A DNA stretch of 38,205 nt from Candidatus Cybelea tumulisoli (GTDB lineage Bacteria > Vulcanimicrobiota > Vulcanimicrobiia > Vulcanimicrobiales > Vulcanimicrobiaceae). Both the position numbers and the translations under genes were made by a program. The stretch covers positions 1-38,205 of the forward strand of contig PMTY01000051.1 in the NCBI GenBank assembly GCA_003167155.1, in the 5' to 3' direction. Numbering within the stretch: the stretch's first letter is position 1; each line of letters opens with the position of its first letter. The notes beneath the pieces are model-generated. The model ran no database searches. It saw nothing but the letters and a program-made list of their open reading frames with translations, and was not told the origin of the DNA. Shown in pieces: positions 1 to 38,205 of the stretch.

Positions 1-1
1 C

Positions 2-1483
2 GGGTTTCCGCTGATGATCAAGGCGAGCGCGGGCGGCGGCGGCCGCGGCATGCGCGTCGTCGATTCGGTCGAACGCTTTGACGAAGCGCTCGAAGCGGCG
101 AAGCGCGAAGCGCTCGCGGCCTTTGGCGACGATGCGATTCTGCTCGAGCGCTACCTTCGCGACCCGCGTCACATCGAGTTCCAAATCCTTGCCGACGCGC
201 ACGGAACGACGCTGCACTTCGGCGAGCGCGAGTGCTCGATTCAGCGGCGTCATCAGAAGATCATTGAGGAAGCGCCGTCGGTCGCGCTCACGCCGGAGTT
301 GCGCGAGCGCATGGGTGCCGCGGCGGTTCGCGCAGCGGAGTCGGTCGGATACGTCAACGCCGGAACCTGCGAGTTCATGCTCGACAGCGACGGCGACTTC
401 TACTTTCTCGAGATGAACGCGCGTCTGCAAGTCGAGCATCCGGTAACCGAGCTGGTCTACGGCATCGATCTGGTGCAATGGCAACTCCGCATCGCGGCCG
501 GCAAGTCGCTGGCGATGGCACAAGCCGACGTGCGCCCGCGCGGCTGGGCGATCGAGGCACGCATCTACGCGGAGGACCCGGCCAACGGGATGCTGCCTTC
601 GACCGGGGTCATTGCGCGCTGGTCGCCACCGCAAGGGCCAGGGATTCGCCTGGATTCCGGTGTGACCACCGGCAGCGAGGTCAGCCACTACTACGACCCG
701 ATGCTCGCAAAGCTCATCGTCTTCGGCAGCGACCGGAATGCTGCGATCGCGCGACTCGAACGATCGTTGCTCGATTTCACGGTGGACGGCGTGCGCACCA
801 ACCTTCCGCTTCTGCTTTGGATCGCCCGCGATGACGCCTTCCGTGCCGGTGAGACGACGACGAGCTTTCTCGCGCAGCGTTTCGACGAGTCGGTCTTCAA
901 GGCGCAACCTCTACCGCGTGAAGCGGTGCTGCTCTGCGTTGCGGCATTGCTCGCCGACGGTCGCGCGCCATGGCGCATCGGCGGCGTCGGAGTTCCCCTG
1001 CACTTGCAGCACGAAGGAAATCTCTTCGATCTGATCGCCGACGGCGTCGCGCCTGGGGTGTGGCACCTCTCGGGCGGCTTCACCGGCGAACTTCGCGCCG
1101 CACGCCGCGGCGATACCGTGCTCGCAGAGTTTGGCGGCGCCTCGCTCGCCGGATCGGTGACGTACGCGGCCGACGCGTTTATCGTCCATCTCAACGACCG
1201 CAGCTGGAATCTCACGTTCGCCGCGCCGCCGTCCGCCGCGAGTGCCGGCGGCCAGCACGGCACCGCGCACGGCGCGCGCGTTATCGCACCGATGCCGGGC
1301 AAGATCGTGAAGGTCGCCGTCCGCGAAGGCGACGAGGTCGAAGAGCATGCGCTCCTGGTCGTGCTCGAGGCGATGAAGATGGAACACCGCATCGAAGCCA
1401 CCGCCGGCGCGACCGTTAAATCGGTACTCGTGAAGGAAGGGCAGATCGTTACGAGCGGCACCCCACTGGTGGAGCTGGGGTGA
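2..1483 (+). CDS. mccA: Biotin carboxylase/biotin carboxyl carrier subunit of an acyl-CoA carboxylase, probably methylcrotonyl-CoA carboxylase alpha (5' end outside window)
   Basis: The reading frame is open from base 2, and the first Met in the window lies inside the conserved glycine-rich ATP-grasp loop (KASAGGGGRGM), so the N-terminal pre-ATP-grasp domain is off the left edge. The visible part holds the ATP-grasp core (ERECSIQRRHQKIIEEAPS; FLEMNARLQVEHPVTE, with the catalytic Glu and Arg), the biotin carboxylase C-terminal domain, a linker, and a C-terminal biotinyl domain with EAMKME near residue 455 of the visible frame; its Lys carries biotin. The enzyme would carboxylate biotin using ATP and bicarbonate. 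The HMG-CoA lyase gene directly downstream points to leucine degradation, hence methylcrotonyl-CoA carboxylase. Acetyl- or propionyl-CoA carboxylase alpha subunits share the architecture and cannot be excluded. The beta subunit would be expected upstream, outside the window. Confidence 0.9.
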   Translation, partial: GFPLMIKASAGGGGRGMRVVDSVERFDEALEAAKREALAAFGDDAILLERYLRDPRHIEFQILADAHGTTLHFGERECSIQRRHQKIIEEAPSVALTPELRERMGAAAVRAAESVGYVNAGTCEFMLDSDGDFYFLEMNARLQVEHPVTELVYGIDLVQWQLRIAAGKSLAMAQADVRPRGWAIEARIYAEDPANGMLPSTGVIARWSPPQGPGIRLDSGVTTGSEVSHYYDPMLAKLIVFGSDRNAAIARLERSLLDFTVDGVRTNLPLLLWIARDDAFRAGETTTSFLAQRFDESVFKAQPLPREAVLLCVAALLADGRAPWRIGGVGVPLHLQHEGNLFDLIADGVAPGVWHLSGGFTGELRAARRGDTVLAEFGGASLAGSVTYAADAFIVHLNDRSWNLTFAAPPSAASAGGQHGTAHGARVIAPMPGKIVKVAVREGDEVEEHALLVVLEAMKMEHRIEATAGATVKSVLVKEGQIVTSGTPLVELG

Positions 1484-1497
1484 GAGCCCCTCCGGGT

Positions 1498-1520
1498 GTC
1501 ATCCTGAGCGCAGTCGAAGG
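1498..1520. repeat. Dispersed short palindromic repeat, copy 1
   Basis: Carries the core CCTGAGCGCAGTCGAAGG preceded by GTCAT. It is one of five copies in the window (others at 11671, 13653, 13692 and 17551). It fills the gap between the carboxylase and HMG-CoA lyase genes and ends where the longest HMG-CoA lyase frame begins. Confidence 0.85.
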
Positions 1521-1541
1521 ATGGCAAGAAATAGCGATGGC

Positions 1542-2465
1542 ATGACTTTTTCCAGACACGTAACGATCTTTGAGATGGGCGCCCGCGATGGGCTGCAAAA
1601 CGAGAACGCGCTCATTGCGACGGACGACAAGGTGCGATTCATCGATCTGCTCTCCGAGACGGGCTTGCAGTGGGTCGAAGCGACCTCGTTCGTCAGCCCC
1701 AAGGCGATTCCGCAACTCGCCGACGCTACCGAGGTTTTCGCACGCATTCGTAAAGCACCGGGCGTGCGCTATCCGGTGCTCGTTCCGAACTTGAAGGGCT
1801 ACGAGCGCGCCCGGGCGGCCGGCGCCGACGCGATCGCGGTCTTCACCGCGGCCTCAGAGCGCTTCACCAAGCGTAACATCAATATGACGATCGACGAATC
1901 ACTCGCAACTTTCGGCGACGTCGTGAGCGCCGCCAAGCACGACGGCTGCTGGGTGCGCGGCTATATCTCGACGGCTTTCGGATCGCCCTTCGGCGACGAG
2001 GTAACGCCGCAGATGGTGGCCGGCGTCGCGTCCAAGCTGATGGCGATGGGCTGCGACGAGCTGTCGATCGGCGACACGATTGGCGTGGGCGTACCAAGCC
2101 AGGTCGACGAGCTCGTTCCATTGCTCGCAGCGCGGATTCCGCTCGATCTCATCGCGATGCACTTTCACGACACGCGCGGCACCGCGCTTGCTAATGTCTA
2201 CGCCGCGCTACTCAACGGCATTTCGAAGTTCGATTCGTCGTCGGGTGGTTTGGGAGGCTGCCCCTACGCGCCAGGCGCCACGGGTAACGTCGGCACGGAA
2301 GATGTGCTTTACATGCTTCAACAGATGGGAGTCGAAACGGGCGTCGATCTTGCGCAGGTACGCGCGGCATCGCGCTTCATCGCCGGCGTCGTCGACCACG
2401 CCCTCACGAGCAAAGCCTATCAGGCAATGGAAGCCGCAGCCGCTACGCCGGTTTCGGGGGGTTAA
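1542..2465 (+). CDS. mvaB: Hydroxymethylglutaryl-CoA lyase
   Basis: Cleaves 3-hydroxy-3-methylglutaryl-CoA to acetoacetate and acetyl-CoA, the last step of leucine degradation. The product has the family opening FEMGARDGLQNE (Arg-Asp-Gly active-site motif), a TIM-barrel HMGL-like domain throughout, the metal-binding HFHDTRG motif, and the C-terminal GLGGCPYAPGATGN signature containing the catalytic Cys. At 307 residues it matches bacterial relatives. The frame could start at 1521, but that ATG abuts the dispersed repeat and has no usable ribosome-binding site; the ATG at 1542 gives the usual short N-terminus before the first beta strand. It lies 58 bases after the carboxylase, consistent with a leucine or isovalerate catabolic operon. 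Confidence 0.93.
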   Translation: MTFSRHVTIFEMGARDGLQNENALIATDDKVRFIDLLSETGLQWVEATSFVSPKAIPQLADATEVFARIRKAPGVRYPVLVPNLKGYERARAAGADAIAVFTAASERFTKRNINMTIDESLATFGDVVSAAKHDGCWVRGYISTAFGSPFGDEVTPQMVAGVASKLMAMGCDELSIGDTIGVGVPSQVDELVPLLAARIPLDLIAMHFHDTRGTALANVYAALLNGISKFDSSSGGLGGCPYAPGATGNVGTEDVLYMLQQMGVETGVDLAQVRAASRFIAGVVDHALTSKAYQAMEAAAATPVSGG

Positions 2466-2475
2466 TCGGGCGTTA

Positions 2476-2493
2476 GGCCCTTCGGGTAGGGCC
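2476..2493 (+). terminator. Short GC-rich hairpin after the HMG-CoA lyase gene
   Basis: GGCCCT-TCGGGT-AGGGCC forms a perfect 6-bp stem with a 6-base loop, 10 bases past the stop codon. No T-run follows, so it is at best a weak or factor-assisted terminator. Confidence 0.35.
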
Positions 2494-2618
2494 AGCAGGT
2501 TAAAAAGAGCGATGGCTTCTTTGCTTGCGCTCCAGAGGGCTGGTCGCGACTCCGATTATCACGGTCGAAATTCGTTGAACAGCGGGCTGGACTTCGAAGG
2601 CGATGCTAGCTAAAATAA

Positions 2619-2646
2619 GTCACACGCGGCTAGCTAGTCATGTGAC
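2619..2646. promoter_or_regulatory. Inverted repeat upstream of the phosphoesterase gene
   Basis: GTCACA and TGTGAC, separated by 16 bases, form perfect 6-base inverted arms ending 35 bases before the start codon at 2682. The spacer contains GCTAGC, itself palindromic. This could be an operator or an mRNA hairpin; the motif matches no known regulator I can name. The remaining bases between 2494 and 2681 show no gene. Confidence 0.3.
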
Positions 2647-2681
2647 GCCCTAGGCTCATTTCCCGACGCTAGGAGGAAGCT

Positions 2682-4154
2682 ATGAACCCTCGTTTTACCG
2701 CTCCCCTCTTCTTAATCGTAATCGCCGTCGCAGGTTGGGTCGGATGCTCGTCAGGTTCGGGCCAGCAAGGTTCGATACCAGCCCCGCCGATCGTGCAGAG
2801 CAAAGCGCACCGGCATCAAAAGCTTGTGGATTATGGCGGCATCAAGCACATATTCGTAATAGTTCAGGAGAACCGAAGCCTGAACAATCTTTTCATGGGG
2901 TTTCCCAACGCCAACACGCAGAGCTTCGGCGGAACGTCCTTTGGAACGATCCAGCAGCTCCAATCCGTATCTCTCAAGAATACACAGGACATTGACCACC
3001 GGTGGATCGACGCGGTTACCGCCTATGCCAATGGCACGATGACGGGCTTTAACGAAGAATATCTTCAGGACTGCGGAAGCGGAAGCCCAAGTTGCCCAAC
3101 GGCCGGACCGTTCCCCTACGCCTACGTTCCGAAGTCAGAAACGAAACCATATTGGGACATTGCGAACTCATGGATCCTGGCCGACAACTTTTTCCCAACT
3201 GAGTTGGGGCCGAGTTTCACGGCACACCTGAACATCATCGCGACAACAACGGAGATCTCCCCCAACAAGGCCATCGTCGATTTTCCAGATCCGATTCAAG
3301 CAACCTGGGGCTGCGACGACTATTCAAGCACCGTAACCTACACATTGACTCCGACGCAGACCCCGAAGCCAAACGGTCCGTTCCCGTGTTTCAACCAGTT
3401 CCACACGGTAGCCGACCTCTTAGATAACGCTACGACGGCGAGCGGCGTTGCCAGCCCGGTGCCCTGGCGGTACTACGCCCCCGCGCTCAACCAGAGCGGC
3501 AGTATGTGGTCCGCATTTTCTGCAATAAAGAAGGTCTACAAAAAGAAAGATTGGGCGAACGTCATCTCACCGCAGACGAAGGTTCTCACGGACATCCCTA
3601 ACGGTAATCTCGACAACGTGGGCGTCGTGTGGGTCGTTCCCGATTCGAAAGACTCCGATCACGCTGGAAGCGGGTCGGATAGCGGCCCCTCGTGGGTCGC
3701 GAACGTCGTGAACACGATCGGCGCGAGTAAGCTTTGGCGCTCGTCGGTTGTCGTCATCCTTTGGGATGACTGGGGAGGCTGGTACGATCCCGTCGCGCCC
3801 CAGCAGCTTGATTTTCGAGGGCTGGGTCTTCGAACGCCGATGCTGATTCTCTCTCCCTATGCAATTGAGGGGAGCGGCAGCAACTTGGGTTACATTGCGA
3901 CACAGCGATTCGAGCCCGGCAGCATCGTGCGGTTCATGGAACAAGTATGGGGTCTTAAGTCTCTTGAATCGCTTAACCAATACTACTCTGGCTACAACTC
4001 GCTGCACTATACCGATCTACGCTCGGATAGTATTGGCGTGACGGTCAACATGTCGCAGTATCCCAGGCCGTTCGGAACGCCTATTCCGACAAAGTACGGC
4101 AGCTATTATTTCTTAAGTGAAACACCATCCTACAGCGAGCCTGACAGTGAGTGA
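2682..4154 (+). CDS. Secreted/lipid-anchored phosphoesterase (phospholipase C / acid phosphatase AcpA-like family)
   Basis: 490 residues. The start follows a strong AGGAGG ribosome-binding site. The N-terminus is a hydrophobic signal ending WVGC (Cys22), suggesting a lipoprotein. The mature part shows the Pfam phosphoesterase signature: HIFVIVQENRSLNNLF near residue 57, a central DSDHA motif, and WDDWGGWYDPV. Members hydrolyse phospholipids or phosphomonoesters in the periplasm or outside the cell. The relative at 6794-8191 has the usual YDHV where this protein has YDPV, so one conserved His is missing and activity may be altered. The gene overlaps the next lipoprotein gene by GTGA (4151-4154), so the two are translationally coupled. 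Substrate is unknown. Confidence 0.85.
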   Translation: MNPRFTAPLFLIVIAVAGWVGCSSGSGQQGSIPAPPIVQSKAHRHQKLVDYGGIKHIFVIVQENRSLNNLFMGFPNANTQSFGGTSFGTIQQLQSVSLKNTQDIDHRWIDAVTAYANGTMTGFNEEYLQDCGSGSPSCPTAGPFPYAYVPKSETKPYWDIANSWILADNFFPTELGPSFTAHLNIIATTTEISPNKAIVDFPDPIQATWGCDDYSSTVTYTLTPTQTPKPNGPFPCFNQFHTVADLLDNATTASGVASPVPWRYYAPALNQSGSMWSAFSAIKKVYKKKDWANVISPQTKVLTDIPNGNLDNVGVVWVVPDSKDSDHAGSGSDSGPSWVANVVNTIGASKLWRSSVVVILWDDWGGWYDPVAPQQLDFRGLGLRTPMLILSPYAIEGSGSNLGYIATQRFEPGSIVRFMEQVWGLKSLESLNQYYSGYNSLHYTDLRSDSIGVTVNMSQYPRPFGTPIPTKYGSYYFLSETPSYSEPDSE

Positions 4155-5230
4155 CGAACCTAATCTCTAGAATCGGCTGCGTACTGCTGGGGCTCCTCGG
4201 CGCCGGCTGTTCGTCGGCTTTTCTTCAGACCGAAGGCGTGCCCGAGGCGCCCGTTGCAAACGTGCAACCCAACGCGCAGGGGCACGCCTCAGGTCCGTTG
4301 CTGTATGCAGGCGATCTCTTCGATCAGATCTCCCAGTACCGCCTTGGCAGTTCGAAACCGGTCCGTTCGATCCAAGCAGTCACCCAAGCCTACGCGCTTG
4401 CGACGGATTCCCTCGGCAATCTGTTCGCGGCCAATGGCCAGGTGGACTACGGCGAAGTCGACGTTTATTCAGCAGAGAACCTCGGATTGCTGCGCAGAAT
4501 TCAATACCTATCCAGTCCCGTATCGCTCGCGACCGATCGCCACAACTACCTCTACATCGCCAACGACTCCGGGATTCTAGTCTATGCGCCGGGGGGCACG
4601 AAACTCGTTCACGTTATGCGTCGAGGCACGGCTTGCGCGCTAGCGTTTGACCAGGCCGGCGATCTCTATGCCGCTAACGGAAACGGACGGTCGGTAGGCG
4701 TTTACGGGCCGACGAAAACGCCTGGCCAGATGAAGTTCAAAGACAACATTACTGATGGAGTGAAGTTCCCGTACACACTCACGATAAGCTCGTCGGGCGA
4801 CCTTTTTGTGGCGAACTGGGGCAGGAGCGCCCATAGCAAGTCCGGCAACCGGCGCGACTCGGTGAGCGTTTACTCGCTAAAGAACTTGTCATTGGAAAGG
4901 GTAATCACTGATGGCATCCTGCGGCCTTTCGCCCTCGCAGTCGATTCGGCCGGTCGACTCTACGTAGGAAATCATCCGCTGGGACGACGGCAACGTCCGC
5001 CACCCGGCTGGGTTAGCGTCTATTCTGCCGGCAGCACAAGACCGCTGCGCAAAATCACCCAAGGCATCGACTGGCCCGTAAGTCTCGCGGTCGACTCGTC
5101 GGACGACCTCTACGTGGCCGATCAGAACGGCAACGCCATCACCGTCTATGGTTCGGCCGGCGCAAAGCTGGTCCGCACCATCACTCGGGACGTTAGAGGC
5201 CCGGAATCACTGCTGATCGCTTCACCATAG
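4151..5230 (+). CDS. Predicted lipoprotein with NHL/SMP-30-like beta-propeller
   Basis: 359 residues, GTG start overlapping the stop of the phosphoesterase gene. The N-terminal signal ends LGAGC (Cys20), so a lipid anchor is likely. The rest is made of repeated blade motifs of about 45 residues with the pattern (A/T)xDSxGxLYVAN...VxVY, for example SLGNLFAANG, QAGDLYAANG, SAGRLYVGN and SSDDLYVADQNGN, consistent with a six- or seven-bladed propeller. No catalytic residues are evident. Such propellers are often scaffolds or ligand binders at the cell surface, and the coupling suggests it works with the upstream phosphoesterase. Specific function unknown. The stop codon is one base from the stop of the convergent DUF3052-like gene. 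Confidence 0.8.
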   Translation: MTNLISRIGCVLLGLLGAGCSSAFLQTEGVPEAPVANVQPNAQGHASGPLLYAGDLFDQISQYRLGSSKPVRSIQAVTQAYALATDSLGNLFAANGQVDYGEVDVYSAENLGLLRRIQYLSSPVSLATDRHNYLYIANDSGILVYAPGGTKLVHVMRRGTACALAFDQAGDLYAANGNGRSVGVYGPTKTPGQMKFKDNITDGVKFPYTLTISSSGDLFVANWGRSAHSKSGNRRDSVSVYSLKNLSLERVITDGILRPFALAVDSAGRLYVGNHPLGRRQRPPPGWVSVYSAGSTRPLRKITQGIDWPVSLAVDSSDDLYVADQNGNAITVYGSAGAKLVRTITRDVRGPESLLIASP

Positions 5231-5231
5231 C

Positions 5232-5651
5232 TCACAACGACGCGGGACGGTGGGCGAGTGGGATGACGAACCGCGTGGCGGTGTGTGAATCGGTATAGGC
5301 GCTGATTTTATTATCGACGAGACCCGCCGCGATGCCGGCGGAACGAACTTGCGCATCGGTGGGCGATGCGCCGCGGCCCTTGGGATGAAAGATCCACAGC
5401 GAACCGTTCGGATTCAGATATGCGGCGGCGCGTTTGATGCGCGCAAGATCGCGCGGCGCGTTAACGCGCACGAAGATGAGATCGTAGCGGGTCCTCAGCG
5501 CTTGCGACGCCGACTTGGCGAGCGCCGCATTTAAACCCGTAACAAAGGTGTCGTCGTGCGGCCCGACGAGTGCGGCGTGCGCTTCGGCAAAGATGCCGAG
5601 CTTTTCGAGGAGCGAGCGCCCCGAGTAATCGCGCTCCACGGGCGTTTTCAT
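5232..5651 (-). CDS. DUF3052-like protein
   Basis: 139 residues. The ATG at 5651 overlaps the stop of the upstream glycosyltransferase (ATGA), which fixes the start; the longer open frame upstream is only read-through of that gene in another frame. The protein begins DYSGRSLLEKLGI, has a central YDLIFVRV strand, and contains the conserved NGSLWIFHPKG, SAGIAAGLVDNK and TRFVIPLAHR segments seen in the small DUF3052 family (YSGTPLAKKLGI / LVDNKVCAIDETWSGLRFV type proteins). No enzymatic function is established for that family. It is the last gene of the seven-gene minus-strand operon. Confidence 0.7.
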   Translation of the reverse strand: MKTPVERDYSGRSLLEKLGIFAEAHAALVGPHDDTFVTGLNAALAKSASQALRTRYDLIFVRVNAPRDLARIKRAAAYLNPNGSLWIFHPKGRGASPTDAQVRSAGIAAGLVDNKISAYTDSHTATRFVIPLAHRPASL

Positions 5652-6790
5652 GCGAAGTCCAAGTTCTTTGGCTTGGGCGGAATCTCCGTGTAGGCCATCG
5701 GCCGGTCCCACCAATCGTGGCGCCGGATCTCTTTGAGGCGTTCGCTCGGCGCGGGCGGAACACGCAGCTCGAGAGCGCGCGCATACGCGCCAACGTACCG
5801 GTCGATCATGCGCTCGACGCTGAACTCTCGCTCGACGTGCGTCCTGCACGCGCGCCTATCGAGCGACACGAGCTGCGGCACGCGTTCGGCCGCCTCGTCC
5901 ACGGTATCGCATAAGAAGCCGGTGACGCCGTCGACGACGATTTCCGGAAGCGAGCCCATGCGCGCACCGAGCACCGGCGTACCGCAGGCCATCGCTTCGA
6001 TCAGCGTCATGCCGAAACGCTCGGGCCGTGTCGTCATATGCACGAGGGCGAGCGCGCCCGAGAGCAGTTCGTTGCGCGCCTCGCGCTCGACGGCGCCGAG
6101 GAACTGCACGCGATCGCCGTCGATGTGCGGCGCGACCTGCTCGCGAAAGTAGACCTCGTCTTGTGGAATCGCCGCCATCTTCAAACGCACGCCGGCGCGC
6201 CGGGCGATCTCGATCGCGAGATGCGCCCCTTTCTCGGGATGAAAGCGACCGAGAAAGCAGAGATACTCTCCGGGCTTGTCGCTGAAGGTGAACTGCGCCG
6301 GATCGATGCCGTTGTACGTTGTCGCAAGATACTCGAGACCGGGGTCGCGGTCGGCATCGGAGATCGAGCAGTAGAAGCTGCGCTTCGCGCCGGCATAATA
6401 GGCAGCGAGAATCTGCGGCGATGAGAAGCCGTGAATCGTCGTAAGCAACGGCGGAGAATCCGTGGCCAGCGCGTACGTCAGCGGCTTCCAATCCAGATGG
6501 TTGTGAATGAGATCGAACTCGCCTGCGCGCTCAAAGAGCGCCGCGATGTGCAGCGCGGTGAAGACCTCGCCGTCGAGCGCAGGATCTTCATTCAATCCAA
6601 CCGGAACTACCGAGGTCAGCTTGCCGTCGAACCGCGAGTTGCCCGTTGCAAACAGCGTAACGTCCAAGCCGCGCCGCCGCATGCCGTCGGCCACGTTGAA
6701 TGCGATTTGCTCCCAGGGGCCGTAGCCCGGCGGTGGGGCCGGCCACGAAATCGCGCCGAGCACCGCAAGCCGCAGACCCGTCAAGTCCAC
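5648..6790 (-). CDS. Family 4 glycosyltransferase
   Basis: 380 residues, GTG start 3 bases after the preceding stop. It has the GT-B fold layout: an N-terminal acceptor domain with the glycine-rich loop PPPGYGPWEQIAFNVADGM and FDLIHNHLDW, then a C-terminal nucleotide-sugar domain with CFLGRFHPEKG, the ERFGMTLIEAMACGTPVLG motif (family-4 E-x7-E region), and GSLPEIVVDGVTGFL. Relatives transfer a sugar from a nucleotide-sugar donor to glycans, lipids or small molecules in the cytoplasm. Acceptor and donor cannot be read from sequence. It is coupled to the DUF3052-like gene downstream and the phosphoesterase upstream. Confidence 0.88.
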   Translation of the reverse strand: MDLTGLRLAVLGAISWPAPPPGYGPWEQIAFNVADGMRRRGLDVTLFATGNSRFDGKLTSVVPVGLNEDPALDGEVFTALHIAALFERAGEFDLIHNHLDWKPLTYALATDSPPLLTTIHGFSSPQILAAYYAGAKRSFYCSISDADRDPGLEYLATTYNGIDPAQFTFSDKPGEYLCFLGRFHPEKGAHLAIEIARRAGVRLKMAAIPQDEVYFREQVAPHIDGDRVQFLGAVEREARNELLSGALALVHMTTRPERFGMTLIEAMACGTPVLGARMGSLPEIVVDGVTGFLCDTVDEAAERVPQLVSLDRRACRTHVEREFSVERMIDRYVGAYARALELRVPPAPSERLKEIRRHDWWDRPMAYTEIPPKPKNLDFA

Positions 6791-6793
6791 GAA

Positions 6794-8191
6794 CTATTGG
6801 TCGTTGTCGACGATGCGGTTGTCACGATCGGCGGCGGCAAGATTGAAGCGCGTCTTGCGGATCAGGCGCTTCATCGAAAGCTCGGAGTACGCCGGTACCG
6901 GCGACGCGCGCGTATAGTCGAACATATCGCTGAGGTCGTCGTCGGTGAGGTCGCGCTGTCCCATGCTGCCAAGGCCCCAGTTCACCTCGATGAACTTCGT
7001 TATGGCGGTCGACTCGCGCCGTTTATGCGAGACGAACGGCGTTGCATTCGGATTGGCTCGATCGTAGTTGGAGCGAGCCCAGGCCGACATCACGATGATC
7101 GGGATGCGAAAGCCCCAGGTCGTGCCGTCCGGGCCGGGCGGCGGCGCGACGTGATCGTACCATCCCCCAGAGTCGTCCCAGGTGACGATCATCGCCGTAT
7201 CCTTGTAATAGTTGCACTGCGACGCGGCATGCATGCTCTGCACGACGGCGAGGTAAATCGAGCCAACCCATCCGGGGCCCGCCGCACTTAACGTCGCGGC
7301 GTGGTCGGAATCCAGGGCGTTCGGCATAACGAAAGAGACCTGCGGCAGCCGGCAGCTCGCGATGTCGCTCAGAATCTTGCCGGAAGGCGTGATGACGTTG
7401 TTCTGCCAGTCGGGACCGTAGCGAATCTTGCGAAAGGCCTCGTAGACGTTGACGGTTTGATTGACGGTGTCGTCGTACCGGCCGGTATAATACTTCCACG
7501 TAACGTGCGCGGCGTCGAGCAAATCGGCGATTGTCGGCTCGTCAAAACACGGAAAGACGCCCGGCGTGACGATCGACTCCCCTTTACCGAAAATCGGTAC
7601 GGTCGTGCTCGGCGGCGCGTCGCAGCCCCAAATTTCGCTGTTTGGGTTTCCGGCGATTCGACTCCGCGCCGTCGCCATCGTGTAGTGGCTGGGAAGCGTC
7701 GGCACCAAACGTGGCGCAAAGTTTTCATCGGCAAGCGCGTAGTGCGCCGCCAGCAAGTGATAGATCGTCATCTCGGAGTCCGGCACGTACGCATAGGCAA
7801 AGCCGGGTCCCGGCTTGCGAAAGCCGGGTATCGTCGAGATGCGGTCGTTGACGAAACCGTCCATTCTGCCGCGATCCCACTCGCCCAAGAGCGAGAGGTG
7901 GCTGTGACTTGGATCGGACGGGTTCTCCAGTGGCACGGGCTTTAAAGCAAGTGGCTTGCCGTCGACGACGGCCGTCTGCGAGGTGTCGGCACCGGGATAC
8001 GGGCCGCCGCCTGCCAGGATCGAGGAGGCAAAGAGATTGTCGAACGTTCGGTTCTCTTGCACCATCACGATCACGTGGCGAATCGGGCTTCCGGCAACGG
8101 CTTGGCCGAGCAGCGTCGGATTCGAGCTCGAGGGGCTCGTGATTCCGCTAAGGCCGATCATTGCCACCGCGGCAACGATCCTTTTCATCAT
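6794..8191 (-). CDS. Secreted phosphoesterase (phospholipase C / AcpA-like family), second copy
   Basis: 465 residues from the ATG at 8191, which overlaps the amidohydrolase stop (ATGATGA); the frame extends upstream but that part lies inside the neighbouring gene. The N-terminal MMKRIVAAVAMIGLSG is a signal peptide without an obvious lipobox, so the product is probably exported. The phosphoesterase motifs are complete: HVIVMVQENRTFDNLFA, a central DSDHA, and WDDSGGWYDHVAPP including the His missing from the relative at 2682-4154. Expected to hydrolyse phosphate esters or phospholipids outside the cytoplasm. Its position between an amidohydrolase and a glycosyltransferase gives no clear pathway. 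Confidence 0.85.
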   Translation of the reverse strand: MMKRIVAAVAMIGLSGITSPSSSNPTLLGQAVAGSPIRHVIVMVQENRTFDNLFASSILAGGGPYPGADTSQTAVVDGKPLALKPVPLENPSDPSHSHLSLLGEWDRGRMDGFVNDRISTIPGFRKPGPGFAYAYVPDSEMTIYHLLAAHYALADENFAPRLVPTLPSHYTMATARSRIAGNPNSEIWGCDAPPSTTVPIFGKGESIVTPGVFPCFDEPTIADLLDAAHVTWKYYTGRYDDTVNQTVNVYEAFRKIRYGPDWQNNVITPSGKILSDIASCRLPQVSFVMPNALDSDHAATLSAAGPGWVGSIYLAVVQSMHAASQCNYYKDTAMIVTWDDSGGWYDHVAPPPGPDGTTWGFRIPIIVMSAWARSNYDRANPNATPFVSHKRRESTAITKFIEVNWGLGSMGQRDLTDDDLSDMFDYTRASPVPAYSELSMKRLIRKTRFNLAAADRDNRIVDNDQ

Positions 8192-9351
8192 TGGATCAGG
8201 CCGCCTTTGAGGACGAGCTGTGGCTCGCACAGCGCGCGCACGTCTTGACCCACGTCGCCGCGCAAGAGCAGCAGATCGGCCGGCTCGCCGACCGCAAGGA
8301 GCCCCTTATGCAAGCCGACGAGTTCGGCGGCAACGTTTGTCGCTGCGTGCAAGGCTTGTTGCGGCGTCATGCCCAGCAACGACCACATCAACTCGACCTC
8401 TCGCGCGTAATCTTCGTGATAGTTGTATGGCGTACCGGCGTCCGAGCCGCCGGCGATCCGCACGCCGTTTTCGTACGCCTTCCGAAGGTTCTGCGCCATC
8501 ACATCGCCCAAGGTGCGCGCCTTTTTCTGGACGTACTCGGGCTGCTGGCCATCTTCGAGGTGCGCCAAGATGCAGGTCGGCGCGCTCAGCGTCGGGACGA
8601 GATAGACGTTGCGTTCCTTGAATAGTTCGATCGCTTCGTCGTCGAGCAGCGTTCCGTGCTCGATCGAATCGATGCCGGCGCGCAGTGCATTCTTGATGCC
8701 CTGCGTGCCGATCGCATGCGCCGCCACGCGCAAACCGTGACGATGCGCCTCCTCGATGGCCGAGCTCAGCTCATCGGGCGTCAGCTGCGCGTTGCCCGGT
8801 ACGGCGCCCTTGGTAAGCACGCCGCCCGTCGCGATCAGCTTGATGCAATCCGCGCCCGCCCACATCTGTTCGCGGACGGCCTTGCGCGCGTCCCAGGGTG
8901 AATCCACGGCGCGCCCGATCGGCCAGCCGTGACCGCCGGTCATGCAGAGCACGGCCCCGGCGGCACGCATGCGCGGCCCGGGAATGCGCCCCTCTTCGAT
9001 CGCGTCGCGAATGTCCGGCGCGATCGCGTGGGAGCCGCCGACGTCGCGAATGGTCGTGACGCCGGCTTTGACCGACTTTCGGGCGTTCTCCACCGCGCGC
9101 AGCATGCGCTGATTTACCGTCGTCGTCGAGATCATCCCCATCATGTCGGGCTCGCCGCTTGCTTCGAGATGTGCGTGCGCGTTGACCAGGCCCGGCGTTA
9201 CGCACGTCGCCTCGAGATCGCACTGGCCGCTTGCCGCGCGAATCGCCTCAATGCGTCCGTCGTTTACGACGAGATCGACGTTGCGCTTGGGCGGGTCCAG
9301 CGTTCCGTCGTAAAGAATCCCCGCGCGAACGATCATGCGCGGGTATTCCAA
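8188..9351 (-). CDS. Metal-dependent amidohydrolase (imidazolonepropionase/prolidase-like)
   Basis: 387 residues. It shows the amidohydrolase TIM-barrel metal set in order: HAH in TPGLVNAHAHLEASG, the carbamylatable Lys in DCIKLIATGG, His in RVAAHAIGT, His in DSIEHGTLL, and Asp in GGSDAGTP. It would hydrolyse a C-N bond of an amide, imide or peptide-like substrate; the substrate is unknown. Two starts are possible: TTG at 9351, preceded by GAGG at good spacing, and ATG at 9336, nearer the usual family N-terminus but with a poor ribosome-binding site. It follows the MarC-like gene by 24 bases and overlaps the phosphoesterase gene by ATGA. Confidence 0.88.
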   Translation of the reverse strand: MEYPRMIVRAGILYDGTLDPPKRNVDLVVNDGRIEAIRAASGQCDLEATCVTPGLVNAHAHLEASGEPDMMGMISTTTVNQRMLRAVENARKSVKAGVTTIRDVGGSHAIAPDIRDAIEEGRIPGPRMRAAGAVLCMTGGHGWPIGRAVDSPWDARKAVREQMWAGADCIKLIATGGVLTKGAVPGNAQLTPDELSSAIEEAHRHGLRVAAHAIGTQGIKNALRAGIDSIEHGTLLDDEAIELFKERNVYLVPTLSAPTCILAHLEDGQQPEYVQKKARTLGDVMAQNLRKAYENGVRIAGGSDAGTPYNYHEDYAREVELMWSLLGMTPQQALHAATNVAAELVGLHKGLLAVGEPADLLLLRGDVGQDVRALCEPQLVLKGGLIQ

Positions 9352-9375
9352 GCCGCCTCAAGGCGAGTCCTTTTG

Positions 9376-10017
9376 TTAAATCTTGAGATTCGTCAGAGCG
9401 GCTATGCCGTTGACGACCAGCTGCACCGCGATCGAGGCAACGATGATTCCGACGACCCGGCTGACCGCATCGATGCCCGTCTCCCCAAACCACATGGTGA
9501 GGCGTTCGGAGGCGCGCATGAAGAGGTACGTGATGAATACGACGACGACGGCAACGGCGACGAAGATGCCGGCGTTGAGAAACCGGTGCGGCGCCGACGG
9601 AAAGACCAACGCGACGCTCGCGGTCAACGCACCCGGACCAGTAATGATCGGAATCGCGAGCGGAAAGACCGAGGGGTCGCTCTGCGGAGCCACGGCTTTG
9701 GCTTCTCCCGCCGTCTGACGATCGGTCTTCTCGGCGAAGACCATGTTGAATCCAACTTTGAGCAGCAGCAACCCGCCGGCGATCTTGAAGGCGCCGATCT
9801 CCACTCCAAGGGCTTTCAGGAGCGCCTCTCCGATGAAAGCAAAGACGATCAGGGTGATCCCAGCGACGATCGATGCCCGTAACGCAATGCGCTCTTGGTC
9901 GCCCAGAGGGCGCCCCTCAGTCAAGGTGGCGAAGGCCGCGGCCGCTTCGATCGGATTGAGCATCGCAACCAGTGTCACGAAAACCGAGAAGGTACGGGCG
10001 AGTGATTCGGTCAGCAT
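9376..10017 (-). CDS. MarC/NAAT-family integral membrane protein
   Basis: 213 residues with six predicted membrane segments, starting FSVFVTLVAMLNPIEAAAAF, which is the family's first helix with its Asn-Pro pair, and including VFPLAIPIITGPGALTASVAL, the conserved PxITGPG motif. The family (E. coli MarC, YhgN) is annotated as putative transporters, with neutral amino acid transport reported for one archaeal member; physiological role is otherwise unclear. The start overlaps the end of purK by 7 bases, so it is co-transcribed with purine synthesis genes here. Confidence 0.88.
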   Translation of the reverse strand: MLTESLARTFSVFVTLVAMLNPIEAAAAFATLTEGRPLGDQERIALRASIVAGITLIVFAFIGEALLKALGVEIGAFKIAGGLLLLKVGFNMVFAEKTDRQTAGEAKAVAPQSDPSVFPLAIPIITGPGALTASVALVFPSAPHRFLNAGIFVAVAVVVVFITYLFMRASERLTMWFGETGIDAVSRVVGIIVASIAVQLVVNGIAALTNLKI

Positions 10018-11153
10018 CGGGACCAGCTCAGCTTTGCGTAGGCGGATTCGGCCCGAGCAACTGCCGCGGCGTCGACCGGTCCGTCGACGAGCATCGTGAA
10101 ATGCCCCATCTTGCGGCGCGCGACGGCGTGGCGCTTACCGTAGACGTGAAGAACGATCGATGGATCGCGCAGCAACTCGGCGATACCCGTCAGGCGATCG
10201 CCCGTGCCGTCGCCCAACACGTTGATCATGACGGCGTTGGCAAGCAGTCGCGGCGGCGAAAGCGGCAAATCGCAGATCGCGCGAACTTGCTGCTCGAACT
10301 GCGAGCACGGCGTCACGTCGATCGTGTAGTGGCCGCTGTTGTGCGGCCGCGGCGCGATCTCGTTGACGAGCAGCTCGCCGGTCGTGGAGAGGAAGAACTC
10401 AACGCAGTAGGTGCCGACGATGCCGAGCCGGCGCCCGACCACCGCGGCCATCTCCGTTGCCTGCTTCGCAGTCGCGGCGTTAACGCGGGCGGGCGCGATC
10501 GTCATCGTGAGGATGCCACGATCGTGCGTGTTCTCGGCAACCGGGTAGGCAACCAACTCGTCGAGCGCGTTGCGCGTCGCAATCACGCTCAGTTCGCAAG
10601 CAAGCGGAACTTTTGCCTCGAAAATCAGCTCGGCGCCGCCGGATTGCGCGAGCGCCTCGCGGGCTTGCCCGATCGCAGCGGCCTCCCACTGTCCCTTGCC
10701 GTCGTAGCCGCCGCGCACCGTTTTAATTACGGCCGGGAAGCCGATCCGTTCGGCGGCGCGCGCGAGGTCGTCGAGGTTCCGCACGGCCGCGAATGGCGTG
10801 GTTGCCAGACCAGCATCGCGCGCGAACTCTTTCTCGAGCAGCCGGTTCTGCGTGACTTGCAGCACGCTGCTGCCGGGCAGTACGCGATGCGAGAGGGCTT
10901 CCAGATGACGGACCGATCCGATATCGATGTTCTCGAACTCGTAGGTGATGACGTCGCTGCGGCGCCCCAGCTCTTCGATCGCCGAAAGATCCTCGTATGC
11001 GGCGACGATCTGATCGTCGGCAACCTGCCCGCAGGGAGAGTGCTCGTGCGGATCGAGCGTTATGACGTCGTATCCCATCCGCTTCGCATCGAGCGCAAAC
11101 ATGCGGCCGAGTTGGCCGCCGCCGATCACGCCGATCGTTTGAATTGATTTCAA
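10011..11153 (-). CDS. purK: 5-(carboxyamino)imidazole ribonucleotide synthase
   Basis: 380 residues. Catalyses the ATP-dependent carboxylation of AIR to N5-CAIR in purine synthesis. Seen: N-terminal [31 protein letters not shown], the ATP-grasp segments [18 protein letters not shown] and [27 protein letters not shown]. The open frame extends far upstream across purE, but there is no ATG near the family N-terminus; a TTG at 11153 overlapping the purE stop (TTGA) places the start exactly at the conserved [12 protein letters not shown] and is preferred. Directly coupled to purE upstream and to the MarC-like gene downstream. Confidence 0.93.
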
Positions 11154-11641
11154 TCGAGCGTGCTGGAGGCCGCCGCATCGTGCATGCGGGTGACGTAGGT
11201 AGCAAGCCGCTTCGCGACGCCGGCATCGTTGAGCGCCACGATGCGCGCCGCAAACAACGCGGCGTTCACCGCGCCGCCAATGGCCATCGTTGCGACCGGC
11301 ACGCCAGGCGGCATCTGCACGATCGAGAGCATCGAGTCCAGACCGCCGGCGCGAGACGACTGAATCGGAACGCCGATCACGGGAACGAGCGTTTTTGCCG
11401 CCGTCATGCCTGGCAAATGCGCGGCCCCGCCCGCGCCTGCGATAATCGCCGTCAACCCACGTTGCGACGCGGATGCCGCATATTCGAACATTTCGTCGGG
11501 CATACGATGGGCGGATACCACGCGCACCTCGCAGGGAATCTGCAGTTCGTCGAGCGTATCGCGAGCCGCCGACATCGTCTCCCAATCCGAACGGCTGCCC
11601 ATGATGATTCCGACAATCGGTGCTTTTCCCGCTTGCGCCAC
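11150..11641 (-). CDS. purE: N5-carboxyaminoimidazole ribonucleotide mutase
   Basis: 163 residues. Rearranges N5-CAIR to CAIR, the step after PurK. It has the class I PurE signatures [13 protein letters not shown] (phosphate loop) and [15 protein letters not shown] (catalytic His), then [18 protein letters not shown] and [12 protein letters not shown] start at 11641 with GAAGG at 7-base spacing. First gene of the minus-strand operon; the next 59 bases upstream, shared with the divergent glycosidase gene, include a near-palindrome at 11641-11657 and a dispersed repeat copy, and must hold both promoters. Confidence 0.95.
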
Positions 11642-11670
11642 CGCGAGGCCTTCGCGGGTACGACAAGGTT

Positions 11671-11693
11671 GTCATCCTGAGCGGAGTCGAAGG
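11671..11693. repeat. Dispersed short palindromic repeat, copy 2
   Basis: CCTGAGCGGAGTCGAAGG core with GTCAT in front, in the purE/glycosidase divergent gap. Its last bases (GAAGGG) lie 6 bases before the ATG at 11701 and can serve as that gene's ribosome-binding site. Confidence 0.85.
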
Positions 11694-11700
11694 GCCCGCC

Positions 11701-12873
11701 ATGGCGCGCTTTCTTCTCGGCATCAACTACTGGCCGCGCAGGAGCGCGATGTACATGTGGCAGCAGTTCGATCTCGACGAGATCGGCGAAGATATGGCGC
11801 GGATAAAGGCGTTCGGCCTCGACGTCGTGCGCTTTTTCTTGATGTGGGAGGCATTCCAGCCGGAGCCTAACGCGATGGATGCGGGCGCGTTGCGTCGCTT
11901 CGATGCGGTCATGGACGTCATCGCCGGTGCCGGACTGCAGGCGATGCCCACACTTTTCTGCGGTCATATGAGCGGAGTGAATTGGTTGCCGCCGTGGACG
12001 CTCGAACCCCAGACGAGCCAAGGACGCTTCCGGACGATCAGTCGCGGCGCCGTCGTCGATCGCTCGATCGGCGATTTCTATGCGAACCCCGAACTGCTGC
12101 GCGCACAAGTGCTCTTTGCGCGGCGCGTCGGGGAACGGGTGCGCGAGCATCCGGGCCTCTTCGCGTGGGATCTCGGCAACGAATTTTCCAATCTTCGCGA
12201 ACCGGCTCGACCGGAAGACGCAGCCGAATGGAGCCTGCGGCTGACCGAGACTCTTCTCGACGCTTCAGGTGGCCGCGTGACGGGCGGAATGCACGGCGAA
12301 GATCTCGAGCGAGATCGCAGTATCCGGCCGTCGAGCATCGCGCTTCCGTGGAGCTTCCCAACGATGCACGGCTATTCGGTCTACAGCGCGTTCGCGCGCG
12401 ACCGTCTCGACACCAATGTCGTACCGTTTCTCTGCCAACTGCAAGCGTCGTTTAGCGGCAAGGCCGTACTCCTTAGCGAGCTGGGTAATCCGGAGTGTCC
12501 GCCGCAGAGCAATCGTGTCAACGGCTTCGCCTGTTTGGACGAGACCGAGATGGCACGCTACGGGCGAGGTGCTATCGATCGGCTTCACGCGCGCGGGGCG
12601 CTGGGAGCGTTTTGGTGGTGCTGGGCCGACTACGATCCTGCCTTGGCGCAACTGCCGCCATTCGATTGCGCGCCGCACGAACTGCGCTTCGGCGTCGTCC
12701 GCAGCGACGGTACCGCAAAACCGGTTGCGCAGATGCTCGCGCAACTCGCCGCTGAAGCTCGCCAGGTTGTCACCCCACCGCCGGCCCCGATTGCCGATGA
12801 AGGGGAACACTACGCAGGCCTGCCGCAGAGCATCGAGCGCGAATACCGCGAGTACTGCGAAAACTATGCCTGA
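11701..12873 (+). CDS. Glycoside hydrolase, clan GH-A (GH5-like TIM barrel)
   Basis: 390 residues. The start at 11701 (MARFLLGINYWPRRSAMYMW) fits the family's first strand; upstream codons in frame only read the dispersed repeat. Features of a retaining clan-A glycosidase: GINYWP, an acid/base Asn-Glu pair in AWDLGNEFS (Glu161), HGYSVYSA, a second Glu in LLSELGNP (Glu260, likely nucleophile), and WWCWADYDP. No signal peptide, so probably cytoplasmic. Beta-galactosidase, mannanase or glucosidase activity cannot be distinguished. The end overlaps the SDR gene by 8 bases, so the two form an operon. Confidence 0.75.
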   Translation: MARFLLGINYWPRRSAMYMWQQFDLDEIGEDMARIKAFGLDVVRFFLMWEAFQPEPNAMDAGALRRFDAVMDVIAGAGLQAMPTLFCGHMSGVNWLPPWTLEPQTSQGRFRTISRGAVVDRSIGDFYANPELLRAQVLFARRVGERVREHPGLFAWDLGNEFSNLREPARPEDAAEWSLRLTETLLDASGGRVTGGMHGEDLERDRSIRPSSIALPWSFPTMHGYSVYSAFARDRLDTNVVPFLCQLQASFSGKAVLLSELGNPECPPQSNRVNGFACLDETEMARYGRGAIDRLHARGALGAFWWCWADYDPALAQLPPFDCAPHELRFGVVRSDGTAKPVAQMLAQLAAEARQVVTPPPAPIADEGEHYAGLPQSIEREYREYCENYA

Positions 12874-13984
12874 CAACGGGCGCGTTCTCATCGTTACCGG
12901 CGCCAGCTCCGGCATCGGCGCAGCGCTCGCGCGCGCCGCGGCCGGCGCCGGCTATCGCGTCGCAATCGTCGCGCGCCGAGCCGAGCGGCTCGAAGAAGTC
13001 GCACGAGCGATTCGCGACGGAGGCGGTGCGGTCGTTTCAGTCGTGGGCGACGTTACGGCAGACGATATGCCGGCGCGAATCGTCAGTACGACGCTCGGCT
13101 CCTTCGGGCGAATCGACGCGGTCGTCAACAACGCGGGCAGTGGTGCTTTCGGCGCGCTGCTCGAGCAAACCGATGCCGCCATCGAGGCACAATGGCGGCT
13201 TCACGTCGTCGCGCCGTTGAAACTCTCTCGCGCGGCGCTGCCGCATCTCGAAGCCGTTCGCGGACAACTCGTCTTTCTCGGCTCGGGAATCGCCCGCGTG
13301 CCGCTCCCCAACTACGGTGCCTACGCGCTGGCCAAGGCCGCGATTCGAGCTGCGGCGACTCAGTTGCGACGGGAGCTGCGCGACCGCGGAGTTGCCGTCA
13401 AGTACGTCGACCCCGGCCTGGTCGCCACCGAGTTTCACAAAGCGATGGGAATCGAACGCGCGAGCGAAGTTCCGGCGGCCTCGCCGGACGCCGTCGCGCG
13501 TGCGATCTTGCGCGGAATCGCACGCCGTTCCGCGGTAGTCAACGCCGTGCCATTGCACACCGGCGTCGCCGTCCTCGGCGAATGGTGCGCAATGCTCGCC
13601 GACCCGTTCATCATTTCGCGGCTCTCCCCGCGAAGGGCAGCCAGCCCGCCACCTGTCACCCTGAGCGGAGCCGAAGGGCGACAGCCGCCTCCTGTCACCC
13701 TGAGCGCAGTCGAAGGGCGACAGGCACCCACTTCATTCGAGGCGGCGCTCGCGCCGGTGGCGCGGCGCATGGAGCGCATCAAACTGCCGGCGCAGGTCTT
13801 ACGCAACGCGCTCGTACCCGGCGCGACGGTCGAGCTCAACGCGCTGGCGATGCAGTGGGCGGGAATGCCGAATAAAAACGAGCGCGCGGCGCTGCGAGAG
13901 GCACTCGACGCACTTGCGGCCGCCGGTTATCTGGAACCGCTAGGCGACGAGACCTGGAAAGTTACACGCGGCGCAGATACTTGA
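12866..13984 (+). CDS. Short-chain dehydrogenase/reductase with C-terminal extension
   Basis: 372 residues from the ATG at 12866, which overlaps the glycosidase stop. Residues 1-255 are a classical SDR: TGASSGIG nucleotide loop (from residue 11), VVNNAG, Ser in FLGSGIARV, and YALAK (Tyr153, Lys157). NADP preference is suggested by ARRAER after the second strand. SDRs usually stop near 250 residues; here two tandem dispersed repeats are translated in frame (residues about 263-287), followed by an 85-residue tail (RMERIKLPAQVLRNAL ... AAAGYLEPLGDE) that looks like a small winged-helix-like domain of unknown role. The 3' end overlaps the convergent permease gene by 23 bases. Confidence 0.85.
   Translation: MPDNGRVLIVTGASSGIGAALARAAAGAGYRVAIVARRAERLEEVARAIRDGGGAVVSVVGDVTADDMPARIVSTTLGSFGRIDAVVNNAGSGAFGALLEQTDAAIEAQWRLHVVAPLKLSRAALPHLEAVRGQLVFLGSGIARVPLPNYGAYALAKAAIRAAATQLRRELRDRGVAVKYVDPGLVATEFHKAMGIERASEVPAASPDAVARAILRGIARRSAVVNAVPLHTGVAVLGEWCAMLADPFIISRLSPRRAASPPPVTLSGAEGRQPPPVTLSAVEGRQAPTSFEAALAPVARRMERIKLPAQVLRNALVPGATVELNALAMQWAGMPNKNERAALREALDALAAAGYLEPLGDETWKVTRGADT
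13653..13684. repeat. Dispersed short palindromic repeat, copy 3 (inside SDR gene)
   Basis: CTGTCACCCT ... AGGGCGACAG arms (one A-G/C mismatch) flank a 12-base loop, so the unit can fold as a hairpin. It is in frame within the SDR coding sequence. Confidence 0.85.
13692..13723. repeat. Dispersed short palindromic repeat, copy 4 (inside SDR gene)
   Basis: Same 32-base hairpin unit as copy 3, seven bases downstream in direct orientation, with GCAGTC in the loop instead of GGAGCC. The pair inserts about 25 residues into the SDR linker without breaking the frame. Confidence 0.85.
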
Positions 13985-14776
13985 GCCCAATCGCCAAAAA
14001 GAAGAGCAGCGTCGCAAGCAAGACGATCGTCGCGCCGCTCGAGGCGCGCACGTAATACGAGAGATAGAGTCCGCCCTCGGTGCTCGCCGCCCCGAAGAGC
14101 GCGGCTAATATCATCATCGGCGAAAAGCGCGACGTCAGCTGATAGGCGGCCGCCGCCGGCGTGACCAGCAGCGCTGCAACCAGGACGATGCCAACCGCCT
14201 GCAACGCGACGACGATCGTTAGCGCCAGCATCACGAGCAGCGCATATTCGTAGGCCGGCGACTTGATGCCGCTGGCCTGCGCGACGACCGGATCGAACGT
14301 CGTGTACAACAGGCCCCGAAAAAGCACGGCAACCGTAACGCCGACCACGACGCTCAGACCGAGAATTAACCACAGATCCTGCGGCTGGACGGCCAGGATG
14401 TCGCCAAAGAGAAAACTCTGGAGATCGACTGCATAGCTGCGCTGCTGGCTCATCAAAAAAACGCCCAAGGCGAACATGCCGGTGAAGAGCACGCCGATCG
14501 TCGTATCGAGCGATATGCGGCCACGTCGATGGACGAACCCGATCCCAACGGCGGTGAGCACGGCAACGATGCCGGCACCGATGTAGAAGTTCGCGCCGCG
14601 CAGATACGCGATGACGATCCCAGCGAAGGATGCGTGCGCGATGCCGTCACCGATGAACGATAGCTTGCGCAGAACGACATAGGTGCCCATCGTCGAGCAG
14701 AGCAGCCCAACTGCCAGCGCCGCAACGAATGCCCGCTGCATAAACGCATAATGAAACGGCTCCAGCAACAGTGTCA

Positions 14777-14777
<1 letters not shown>
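13962..14777 (-). CDS. Zinc/manganese-type ABC transporter permease (ZnuB/MntB/TroC family)
   Basis: 271 residues from the ATG at 14777 (TGATG overlap with the ATPase stop; a GTG at 14780 would add one residue). It has about eight hydrophobic segments and family motifs: MGTYVVLRKLSFIGDGIAHA near the N-terminus (GDxxAHA region), GVLFTGMFALG, and the ALQAVGIVLVAALLVTPAAAA segment near the end. It forms the membrane channel of a metal ion importer with the ATPase and binding protein encoded just upstream. Metal identity (Zn or Mn) cannot be set from the permease. Confidence 0.9.
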
Positions 14778-15561
<784 letters not shown>

Positions 15562-15565
<4 letters not shown>

Positions 15566-16446
15566 TTCAAGGCATGCACGATGACGTTCGTGTCGTAGGT
15601 CAGCATCGCAATGTAGTTTGCGACGCGCGGATCGGTACCGACGGAATCGTCGTAGAGGTCCTCGACGACCGCGATGCCCGCGCCTTGCGCGATGGCGTAC
15701 AAAATCTTGGGACTATACTCGGGTTCGCTAAAGACGCCGTGAACGTGATGCTGCTTGGCCAGGTCGATCAACTGCGCGACCTGCTGTGGATTCGGCTCTT
15801 GGCCCGGATTTCGCTCGACGAAGCCCAGCGTCGTGATTCCGAAACGGTCGTTATAGTACTGCCAGGCGTTGTGGAAGACGATCATGTAGCGATGCGAAGG
15901 CGGAACGGTGGCGATCTGCTGCCGGATCTGGCCGATCAGATCGTCGAGCCGCCGATCGTAGCTGGCGGCGTTGCGGCGATAGGCGTCGCCATGTGCCGGA
16001 TCGACGGCGATCAGCGCATCGCGGATCTTCGCAACGTAGTGTTTGGCGAACACCGGGTCCATCCACAGATGCGGGTTGAGATTCTTGACCGGCAGACCTT
16101 GCGCGCAGACGACGACGCGAAGACTGGGCTTGCCGGCGTCACGCAGAAGCCGATCGAGCCAGGTTTCGAGCCCGGCTCCGTTTTCGACCAATACGTCGGC
16201 ATCGGCGACGGCCGCAACGTCCTGCGGCGCGGGCGCGAAGGTTTCCGGCGACGCGCCGATCGGTACGATATTTTTCACGCTCACATACTCGCCGCCGACG
16301 CCCTGAACGAACGAGTTGAGCGTCGAAATCGTCGTCGCCACGCGAATCTTTCCTTGCTGAGCCTGCGTAACGGCGACGGGCGCCTTATGCGCGCACGCCG
16401 ACAACAGGAGCGCAAACGCGCCCGCGATTACCGGCAGGCGCCGCAT
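15562..16446 (-). CDS. Metal ABC transporter substrate-binding lipoprotein (ZnuA/TroA family)
   Basis: 294 residues. Lipoprotein signal ends LLLSAC (Cys18). Two-lobed TroA-type receptor: IRVATTISTLNSFVQGVGGE, then SPETFAPAPQDV where most relatives have a PHxxxPxPxD metal His; here Glu stands in that place. The other ligands are present: His in NPHLWMDP, His in MIVFHNAW, and Asp in the C-terminal LYDDSVG. It would capture Zn or Mn in the periplasm and pass it to the permease. Its start overlaps the Fur-type regulator gene by 19 bases, and its stop overlaps the ATPase start. Confidence 0.9.
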
Positions 16447-16820
16447 TTTCCGAAAAACTCAATCGCGTGCCCGTCGAGCTCAAAGCCGTTGAGCGCGCGC
16501 AGCGACTCGGCGAACTGCTCCATTGCGGCACAATCGACATCTTCGACGCGTCCGCACGCGCGGCAGATCGCGTGATGATGATGACGGCTCGGTTCGCAAA
16601 GCATGTAGGTCACCTCACCGTCGGCATCGGGGCGGGCGGTGATGTCGCCTTTGGCCTGCAAGCGATCGAGCGTGCGATAGACGGTCGAAAGCGAGACGCG
16701 CGCGCCGACACGCTCGAGCCCTTGATGGATTTGCGCGGCCGAAAGAAAGCGAGGCTCGCGCGCGAGGATCGATGCGATCCACTCCCGCGGCCGCGTCACA
16801 TAATCGGCCCGAATGCCCAT
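16428..16820 (-). CDS. Fur-family metal-responsive repressor, probably Zur-like
   Basis: 130 residues. Winged helix with FLSAAQIHQGL and VSLSTVYRTLDRLQAKGDI (recognition helix), then the metal-binding core RHHHHAICRACGRVEDVDC and a C-terminal CGAC; the two Cys-x2-Cys pairs form the structural Zn site of the family. It is the first gene of the metal importer operon, so control of that operon and of itself is likely, through the palindrome at 16834-16852 just in front of the start. Zur is favoured by the neighbours; Mur or PerR are alternatives. Confidence 0.9.
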   Translation of the reverse strand: MGIRADYVTRPREWIASILAREPRFLSAAQIHQGLERVGARVSLSTVYRTLDRLQAKGDITARPDADGEVTYMLCEPSRHHHHAICRACGRVEDVDCAAMEQFAESLRALNGFELDGHAIEFFGKCGACR

Positions 16821-16833
16821 TGGGGCTACCTCA

Positions 16834-16852
16834 TTTGCGAACTATTCGCAAA
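16834..16852. promoter_or_regulatory. Candidate Fur/Zur operator
   Basis: TTTGCGAACTATTCGCAAA is a perfect 8-base inverted repeat with a 3-base centre, 13 bases before the regulator's start codon and next to its GAGG ribosome-binding site. Size, AT-rich ends and place fit a Fur-family box acting on the whole metal importer operon. Confidence 0.7.
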
Positions 16853-16873
16853 AATCCCGCGTCAGGTTCCGTG

Positions 16874-17500
16874 TCACGAAGGGGTCGGCGAGGGGCAGGT
16901 CGCCACCGTCGCCTTTGCCTGACTGTGGACCTGGTCGCGCCAGTAGGCGGACGTATCGGCCCAGGACGGCAGCGTCAAGCCAACCGCTTGTGCGCGGCTT
17001 TGCACCTTGGGGATCACGTCGGTAAAGATCGCCGGCACCGGACCGCCGGAATCGTTGATGACGGTAGCCATCGAGAGCCAGGCATCGGAGAGCATCAGCT
17101 TCGGGAACGCCTGAGCGGCAGCCGGACACGACGCGTCCAACTTGGCAGCGACATCGGATTCAAGCGTGAGGGCCCACGCAGTCGTCGCAGCGATTTCCGC
17201 AAAAAGCGGCGCTCGCGCCGCGTCGCTGGCGCAGATGCTGTCGAGTATGTCGCGCTCCTCCCGGAGCGTCGCGAGCAGGCCGGTAATTGCACCGATCCGC
17301 TGCAGCAGATCGCTCGCGCTGCTCCCGGGTGCGTGCCGATCGAAATCGCGAACGCGCGCGTAGGCCTCGTCCACGGTCTGGCTGTTGCAGCGGTTCACTG
17401 CCACTCGTACCGGAGTCCCGGCTCGAAGCGGTGCGCCCGCGCCGGCGAGGGCTACACACACGAGCAGCACAGCGGCGGAAATGCGCAAGCCTTTCCTCAT
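16874..17500 (-). CDS. Exported protein of unknown function
   Basis: 208 residues from the ATG at 17500. The open frame runs further upstream, but that part is the antisense of the tRNA and a dispersed repeat and is not accepted. The start MRKGLRISAAVLLVCVALAGAGAPLRAG is a clear signal peptide with an AxA-like cleavage region. The mature part is mainly helical, has four Cys (NRCNSQ, SICASD, DASCPAA, ATCPSP) that could form disulfides, and ends in a Pro/Ser-rich tail. No family recognised. It is upstream of and on the same strand as the metal regulator operon, 53 bases apart, with the operator in between, so it is probably a separate unit. Confidence 0.6.
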   Translation of the reverse strand: MRKGLRISAAVLLVCVALAGAGAPLRAGTPVRVAVNRCNSQTVDEAYARVRDFDRHAPGSSASDLLQRIGAITGLLATLREERDILDSICASDAARAPLFAEIAATTAWALTLESDVAAKLDASCPAAAQAFPKLMLSDAWLSMATVINDSGGPVPAIFTDVIPKVQSRAQAVGLTLPSWADTSAYWRDQVHSQAKATVATCPSPTPS

Positions 17501-17550
17501 TTGCTTTGACAGGTGCCTACTCCGGCGCGTACAATCCTCCACGTCGCCCG

Positions 17551-17576
17551 TGTCACCCTGAGCGGAGTCGAAGGGC
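17551..17576. repeat. Dispersed short palindromic repeat, copy 5
   Basis: TGTCACCCTGAGCGGAGTCG followed by AAGGGC, immediately in front of the tRNA-Ala gene. Confidence 0.85.
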
Positions 17577-17578
17577 GT

Positions 17579-17654
17579 GGGGATGTAGCTCAGCTGGTAG
17601 AGCACTTGCTTCGCATGTAAGGGGTCTGGGGTTCGAGTCCCCACATCTCCACCA
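17579..17654 (+). tRNA. tRNA-Ala (anticodon CGC)
   Basis: A full cloverleaf can be drawn: acceptor GGGGATG/CATCTCC including the G3-U70 pair that marks alanine tRNAs, D-stem GCTC/GAGC, anticodon stem CTTGC/GTAAG with loop TTCGCAT (anticodon CGC), T-stem TGGGG/CCCCA with loop TTCGAGT, discriminator A and an encoded CCA end. The 3' two-thirds are overlapped on the other strand by the end of the recombinase gene, so the tRNA is the integration target. Confidence 0.95.
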
Positions 17655-18843
17655 ATCTTTTCGCCGATTTCATAAGGCTTTTTGGAATCGGCGTTTGATT
17701 TTTCGGAACTGCATCCGATTCTTTGACGACCATTTGACGACCAATCTCGACGGTCCCGAAAACGCGATCCATCGTTTCGGCTGCCTGTCGGCGTGCTCCC
17801 TCGAACATGTGACCGTAACGGTCGAGCACCATGCGTGTGTCGACGTGGCCGTTGCGTCGCGCGACCAAAATGGGGTCAGCACCCTCCTCAATGAGGAAGG
17901 AGTTGGAGGAATGGCGCAGCGAGTGAAAGTCCACGTCGGGTAATTCGGCGCGGCGCAGCAGCGGCTTGAAGGTGCGGCGGATGAAGTTACTCTTGCGCAG
18001 CGGATTGCCTTGGCTGTCCGTGAAGACGAGCGGGCCATTGTAACCGTCGGCACGGCGGGTGCTATGCCAAGCTCTCAGCGCGCGCAGAGTCAGTTCGGGA
18101 AGTTCCAACGTGCGCCGGGAAGCTTTAGTCTTGAGCGGTCCGAGCGTAAGCCTACCGGCGACATCCTCCGTTAGTTGTCGCACAATGGCGACGGTGCGCT
18201 TTTCGAGATCGACGCAGTCCCAAAGCAATCCAAAGAGTTCGCCTTCGCGCATCCCGAGCGTCGCAGCCATGATAACGAGCACCTGGGTTTGCCCCTCGGC
18301 GATTTCCATTAGCCGCTTTGCCCCGTGGCGATCGAGGACGACCTTCTCCTTCGGCTCGTAGCGTGGTGCGGACACAAGCGAACAAGGATTGAAGATGATC
18401 TTGCGTTCCCGGAACAGCGCGTTCAGCGCGGCATTAAGGGTCGCGTGTGCTTGCTTGCGGGTGGCGGTGCCTACCTCGAGCTCCTTCAGCTTCCGGAGCA
18501 GGACCTTGACATCATCGACATCCAGGTCGGCAACGCGACGCGCGCCGATGTGCGGGACGATGTGGCGGTCGACGGCGTGCCTTCGCAAGCGATAGGTGTT
18601 GGCTCGCCAGTCTCCGTCTGCTAGCCATTGTTCGAGGTATTCTTTTAGCGTGAGGTCGAGATCCATGGGGAGTGCATGGCGAGCCGCATAGCGGCGCATC
18701 TGCTCGGTAACGTCCTGGCGCGTCTCACCGTAAAAGCTCTTGCGCGCGAGGTTGCCGGCACGCGCCCCGGTGCGCAGCTTCCCTTCCCATCGGCCGTCCT
18801 TCCGCCTATGGAGTGTCCCTTCGCCACGTGCTCGACGAGCCAT
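17590..18843 (-). CDS. Tyrosine recombinase (integrase) inserted at tRNA-Ala
   Basis: 417 residues, full length. N-terminal Arg/Lys-rich arm-binding region (GEGTLHRRKDGRWEGKL), core-binding SAM-like domain (LTLKEYLEQWLADGDWRANTY), and catalytic domain with the complete set: Arg in LGMREGELFGLLW, Lys in LKTKASRRTLEL, His-x2-Arg in FHSLRHSSNS, His in RRNGHVDTR, and Tyr in VLDRYGHMF. The last 21 codons are antisense to the tRNA, giving the tail WGLEPQTPYMRSKCSTS. It would catalyse insertion and excision of an element at the tRNA 3' end. Three bases separate it from the excisionase-like gene upstream. Confidence 0.93.
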   Translation of the reverse strand: MARRARGEGTLHRRKDGRWEGKLRTGARAGNLARKSFYGETRQDVTEQMRRYAARHALPMDLDLTLKEYLEQWLADGDWRANTYRLRRHAVDRHIVPHIGARRVADLDVDDVKVLLRKLKELEVGTATRKQAHATLNAALNALFRERKIIFNPCSLVSAPRYEPKEKVVLDRHGAKRLMEIAEGQTQVLVIMAATLGMREGELFGLLWDCVDLEKRTVAIVRQLTEDVAGRLTLGPLKTKASRRTLELPELTLRALRAWHSTRRADGYNGPLVFTDSQGNPLRKSNFIRRTFKPLLRRAELPDVDFHSLRHSSNSFLIEEGADPILVARRNGHVDTRMVLDRYGHMFEGARRQAAETMDRVFGTVEIGRQMVVKESDAVPKNQTPIPKSLMKSAKRLVEMWGLEPQTPYMRSKCSTS

Positions 18844-18846
18844 GAC

Positions 18847-19059
18847 CTAGCGGCGCTTTCTGTAACGCATATCAACGTGACGCTGAATGCAGTCACGGAC
18901 AGCGGCCGGACGAAAGCGGCGCGAGCCACCGAGCTTCACCGATTCTAAGAGGCCCTTGCCGATCAGCTCGTATAGTTTAGATTTTTTGCAGCATAGGGCG
19001 GCACATACTTCTTGGGTGTCCATCAGCGGTTCAACTTCATGATGGCGTTTGGACTCCAT
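18847..19059 (-). CDS. Excisionase-like helix-turn-helix protein
   Basis: 70 residues. MerR/HTH_17-type winged helix: LMDTQEVCAALCCKKSKLYE (first helices), then ELIGKGLLESVKLGGSRRFR, the recognition helix and wing seen in excisionase-family DNA-binding domains. A second possible start is the internal Met13 (19023), which would match the typical short family N-terminus. Its place right in front of the integrase and on the same strand supports a role in directing excision or controlling integrase expression. Confidence 0.8.
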   Translation of the reverse strand: MESKRHHEVEPLMDTQEVCAALCCKKSKLYELIGKGLLESVKLGGSRRFRPAAVRDCIQRHVDMRYRKRR

Positions 19060-19138
19060 GCTTAAGAAACCCTATGGGTAGTGTCATTGAATTGATGCTA
19101 GTCAGAGCCGCAAAGCACGGATCGCCCCGAGTGCCGAT

Positions 19139-19166
19139 TTTCACCCGCATTAATATGCGGGTGAAA
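19139..19166. promoter_or_regulatory. Perfect 12-base inverted repeat upstream of the excisionase/integrase pair
   Basis: TTTCACCCGCAT and ATGCGGGTGAAA flank a TAAT loop, 80 bases upstream of the excisionase-like start. No T-run is present, so an operator for the element's own regulator or a recombination-protein site is more likely than a terminator. The rest of 19060-19293 shows no convincing gene. Confidence 0.45.
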
Positions 19167-19293
19167 GTGCTGCTTATCTCTGCACCACAATTATCGCTTG
19201 CCGCCAAGAAACAGTCAAGGCTTGCAGCACCTGTGTAGGAGCGCCTGCAATCCGAACTCAACGTTGTGTGGAGGTCATCGAGTTGTGTATGGC

Positions 19294-19485
19294 TCACGTT
19301 GCCACTTCGACGAGACCGCTCGACCCAAGAGTAATCGTGCTGCCGTCCTCAAGCCACAGACGGACCGCATCGTCCTCAGTAGACCCTACGTCTACGATTA
19401 CGTGGAAACCCGCGAGCCGCCGGACCAGCATGCCGCGTTCAATCTCCGTCGCGCGCGCAAAGGTTATGCCGTAGATTTCGATCAT
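19294..19485 (-). CDS. Small protein of unknown function
   Basis: 63 residues from the ATG at 19485, which has a good AGAGGA ribosome-binding site 7 bases upstream; the longer open frame continues into the inverted repeat and is not used. The product (MIEIYGITFARATEIERGML ... DGSTITLGSSGLVEVAT) is predicted to be mostly beta strand with a short amphipathic helix, acidic, with no membrane segment. No family recognised. It lies within the accessory region between the excisionase operator and a large inverted repeat. Confidence 0.4.
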   Translation of the reverse strand: MIEIYGITFARATEIERGMLVRRLAGFHVIVDVGSTEDDAVRLWLEDGSTITLGSSGLVEVAT

Positions 19486-19539
19486 CGCTTTCCTCTCACT
19501 GCCTCGACGCTGGCGCTGCCGCACGGAGGAGTAACAGCG

Positions 19540-19617
19540 CGCGTAGGGACCCACGCGCAAGGCCGAAGCGGAGCGCAGCCGCGTCAGCCGGTTGCCTTGC
19601 GCGTGGGTCCCTACGCG
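19540..19617. repeat. 24-base perfect inverted repeat (large hairpin)
   Basis: Arms 19540-19563 (starting CGCGTAGGGACCCACGCGCA) and 19594-19617 are exact reverse complements, separated by 30 bases that themselves contain GCGG...CCGC. The stem is far longer than a usual terminator and has no T-run. It could be a miniature mobile repeat, a folded single-strand recombination site, or a structured RNA. Confidence 0.7.
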
Positions 19618-19739
19618 TGGTAGCCTGGCCGGTGGCAGCCCCCGTATCGAGGCCGCGGATGGAGTACGAGCGCTTTTCGCAGTCTGTTAGACAGCTGCTA
19701 GATTCCGAGCATCAAGCCCGAGAAAAATCCACCCGAATA

Positions 19740-19905
19740 ATTAAAATTCTGCCGACGCCAACGGGAATCGAAAGCGATACCGTAGAGCAACCCGCGACAA
19801 CTGACGACGACTGAAATCGACGCTTCTAAGGATGATGCCGATATTCGCGTTGTCAGCGGTTGTCTTCGGTAGCCGGCGGTATGTGGGCCAATTGTGGGGC
19901 CACTA
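19740..19905 (+). pseudogene. Recombinase-tail / attachment-like fragment A
   Basis: In one frame (19617-19814) the end reads TPTGIESDTVEQPATTDDD, where TGIES is encoded by ACGGGAATCGAA (19761-19772). The same core closes the truncated recombinase at 24862 and recurs on the minus strand at 29290. About 110 bases further, 19881-19901 reads MWANCGA, matching the WAKCGP segment of the 24-kb recombinase. No catalytic domain lies between, so these are isolated tail and attachment-like pieces rather than a gene. The rest of 19906-20031 shows nothing I can identify. Confidence 0.45.
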
Positions 19906-20031
19906 CATCAGAACCTCAGTAGTCGGCCCGGTTCGGCTCCAAAGATAGCGCCCCAGCCTCAGGAGCGCGAGGCTGGAGTTGCCGATCGACAACTCCACTT
20001 AGAAAGCTCGTCGCTTGGTGAGATCGCTGGG

Positions 20032-20073
20032 AAAAACGCACGGGCCCGCATGAGTGAGCCCGTGTGGCGTTTT
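20032..20073 (-). terminator. Rho-independent terminator for the lipoprotein gene at 20111-21142
   Basis: On the minus strand a stem of ACGGGC/GCCCGT, extended by AAAACGC/GCGTTTT across a short bulge, is followed by a run of T. It lies 38 bases after the stop codon. Because the outer arms are A/T runs on both sides it may work in both directions. Confidence 0.75.
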
Positions 20074-20110
20074 CGAGCCTCGGTCGAACCGCTTCGCCGA
20101 TCTATTTCGT

Positions 20111-21142
20111 TCAGCGGGGCATCGCGCTGATTGCCGCCCCGACCGGCTCGGCGCCGATGTACTCTTTAGTCGGATTTCCTCCGCTCGGATAGCCCCAGCG
20201 AGCGACCACGCTGTGGTCGTAGCCGCACCAGTCGTAGTCACCGCCCGCGACAGATTTTCCACCAGGCGCGATCACGGCCTGGACCAGATCGCAGACTTGG
20301 CCACCATTATCGGTCAAGTACATTGTTTGCGGACCGAGCACGCCCTGGGCCGAGACCGGGTAGCTGCAAGCCCCCCCATAGCCGGAGCCGGAGCCGTATC
20401 GGTTGCAGTTCAGATCGAAGATGACCCAATTTGCATGCGTTTTGTCCCATAAAACGGTGCCGGGGGAATAAACACTCCCACCGGACAAGTTGATCGTTTT
20501 ACATTTCTTGTTCCCGCAGGACGATAGCAGAACGTGCCCATTAAAATCGCTTCCGTCTTCCCAGAGGACGCCACGTGGATTGTAACCCACGGAGTCGTAG
20601 TTGTCCTCGACCGGGTTCTGCACAACCTTTGGCGGTGACGAGGGACTTGAAAAGATCAAAACGTGGCCGGCGGAACAGTCGGAGCCGCAGTAGCTAATGT
20701 TGTCGGTCACAGCAAGATCGCCGTTGGTGGGATTGACGGCGCATGCTGCCGGAGAACCGTAGGGATCGGTGTAGCTGTTGAGCAGACTTCCCGTGCGAGA
20801 ATACTCGCCGATCGTGCCGTTGAGTGCTTGACTGACAATGTAGACGTGGCCTGACCTATCCGAGCACTCAGAACCCAGGTCATGGAACCCCGTGAGCGTT
20901 CCCTCTAGTTTGAGGCCCGGCCACGCGAAAATGTCGACGTCCCCGGTGGCGTGATCGGATATGAACAAGAGATACCGATTAGATCCGGCATCTGGGGAAA
21001 CCCACGATTTGTGATGATCGGCGTGCATCGTACCCAGCGACGTAGCGCCCGAGTCCGGGCCGAATTCAAACGACTTCGCCCCGCCGCTATTGCAACCGGC
21101 GAGCAGTGCGGCGACCGCCAATACTGACACCGTTATTCTCAT
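20111..21142 (-). CDS. Predicted beta-propeller lipoprotein, divergent paralogue 1
   Basis: 343 residues. Canonical lipobox LLAGC (Cys17) and a strong AAAGGAG ribosome-binding site. The mature part shares a repeated-blade layout with the divergent neighbour at 21527: DIFAWPGLKLEGTLTGFHD, CAVNPTNGDLAV, and WGYPSGGNPTKEYI occur in both. Paired Cys (CGSDCS, SSCGNKKCK) suggest disulfides outside the cytoplasm. No catalytic motif; ligand and role unknown. The two genes and their leaders look like an inverted duplication. Confidence 0.75.
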   Translation of the reverse strand: MRITVSVLAVAALLAGCNSGGAKSFEFGPDSGATSLGTMHADHHKSWVSPDAGSNRYLLFISDHATGDVDIFAWPGLKLEGTLTGFHDLGSECSDRSGHVYIVSQALNGTIGEYSRTGSLLNSYTDPYGSPAACAVNPTNGDLAVTDNISYCGSDCSAGHVLIFSSPSSPPKVVQNPVEDNYDSVGYNPRGVLWEDGSDFNGHVLLSSCGNKKCKTINLSGGSVYSPGTVLWDKTHANWVIFDLNCNRYGSGSGYGGACSYPVSAQGVLGPQTMYLTDNGGQVCDLVQAVIAPGGKSVAGGDYDWCGYDHSVVARWGYPSGGNPTKEYIGAEPVGAAISAMPR

Positions 21143-21249
21143 TAGAGACGCTCCTTTGTTTACTCACAGCAGTGCGAAAACGATCCAGAGCCGGCGCATC
21201 AAATGGACCCCCGCGCGCTCAATAATACACTGCTTTATGCCCAGCAAGC

Positions 21250-21477
21250 ATCGGCAAATTACTTAGCGGGTTACAACCGAGCCGTTTTTTGCTGCGTCTC
21301 CATTCGATCGGCTAGAAGTTGCCAACTTGAGCAGATGCCGAGCCTTGGAGCGCTCTGAGCGTTGCTGGGCCACGCCCGGCAGCCCGAAGCTCGGACCTGG
21401 ATGCCCCTCCGCCCCTCGATCTGAACGGGGGCAGCAGGGTCTGGCCACTCAGCCGGGCCATTAGGTAATTTGCCGAT
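21250..21477. promoter_or_regulatory. Divergent control region of the two paralogous lipoproteins
   Basis: GTAATTTGCCGAT occurs once on each strand (21465-21477 plus; 21250-21262 minus), each reading toward its own lipoprotein gene, and both leaders end with CAAAGGAGC before ATGAGAAT. The shared element is probably part of a duplicated promoter or operator. The bases between the two copies show no gene. Confidence 0.45.
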
Positions 21478-21526
21478 TCTCGTGCGCGCCCGTTGAAGTA
21501 CCATCGAGGCAAAGGAGCATCGTTTA

Positions 21527-22585
21527 ATGAGAATCCCTTCCTTCCGCAGGGAGGTCTGCGCCGTGTTAGCCGCCGCGCTGCTCGCCAGTTGCGCGAACGG
21601 AGCATCATCGGGCGCATTAGTGCCGGCAACCGGCGGGGTAACGCTTTCAAATTCGCCAGCCGCCCGTGCTACTCACACGGTGCTGTTCGTAGTCATGAAC
21701 GGACAAGCCGGGATCGGCTTTTACGGCGTCGATATCTTTTCGTGGCCCGCATTGAAGCTCGTCGGAACGCTATCGGGTTTCAACGACGCCTTGGGCGGCG
21801 CGTGCTCCGACGCCAAAGGGAACGTTTATGTCATCGTTAGCGGCTATACCGCCAGCCAGCCGCCCGTGATCGAAGAGTACTCACAGCAAGGGAAGCTGCT
21901 CAATACCTACACCGACTCCGACGGAATTCCCAGCAGCTGTGCGGTCAATCCGACCAACGGCGATCTTGCCGTAGCCAACTTTCTCGGCGACGGCTCTTGC
22001 GGCTATTCATGCTACTACCCCGGAAATCTCGTAATCTATTCAAGTTCATCGTCGACGCCGAAGGTGCTAACGAACTCCACCGAGCAAAATTATCAATATC
22101 CCGCCTACGACCCGAACGGGCACCTTTGGGAAACGGGCGTCGACATTTACAGGACAGCGCAGCTCTATTCGTGTCGAAAGGCGCATTGCAAAGCGATCGC
22201 CTTCTCCGGCGGAACGATCCATTTTCCCGCCGGCCTCCAGTGGGCGAAGACGTTCAAAACATGGATTATCTTCGATTCGGCGTGCAACCGCCCCAATCAT
22301 AACAACGGCGCTTGCAGTTATTTAGTTTCGAACCAGGGCGCGCTTACCTCGAAGACCACGTACAGCACCTATAAAGGCGGTGCGACGTGCAATATCGGCG
22401 AAGCGGTGCTCACGCCCAACGAAGAACAGGTCGTCAGCGGCGATGCCGAGGTGGGATGTGGCTACACTTCGTCAACGGTCGATGTCTGGGGCTATCCGGC
22501 AGGGGGCGATCCCATCAAGGACTACATATTCCAGGGGAGTATGTATGCCACCCCGACCGGTATAGCGTTCAGTACGAAGGAATGA
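21527..22585 (+). CDS. Predicted beta-propeller lipoprotein, divergent paralogue 2
   Basis: 352 residues, lipobox LLASC (Cys22), AAAGGAG ribosome-binding site. Same family as the gene at 20111-21142: DIFSWPALKLVGTLSGFND, CAVNPTNGDLAV, WGYPAGGDPIKDYI, with conserved Cys pairs (CGYSCYY, SCRKAHCK). Predicted all-beta propeller-like repeats; role unknown. Probably surface- or periplasm-exposed. It ends 51 bases before the convergent LuxR-type gene, without a clear terminator between them. Confidence 0.75.
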   Translation: MRIPSFRREVCAVLAAALLASCANGASSGALVPATGGVTLSNSPAARATHTVLFVVMNGQAGIGFYGVDIFSWPALKLVGTLSGFNDALGGACSDAKGNVYVIVSGYTASQPPVIEEYSQQGKLLNTYTDSDGIPSSCAVNPTNGDLAVANFLGDGSCGYSCYYPGNLVIYSSSSSTPKVLTNSTEQNYQYPAYDPNGHLWETGVDIYRTAQLYSCRKAHCKAIAFSGGTIHFPAGLQWAKTFKTWIIFDSACNRPNHNNGACSYLVSNQGALTSKTTYSTYKGGATCNIGEAVLTPNEEQVVSGDAEVGCGYTSSTVDVWGYPAGGDPIKDYIFQGSMYATPTGIAFSTKE

Positions 22586-22636
22586 AACTCGCTTATCACG
22601 TGGCGTAACGCGAGGCACGCGTCACTCGGCAGCGGT

Positions 22637-23983
22637 TTAAGGCAGATTTGGGGCTTGACTCAGAGAAGGTGCTGTGGCGCTTCGGAGCTGCCATCGCGAG
22701 CGAATTCCGAGTTTGCCAAATATCGCCCGGCAGTGGCACTGTACGGTGCGTTCGCTCAATCCAAGGGCCAGTGCGATTGCTCGGTCGGTCGTGCCGCGCG
22801 CGGCAAATTCCGCAATCTCGCGCTCGCGAGCGGTAAGATCGATGGCCATGCGCCGCGGAAGCGGGCCGCCCATCCACTTCAATCGCATTGCTTCGCCCGA
22901 ACTTCCGCAATGACGGCGAAGACTGTGCGCCGCGTCGTATAGGCCCGCCGCCTCCAGCGCAGCTGCTTCCAAGAGGGGACGGCCGACCCCGGCAAGGTCG
23001 CGCACGGCTTGCGTGGCGAGCTTTCGCGCACGTTGCGTCAATTGATGGCGCGACGCAACGAAGCTATCGAACAGCGCGCAGTATGCCCGCAACGGGAGCG
23101 AGTCCCCCGCACAGTGCTGATCCATCAACGCCTTCACGCGCAGCACTTGATCGGCGGAACCCAGCCGTGCCACCCTGATGGCGAGATTCAGGCTCGAGTC
23201 GAGCGACAATGAGGCGTCGACGGCGCGATCGAGCAGCGCATCGTGCTCGGTACGGCGATCCGACTGCTCGTAAAGCAGACAAAACGCTTCCGCGGCTTGT
23301 CCCAGAACCTGATGCTGGCCGGGACGTGCAAATGCCAGCTCCAGTAATGCGGGATCGGAGCTAAGATGCACCAATTTCTTGTCGCCGAGCATGACTCCAA
23401 CGGAGATTCCGGTCACCGAAGCCGTCAACAAGTAATCAGACTTTGGATGACCCGCGTGCAACGCATGAAACTGATGAAGTACGTCGGCGGCATGCCTGAG
23501 CTGTCCAGCAACGAGGAGTCCGTCAGCTAGGTTTGCCAGGCAGAGAAGTTGGTCCAAAACGTCGCCCTGAATCTCGAGGCCTTCCCTAAGGAGCTGGACG
23601 GCGTACTCGATCTTGCCGTCCTGCGCGAGAGCGCAGCCGTAATTTTGCAAGACTACTTGGCAAAGCCGCGATTCGCCGTGACTGCGCGCCGCCTTCAAGG
23701 CGCGTTCGAACGCCGCAAAGCTCTCGCGAATGAGGCGCGCCTTATAATAGGTGAGGGCGCAGGCATGAAAGTAGAGTGCGGCCATCTCGTCGTCGGCGTC
23801 CGTTTCACACTGGAGGCCGGCAAGGAGTCTGCGCGCTTCGGTGTGACTGTTCCCGAGCGCCAACTCAAGCGCAACCGCAATCCGGCCGCGAAGGTACGCG
23901 CGATCGCCATTAGCCGGCGGTTTTCCCGTACGAATGCGCGGCTCACGAGGAATTATGGTTCTCGAAGCGCTCTTGGCCGTCAA
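22637..23983 (-). CDS. LuxR-type transcriptional regulator with helical (TPR-like) sensor region
   Basis: 448 residues. The C-terminus is a LuxR/GerE helix-turn-helix: LTAREREIAEFAARGTTDRA followed by LGLSERTVQCHCRAIFGKLG. The first 370 residues are helical repeats rich in Ala/Leu (AALYFHACALTYYKARLIRE, LCQVVLQNYGCALAQDGKIE), resembling TPR arrays of MalT/LuxR-type regulators but without a visible nucleotide-binding domain. The start is TTG at 23983; no ATG lies near it, so the exact N-terminus is uncertain. Target genes unknown; the adjacent lipoprotein is a candidate. Confidence 0.8.
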   Translation of the reverse strand: MTAKSASRTIIPREPRIRTGKPPANGDRAYLRGRIAVALELALGNSHTEARRLLAGLQCETDADDEMAALYFHACALTYYKARLIRESFAAFERALKAARSHGESRLCQVVLQNYGCALAQDGKIEYAVQLLREGLEIQGDVLDQLLCLANLADGLLVAGQLRHAADVLHQFHALHAGHPKSDYLLTASVTGISVGVMLGDKKLVHLSSDPALLELAFARPGQHQVLGQAAEAFCLLYEQSDRRTEHDALLDRAVDASLSLDSSLNLAIRVARLGSADQVLRVKALMDQHCAGDSLPLRAYCALFDSFVASRHQLTQRARKLATQAVRDLAGVGRPLLEAAALEAAGLYDAAHSLRRHCGSSGEAMRLKWMGGPLPRRMAIDLTAREREIAEFAARGTTDRAIALALGLSERTVQCHCRAIFGKLGIRSRWQLRSATAPSLSQAPNLP

Positions 23984-24112
23984 CTTGGCATTGAGATTTC
24001 CGCTTCTCGCCCCCGCGCACCTGGGGTTTAATTAAGCGATTCGCCGATGCTCGCCAACAGTACATGGTGCACGGTTGAGTGGCACAGACCACCGTCAAAG
24101 ATTGGAGCTACC

Positions 24113-24184
24113 ATGCCGATGAAATGTCGTTTGGTCCGCTACGCTTTACCACTCTGGGCGCCGACCGCGCTCCTCGCCGGCTGC
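24113..24184 (+). pseudogene. Lipoprotein signal peptide cut off by recombinase sequence
   Basis: An ATG with GGAG in front opens MPMKCRLVRYALPLW...LLAGC, a complete lipoprotein signal (Cys24). Within 12 bases the sequence becomes that of a tyrosine recombinase in another frame; the lipoprotein frame then stops at 24244. It looks like a lipoprotein gene broken by insertion or deletion. Confidence 0.5.
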
Positions 24185-24900
24185 AGCGCCGCCCGCGGCT
24201 CGCGATCTACACCGGAATGCGCCGCGGTGAGCTGCTTGGCCTGACGTGGGATGCGATCGATTTCGACAACCGCGTGCCGCACGTACGCCAATCGCTCGAG
24301 GTGATCGGTGCCGGGAAAGATCGCGCGGTGCGCTTCAAGGCGCCAAAGACCGAGAAGAGCCGACGCGACGTCGCGCTGACTTCCGGCGCAATCGAAGTCT
24401 TGCGTTCGCAGCACGCACAGCAGTCGAAGTTACGGCTTCACCTAAGCGGCCCGTTTGGCGACGAGCGGCTCGTATTCCCTGATCCGCGGACGGGCGAGCC
24501 ATGGAAGCCCGACACGTTTTCGAACGAGTTTCTACGGGCCGTGAAGGCGTCGGGATTGCCGAAGGTGAGCTTCCACGGACTGCGTCACTCGTACGCGTCG
24601 ATCTCACTGCGGGCCGGCACGCCGTTGAAGGTCGTGTCGGAGATGCTCGGGCACACAACAACGGCGATCACCGCGGACCTCTACACACACGTGCTCGGCG
24701 ACCTCAAAGCACAGGCCGCCGATCGGCTCGACAAGATCTTCGAGCGTGCAGAAAAGGACCACGCTGTTGGTGCGGAGTCGGGCGCGTGGGCCAAATGTGG
24801 GCCAATCGCGAGAGCGTCATCGAAAAAGCTCAGTAAAATAAGGCCCGATTTGGTAGCGCTAACGGGAATCGAATCCGAATCTGGCGATGACACCGCTTAG
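24185..24900 (+). pseudogene. Tyrosine recombinase, N-terminally truncated
   Basis: Recombinase similarity begins abruptly near 24196 (RLAIYTGMRRGELLGLTWDA) and runs to the stop at 24900. The catalytic set is present: Arg in GMRRGELLGL, Lys in APKTEKSRRDVALT, His-x2-Arg in FHGLRHSYAS, His in MLGHTTT and Tyr in DLYTHVLG. The arm-binding and core-binding domains, about 150-200 residues in relatives, are missing, so integration activity is unlikely even though the open frame can be read from 24079. The tail WAKCGP...RPDLVALTGIES is shared with the fragments at 19.7 and 29.2 kb. The truncation coincides with the lipoprotein signal just upstream. Confidence 0.75.
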
Positions 24901-25093
24901 CAGGGGCTGCGGCAGTCTTATTTGTGTGCGCAGCCGCATTCGCATTCGGCGACATGACTGCTGCCAAGAGCGCCGAAAACGATATCAGCTCGGCGTTGGG
25001 GCGGGACTCTGCGACGGGACTACCGTACGTTCGAGTCTTCGTTGTTAATTCGGGAAACTCACAACTCGCTCCGGCGAGGTTGTCTCAAAGACG

Positions 25094-25456
25094 ATGTGGC
25101 GCGACCACTTGGACAATCCTCTTGCCAGGCAGGTCTTGCCGATTACTTTGGGCCTGGCGCTTCGCGTATTGTTTAGCCCCGCAAGTTTCGATGCTGTCGC
25201 TCGCAGCCCTCGCAGCGTTGCGTTTCTGGTATTGTGCCGGGATGTGCCGTACTCCAAACTGAACCAGCTCTGGGAGAGAGCCCGCGAAGCCGTGGCACTT
25301 TTCACACCAGATGAGCGGACGAATCCGATTGCCGTCGCGATACGCGAACTACGCAAGTCTGATCCACACGCTATCGTTCAATTTGTCCACGATTTTCTGG
25401 GCTCGCCCAGGCGCACTACGACCGTCTCCGTAGTTGTAGCAGGGTGTTATAGTTAA
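25094..25456 (+). CDS. Hypothetical protein upstream of the ICMT-like gene
   Basis: 120 residues (MWRDHLDNPLARQVLPITLG ... FVHDFLGSPRRTTT). Composition is protein-like, with helical stretches such as LNQLWERAREAVALFTPDER, and the stop is only 5 bases before the next gene, which suggests an operon. No family recognised and no clear ribosome-binding site. The frame stays open about 40 bases further upstream. The 24901-25093 stretch before it holds a signal-peptide-like frame (VCAAAFAFGDMTAAKSAEND) that soon runs out; it may be the remains of the lipoprotein cut at 24184. Confidence 0.35.
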   Translation: MWRDHLDNPLARQVLPITLGLALRVLFSPASFDAVARSPRSVAFLVLCRDVPYSKLNQLWERAREAVALFTPDERTNPIAVAIRELRKSDPHAIVQFVHDFLGSPRRTTTVSVVVAGCYS

Positions 25457-25461
25457 CCGAC

Positions 25462-25968
25462 ATGCCGCTAGCGCTGCGCCACTTGCTCGCCATCGCCGCA
25501 TTGCCGTTCGTTGTAGCGATGCTGGTGCCTATGTGGCTAGCTCGGGGGAACGGCGTGGCGTTGAGGCTAGGGACGACGACGCCAAAGCTCCTTCTCCAGA
25601 TTGCTGGAGCGCTGCTGTTGCTGATTGGTCTGGCCCTCTTCGCAGCCTCGCTGCAGCGGTTCGTCCGCGACGGAAGAGGCACGCTCGCACCGTGGGATCC
25701 GCCGGGCCAGCTTGTCCTGGGCGGACCCTATCGCTACGTCCGCAACCCCATGATCTCGGGCGTGATATTCCTGCTCTTCGGCGAGGGATTGATCCTCACG
25801 TCGGTGCCGCATCTCGAATGGGCCGTTACGTTTCTGGCCATAAACTGCGTGTATATCCCGCTCTTAGAAGAGCCTCAGCTTAGGCAACGCTTCGGCGATT
25901 CGTACGTTGAGTATTGCAAGCACGTTCCGCGCTTCATCCCGCGATTGCGGCCGTGGTCTAAACCTTGA
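25462..25968 (+). CDS. Isoprenylcysteine carboxyl methyltransferase / PEMT-family membrane protein
   Basis: 168 residues with four hydrophobic segments (LLAIAALPFVVAMLVPMWL, LLLQIAGALLLLIGLALFAA, MISGVIFLLFGEGLIL, WAVTFLAINCVYIPLL). The C-terminal half has the family hallmark GPYRYVRNPMISG and EEPQLRQRFGDSYVEYCKHVPRFIPR, which bind S-adenosylmethionine in the ICMT/PEMT superfamily. It would methylate a lipid or membrane substrate; bacterial members are mostly uncharacterised. The 293 bases after it hold no convincing gene. Confidence 0.85.
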   Translation: MPLALRHLLAIAALPFVVAMLVPMWLARGNGVALRLGTTTPKLLLQIAGALLLLIGLALFAASLQRFVRDGRGTLAPWDPPGQLVLGGPYRYVRNPMISGVIFLLFGEGLILTSVPHLEWAVTFLAINCVYIPLLEEPQLRQRFGDSYVEYCKHVPRFIPRLRPWSKP

Positions 25969-26261
25969 CTTCGTATGCCGTTCCGCATCGGACGTCGTGC
26001 CGGGCGCCTTTGCACACGCCGCGGCCGCCTCATCTGTCGGCAGCATCGGCGCGTTAACTGGGTGCCATCCCATCGGGAATATGTCGCGCCAGCAGTACGA
26101 GCGGGTCGTTGCCTCGCTGCGAGCGACGATGGGCGCAGTCGAACTGTGAGACAAGCATCCCACGCGGACGCCGGCGCAGCTTTCGTGGCACTCTAGCTTC
26201 GCGCGAGGGTGATGTCGCCGATCCAATGAATGTCCTCAGGCGCTAGAGGAGGACCGTTGGC

Positions 26262-29033
26262 GTGAAGATTCACTCGGGGTCGGTTCGCAGCGTTTTAGGC
26301 ATTTGCGCCTCGCTCATTTTCACTGCGGGTTGTGGAGCGTCGCAGAACCAGGCAAATAAGATCGTTCCAGCCCGCGGCGAAGCCTCGTGGATGGTTCGCG
26401 ATGCCAAGGGGACGGCTCTCCTTTACGTCTCGAATTCAAAGGACGGCAGCGTCGACGTTTATTCGTTTCCTGAAGGCAAGCCGGGAGGCCGGCTTCTTGG
26501 CGTCGGTGCCAAAACTCTCTGCTCCGGCGCAAACGGCGACGTCTATTTCGCGAAAAGTAACGAGGTACTGGAGTATGCCCGCGGTAGTACGCACCCCATC
26601 GCCATATTGCAAAACTCGCTGGACTCCGTGCAAAGCTGCTCGATCGATCCGTCAACCGGAAGCCTCGCAGTTGTGGGAAGCGCTGGCGGCCGATCGGCAG
26701 TCGCAATCTACGCAAATGGTAGGCTCAGCTCCACCTTATACGGCGGCGCCCTCACCGGCTATTGGTCCTGCGCATACGACGACGAGGGGAATCTCCTCGT
26801 CGAAACGGCTCCTCGCGATCAGGCGATGCAAAGCATCGTCGACCTCCTCGAACTTCCCAAAGACGGCCTGCGCTTAAGAGCGATTAGGTGGAATGGACCG
26901 CGCCCGGCGCGCCCCGGCTCGATTCAATGGGACGGCAAATATCTTGCCGTCAAAGTTACCCAAAGCGGTCCCGTTCCGGCCGCCGTCTTTCGGTATGCGG
27001 TGAGCGCGGGGCAAGCGAGATTCATCGGGAAGAGCGTGCTCGATAGCGCCGGAAGTGCCACCCAACTCTGGCTCGCCGGGGGGAAAGCAATCGTGCCGGC
27101 AGCCGCGGGCATCATGATCTACAGCTACCCGTTCGGCGGTGCTCCTGTCAAAACGATCGACGATCTTCGCGAGCCGAATGGGGCGACTGTGAGTCTAGCC
27201 TCGCAATCCGAACTCGCGATCGTTACGTATCACTACGACAACATGCGAACCGGCTGGAACGCCGGCGAGTCGACGCTGACGTACGAGAGCCTCAAGAACG
27301 GGTCATTCGGCCTATTGAAGTCGGTAACGCTCGACGACCAGGTCGATGCTCAGCCGCTCCTCGTCCCGGACGAAACGATAAGTGGCGGCCAATATTCAGG
27401 GTCGGAACACGACGTCGTCTACGTCGCAACCGAGAGCGACACGGTTTACGCGATCGACGCGACGAGCGGGACGATCCTCTTAACGCAGCACTTGGGGACT
27501 CCGGTTCCGATGCCCTTAGGCTGCAACAACAACGGGCCAAACGTTGGAATCACTGCCACACCAGTCATCGACCAAGCCGCCAACGTCATGTATGTAATCG
27601 CATATACGCTCGCGGCGAGCGTGCCGACCTATACAATCCATGAACTCGATTTGTCGAATCTTACGGATGCCGTAACGCCGATCGTCGTCTCCGCGTCGCA
27701 CAAACTGACCAACGGTCGTACCTTCAAGTTCGACGCAACATACGAGCGGCAGCGGCCTGCTCTGCTCGAGGCAAACGCTGACGTCTACGCCGGATTCGGG
27801 AGCTTCTGCGATTACTCTGGATCGCAATCACGAGGCTGGCTGCTGGGTTGGCAGGCTGGGACGCTGACGCCCCTTTCCGCCAATAGACTGACCGACAGCC
27901 TAGCAGAGTCACGCAAACGCGACTTCTTCTTGTCGTCAATCTGGATGTCGGGCTACGGCCCGGCCGCCGATTCTACGGGAAACATCTATTTCGTCACCGG
28001 AAACTCTCAGCCGAAAACGTACAACGGCGATACGGACGTTCAAGAGAGCGTCGTTAAGGTCAGTGCGGATCTAGGGCAGCTCCTAAGCATCTTCACGCCC
28101 ACAGACGTCACGAAGCTTGACGACGAGGATGAAGATTTCGGATCGGGTGGCGTGCTCTTGCTGCAGACAATTGCTTCGGGCCCGTCGCTTGCCGCCGCTG
28201 CCGGAAAAAATGGGACGATGTACCTGCTCGATCAGAACGACTTGGGTGGATATCACCGGCGTTCCGACCGCGTTCTCGCCAAGGTGAACATCGGCGGGTG
28301 CTGGTGCGGTGAGTCGTACTTCGACGCCGCCAGCGGCGCCGGGCCGAGCATCGTCGCTAGCGGCGGCAACAGCCTGACGCTCTGGAACGTTGAAGGGTCG
28401 AGCAAACCAAAGCTGGTCTTGACCGGGTCGGTGAACTACCTGCCCGGCGGGCAAGATCCTGGCTTCTTCACCTCCGTCTCGTCTGACGGAGAGAATCCAG
28501 GTGCGATTATCTGGGCTGTTACGCGACCGCAGTATGCTTCCGGACCCATTTCGCTGTACGCCTTTAGCTCCACACCGACGAGCGGCGGAAGCTCGACGCT
28601 CCAAATGCTCTACGAAGGGACGGCGGGTTCGTGGGCGACGTCGACAGGAGACGCGAATATCGTCCCTGTAGTAGCGAACGGCAAAGTCTACGTCGCAAGC
28701 TACGAGCAGCTCGACATCTTCGGGCTCGGCGGCTCCAGGGCAAAGCCGGCGATCACCCGAGGCCTTGCGTACGGCGGCGTTATCGGCGGCGCGCCGCACC
28801 AGGTTACGGGCACGCTCATGACGATCCACGGTTCACTTCTCACGTTGCGGACCCGCACGGGAGGAGTCGTTCGCATCGATGACTCCGACGCCGTGCGGCG
28901 CGAGCGAAGCTCCGACCTATTGGTGGGCGAGCCTTTCGAGGCCGGCGGACGATACGATGCGGCAGGCGTCCTGCATGCGGCTATCATCGTGCGGGCAAAG
29001 CCTTCGCCCGCCGTCTGGCCGCCCGATCGCTAA
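26262..29033 (+). CDS. Large lipoprotein with two beta-propeller domains (NHL-like plus PQQ-like)
   Basis: 923 residues. GTG start with AGGAGG 9 bases upstream. Signal ends FTAGC (Cys24). Residues about 50-310 form NHL/YVTN-type repeats (LLYVSNSKDGSVDVYSFPEG, GDVYFAKSNEVLEYARG). From about residue 325 (VTYHYDNMRTGWNAGESTLT) a PQQ-dehydrogenase-like WD40 propeller follows, with VYVATESDTVYAIDATSG, GNIYFVTGNSQ and NGTMYLLDQNDLGG. The last 80 residues (GTLMTIHGSLLTLRTRTGGV) resemble a small OB-like barrel. No quinone-ligand or metal site typical of active PQQ enzymes is obvious, so a binding or scaffold role is more likely. No terminator is visible after it. Confidence 0.8.
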   Translation: MKIHSGSVRSVLGICASLIFTAGCGASQNQANKIVPARGEASWMVRDAKGTALLYVSNSKDGSVDVYSFPEGKPGGRLLGVGAKTLCSGANGDVYFAKSNEVLEYARGSTHPIAILQNSLDSVQSCSIDPSTGSLAVVGSAGGRSAVAIYANGRLSSTLYGGALTGYWSCAYDDEGNLLVETAPRDQAMQSIVDLLELPKDGLRLRAIRWNGPRPARPGSIQWDGKYLAVKVTQSGPVPAAVFRYAVSAGQARFIGKSVLDSAGSATQLWLAGGKAIVPAAAGIMIYSYPFGGAPVKTIDDLREPNGATVSLASQSELAIVTYHYDNMRTGWNAGESTLTYESLKNGSFGLLKSVTLDDQVDAQPLLVPDETISGGQYSGSEHDVVYVATESDTVYAIDATSGTILLTQHLGTPVPMPLGCNNNGPNVGITATPVIDQAANVMYVIAYTLAASVPTYTIHELDLSNLTDAVTPIVVSASHKLTNGRTFKFDATYERQRPALLEANADVYAGFGSFCDYSGSQSRGWLLGWQAGTLTPLSANRLTDSLAESRKRDFFLSSIWMSGYGPAADSTGNIYFVTGNSQPKTYNGDTDVQESVVKVSADLGQLLSIFTPTDVTKLDDEDEDFGSGGVLLLQTIASGPSLAAAAGKNGTMYLLDQNDLGGYHRRSDRVLAKVNIGGCWCGESYFDAASGAGPSIVASGGNSLTLWNVEGSSKPKLVLTGSVNYLPGGQDPGFFTSVSSDGENPGAIIWAVTRPQYASGPISLYAFSSTPTSGGSSTLQMLYEGTAGSWATSTGDANIVPVVANGKVYVASYEQLDIFGLGGSRAKPAITRGLAYGGVIGGAPHQVTGTLMTIHGSLLTLRTRTGGVVRIDDSDAVRRERSSDLLVGEPFEAGGRYDAAGVLHAAIIVRAKPSPAVWPPDR

Positions 29034-29160
29034 GTGAAGCGACGCTGCCCGTAAAATTGGCGAAAGAGTCGTAGCTTCCGTCGATCAGGTGCACGATCAT
29101 GTTTGACGTCACAGCCCTGCATTTTGGCGCTAGAACAAACTTCGTATTCTGCACAATCGT

Positions 29161-29325
29161 CGGCCCACAGCTGGCCCACAGACTCCTGGCTACGGGCGAC
29201 GACCGGTGACGATGTCTACAGCGGCGTCCTTCTTAGGAGTGTCTATTTTCGTCGTCTTCAGTTGTCTCGCGTTGCCCTACGGTACCGCTTTCGATTCCCG
29301 TTTGCGCTACCACATCGGGCCGATC
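29161..29325 (-). pseudogene. Recombinase-tail / attachment-like fragment B
   Basis: On the minus strand RPDVVAQTGIESGTVGQRET is read from 29322 down, ending at a stop near 29233. Its first half matches the tail of the 24-kb recombinase (RPDLVALTGIES); its second half matches fragment A (TGIESDTVEQPATT). About 100 bases further on, 29161-29186 encodes LWASCGP, again like the recombinase. No catalytic domain is present. Bases 29034-29160 hold nothing else I can identify. Confidence 0.45.
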
Positions 29326-29352
29326 CGCGGCGGAATTAGATGCGGGATGCGC

Positions 29353-29575
29353 CTACTTCACGAGCGATACTTCCACGCGACGGTTGAGCGCGTGGCCCGC
29401 GTCGGTTGAGTTGTCTGCGACCGGACGCGTGATGCCGTAGCCTTTCGCCGTTAAGCGATCGGGGGCGACGCCGTGTTGCTCGAGCCACGTGACGACGGAA
29501 TGCGCGCGCGCAAGCGAGAGCCCATGTTATAATCCGCGAGCCGCGAGGTGTGCGAAACGCGTTGGCCAGAGATAT
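29353..29575 (-). pseudogene. OmpA-family C-terminal domain remnant
   Basis: The minus strand reads SLARAHSVVTWLEQHGVAPD then RLTAKGYGITRPVADNST and GHALNRRVEVSLVK to a stop at 29353, the peptidoglycan-binding OmpA-like fold (RLTAxGYGxxRPVADN...NRRVE). Just upstream, near 29521, SRLADYNMG continues the same domain in another frame, so one base appears lost. No barrel or signal sequence is found before it. It is a decayed fragment next to recombinase-tail sequence. Confidence 0.55.
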
Positions 29576-29747
29576 GGTGAATCCAAAGGCGACTGACCGT
29601 AGGGATTGGCGATAACTCGGGCCGTCACGATGCTCCACGGCGCCGCGAACTTACTTGACCGGATGGTCGCGTCCGGGGGCAAAGTCAGCGGGAAGAAGTG
29701 ATTCTGATGGCGATTTGTCCGAGTTAGTCCGAGTCAAACCATGGTTG

Positions 29748-29975
29748 TGGCGGGAGCGTGTAGGAGGTTCTCCTAGCGTCCCCGCCACTACCCTCTGAGC
29801 TCCAAATATCCTTGCCGGTACTGGCAATTTTGCGCGTAGGGCTACGAAGCCCAAATAAATCGTAAGCTACTTTTGGCCGATTCTGTGTAGTGAACGGTGT
29901 AGTGAGGCGCTCTGCCTTTAGGAGCAAATCGTCTTCGAACCAGCGGGGAGCTCGCCTGCCTTTCAATCCACCGCT
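29748..29975 (+). pseudogene. Recombinase-tail fragments, second type
   Basis: TGGCGGGAGCGTGTAGGA (29748-29765), encoding WRERVG, and 29879-29905, encoding FCVVNGVV, both recur at 35.7-35.8 kb but in the opposite order. WRERVG(IE) and repeated NGVV are common at the ends of tRNA-targeting integrases. No catalytic domain is visible. The remaining bases to 30091 show no gene. Confidence 0.4.
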
Positions 29976-30091
29976 ATATGGTCGTTAGATGAAAATCATC
30001 AAATCTGCGAAATTGCAAGCAGAGTAGGTCGTTTTTCGCTGGCGCGAAGCCTGCCAACGGAAGCGTGACCTATCGAAGAATCCCTTAAGGA

Positions 30092-30445
30092 TCAGTTGCA
30101 CGCCTTACGGGCCACAACATCCGCGGCGTCGCCGCTTTCATCACCAAGGTAGGTTTCTTCGAAAGTGACGCGGTTGCCGTCGACGTCGCGCAAGACCGCC
30201 GTACCGGTGTCCTCGTTCCAGGGTTGGCCAAAGAGCACCGTTCCCACGGGGAGATGTGGAGAAATCCCGCATCCGGCAAACGCTCCATGCGCTGTGTGAT
30301 CGTAGAGCACGACACCCCCAGCACCGACGTATTCTACGATCGTAATCTTATGCTCGAACCAGCCGCATCCTACGGGCACGAAGGGCAACACAAGTGTGGC
30401 GAGTTTCTTCATCACGCGCTGGAGCGACAGCAACGATTGTTCCAT
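30092..30445 (-). CDS. Small exported protein of unknown function
   Basis: 117 residues from the ATG at 30445, which has GAGG 8 bases upstream; a second Met at 30412 begins a tighter signal (MKKLATLVLPFVPVGCGWFE). The hydrophobic stretch ending in GC resembles a lipoprotein signal, but the -3 position is not canonical. The rest is beta-rich with GAGGVVLYDHT and GTAVLRDVDGNRVTFEETY and two further Cys. No family recognised. It stands alone between recombinase debris and the ubiquitin-like operon, on the same strand as the latter but 165 bases beyond its end. Confidence 0.5.
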   Translation of the reverse strand: MEQSLLSLQRVMKKLATLVLPFVPVGCGWFEHKITIVEYVGAGGVVLYDHTAHGAFAGCGISPHLPVGTVLFGQPWNEDTGTAVLRDVDGNRVTFEETYLGDESGDAADVVARKACN

Positions 30446-30610
30446 TGAAAGCCCTCACGGTCACCGCACCTCAACGTTGATGTCCAAGGGCGGTTTTCTC
30501 TGTACTTGCGAGGAAGGCGCGTTCTATCCACAAGCTTCTGCAGCCGCCACCATGCCGCCACGTTAATCGCGTGATTCTCCATGTTGGCTCGCGCTCATCA
30601 CGTTCCGCTA

Positions 30611-31156
30611 TCACGCGCGTAATCCGAGTTGGTTCAATCGTATCTGCAGTGCTTGGCGCGATACACCCAAGGCTCCAGCGCAATCATCGATGGAGTTGTT
30701 CTCTACGTAGAGCTGCTTGCAAAGGCGCCCTGGCATCAGCAGCGCCGCGGCGAACTGGTTTGCGAGAACTTCCCGTCGCTTTTGCCAGGGCGAATCCTCA
30801 GTAGTTCCAATGTCATCGGGAGCGCAGATGAAAGAGTCGCCATGCGACTCAAACAGCGACGGAGAACCGGCGTTTCGGAAATCGAGGACAAGATGGGCGC
30901 ATTCATGAGCGAGCGTAAAACGGCGACGCTCCCAGATATCGAAGGCCTCGACTAAGATGACCCTGTGCTCGGGAATTAAGGCTCCAGATAGTTGCTTACC
31001 TCGGATGCAAAGATTCTCGATATACGCAACATCGAAGTCAAGCTTTGTCCTGACCAGCACTTCGACATCGACGCCAATGGCATTTTCGAGCCGCGGCACG
31101 CCCGTATACCTAAGCATCGCATCAAGTTCACGCTCGATGTTTACGTATTTCCGCAC
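30611..31156 (-). CDS. ImmA/IrrE-family metallo-endopeptidase
   Basis: 181 residues, GTG start directly after the preceding stop codon (TAA-GTG). Zinc-protease motif FTLAHECAHLVLDF (HExxH) followed by REVLANQFAAALLMP, the usual ImmA/IrrE third-ligand helix, and a C-terminal helix-turn-helix-like stretch (DDCAGALGVSRQALQIRLNQ). Family members such as B. subtilis ImmA and Deinococcus IrrE act by cleaving a transcriptional repressor or releasing one. Here the natural partner would be a product of the same operon, most likely the sigma-like protein or the unknown 138-residue protein. It is the last gene of the seven-gene operon. Confidence 0.85.
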   Translation of the reverse strand: MRKYVNIERELDAMLRYTGVPRLENAIGVDVEVLVRTKLDFDVAYIENLCIRGKQLSGALIPEHRVILVEAFDIWERRRFTLAHECAHLVLDFRNAGSPSLFESHGDSFICAPDDIGTTEDSPWQKRREVLANQFAAALLMPGRLCKQLYVENNSIDDCAGALGVSRQALQIRLNQLGLRA

Positions 31157-31573
31157 TTACGTAAATCGGCGTCGATTCAATATCGACTGTAATTCGAGGC
31201 TACTTATTCCGCCGGTATCACCGCCTCGGGCCGCCAACTGGACGTTTTCGTCCGCAGCGGAGGCACTCACCAGCTGTTGAGTCCTTAGCACTTGAGTGAT
31301 CGTTTGCAGTTCTGATAGATCTGTCCGAAGATATGAAATAAGGAACGACTGGAACTCGCGGTCGAACAGATCATCTAACGTGCCCGACTTAAGGTCTCTG
31401 ATACGCTGTAGTGTCGTGCGCATCTCACTTTCTGGCACTGTCGGCAGGACTGTTTCGATTAGTCTGCCGAGCGGTGACAGCGCAATCGCTGAGAACGCCT
31501 CTTCCACTGGCGTCATGTCGAACCGCTGCGCAGCCTCGACTGCTTGGCGCAGTTCGTCCTCGCGCTCAGTCAT
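31157..31573 (-). CDS. Unknown protein of the ubiquitin-like operon
   Basis: 138 residues (MTEREDELRQAVEAAQRFDM ... GISSLELQSILNRRRFT). Predicted helical and acidic, no signal, no membrane segment, no Cys. The ATG overlaps the sigma-like gene end by 8 bases and has GGAG 7 bases upstream, so expression is coupled. Its length, position between a sigma-like gene and an ImmA/IrrE protease, and acidic helices would suit an anti-sigma or repressor partner, but that is inference only. Confidence 0.7.
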   Translation of the reverse strand: MTEREDELRQAVEAAQRFDMTPVEEAFSAIALSPLGRLIETVLPTVPESEMRTTLQRIRDLKSGTLDDLFDREFQSFLISYLRTDLSELQTITQVLRTQQLVSASAADENVQLAARGGDTGGISSLELQSILNRRRFT

Positions 31574-32132
31574 TTGATTGCTCCCAATAGCGGCGCATTT
31601 TGCGTACGCCGCGGCTATGCATTTGGCGGAAAGTTTCCGGCGATATTTGGGCCGAATGAACTGACTCCCATCTAAGTCGCGCCTCTTCGTGATTCGAACA
31701 CTGCAGCGCCAGGGTCACGGCACTGTACTGGCGTTCGTTTTCGCCTTTGAGGCAGCGAAGTAGAGTGGCGAGTGCGCCTTCCACGTCAACCTCATCAGGC
31801 TCGAAAACTGCCTCCGTAGCCTCTCGGGCCAGCCAAGCACCCTCAGCCGAGCGAAACCGTTCGCGCCTCCTGACCACGTCAACGGCTCTACGGTAGGCGA
31901 TAGTCCTGACCAGATCGGCAATCTTCGGCGGGGTGACGTGGTTGCGCGCCATCGTGAGGATGGACGCCCAGGTCTCCTGGAGCACGTCGTGGGCGTCCGC
32001 TGGCATGTGAAGTCTGGCACAGACGGCACTCACGTAACCCCTGAGCATGAGGTCTGCATCGCTTCCGTTGCCCGTCTCGATCATCGTCGCAAGTGCCAAT
32101 GCGAACCGTTGCTTCCACACGCTGCCGCTCAA
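31566..32132 (-). CDS. Sigma-70/ECF-like protein
   Basis: 188 residues. The N-terminal part carries sigma region 2 features: DAHDVLQETWASILTMARNH (the DA-x-D-x-x-Q-E-x-W core) and LVRTIAYRRAVDVVRRRERF (region 2.4-like helix). The C-terminal half keeps a helical, basic end (SPETFRQMHSRGVRKMRRYW), in the place of region 4 and its HTH, but with weak similarity. Start is a TTG next to the E1 stop (TAATTG) with GAGG very close; a GTG at 32120 is an alternative. It may be a dedicated transcription factor for the operon or for a separate response. Confidence 0.65.
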   Translation of the reverse strand: MSGSVWKQRFALALATMIETGNGSDADLMLRGYVSAVCARLHMPADAHDVLQETWASILTMARNHVTPPKIADLVRTIAYRRAVDVVRRRERFRSAEGAWLAREATEAVFEPDEVDVEGALATLLRCLKGENERQYSAVTLALQCSNHEEARLRWESVHSAQISPETFRQMHSRGVRKMRRYWEQSND

Positions 32133-32936
32133 TTACCTCACCGCCCAACCGGCCCCCTCGGCACGGTAATGGCTGCACGTGTCAAGCCCCACGCCGAGAA
32201 GGTTGGGGTGCGGGCGCATCGTTTGGTCCAAGGCGTTGTAGCTGATGTATCGCGTGACGCCCCCAGCGCCGGCGAACCCGGCGAACAAGCCAAGCATGTT
32301 TGTGATTGCCTGCGAGGCGAGAAGGCCATTGATACTCACAACTTGCTGTTGGAGCGCGCGCGCTCCGTCGGCATACTCGGTTCGCTCGCGCGTTATCAGA
32401 TCATCGTGAAGGAACTCCATGCACCAAAAGCACGCACCACACGGTAGGGAAGTGACGACTTGCCCCCCGGCAGACACGATCGGCGGTTCGTCCGCATTCC
32501 GACCCGGCGTGATCTGCATGCCGACGTCGATCAGCGGCACGAAGGCCATGCGACAGAAGTACTCGATCAGATGGCGCGTACCCCAATGGTCGACCGCTCC
32601 GAAGCACACGTCGCATTGCTGGAGTGCAGCTATCGCATCGGGCGACTCTACTGAATCGACGATCGGCTCTAATCGAGAGCGGAGCCGTCGTAGCCGCCAC
32701 TGCAGCAGTTCCGCCTTTGGCTGGCCCACGAGCCCGTAGTGACTCATCACCACGCGATTGACGTTGGATCTTTCGAGCCAGTCAGGATCTATTATGATAA
32801 CGGACACAACGCCGAGATGCGCGAGCTGCTGAACGAGGTGCGAGCCACTTCCGCCCGCGCCAACTACGGCGGTACGCAGCGATTTGATCTTAGCAAGGCC
32901 AGCGGCACCGAGGAACGCCAGACGTGAGTCGCTCAT
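32133..32936 (-). CDS. E1-like (ThiF-family) adenylyltransferase
   Basis: 267 residues. Rossmann-type adenylation domain: VVGAGGSGSHLVQQLAHLGV, IIIDPDWLERSNVNR (catalytic Asp and Arg finger), GQPKAELL (Lys), CDVCFGAVDHWGTRHLI. A Cys cluster CGACFWC fits the structural zinc or active Cys region. Such proteins activate the C-terminal Gly of a ubiquitin-like protein by adenylation and thioester formation. Start overlaps the JAB gene end (ATGA). It has no fused E2, unlike CBASS Cap2, and corresponds to the separate E1 in bacterial ubiquitin-like operons. Confidence 0.88.
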   Translation of the reverse strand: MSDSRLAFLGAAGLAKIKSLRTAVVGAGGSGSHLVQQLAHLGVVSVIIIDPDWLERSNVNRVVMSHYGLVGQPKAELLQWRLRRLRSRLEPIVDSVESPDAIAALQQCDVCFGAVDHWGTRHLIEYFCRMAFVPLIDVGMQITPGRNADEPPIVSAGGQVVTSLPCGACFWCMEFLHDDLITRERTEYADGARALQQQVVSINGLLASQAITNMLGLFAGFAGAGGVTRYISYNALDQTMRPHPNLLGVGLDTCSHYRAEGAGWAVR

Positions 32937-33397
32937 CCTGGGACTTCCGCGACGTTGACGGCGACGAGCCTGCCGGCCTGGGCTAAAACTGCCGCGCCGC
33001 GATCTCGGCTTAAGATTAGCGCTCCCGTCGGAAGGGTATGATCGACGCAGCTGATCGGAAGAAGGACTTCTCTGTTCGTGCGCATGTCGATCGGACTAAA
33101 CCACGGCATGCCATAGTGATCGTGGAGATGCACCAAAAACACTCCGGCATTCACGCTAGCAGCGCGCTCCGCTTCAGCCATGAACCACCTAACATCAAAG
33201 CTAACCGGCGCGCTGACCAGTTCAACGTAGCCGTCGTTCGGCAACGCCCGGTATTCGGTGAGCACCACAACGGACCGGTTGTAGGAAGATGCGTACCGTA
33301 CGAAGGCAACGCCAAGGCGCTCCTCCCCGGCTATCGGGGACAGCAAAAGATCCTCGCGCATGTGCCTCGCCATGCGGCCGATAACGTTCAGCCGCAT
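32933..33397 (-). CDS. JAMM/JAB metallopeptidase (prokaryotic JAB family)
   Basis: 154 residues. Catalytic features: Glu in GEERLGVAFV, and VHLHDHYGMPWFSPID, giving the HxH...SxxD zinc site of JAMM proteases, slightly longer than the usual HxH-x7-S. In related systems (CBASS Cap3, BIL-type DUBs) these enzymes trim ubiquitin-like precursors or remove the modifier from targets. Here the neighbour's tail GGAG would need such trimming to expose Gly-Gly. Overlaps the E2-like gene by 10 bases and the E1 gene by ATGA. Confidence 0.75.
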   Translation of the reverse strand: MRLNVIGRMARHMREDLLLSPIAGEERLGVAFVRYASSYNRSVVVLTEYRALPNDGYVELVSAPVSFDVRWFMAEAERAASVNAGVFLVHLHDHYGMPWFSPIDMRTNREVLLPISCVDHTLPTGALILSRDRGAAVLAQAGRLVAVNVAEVPG

Positions 33398-33720
33398 TCT
33401 TTATATAATCTCAGATGGGCAAGTATCGCTTCATGCGGCGGGATCGTGGCTGCGATGTCCTTGATACTGTGCGCGTACATCACCTTACCGAGGAATGGGT
33501 GTGTATGCATCGGCAAGTTACTGATCGGCGTCAAAGGCCGTTCAAAAAAAAGACGCGTCGGATACCCGTTCATCTGCCCGCGGACGAACACCGCCCGGAT
33601 CCTTTCGCCGCTGCCTAGCGTCAGTTCGGATAGGTCGATAAGGGGTAGACCCATCTCGGTTCGCTCCGCCCACCCCTCGCCGAACGTGACGGTCAGCAGC
33701 CTCGCCTCGTCGTCTGTCAT
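33388..33720 (-). CDS. E2-like fold protein, apparently without the catalytic Cys
   Basis: 110 residues. Starts with TAATG overlap after the ubiquitin-like gene. After a beta meander (RIRAVFVRGQMNGYPTRLFF) comes HTHPFLGKVMYAHS, which aligns by eye with the HPN...G-x-[IV]-C segment of E2 enzymes, with Met where the active Cys would be; the only Cys is next to last (YKECG). It could be an inactive E2 that positions the modifier, or an E2 that uses the terminal Cys. Assignment rests on the operon context plus a short motif and should be seen as tentative. Confidence 0.5.
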   Translation of the reverse strand: MTDDEARLLTVTFGEGWAERTEMGLPLIDLSELTLGSGERIRAVFVRGQMNGYPTRLFFERPLTPISNLPMHTHPFLGKVMYAHSIKDIAATIPPHEAILAHLRLYKECG

Positions 33721-33959
33721 TACCCAGCGCCGCCGTGCCTGGGCACAGCGACGAAATGCTCGTCGTTGTGGATCTCCACTTCTTCGGTGTCGTAGATTTC
33801 GTGGCGCTTCTGCCCTTGAATACGGTAGAGCAGATCCGCGTGCGGCACGTTCGTCCTTTTCTTCAATTCCGCGCCGGTGTATTTTCCGGCGGGAAGTTCG
33901 AACGGCTTGTCGTTCATGAAGATTCGGACGAGGTGTTGGTCAGGCTCCTGGTTGTCCAT
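33720..33959 (-). CDS. Ubiquitin-like protein, multiubiquitin-domain family, single domain
   Basis: 79 residues. VRIFMNDKPFELPAGKYTGA then ELKKRTNVPHADLLYRIQG resembles single units of the bacterial multiubiquitin family, with a predicted beta-grasp layout (beta-beta-alpha-beta-beta) and the late HFVAVPRHGGAG. The C-terminus GGAG ends two residues past a Gly-Gly pair, as expected for a precursor that a JAMM protease would cut. GAGG ribosome-binding site just upstream of the ATG at 33959. It heads the operon; no other gene is in frame before it. Confidence 0.8.
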   Translation of the reverse strand: MDNQEPDQHLVRIFMNDKPFELPAGKYTGAELKKRTNVPHADLLYRIQGQKRHEIYDTEEVEIHNDEHFVAVPRHGGAG

Positions 33960-34332
33960 CTAACCCTCGCTTTCACCCTTAGGTCGCTGAAGGAAGCAGC
34001 TTGTGACAAGTGCGCCTGAGGTGCCCCGGCGGCGGAATTAGCGCCAAGGCCGGGACGGAGCAGCGGCCACCGGATTCGCTATCGCGATGGCCCCTGCGAT
34101 GCTTGCCGGACACAAGGAAGCCAGAAGATTCAGCCGCATCCGTTAAGGCGTAGATCCCAACTTGATACGAGGTCAGGGTGATCGCCGGCGGCCACAAGGC
34201 AAGCGACGCACGGTCCGCCGCCCGCCTCGTGGGTGCTGCGAAGACTGGAGGCAACGCTGACCCCCGCCGTCGGCGAGCGCCGCGGCGCCCGATCCAAGGG
34301 GCGGGTTACCATCTGAGATGCCTACGGTTGCA
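33960..34332. other. Gap between the ubiquitin-like operon and the Fic gene: no gene identified
   Basis: The stretch must hold the minus-strand operon promoter and most of the divergent control region. No open frame in it has a recognisable product. GC content drops sharply only near its right end, next to the tandem repeats. Confidence 0.4.
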
Positions 34333-34380
34333 GATCGGCCAAAAGATCGGCCAAAAGATCGGCCAAGTGATCGGCCAAAG
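34333..34380. repeat. Four tandem 12-base repeats before the Fic gene
   Basis: Unit GATCGGCCAAAA (third unit ends AAGT, fourth AAAG) is repeated four times, ending 42 bases before the Fic start codon, next to an AT-rich stretch with TAATAT at 34408. Iterated 12-mers of this spacing can place a DNA-binding protein on one face of the helix. They also translate as IGQKIGQKIGQVIGQ in one frame, which may be chance. Confidence 0.6.
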
Positions 34381-34422
34381 TGCCTGGTCTTTTTAATTGA
34401 AATAGAGTAATATAAGGCCGCA

Positions 34423-35640
34423 ATGGCCCATGAAATTTCGGCCAAAATGCTCCTTGAAAACCCGCAGCGGATTGAGCCTGCCTTGCTCGAGTTTGCCCCG
34501 CCGCGCGTTGCCGACCTTGTTGCAGAAATCTCGGCCGCCGCGGCGAGCCTTGCAGGGGCGCTCCATCCGCGGGCGGCCGCCAGCTTGGCTGAACTCGTGC
34601 GCATCATGAATGCCTACTACAGCAATCTCATCGAGGGGCACAATACGCGACCAGCGGAAATCGTGCGCGCGTTGGCGGGCGAGTTTGACGCTGACGAGTC
34701 GCGGCGCAATCTTCAGGAAGAGGCCGCCGCGCACGTTCGCGTACAAGCCCGCGTCGACGAACTCGCAGCCGAAGGAACGCTTCCAAACCCGACTTCCGGC
34801 GAGTTTATCCGATGGTTTCACGCCGAGTTCTATCAGAGCGTACCGCCCGCGATGCTGATCGTCCGTGGACGCGAAGGAGAGTACGAGATGAAACCCGGCC
34901 AGTACCGCACCAGCATCGCACAGGATGTCGCTGTTGGTAGGCATCAGCCGCCATCAGGTCCGTACGTCGCCGATTTCATGCGTTACTTCTCGGAACGATA
35001 CCGGCTTGACGATCTAGGAATGGCGATGCGCATTATCTCCATTCCCGCCGCTCACCACCGCTTCAACTACATCCATCCGTTTCCCGACGGAAACGGTCGC
35101 GTAAGCCGCCTCATGAGTCACGCGATGGCCCACGCTTCCGGCATTGGCGCGCACGGCTTGTGGTCGATTTCGCGAGGATTGGCGCGCGGTCTCGGTGATC
35201 GTACGCAATATAAGCGCATGATGGATTTTGCCGACTCGCCGCGCGAAAGCGATCTCGACGGCAGAGGCAATTTGTCACTCCGTGCACTCACCGATTTCAC
35301 GGCGTGGTTTTTAGAAGTCTGCCTCGATCAGCTGCGCTTCATGGGCGAGCTGTTCGATCTCGATTCACTGGCCAAGCGGCTTCGCACGTGGGTCGAACGT
35401 GACGATCGTTTCAAGCCTGAAGTCGGCCGTCTTTTGGAAGAGGCTGCCATTCGCGGCGAATTCGATCGCGGCGAAACTTCGAGAATCACGGGTTTACCTG
35501 AACGAACGGCAAGGCGGGTTTTGAACGACGCTTGTGCCGCCGGTCTGCTGGCTTCGGACACGCCCAAGGGGCCAGTGTCCCTGCGTTTTCCGCCCGATGA
35601 CGCCGAGGCGATGTTCCCCCGCTTATTTCAAACCGCATGA
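34423..35640 (+). CDS. Fic-domain AMP-transferase with N-terminal inhibitory helix
   Basis: 405 residues. Fic core motif HPFPDGNGRVSR (catalytic His) near residue 225, with the preceding HHRFNYI. The inhibitory (S/T)xxxE(G/N) motif is present in the N-terminal half as YYSNLIEGHNT, so this is the self-inhibited class II type. The C-terminal region includes a winged-helix-like segment (GETSRITGLPERTARRVLND). Fic proteins usually transfer AMP from ATP to Tyr, Ser or Thr of target proteins. It is divergent from the ubiquitin-like operon and shares its control region. No separate antitoxin gene is seen, consistent with internal inhibition. Confidence 0.9.
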   Translation: MAHEISAKMLLENPQRIEPALLEFAPPRVADLVAEISAAAASLAGALHPRAAASLAELVRIMNAYYSNLIEGHNTRPAEIVRALAGEFDADESRRNLQEEAAAHVRVQARVDELAAEGTLPNPTSGEFIRWFHAEFYQSVPPAMLIVRGREGEYEMKPGQYRTSIAQDVAVGRHQPPSGPYVADFMRYFSERYRLDDLGMAMRIISIPAAHHRFNYIHPFPDGNGRVSRLMSHAMAHASGIGAHGLWSISRGLARGLGDRTQYKRMMDFADSPRESDLDGRGNLSLRALTDFTAWFLEVCLDQLRFMGELFDLDSLAKRLRTWVERDDRFKPEVGRLLEEAAIRGEFDRGETSRITGLPERTARRVLNDACAAGLLASDTPKGPVSLRFPPDDAEAMFPRLFQTA

Positions 35641-35712
35641 TAACGATGATAACGCGGATCATTGGCCGAGAGGGCGTCCCTCGATAAGGCCCCTCCGCAG
35701 CGCCTAGGCTCA

Positions 35713-35835
35713 GGTGATTCGGTGTGGTAAACGGTGTAGTGAAAAGCGCAGACCGCCGCAAACCCCATGTAAAATAAGGCGCAAATCACTAAGTGGAGGG
35801 AGTGTTTTGACTTGGCGGGAGCGTGTAGGAATCGA
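35713..35835 (+). pseudogene. Recombinase-tail fragment after the Fic gene
   Basis: 35719-35778 reads FGVVNGVVKSADRRKPHVK to a stop, and 35813-35836 reads WRERVGIE; both are typical ends of tRNA-targeting integrases and both recur at 29.75-29.9 kb in the opposite order. The catalytic domain is absent. Bases 35641-35712 and 35837-36310 show no gene that I can support. Confidence 0.45.
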
Positions 35836-36310
35836 AGAAACCTAGCGATAGTTTTGAGGGGTAGCGAAGGTCACAGATGGCGAGAACAGCGAGACAATCG
35901 CTCAACCTTCGGGCGTGGAGGGGTACCGAAAGGCGCCTCCGATTGCAACCGTTTTGCAACCGCCGCGGCGCGTCACAACAATGCCCTCACCGTGTCGGTC
36001 GGGGGCGCCGAGGCCTGTTGCCGCGACTCCAGCTGGGTCGCCATGGCTTGCGCGTTTCGTGCGCGGTGGCTGCAATCTCTTCTTATAGATAAAGGTCATT
36101 CAAGAGCAAAAGGGAACGCATCTCACACATTTGGTGCTTTTCTCCACCACGCGCGAAAGGCGCTCATGAGCGAGGAGAACCGACTCTGCGGCCGAGGCAC
36201 GGCTCCCGAGTTTCGCAATCGAGGCATCTCGCCCCATCATTGTGGGTGCATCGGTCCGCAGGTTTGAAAAAAGCCGGCACCCTAACAGTCTTTTCGGGAA
36301 AGGGCAAATC

Positions 36311-37534
36311 ATGCAAAATCTACGGACTATCGTAGGAGCGTGCTTTACTGCGGCGCTCTTGGCCGCATGTGGCGCCGGCAACGCGTCTCTGTCAGGGCTG
36401 GAGTCTGGCGCCGTCGCGACCTCGCACACGTTTTACGCGCAAGGCAATGTCGGCCCCGACGTCCCCGTGCAGTTCGTCTATGTAACAAACCAAAACTCCG
36501 ACAATGTTTCCGGCTACAGCATTAACTTTGTGAACGGCGCGCTGACGCCGGTGCCCGGGTCGCCATTCGCGACCGGGGGCCAGCCCTGGGACGTAGCGGT
36601 TGATCCTGCAGGCAAGTTTGCCTATGTGGCCGACTTGGGCGTCCACACTGGGATGAGCGGCTATGTTTCCGCCTACAAGATCAACGCGACCAACGGCAAA
36701 CTGACCTCAGTGGCGGGCTCGCCGTTTCCGGCTGGTCAGGGACCTATTACCATCGCAATCAATCCTACAGGCACGTTCGCCTATGTGACCAACGTCTGGG
36801 ACAACACCATTTCCGGCTATGCCATCAACGCAGGCACCGGCGCGCTGACGGCGATCCCCGGGTCGCCATTTGCGGCTGGGCCCGACCCCCGGGGGATCGT
36901 AGTTGATCTGACGGGTCAGTTCGTTTACGTGACAAATCTACACTCCGACCTGGCCTCCACCATTTCCGGCTATAGCATTAACCCGGCCAACGGCGCGCTG
37001 ACGCAGATTGCGGGCTCGCCGTGGGCAGCGGGCAGCGGACCCATTTGGGTCGCACTCAATCACACGAACAGTTTTCTCTATGCGACCGACTTCAGCTCCA
37101 ACAATGTTTATGGCTATACCATTAACGCAGTCACGGGCGCGCTGACGCAAATTTCAGGGTCGCCGTGGACGGCGGGCACCGAACCCGTTGGCGTCGCACT
37201 CAAAGGCAAGTTCGCCTTTGTTGCCGACCAAAACCCCCACAGTACCGGTGCCGTTTCAGCCTATACGATCAACTCCGCCACCGGCGCGCTGACGCCCGTG
37301 GTAGGGTCGCCGTTTGCGACGGGCACCGAAACGGTTGACGTTGCAGTCTCCCCCGCGGGCAAGTTCGTCTATGCGACAAACCAGTACTCTGCCAATGTTT
37401 CTGCTTTTAGCATCAACCCGGTCAGCGGCGCGCTGACGCCGGTACCGGGATCGCCCTTTACGGCCGGCACCGATCCCATCGGCATAGCGACGTGCAAGAT
37501 TACGGTTGGCAAATGCAAGCCGCCGACATTGTAG
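36311..37534 (+). CDS. Seven-repeat YVTN/lactonase-like beta-propeller lipoprotein
   Basis: 407 residues from the ATG at 36311; the longer frame upstream does not give a signal peptide. Lipobox LLAAC (Cys20). The mature part consists of about seven nearly regular repeats of 50 residues with the pattern FVYVTN...VSGYSIN...GALTPVPGSPFATG, fitting a seven-bladed propeller of the YVTN/6-phosphogluconolactonase-like superfamily. The blades are very alike, which suggests recent internal duplication. No lactonase active-site set is obvious, so a structural or binding role is likely. No terminator is visible downstream. Confidence 0.85.
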   Translation: MQNLRTIVGACFTAALLAACGAGNASLSGLESGAVATSHTFYAQGNVGPDVPVQFVYVTNQNSDNVSGYSINFVNGALTPVPGSPFATGGQPWDVAVDPAGKFAYVADLGVHTGMSGYVSAYKINATNGKLTSVAGSPFPAGQGPITIAINPTGTFAYVTNVWDNTISGYAINAGTGALTAIPGSPFAAGPDPRGIVVDLTGQFVYVTNLHSDLASTISGYSINPANGALTQIAGSPWAAGSGPIWVALNHTNSFLYATDFSSNNVYGYTINAVTGALTQISGSPWTAGTEPVGVALKGKFAFVADQNPHSTGAVSAYTINSATGALTPVVGSPFATGTETVDVAVSPAGKFVYATNQYSANVSAFSINPVSGALTPVPGSPFTAGTDPIGIATCKITVGKCKPPTL

Positions 37535-37636
37535 CCCCAGGTCCATGTATCCTCAAACGCTTTGCTTTGCGCGGCAGAGGTCGCGCCGATTTTCGGGGAA
37601 ACGCTCGGAGCGGCGTAGTCCGTTCCGTGCATTATC

Positions 37637-38205
37637 TCATGCGACTTTCTCTTGTGCAAGTGCGATCGTTTGATAGCCGTTGATGCGTCGCCAGGTCGTC
37701 GACAAGCGTTCGATCAGCTTGAAGACGAGATAGAGCGCTGATGCTCCGCTGCGTAGGCGCTTAGCCACATTCGTGCGTAAGCGAACGCTAGCGAAGACCG
37801 ACTCGATCGGATTGGTCGTGCGCAAACTCTTCCAGCTCGCTTTCGGAAAGGCGAAGTACGCGAGCATACGGTCGACGTCGTCGCGGACACAAGCCGCCGC
37901 CTTCGGGTAGTTTTTCGACAATGAAAGAGCGAGCGAATCGATCTTGCTCATCGCCTCAGCGCGGCTCGTCGAGCTGCAGATCTCCCGCAGTTTGCGGTGA
38001 ACCTCGCCTTTGAGTTTCTCGGGAACCTTGTCGAGTACGTTGCGGATTTTGTGCAGCCAGCAACGCTGCTGCGCCGCCTCAGGATATTCCGCCGAGAGCG
38101 CTGACCAGAAACCGTTGGCGCCGTCAGCAACAGCTAGGCGTGGCGCGCGTAGGCCTCGCGCCTTGAGATCGTGCAAGATCTCCCGCCAGCTCATCTCGCT
38201 TTCGC
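37637..38205 (-). mobile_element. IS256-family transposase, C-terminal part (cut by window edge)
   Basis: The minus-strand frame is open from the right edge to a stop at 37637. It shows IS256-family features: LAVADGANGFWSALSAEYPE (second Asp of the DDE set), QQRCWLHKIRNVLDKVPEKL, and TTNPIESVFASVRLRT with the final Glu. The N-terminal part and first Asp lie beyond the window. The left end of the insertion sequence should fall between 37535 and 37636, but I could not define its terminal inverted repeat without the other end. Confidence 0.9.

Follow-up and report, generated by a model that had tools for sequence, protein, structure and literature searches.

A ubiquitin-like conjugation operon is joined, in the locus described here, to what is probably a three-gene regulatory switch. 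By sequence and predicted fold, the operon is a Bub ('bacterial ubiquitination-like') conjugation cassette of four genes and not a BIL or CBASS system. The three genes that follow it encode a diverged sigma factor (SIG), a small protein (UNK) and an ImmA/IrrE metalloprotease (ImmA). In the reading that we favor, damage or infection would prompt the protease to set the sigma factor free of the small protein, and the operon would then be transcribed. The trio appears to be an undescribed way to turn on immune systems.

The window, a stretch of 38,205 nucleotides, comes from Candidatus Cybelea tumulisoli, a soil bacterium counted among Eremiobacterota in our locus comparisons. Seven minus-strand open reading frames occupy positions 30611-33959 (Table 1). 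Their coordinates confirm the initial annotation's description of overlapping or abutting genes, the gaps between successive genes (-1, -10, -4, 0, -8 and 0 bp) all lying between -10 and 0 bp; in particular, UNK begins 8 bp before SIG ends. The arrangement is not due to chance, for four further genomes of Eremiobacterota have all seven genes in this order; protein identity to the nearest of them is 40-70%. The conserved order also bears out the proposal that a sigma/unknown/protease module is attached to the ubiquitin-like cassette. The annotation had allowed that the last three genes might turn out not to be conserved with the first four; a neighborhood comparison found that they are. The neighboring Fic protein that it had pointed out is indeed there (Pfam, 1.4e-11), and the contig end carries a Mutator-family transposase.

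Table 1. Features of the seven-gene locus and of the region preceding it
Feature	Position	Strand	Description
bubA-like (UBL)	33720..33959	-	79 aa; single Multi_ubiq protein, C-terminus ..RHGGAG
bubB-like (E2-fold)	33388..33720	-	110 aa; Ser85 invariant
bubC-like (JAMM peptidase)	32933..33397	-	154 aa; E26, H90, H92, S101, D104
bubD-like (E1/ThiF adenylyltransferase)	32133..32936	-	267 aa; zinc site C169/C172/C254/H256
SIG, diverged ECF-type sigma factor (regions 2 + 4)	31566..32132	-	188 aa, TTG start
UNK, proposed anti-sigma partner and protease substrate	31157..31573	-	138 aa
ImmA/IrrE (COG2856, CapP-like) metalloprotease	30611..31156	-	181 aa, GTG start; H84-E85-x-x-H88 + E129
Promoter-like element before bubA	33964..34008	-	TGTCACAA-N16-ACCT-AA-GGGTGAAAGCGAGGG

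A Bub-type conjugation cassette

The order of the four cassette genes is common to about 68 loci across many phyla. The initial annotation had recognized in these genes the parts list of a ubiquitin-like system, and this part of its reading stands; the suggested kinship with BIL or CBASS does not, as the best matches are BubB and BubCD of Citrobacter. The ubiquitin-like protein (UBL) matches the Pfam family Multi_ubiq (PF14452) with E = 6.4e-5, one bit under the gathering score, and a profile of 17 relatives gave weak matches in the PDB to a multi-ubiquitin-domain protein (9d5b) and to BilA (8u38). Its Gly76 is nearly invariant among relatives, and tandem, two-domain versions are encoded in loci L009 and L092.

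The E2-like and JAMM genes, for which no significant Pfam match was obtained, were identified by their conserved motifs and fold and by matching them to sequences in the PDB. In a 46-sequence alignment of the E2-like protein, Ser85 is the only invariant column and no cysteine is conserved. Foldseek matched its AlphaFold model (pLDDT 94.5) to Citrobacter BubB (9eae_C, probability 1.00, TM 0.74, E-value 0.074), with no other convincing match. The E2 assignment holds as regards the fold, which matches that of BubB, but not as regards a catalytic cysteine, instead of which there is the invariant serine; the same alignment rules out a conventional cysteine E2. The JAMM motif residues listed in Table 1 are invariant or nearly so among 25 relatives; in some relatives, the JAMM peptidase is fused to E1. 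Only BubCD entries match this protein in the PDB, with modest E-values ranging from 0.0074 (the best, Citrobacter) to 0.31. The E1 has a Pfam ThiF match of 2.1e-28, and its best PDB match, again Citrobacter BubCD (2e-22), comes ahead of MoeB, ThiF and Uba1. The zinc-site cysteines are the only ones conserved throughout its 78 relatives. The viral contigs searched with E1 yielded no relative.

In BIL (BilABCD), both the E2 and the E1 carry catalytic cysteines. Membership of the window's operon in BIL was ruled out, as the E2-like proteins have no conserved cysteine and the E1s have throughout only those of the zinc site; in a PADLOC search of the window proteins, no Bil model was among the matches listed. 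CBASS membership was ruled out by the lack of a CD-NTase among the operon genes, and PADLOC matches of the seven proteins included no cyclase or effector model.

We propose that the E1 would adenylate the C-terminal glycine of UBL and pass it to the E2-like protein without the use of an E1 cysteine. The invariant serine of the E2-like protein would then hand UBL to target proteins, and the JAMM peptidase may either trim the precursor or remove the tag.

The SIG-UNK-ImmA module

SIG matches Sigma70_r2 (1.1e-3) and, among NCBIfam models, several of the ECF type (2e-4 to 2e-3); none of these scores reaches the curated cut-off. Its AlphaFold model (pLDDT 85.9) is sigma-like over the whole length, and the top six Foldseek matches are all ECF sigma factors SigH/SigW (probability 0.60-0.90, E 0.13-0.51). 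Sequence and modeled structure together assign to SIG the fold of an ECF-like sigma factor (sigma2 + sigma4). For UNK, neither a significant family match nor an HTH was found in Pfam, NCBIfam, PADLOC or PHROGs. Within the window's phylum, UNK is present in six of 149 genomes, in every one of them between SIG and ImmA, and five of these are among the six genomes with a Bub cassette (chance, 6e-8). The alignments of UNK were too variable for collection scans. A plasmid search with a related UNK found none, and in the sampled Actinomycetota and Verrucomicrobiota UNK was seen only in the genome already known, the second of these searches, which had no positive control, being uninformative. ImmA matches Peptidase_M78 (1.7e-13) and, as its best PADLOC match, capP (2.5e-18). 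Its zinc-site residues (HECAH and E129) are intact in the window and invariant in 14 relatives, although the window protein is short, without the extension that its relatives have at the C-terminus.

SIG-UNK-ImmA is a separable regulatory cassette, found in this order at 13 Bub loci. In five Eremiobacterota loci (the window, L008, L009, L013 and L092) the trio lies downstream of the Bub genes. In eight loci of other phyla (L017, L034, L035, L040, L044, L047, L058 and L060) an analogous trio is placed divergently upstream, where most other Bub relatives having an ImmA gene carry HTH+ImmA (CapH+CapP-like). A profile comparison of SIG and UNK between Eremiobacterota and the other phyla was not significant, and the proteins of the two groups were equated by order, size and neighbors. 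The module also adjoins BIL-like genes (L111), Prok-E2_E/JAB-ThiF genes (L113), CBASS (L114), DUF6791-ThiF/DUF6527 genes (L115) and SbcD-SbcC genes (L100), and in L112 it stands without an obvious partner operon. The initial annotation had set the last three genes outside BIL and CBASS; this has to be qualified, the trio being confined to no single system. Upstream of SbcD in genome G120 there are two genes, of 269 and 595 aa, that look NurA/HerA-like by eye; they had no Pfam match and were left unnamed.

Might ImmA be a stand-alone protease or a toxin-antitoxin remnant, and the trio a travelling neighbor of immune operons instead of their controller? Such islands are mosaics, the ImmA copy in L008 is degenerate, without the protease core, the one in L009 is interrupted and contains Ns, and in genome G007 most of the cassette is present but the trio is absent, all of which would suit this explanation. 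Nevertheless, we consider it very unlikely in view of the fixed order and tight packing at the 13 Bub loci, the occurrence beside at least five other operons, the HExxH that is intact in 42 of the 43 ImmA copies longer than 120 aa, and promoter-like motifs that face the partner operon. As to the controller itself, we lean slightly towards the broader proposal that SIG-UNK-ImmA represents a new general class for immune operons. In such a class, a dedicated sigma factor, silenced by its small partner and set free by the protease, would exert self-amplifying positive control, where CapH+CapP, CapW or CapK+CapS act by derepression, and the module would pass between Bub, BIL-like, CBASS and DNA-repair operons. 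The literature searched, which covered sources other than the primary Bub reports (Ye 2026, Gong 2025), contained no description of a sigma/partner/protease controller of this kind.

The range of partner operons also bears on what the cassette is for. It could be a housekeeping or stress protein-modification pathway under DNA-damage control that has no phage-defense role, an idea which is compatible with the switch and which we hold to be possible, if rather doubtful. One module copy sits on the SbcD-SbcC operon, PprI and CapP respond to ssDNA, and authors in the Bub field state that phage protection by Bub operons has not been demonstrated. On the other hand, the patchy distribution, the mosaic setting and the fact that CBASS and BIL-like genes have the module too favor immunity, and the effect of the operon would then be a defensive one.

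Promoter-like elements and the proposed switch

The two-box pattern of the window occurs only once in the genome. The nearest relative, L013, has the same two boxes with the same 16-bp spacing before bubA, in upstream DNA that is otherwise only about 25% identical; the element as described here is based on these two sequences. Another motif, which comes from other phyla and differs from the window element, was found between SIG and the Bub operon. Exact mirrored TGTC[CG]G-N15/16-GGGCA pairs, one element per direction, are present there in L017, L040, L044 and L058. With a relaxed motif, 11 of the 12 matches in nine module loci fall in short SIG-Bub intergenic regions; other loci, 862 kb in all, gave seven, and shuffles produced no pair. 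The spacing within an element is fixed at 15-16 bp, and the distance between mirrored elements ranges from about 12 to 25 bp. An unbiased search for mirrored pairs gave its strongest results in L040 and L114, supportive ones in L017, L058, L113 and L035, weak ones in L044 and L111, and nothing in L034, L047, L060 and L112. A genome-wide TGTC[CG]G regulon was also considered, but the loose pattern was only about 2-3-fold above the reversed control, and we claim no wider regulon.

We regard the sigma-promoter part as the better supported side of the switch, and recognition of a two-box promoter by SIG as probable. The same elements could, in principle, be operator half-sites of a trio that represses the operon. 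The operator would then be occupied by UNK, or by SIG if its sigma fold has degenerated and now serves in repression, until ImmA cleaves the bound protein. The closest precedent, CapH+CapP, is present at many cassette relatives, and the scores of SIG under the sigma-family cut-offs would also agree with such a role. We nonetheless find repression unlikely: the box spacing is fixed, as for -35/-10, and the distance between elements varies, whereas a dimeric operator would require the reverse; each mirrored element points at one of the two operons; and the resemblance of the SIG model to sigma factors is not limited to a part of the chain.

In the sigma switch that we prefer, UNK would bind SIG in the resting state and keep it inactive. 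By analogy with CapP and PprI, we infer that ImmA is activated by infection or damage, the stress signal probably being ssDNA that arises from damage or phage infection. Activated ImmA would cleave UNK or, less likely, act on SIG itself, and the freed SIG would recognize the two-box promoter ahead of the operon and transcribe it. The switch genes of the window abut the operon and are read in the same direction, and therefore the switch would be subject to positive feedback; in other phyla, it is divergent, and one mirrored promoter would serve each direction.

Relation to known systems

CapP is an ssDNA-activated protease of the same family as ImmA/IrrE that cleaves a transcription regulator, and CapH+CapP is associated with Bub operons (PMC13373217). 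In the account of Lau et al. 2022, as cited in PMC13373217, CapH+CapP resembles the window in that an ImmA/IrrE-family protease adjoins an immune operon; however, CapP cleaves an HTH repressor, whereas in the window the protease is accompanied by an ECF-like sigma factor and by a small protein for which no HTH family was matched. PprI, another ssDNA-activated protease of the ImmA/IrrE family, also cleaves a transcription regulator (PMC10904395). The PprI/IrrE-DdrO system would share with the window the protease family, ssDNA activation and control of transcription after damage, but what PprI cleaves is the repressor DdrO, and no sigma factor takes part (PMC10904395). The immune-operon controllers in the literature that we covered relieve repression, and a protease-controlled sigma factor, if true, would follow a different logic, one with amplification. 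Ubiquitin-like conjugation would then share one interchangeable switch with CBASS and DNA-break repair. Its sigma-specific promoter sequence could be used to find the genes under control, and the question of what triggers Bub would become directly testable with a reporter.

ECF sigma/anti-sigma pairs (SigH, SigW-RsiW) are similar in the fold of SIG, the overlapping gene pair and, putatively, the two-box promoters with about 16-bp spacing before their own operon, but differ in that no known anti-sigma family is recognized in UNK and that the third gene encodes a cytosolic COG2856 protease. Operon type 6e (Iyer, Burroughs, Aravind 2006; PMC1779556) likewise features Ubl repeats, a cysteine-less E2/RWD-like protein, JAB and E1, but no sigma factor or ImmA/IrrE protease is described for it (PMC1779556), and its metal-binding protein Y was not seen in the window. 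The closest likeness, in both sequence and fold matches, is to Citrobacter BubB/BubCD, with UBL, E2-fold BubB, JAMM and E1 (PDB 9ea4, 9ea5, 9eae; Ye et al. 2026 and Gong et al. 2025, as cited in PMC13373217). In the window, by contrast, JAMM and E1 are separate genes, UBL has a single domain, and the sigma/UNK/ImmA trio stands in place of CapW, CapH+CapP or CapK+CapS.

The Bub-type conjugation cassette

The seven minus-strand reading frames that the initial annotation placed at 30611-33959 are all present at those coordinates, and they do overlap or abut, with successive gaps of -1, -10, -4, 0, -8 and 0 bp. Family scans identify the ubiquitin-like protein (UBL) as Multi_ubiq, the E1 as ThiF and the ImmA/IrrE protease (ImmA, 181 aa), a capP match in PADLOC, as Peptidase_M78. 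They recognise the sigma-like protein (SIG, 188 aa) weakly, and the Pfam scan gave no significant match for the E2-like, JAMM and 138-aa (UNK) genes. The window is an entire 38-kb contig of a draft genome, and its nearest relatives suggest that the host belongs to Candidatus Eremiobacterota.

The conjugation cassette formed by the first four genes, initially likened to BIL, CBASS and multiubiquitin operons, belongs to an already known family, Bub, its best matches being BubCD and BubB. Citrobacter BubCD is the top PDB sequence match for both the E1 and the JAMM profile. The initial annotation had proposed structure prediction for all seven products; the AlphaFold model of the E2-like protein (pLDDT 94.5) has a BubB-type fold, with Citrobacter BubB as its sole convincing structural match. 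The 73 loci of one collection scan, together with those of Eremiobacterota, the phylum of the window, were annotated by profile iteration starting from the window proteins. All four cassette genes occur together at about 68 distinct loci, spanning Acidobacteria, Verrucomicrobia, Planctomycetes, Proteobacteria, Rokubacteria and others; some have a JAMM-E1 fusion, and in a Methylocystis plasmid copy the middle two genes carry no annotation beyond hypothetical.

Ser85 is the sole invariant E2 residue in an alignment of 46 sequences, which has no conserved cysteines. Bub conjugation reportedly passes through a serine-linked intermediate, and the invariant serine would fit such chemistry. In the 78 E1s compared, no cysteine is conserved in every sequence except the zinc ligands C169, C172 and C254, which accompany H256, and JAMM residues E26, H90, H92, S101 and D104 are all intact. 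UBLs retain a near-C-terminal Gly followed by a few more residues, often GSS, a pattern suggestive of processing. The related operon type 6e, predicted by Iyer et al. 2006 (PMC1779556), shares the cysteine-less E2-like domain. A second Bub-like locus of the same genome (L011, Table) has nearby an HTH gene that diverges from it, what may be a toxin-antitoxin pair and a gene resembling integrases, all three read by eye.

The SIG-UNK-ImmA module

The neighbourhood search found the last three genes conserved with the first four. The seven-gene order recurs in relatives from another family of the same class (G047) and from the same genus (G010), and the collection scan and phylum search added G111, whose L013 and L093 are one contig, and G126. 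Identities between the window and L013 are 69% for UBL, 64% for E2, 53% for JAMM, 65% for E1, 40% for SIG, 42% for UNK and 56% for ImmA; thus, all seven reading frames have been retained during sequence divergence. UNK occurs in 6 of 149 genomes of the phylum, five of them among the six cassette-bearing genomes (chance 6e-8).

SIG matches sequence models at 2e-4 to 2e-3, all under the model cut-offs, and so do some of its counterparts in other phyla. The top six structural matches of its AlphaFold model (three input sequences, pLDDT 85.9) are exclusively ECF sigma factors, aligned over the whole chain with Foldseek probabilities of 0.60-0.90. By its modelled fold SIG is a sigma factor, a case resting on the consistency of these matches, since Foldseek gives E-values of 0.13-0.51 and low global TM-scores (about 0.3).

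The module is separable from the Bub cassette. In Eremiobacterota it lies downstream of the cassette and co-oriented with it. Eight loci of other phyla (L017, L034, L035, L040, L044, L047, L058 and L060, with L035 and L060 near-identical) have no HTH gene; there the protease comes after a sigma-like gene and a gene of 120-157 aa, the set diverging from bubA. Profile comparison did not join SIG and UNK of the two groups, which are equated on gene order, size and setting. At other Bub loci the cassette is often adjoined, divergently or codirectionally, by an ImmA/IrrE protease with an HTH gene before it, resembling CapH+CapP, and L020 has a WYL-like, CapW-like gene (read by eye), in agreement with CapW or CapH+CapP at 219 of 544 Bub operons (PMC13373217). 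Tracing UNK alone located the trio beside SbcD-SbcC (G120), BilC/BilD-like genes (G495), Prok-E2_E with JAB-ThiF (G357), a CBASS operon of SAVED-HNH, CD-NTase and E2 (G431) and DUF6791-ThiF with DUF6527 (G486); its neighbourhood in G507 is unclear.

Coordinates of features in the window and compared loci
Locus	Position	Feature
Window	30611-32132	SIG, UNK and ImmA
Window	34320-34385	Short tandem repeats of TTGGCCGATC, between Fic gene and Bub operon
Window	37637-38194	Partial Mutator-family transposase at contig end
L008 (G047)	5715-5990	Degenerate ImmA: N- and C-terminal parts kept, about 70 residues including HExxH missing
L011 (contig C176)	393-2941	Second, different Bub-like locus: double Multi_ubiq protein, JAB-ThiF fusion, DUF6527 gene
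L100 and L116	6156-7667 and 216-6979	Trio at 3' end of SbcD-SbcC operon with unnamed 595- and 269-aa genes
L112	6800-8600	Trio without obvious partner operon; exonuclease-like and methylase-like genes no more than a few kilobases away (read by eye)
L114	6419-11288	CBASS operon (SAVED-HNH, CD-NTase, E2-like with SEC-C motif), trio divergent from it

Promoter-like elements and a proposed mechanism

Two exact copies of TGTC[CG]G-N15/16-GGGCA stand back to back in the intergenic region of each of L044, L058, L017 and L040 (Rokubacteria, Acidobacteria, Actinomycetes), one toward SIG and one toward bubA; L111 and L113 have near-copies. Between the CBASS operon and the trio of L114 lies a mirrored pair, GTCGGAAAG-N-GTATT, its first box similar and its second different. 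With a slightly relaxed pattern, 11 of 12 matches in nine module loci fell in these short intergenic regions, compared with 7 matches in 862 kb of other loci; shuffled regions gave no mirrored pairs. Spacing is fixed within elements and variable between mirrored ones, so promoters fit better than a dimeric operator. Upstream of bubA, the window and L013 are about 25% identical outside shared blocks (TG-CACAA and, 16 bp on, ACCT, followed by a 15-bp block ahead of the start codon). The window thus seems to carry a two-box element of its own, which divergence of its SIG would lead one to expect. The SIG-bubA intergenic region of L035/L060 has an inverted pair, CAGTCCCAAGTAGT, facing both ways, possibly the promoter element of that module version.

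The observations comprise gene content, conservation, Bub-type enzymes, the sigma fold, an intact protease and the relatives' mirrored promoter-like elements. In the mechanism we propose, SIG would drive its own expression and that of the Bub operon. UNK, whose gene begins just before SIG ends, would act as its anti-sigma, and a signal would lead ImmA to remove UNK. The likeliest signal may be ssDNA, because CapP (PMC13373217) and PprI (PMC10904395), both of the ImmA/IrrE family, respond to it and one module copy sits on an SbcCD operon. Set against this mechanism, L008 keeps SIG and UNK intact despite its degenerate ImmA, ImmA is interrupted in L009 and the trio is absent from G007; these are either counter-observations or decay. 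Judged from the module's neighbours, a defence role is plausible. We found no description of a sigma-ImmA controller of immune operons in the literature searched, two key Bub papers lying outside it.

The transposase in the window is probably the reason why the contig ends there.
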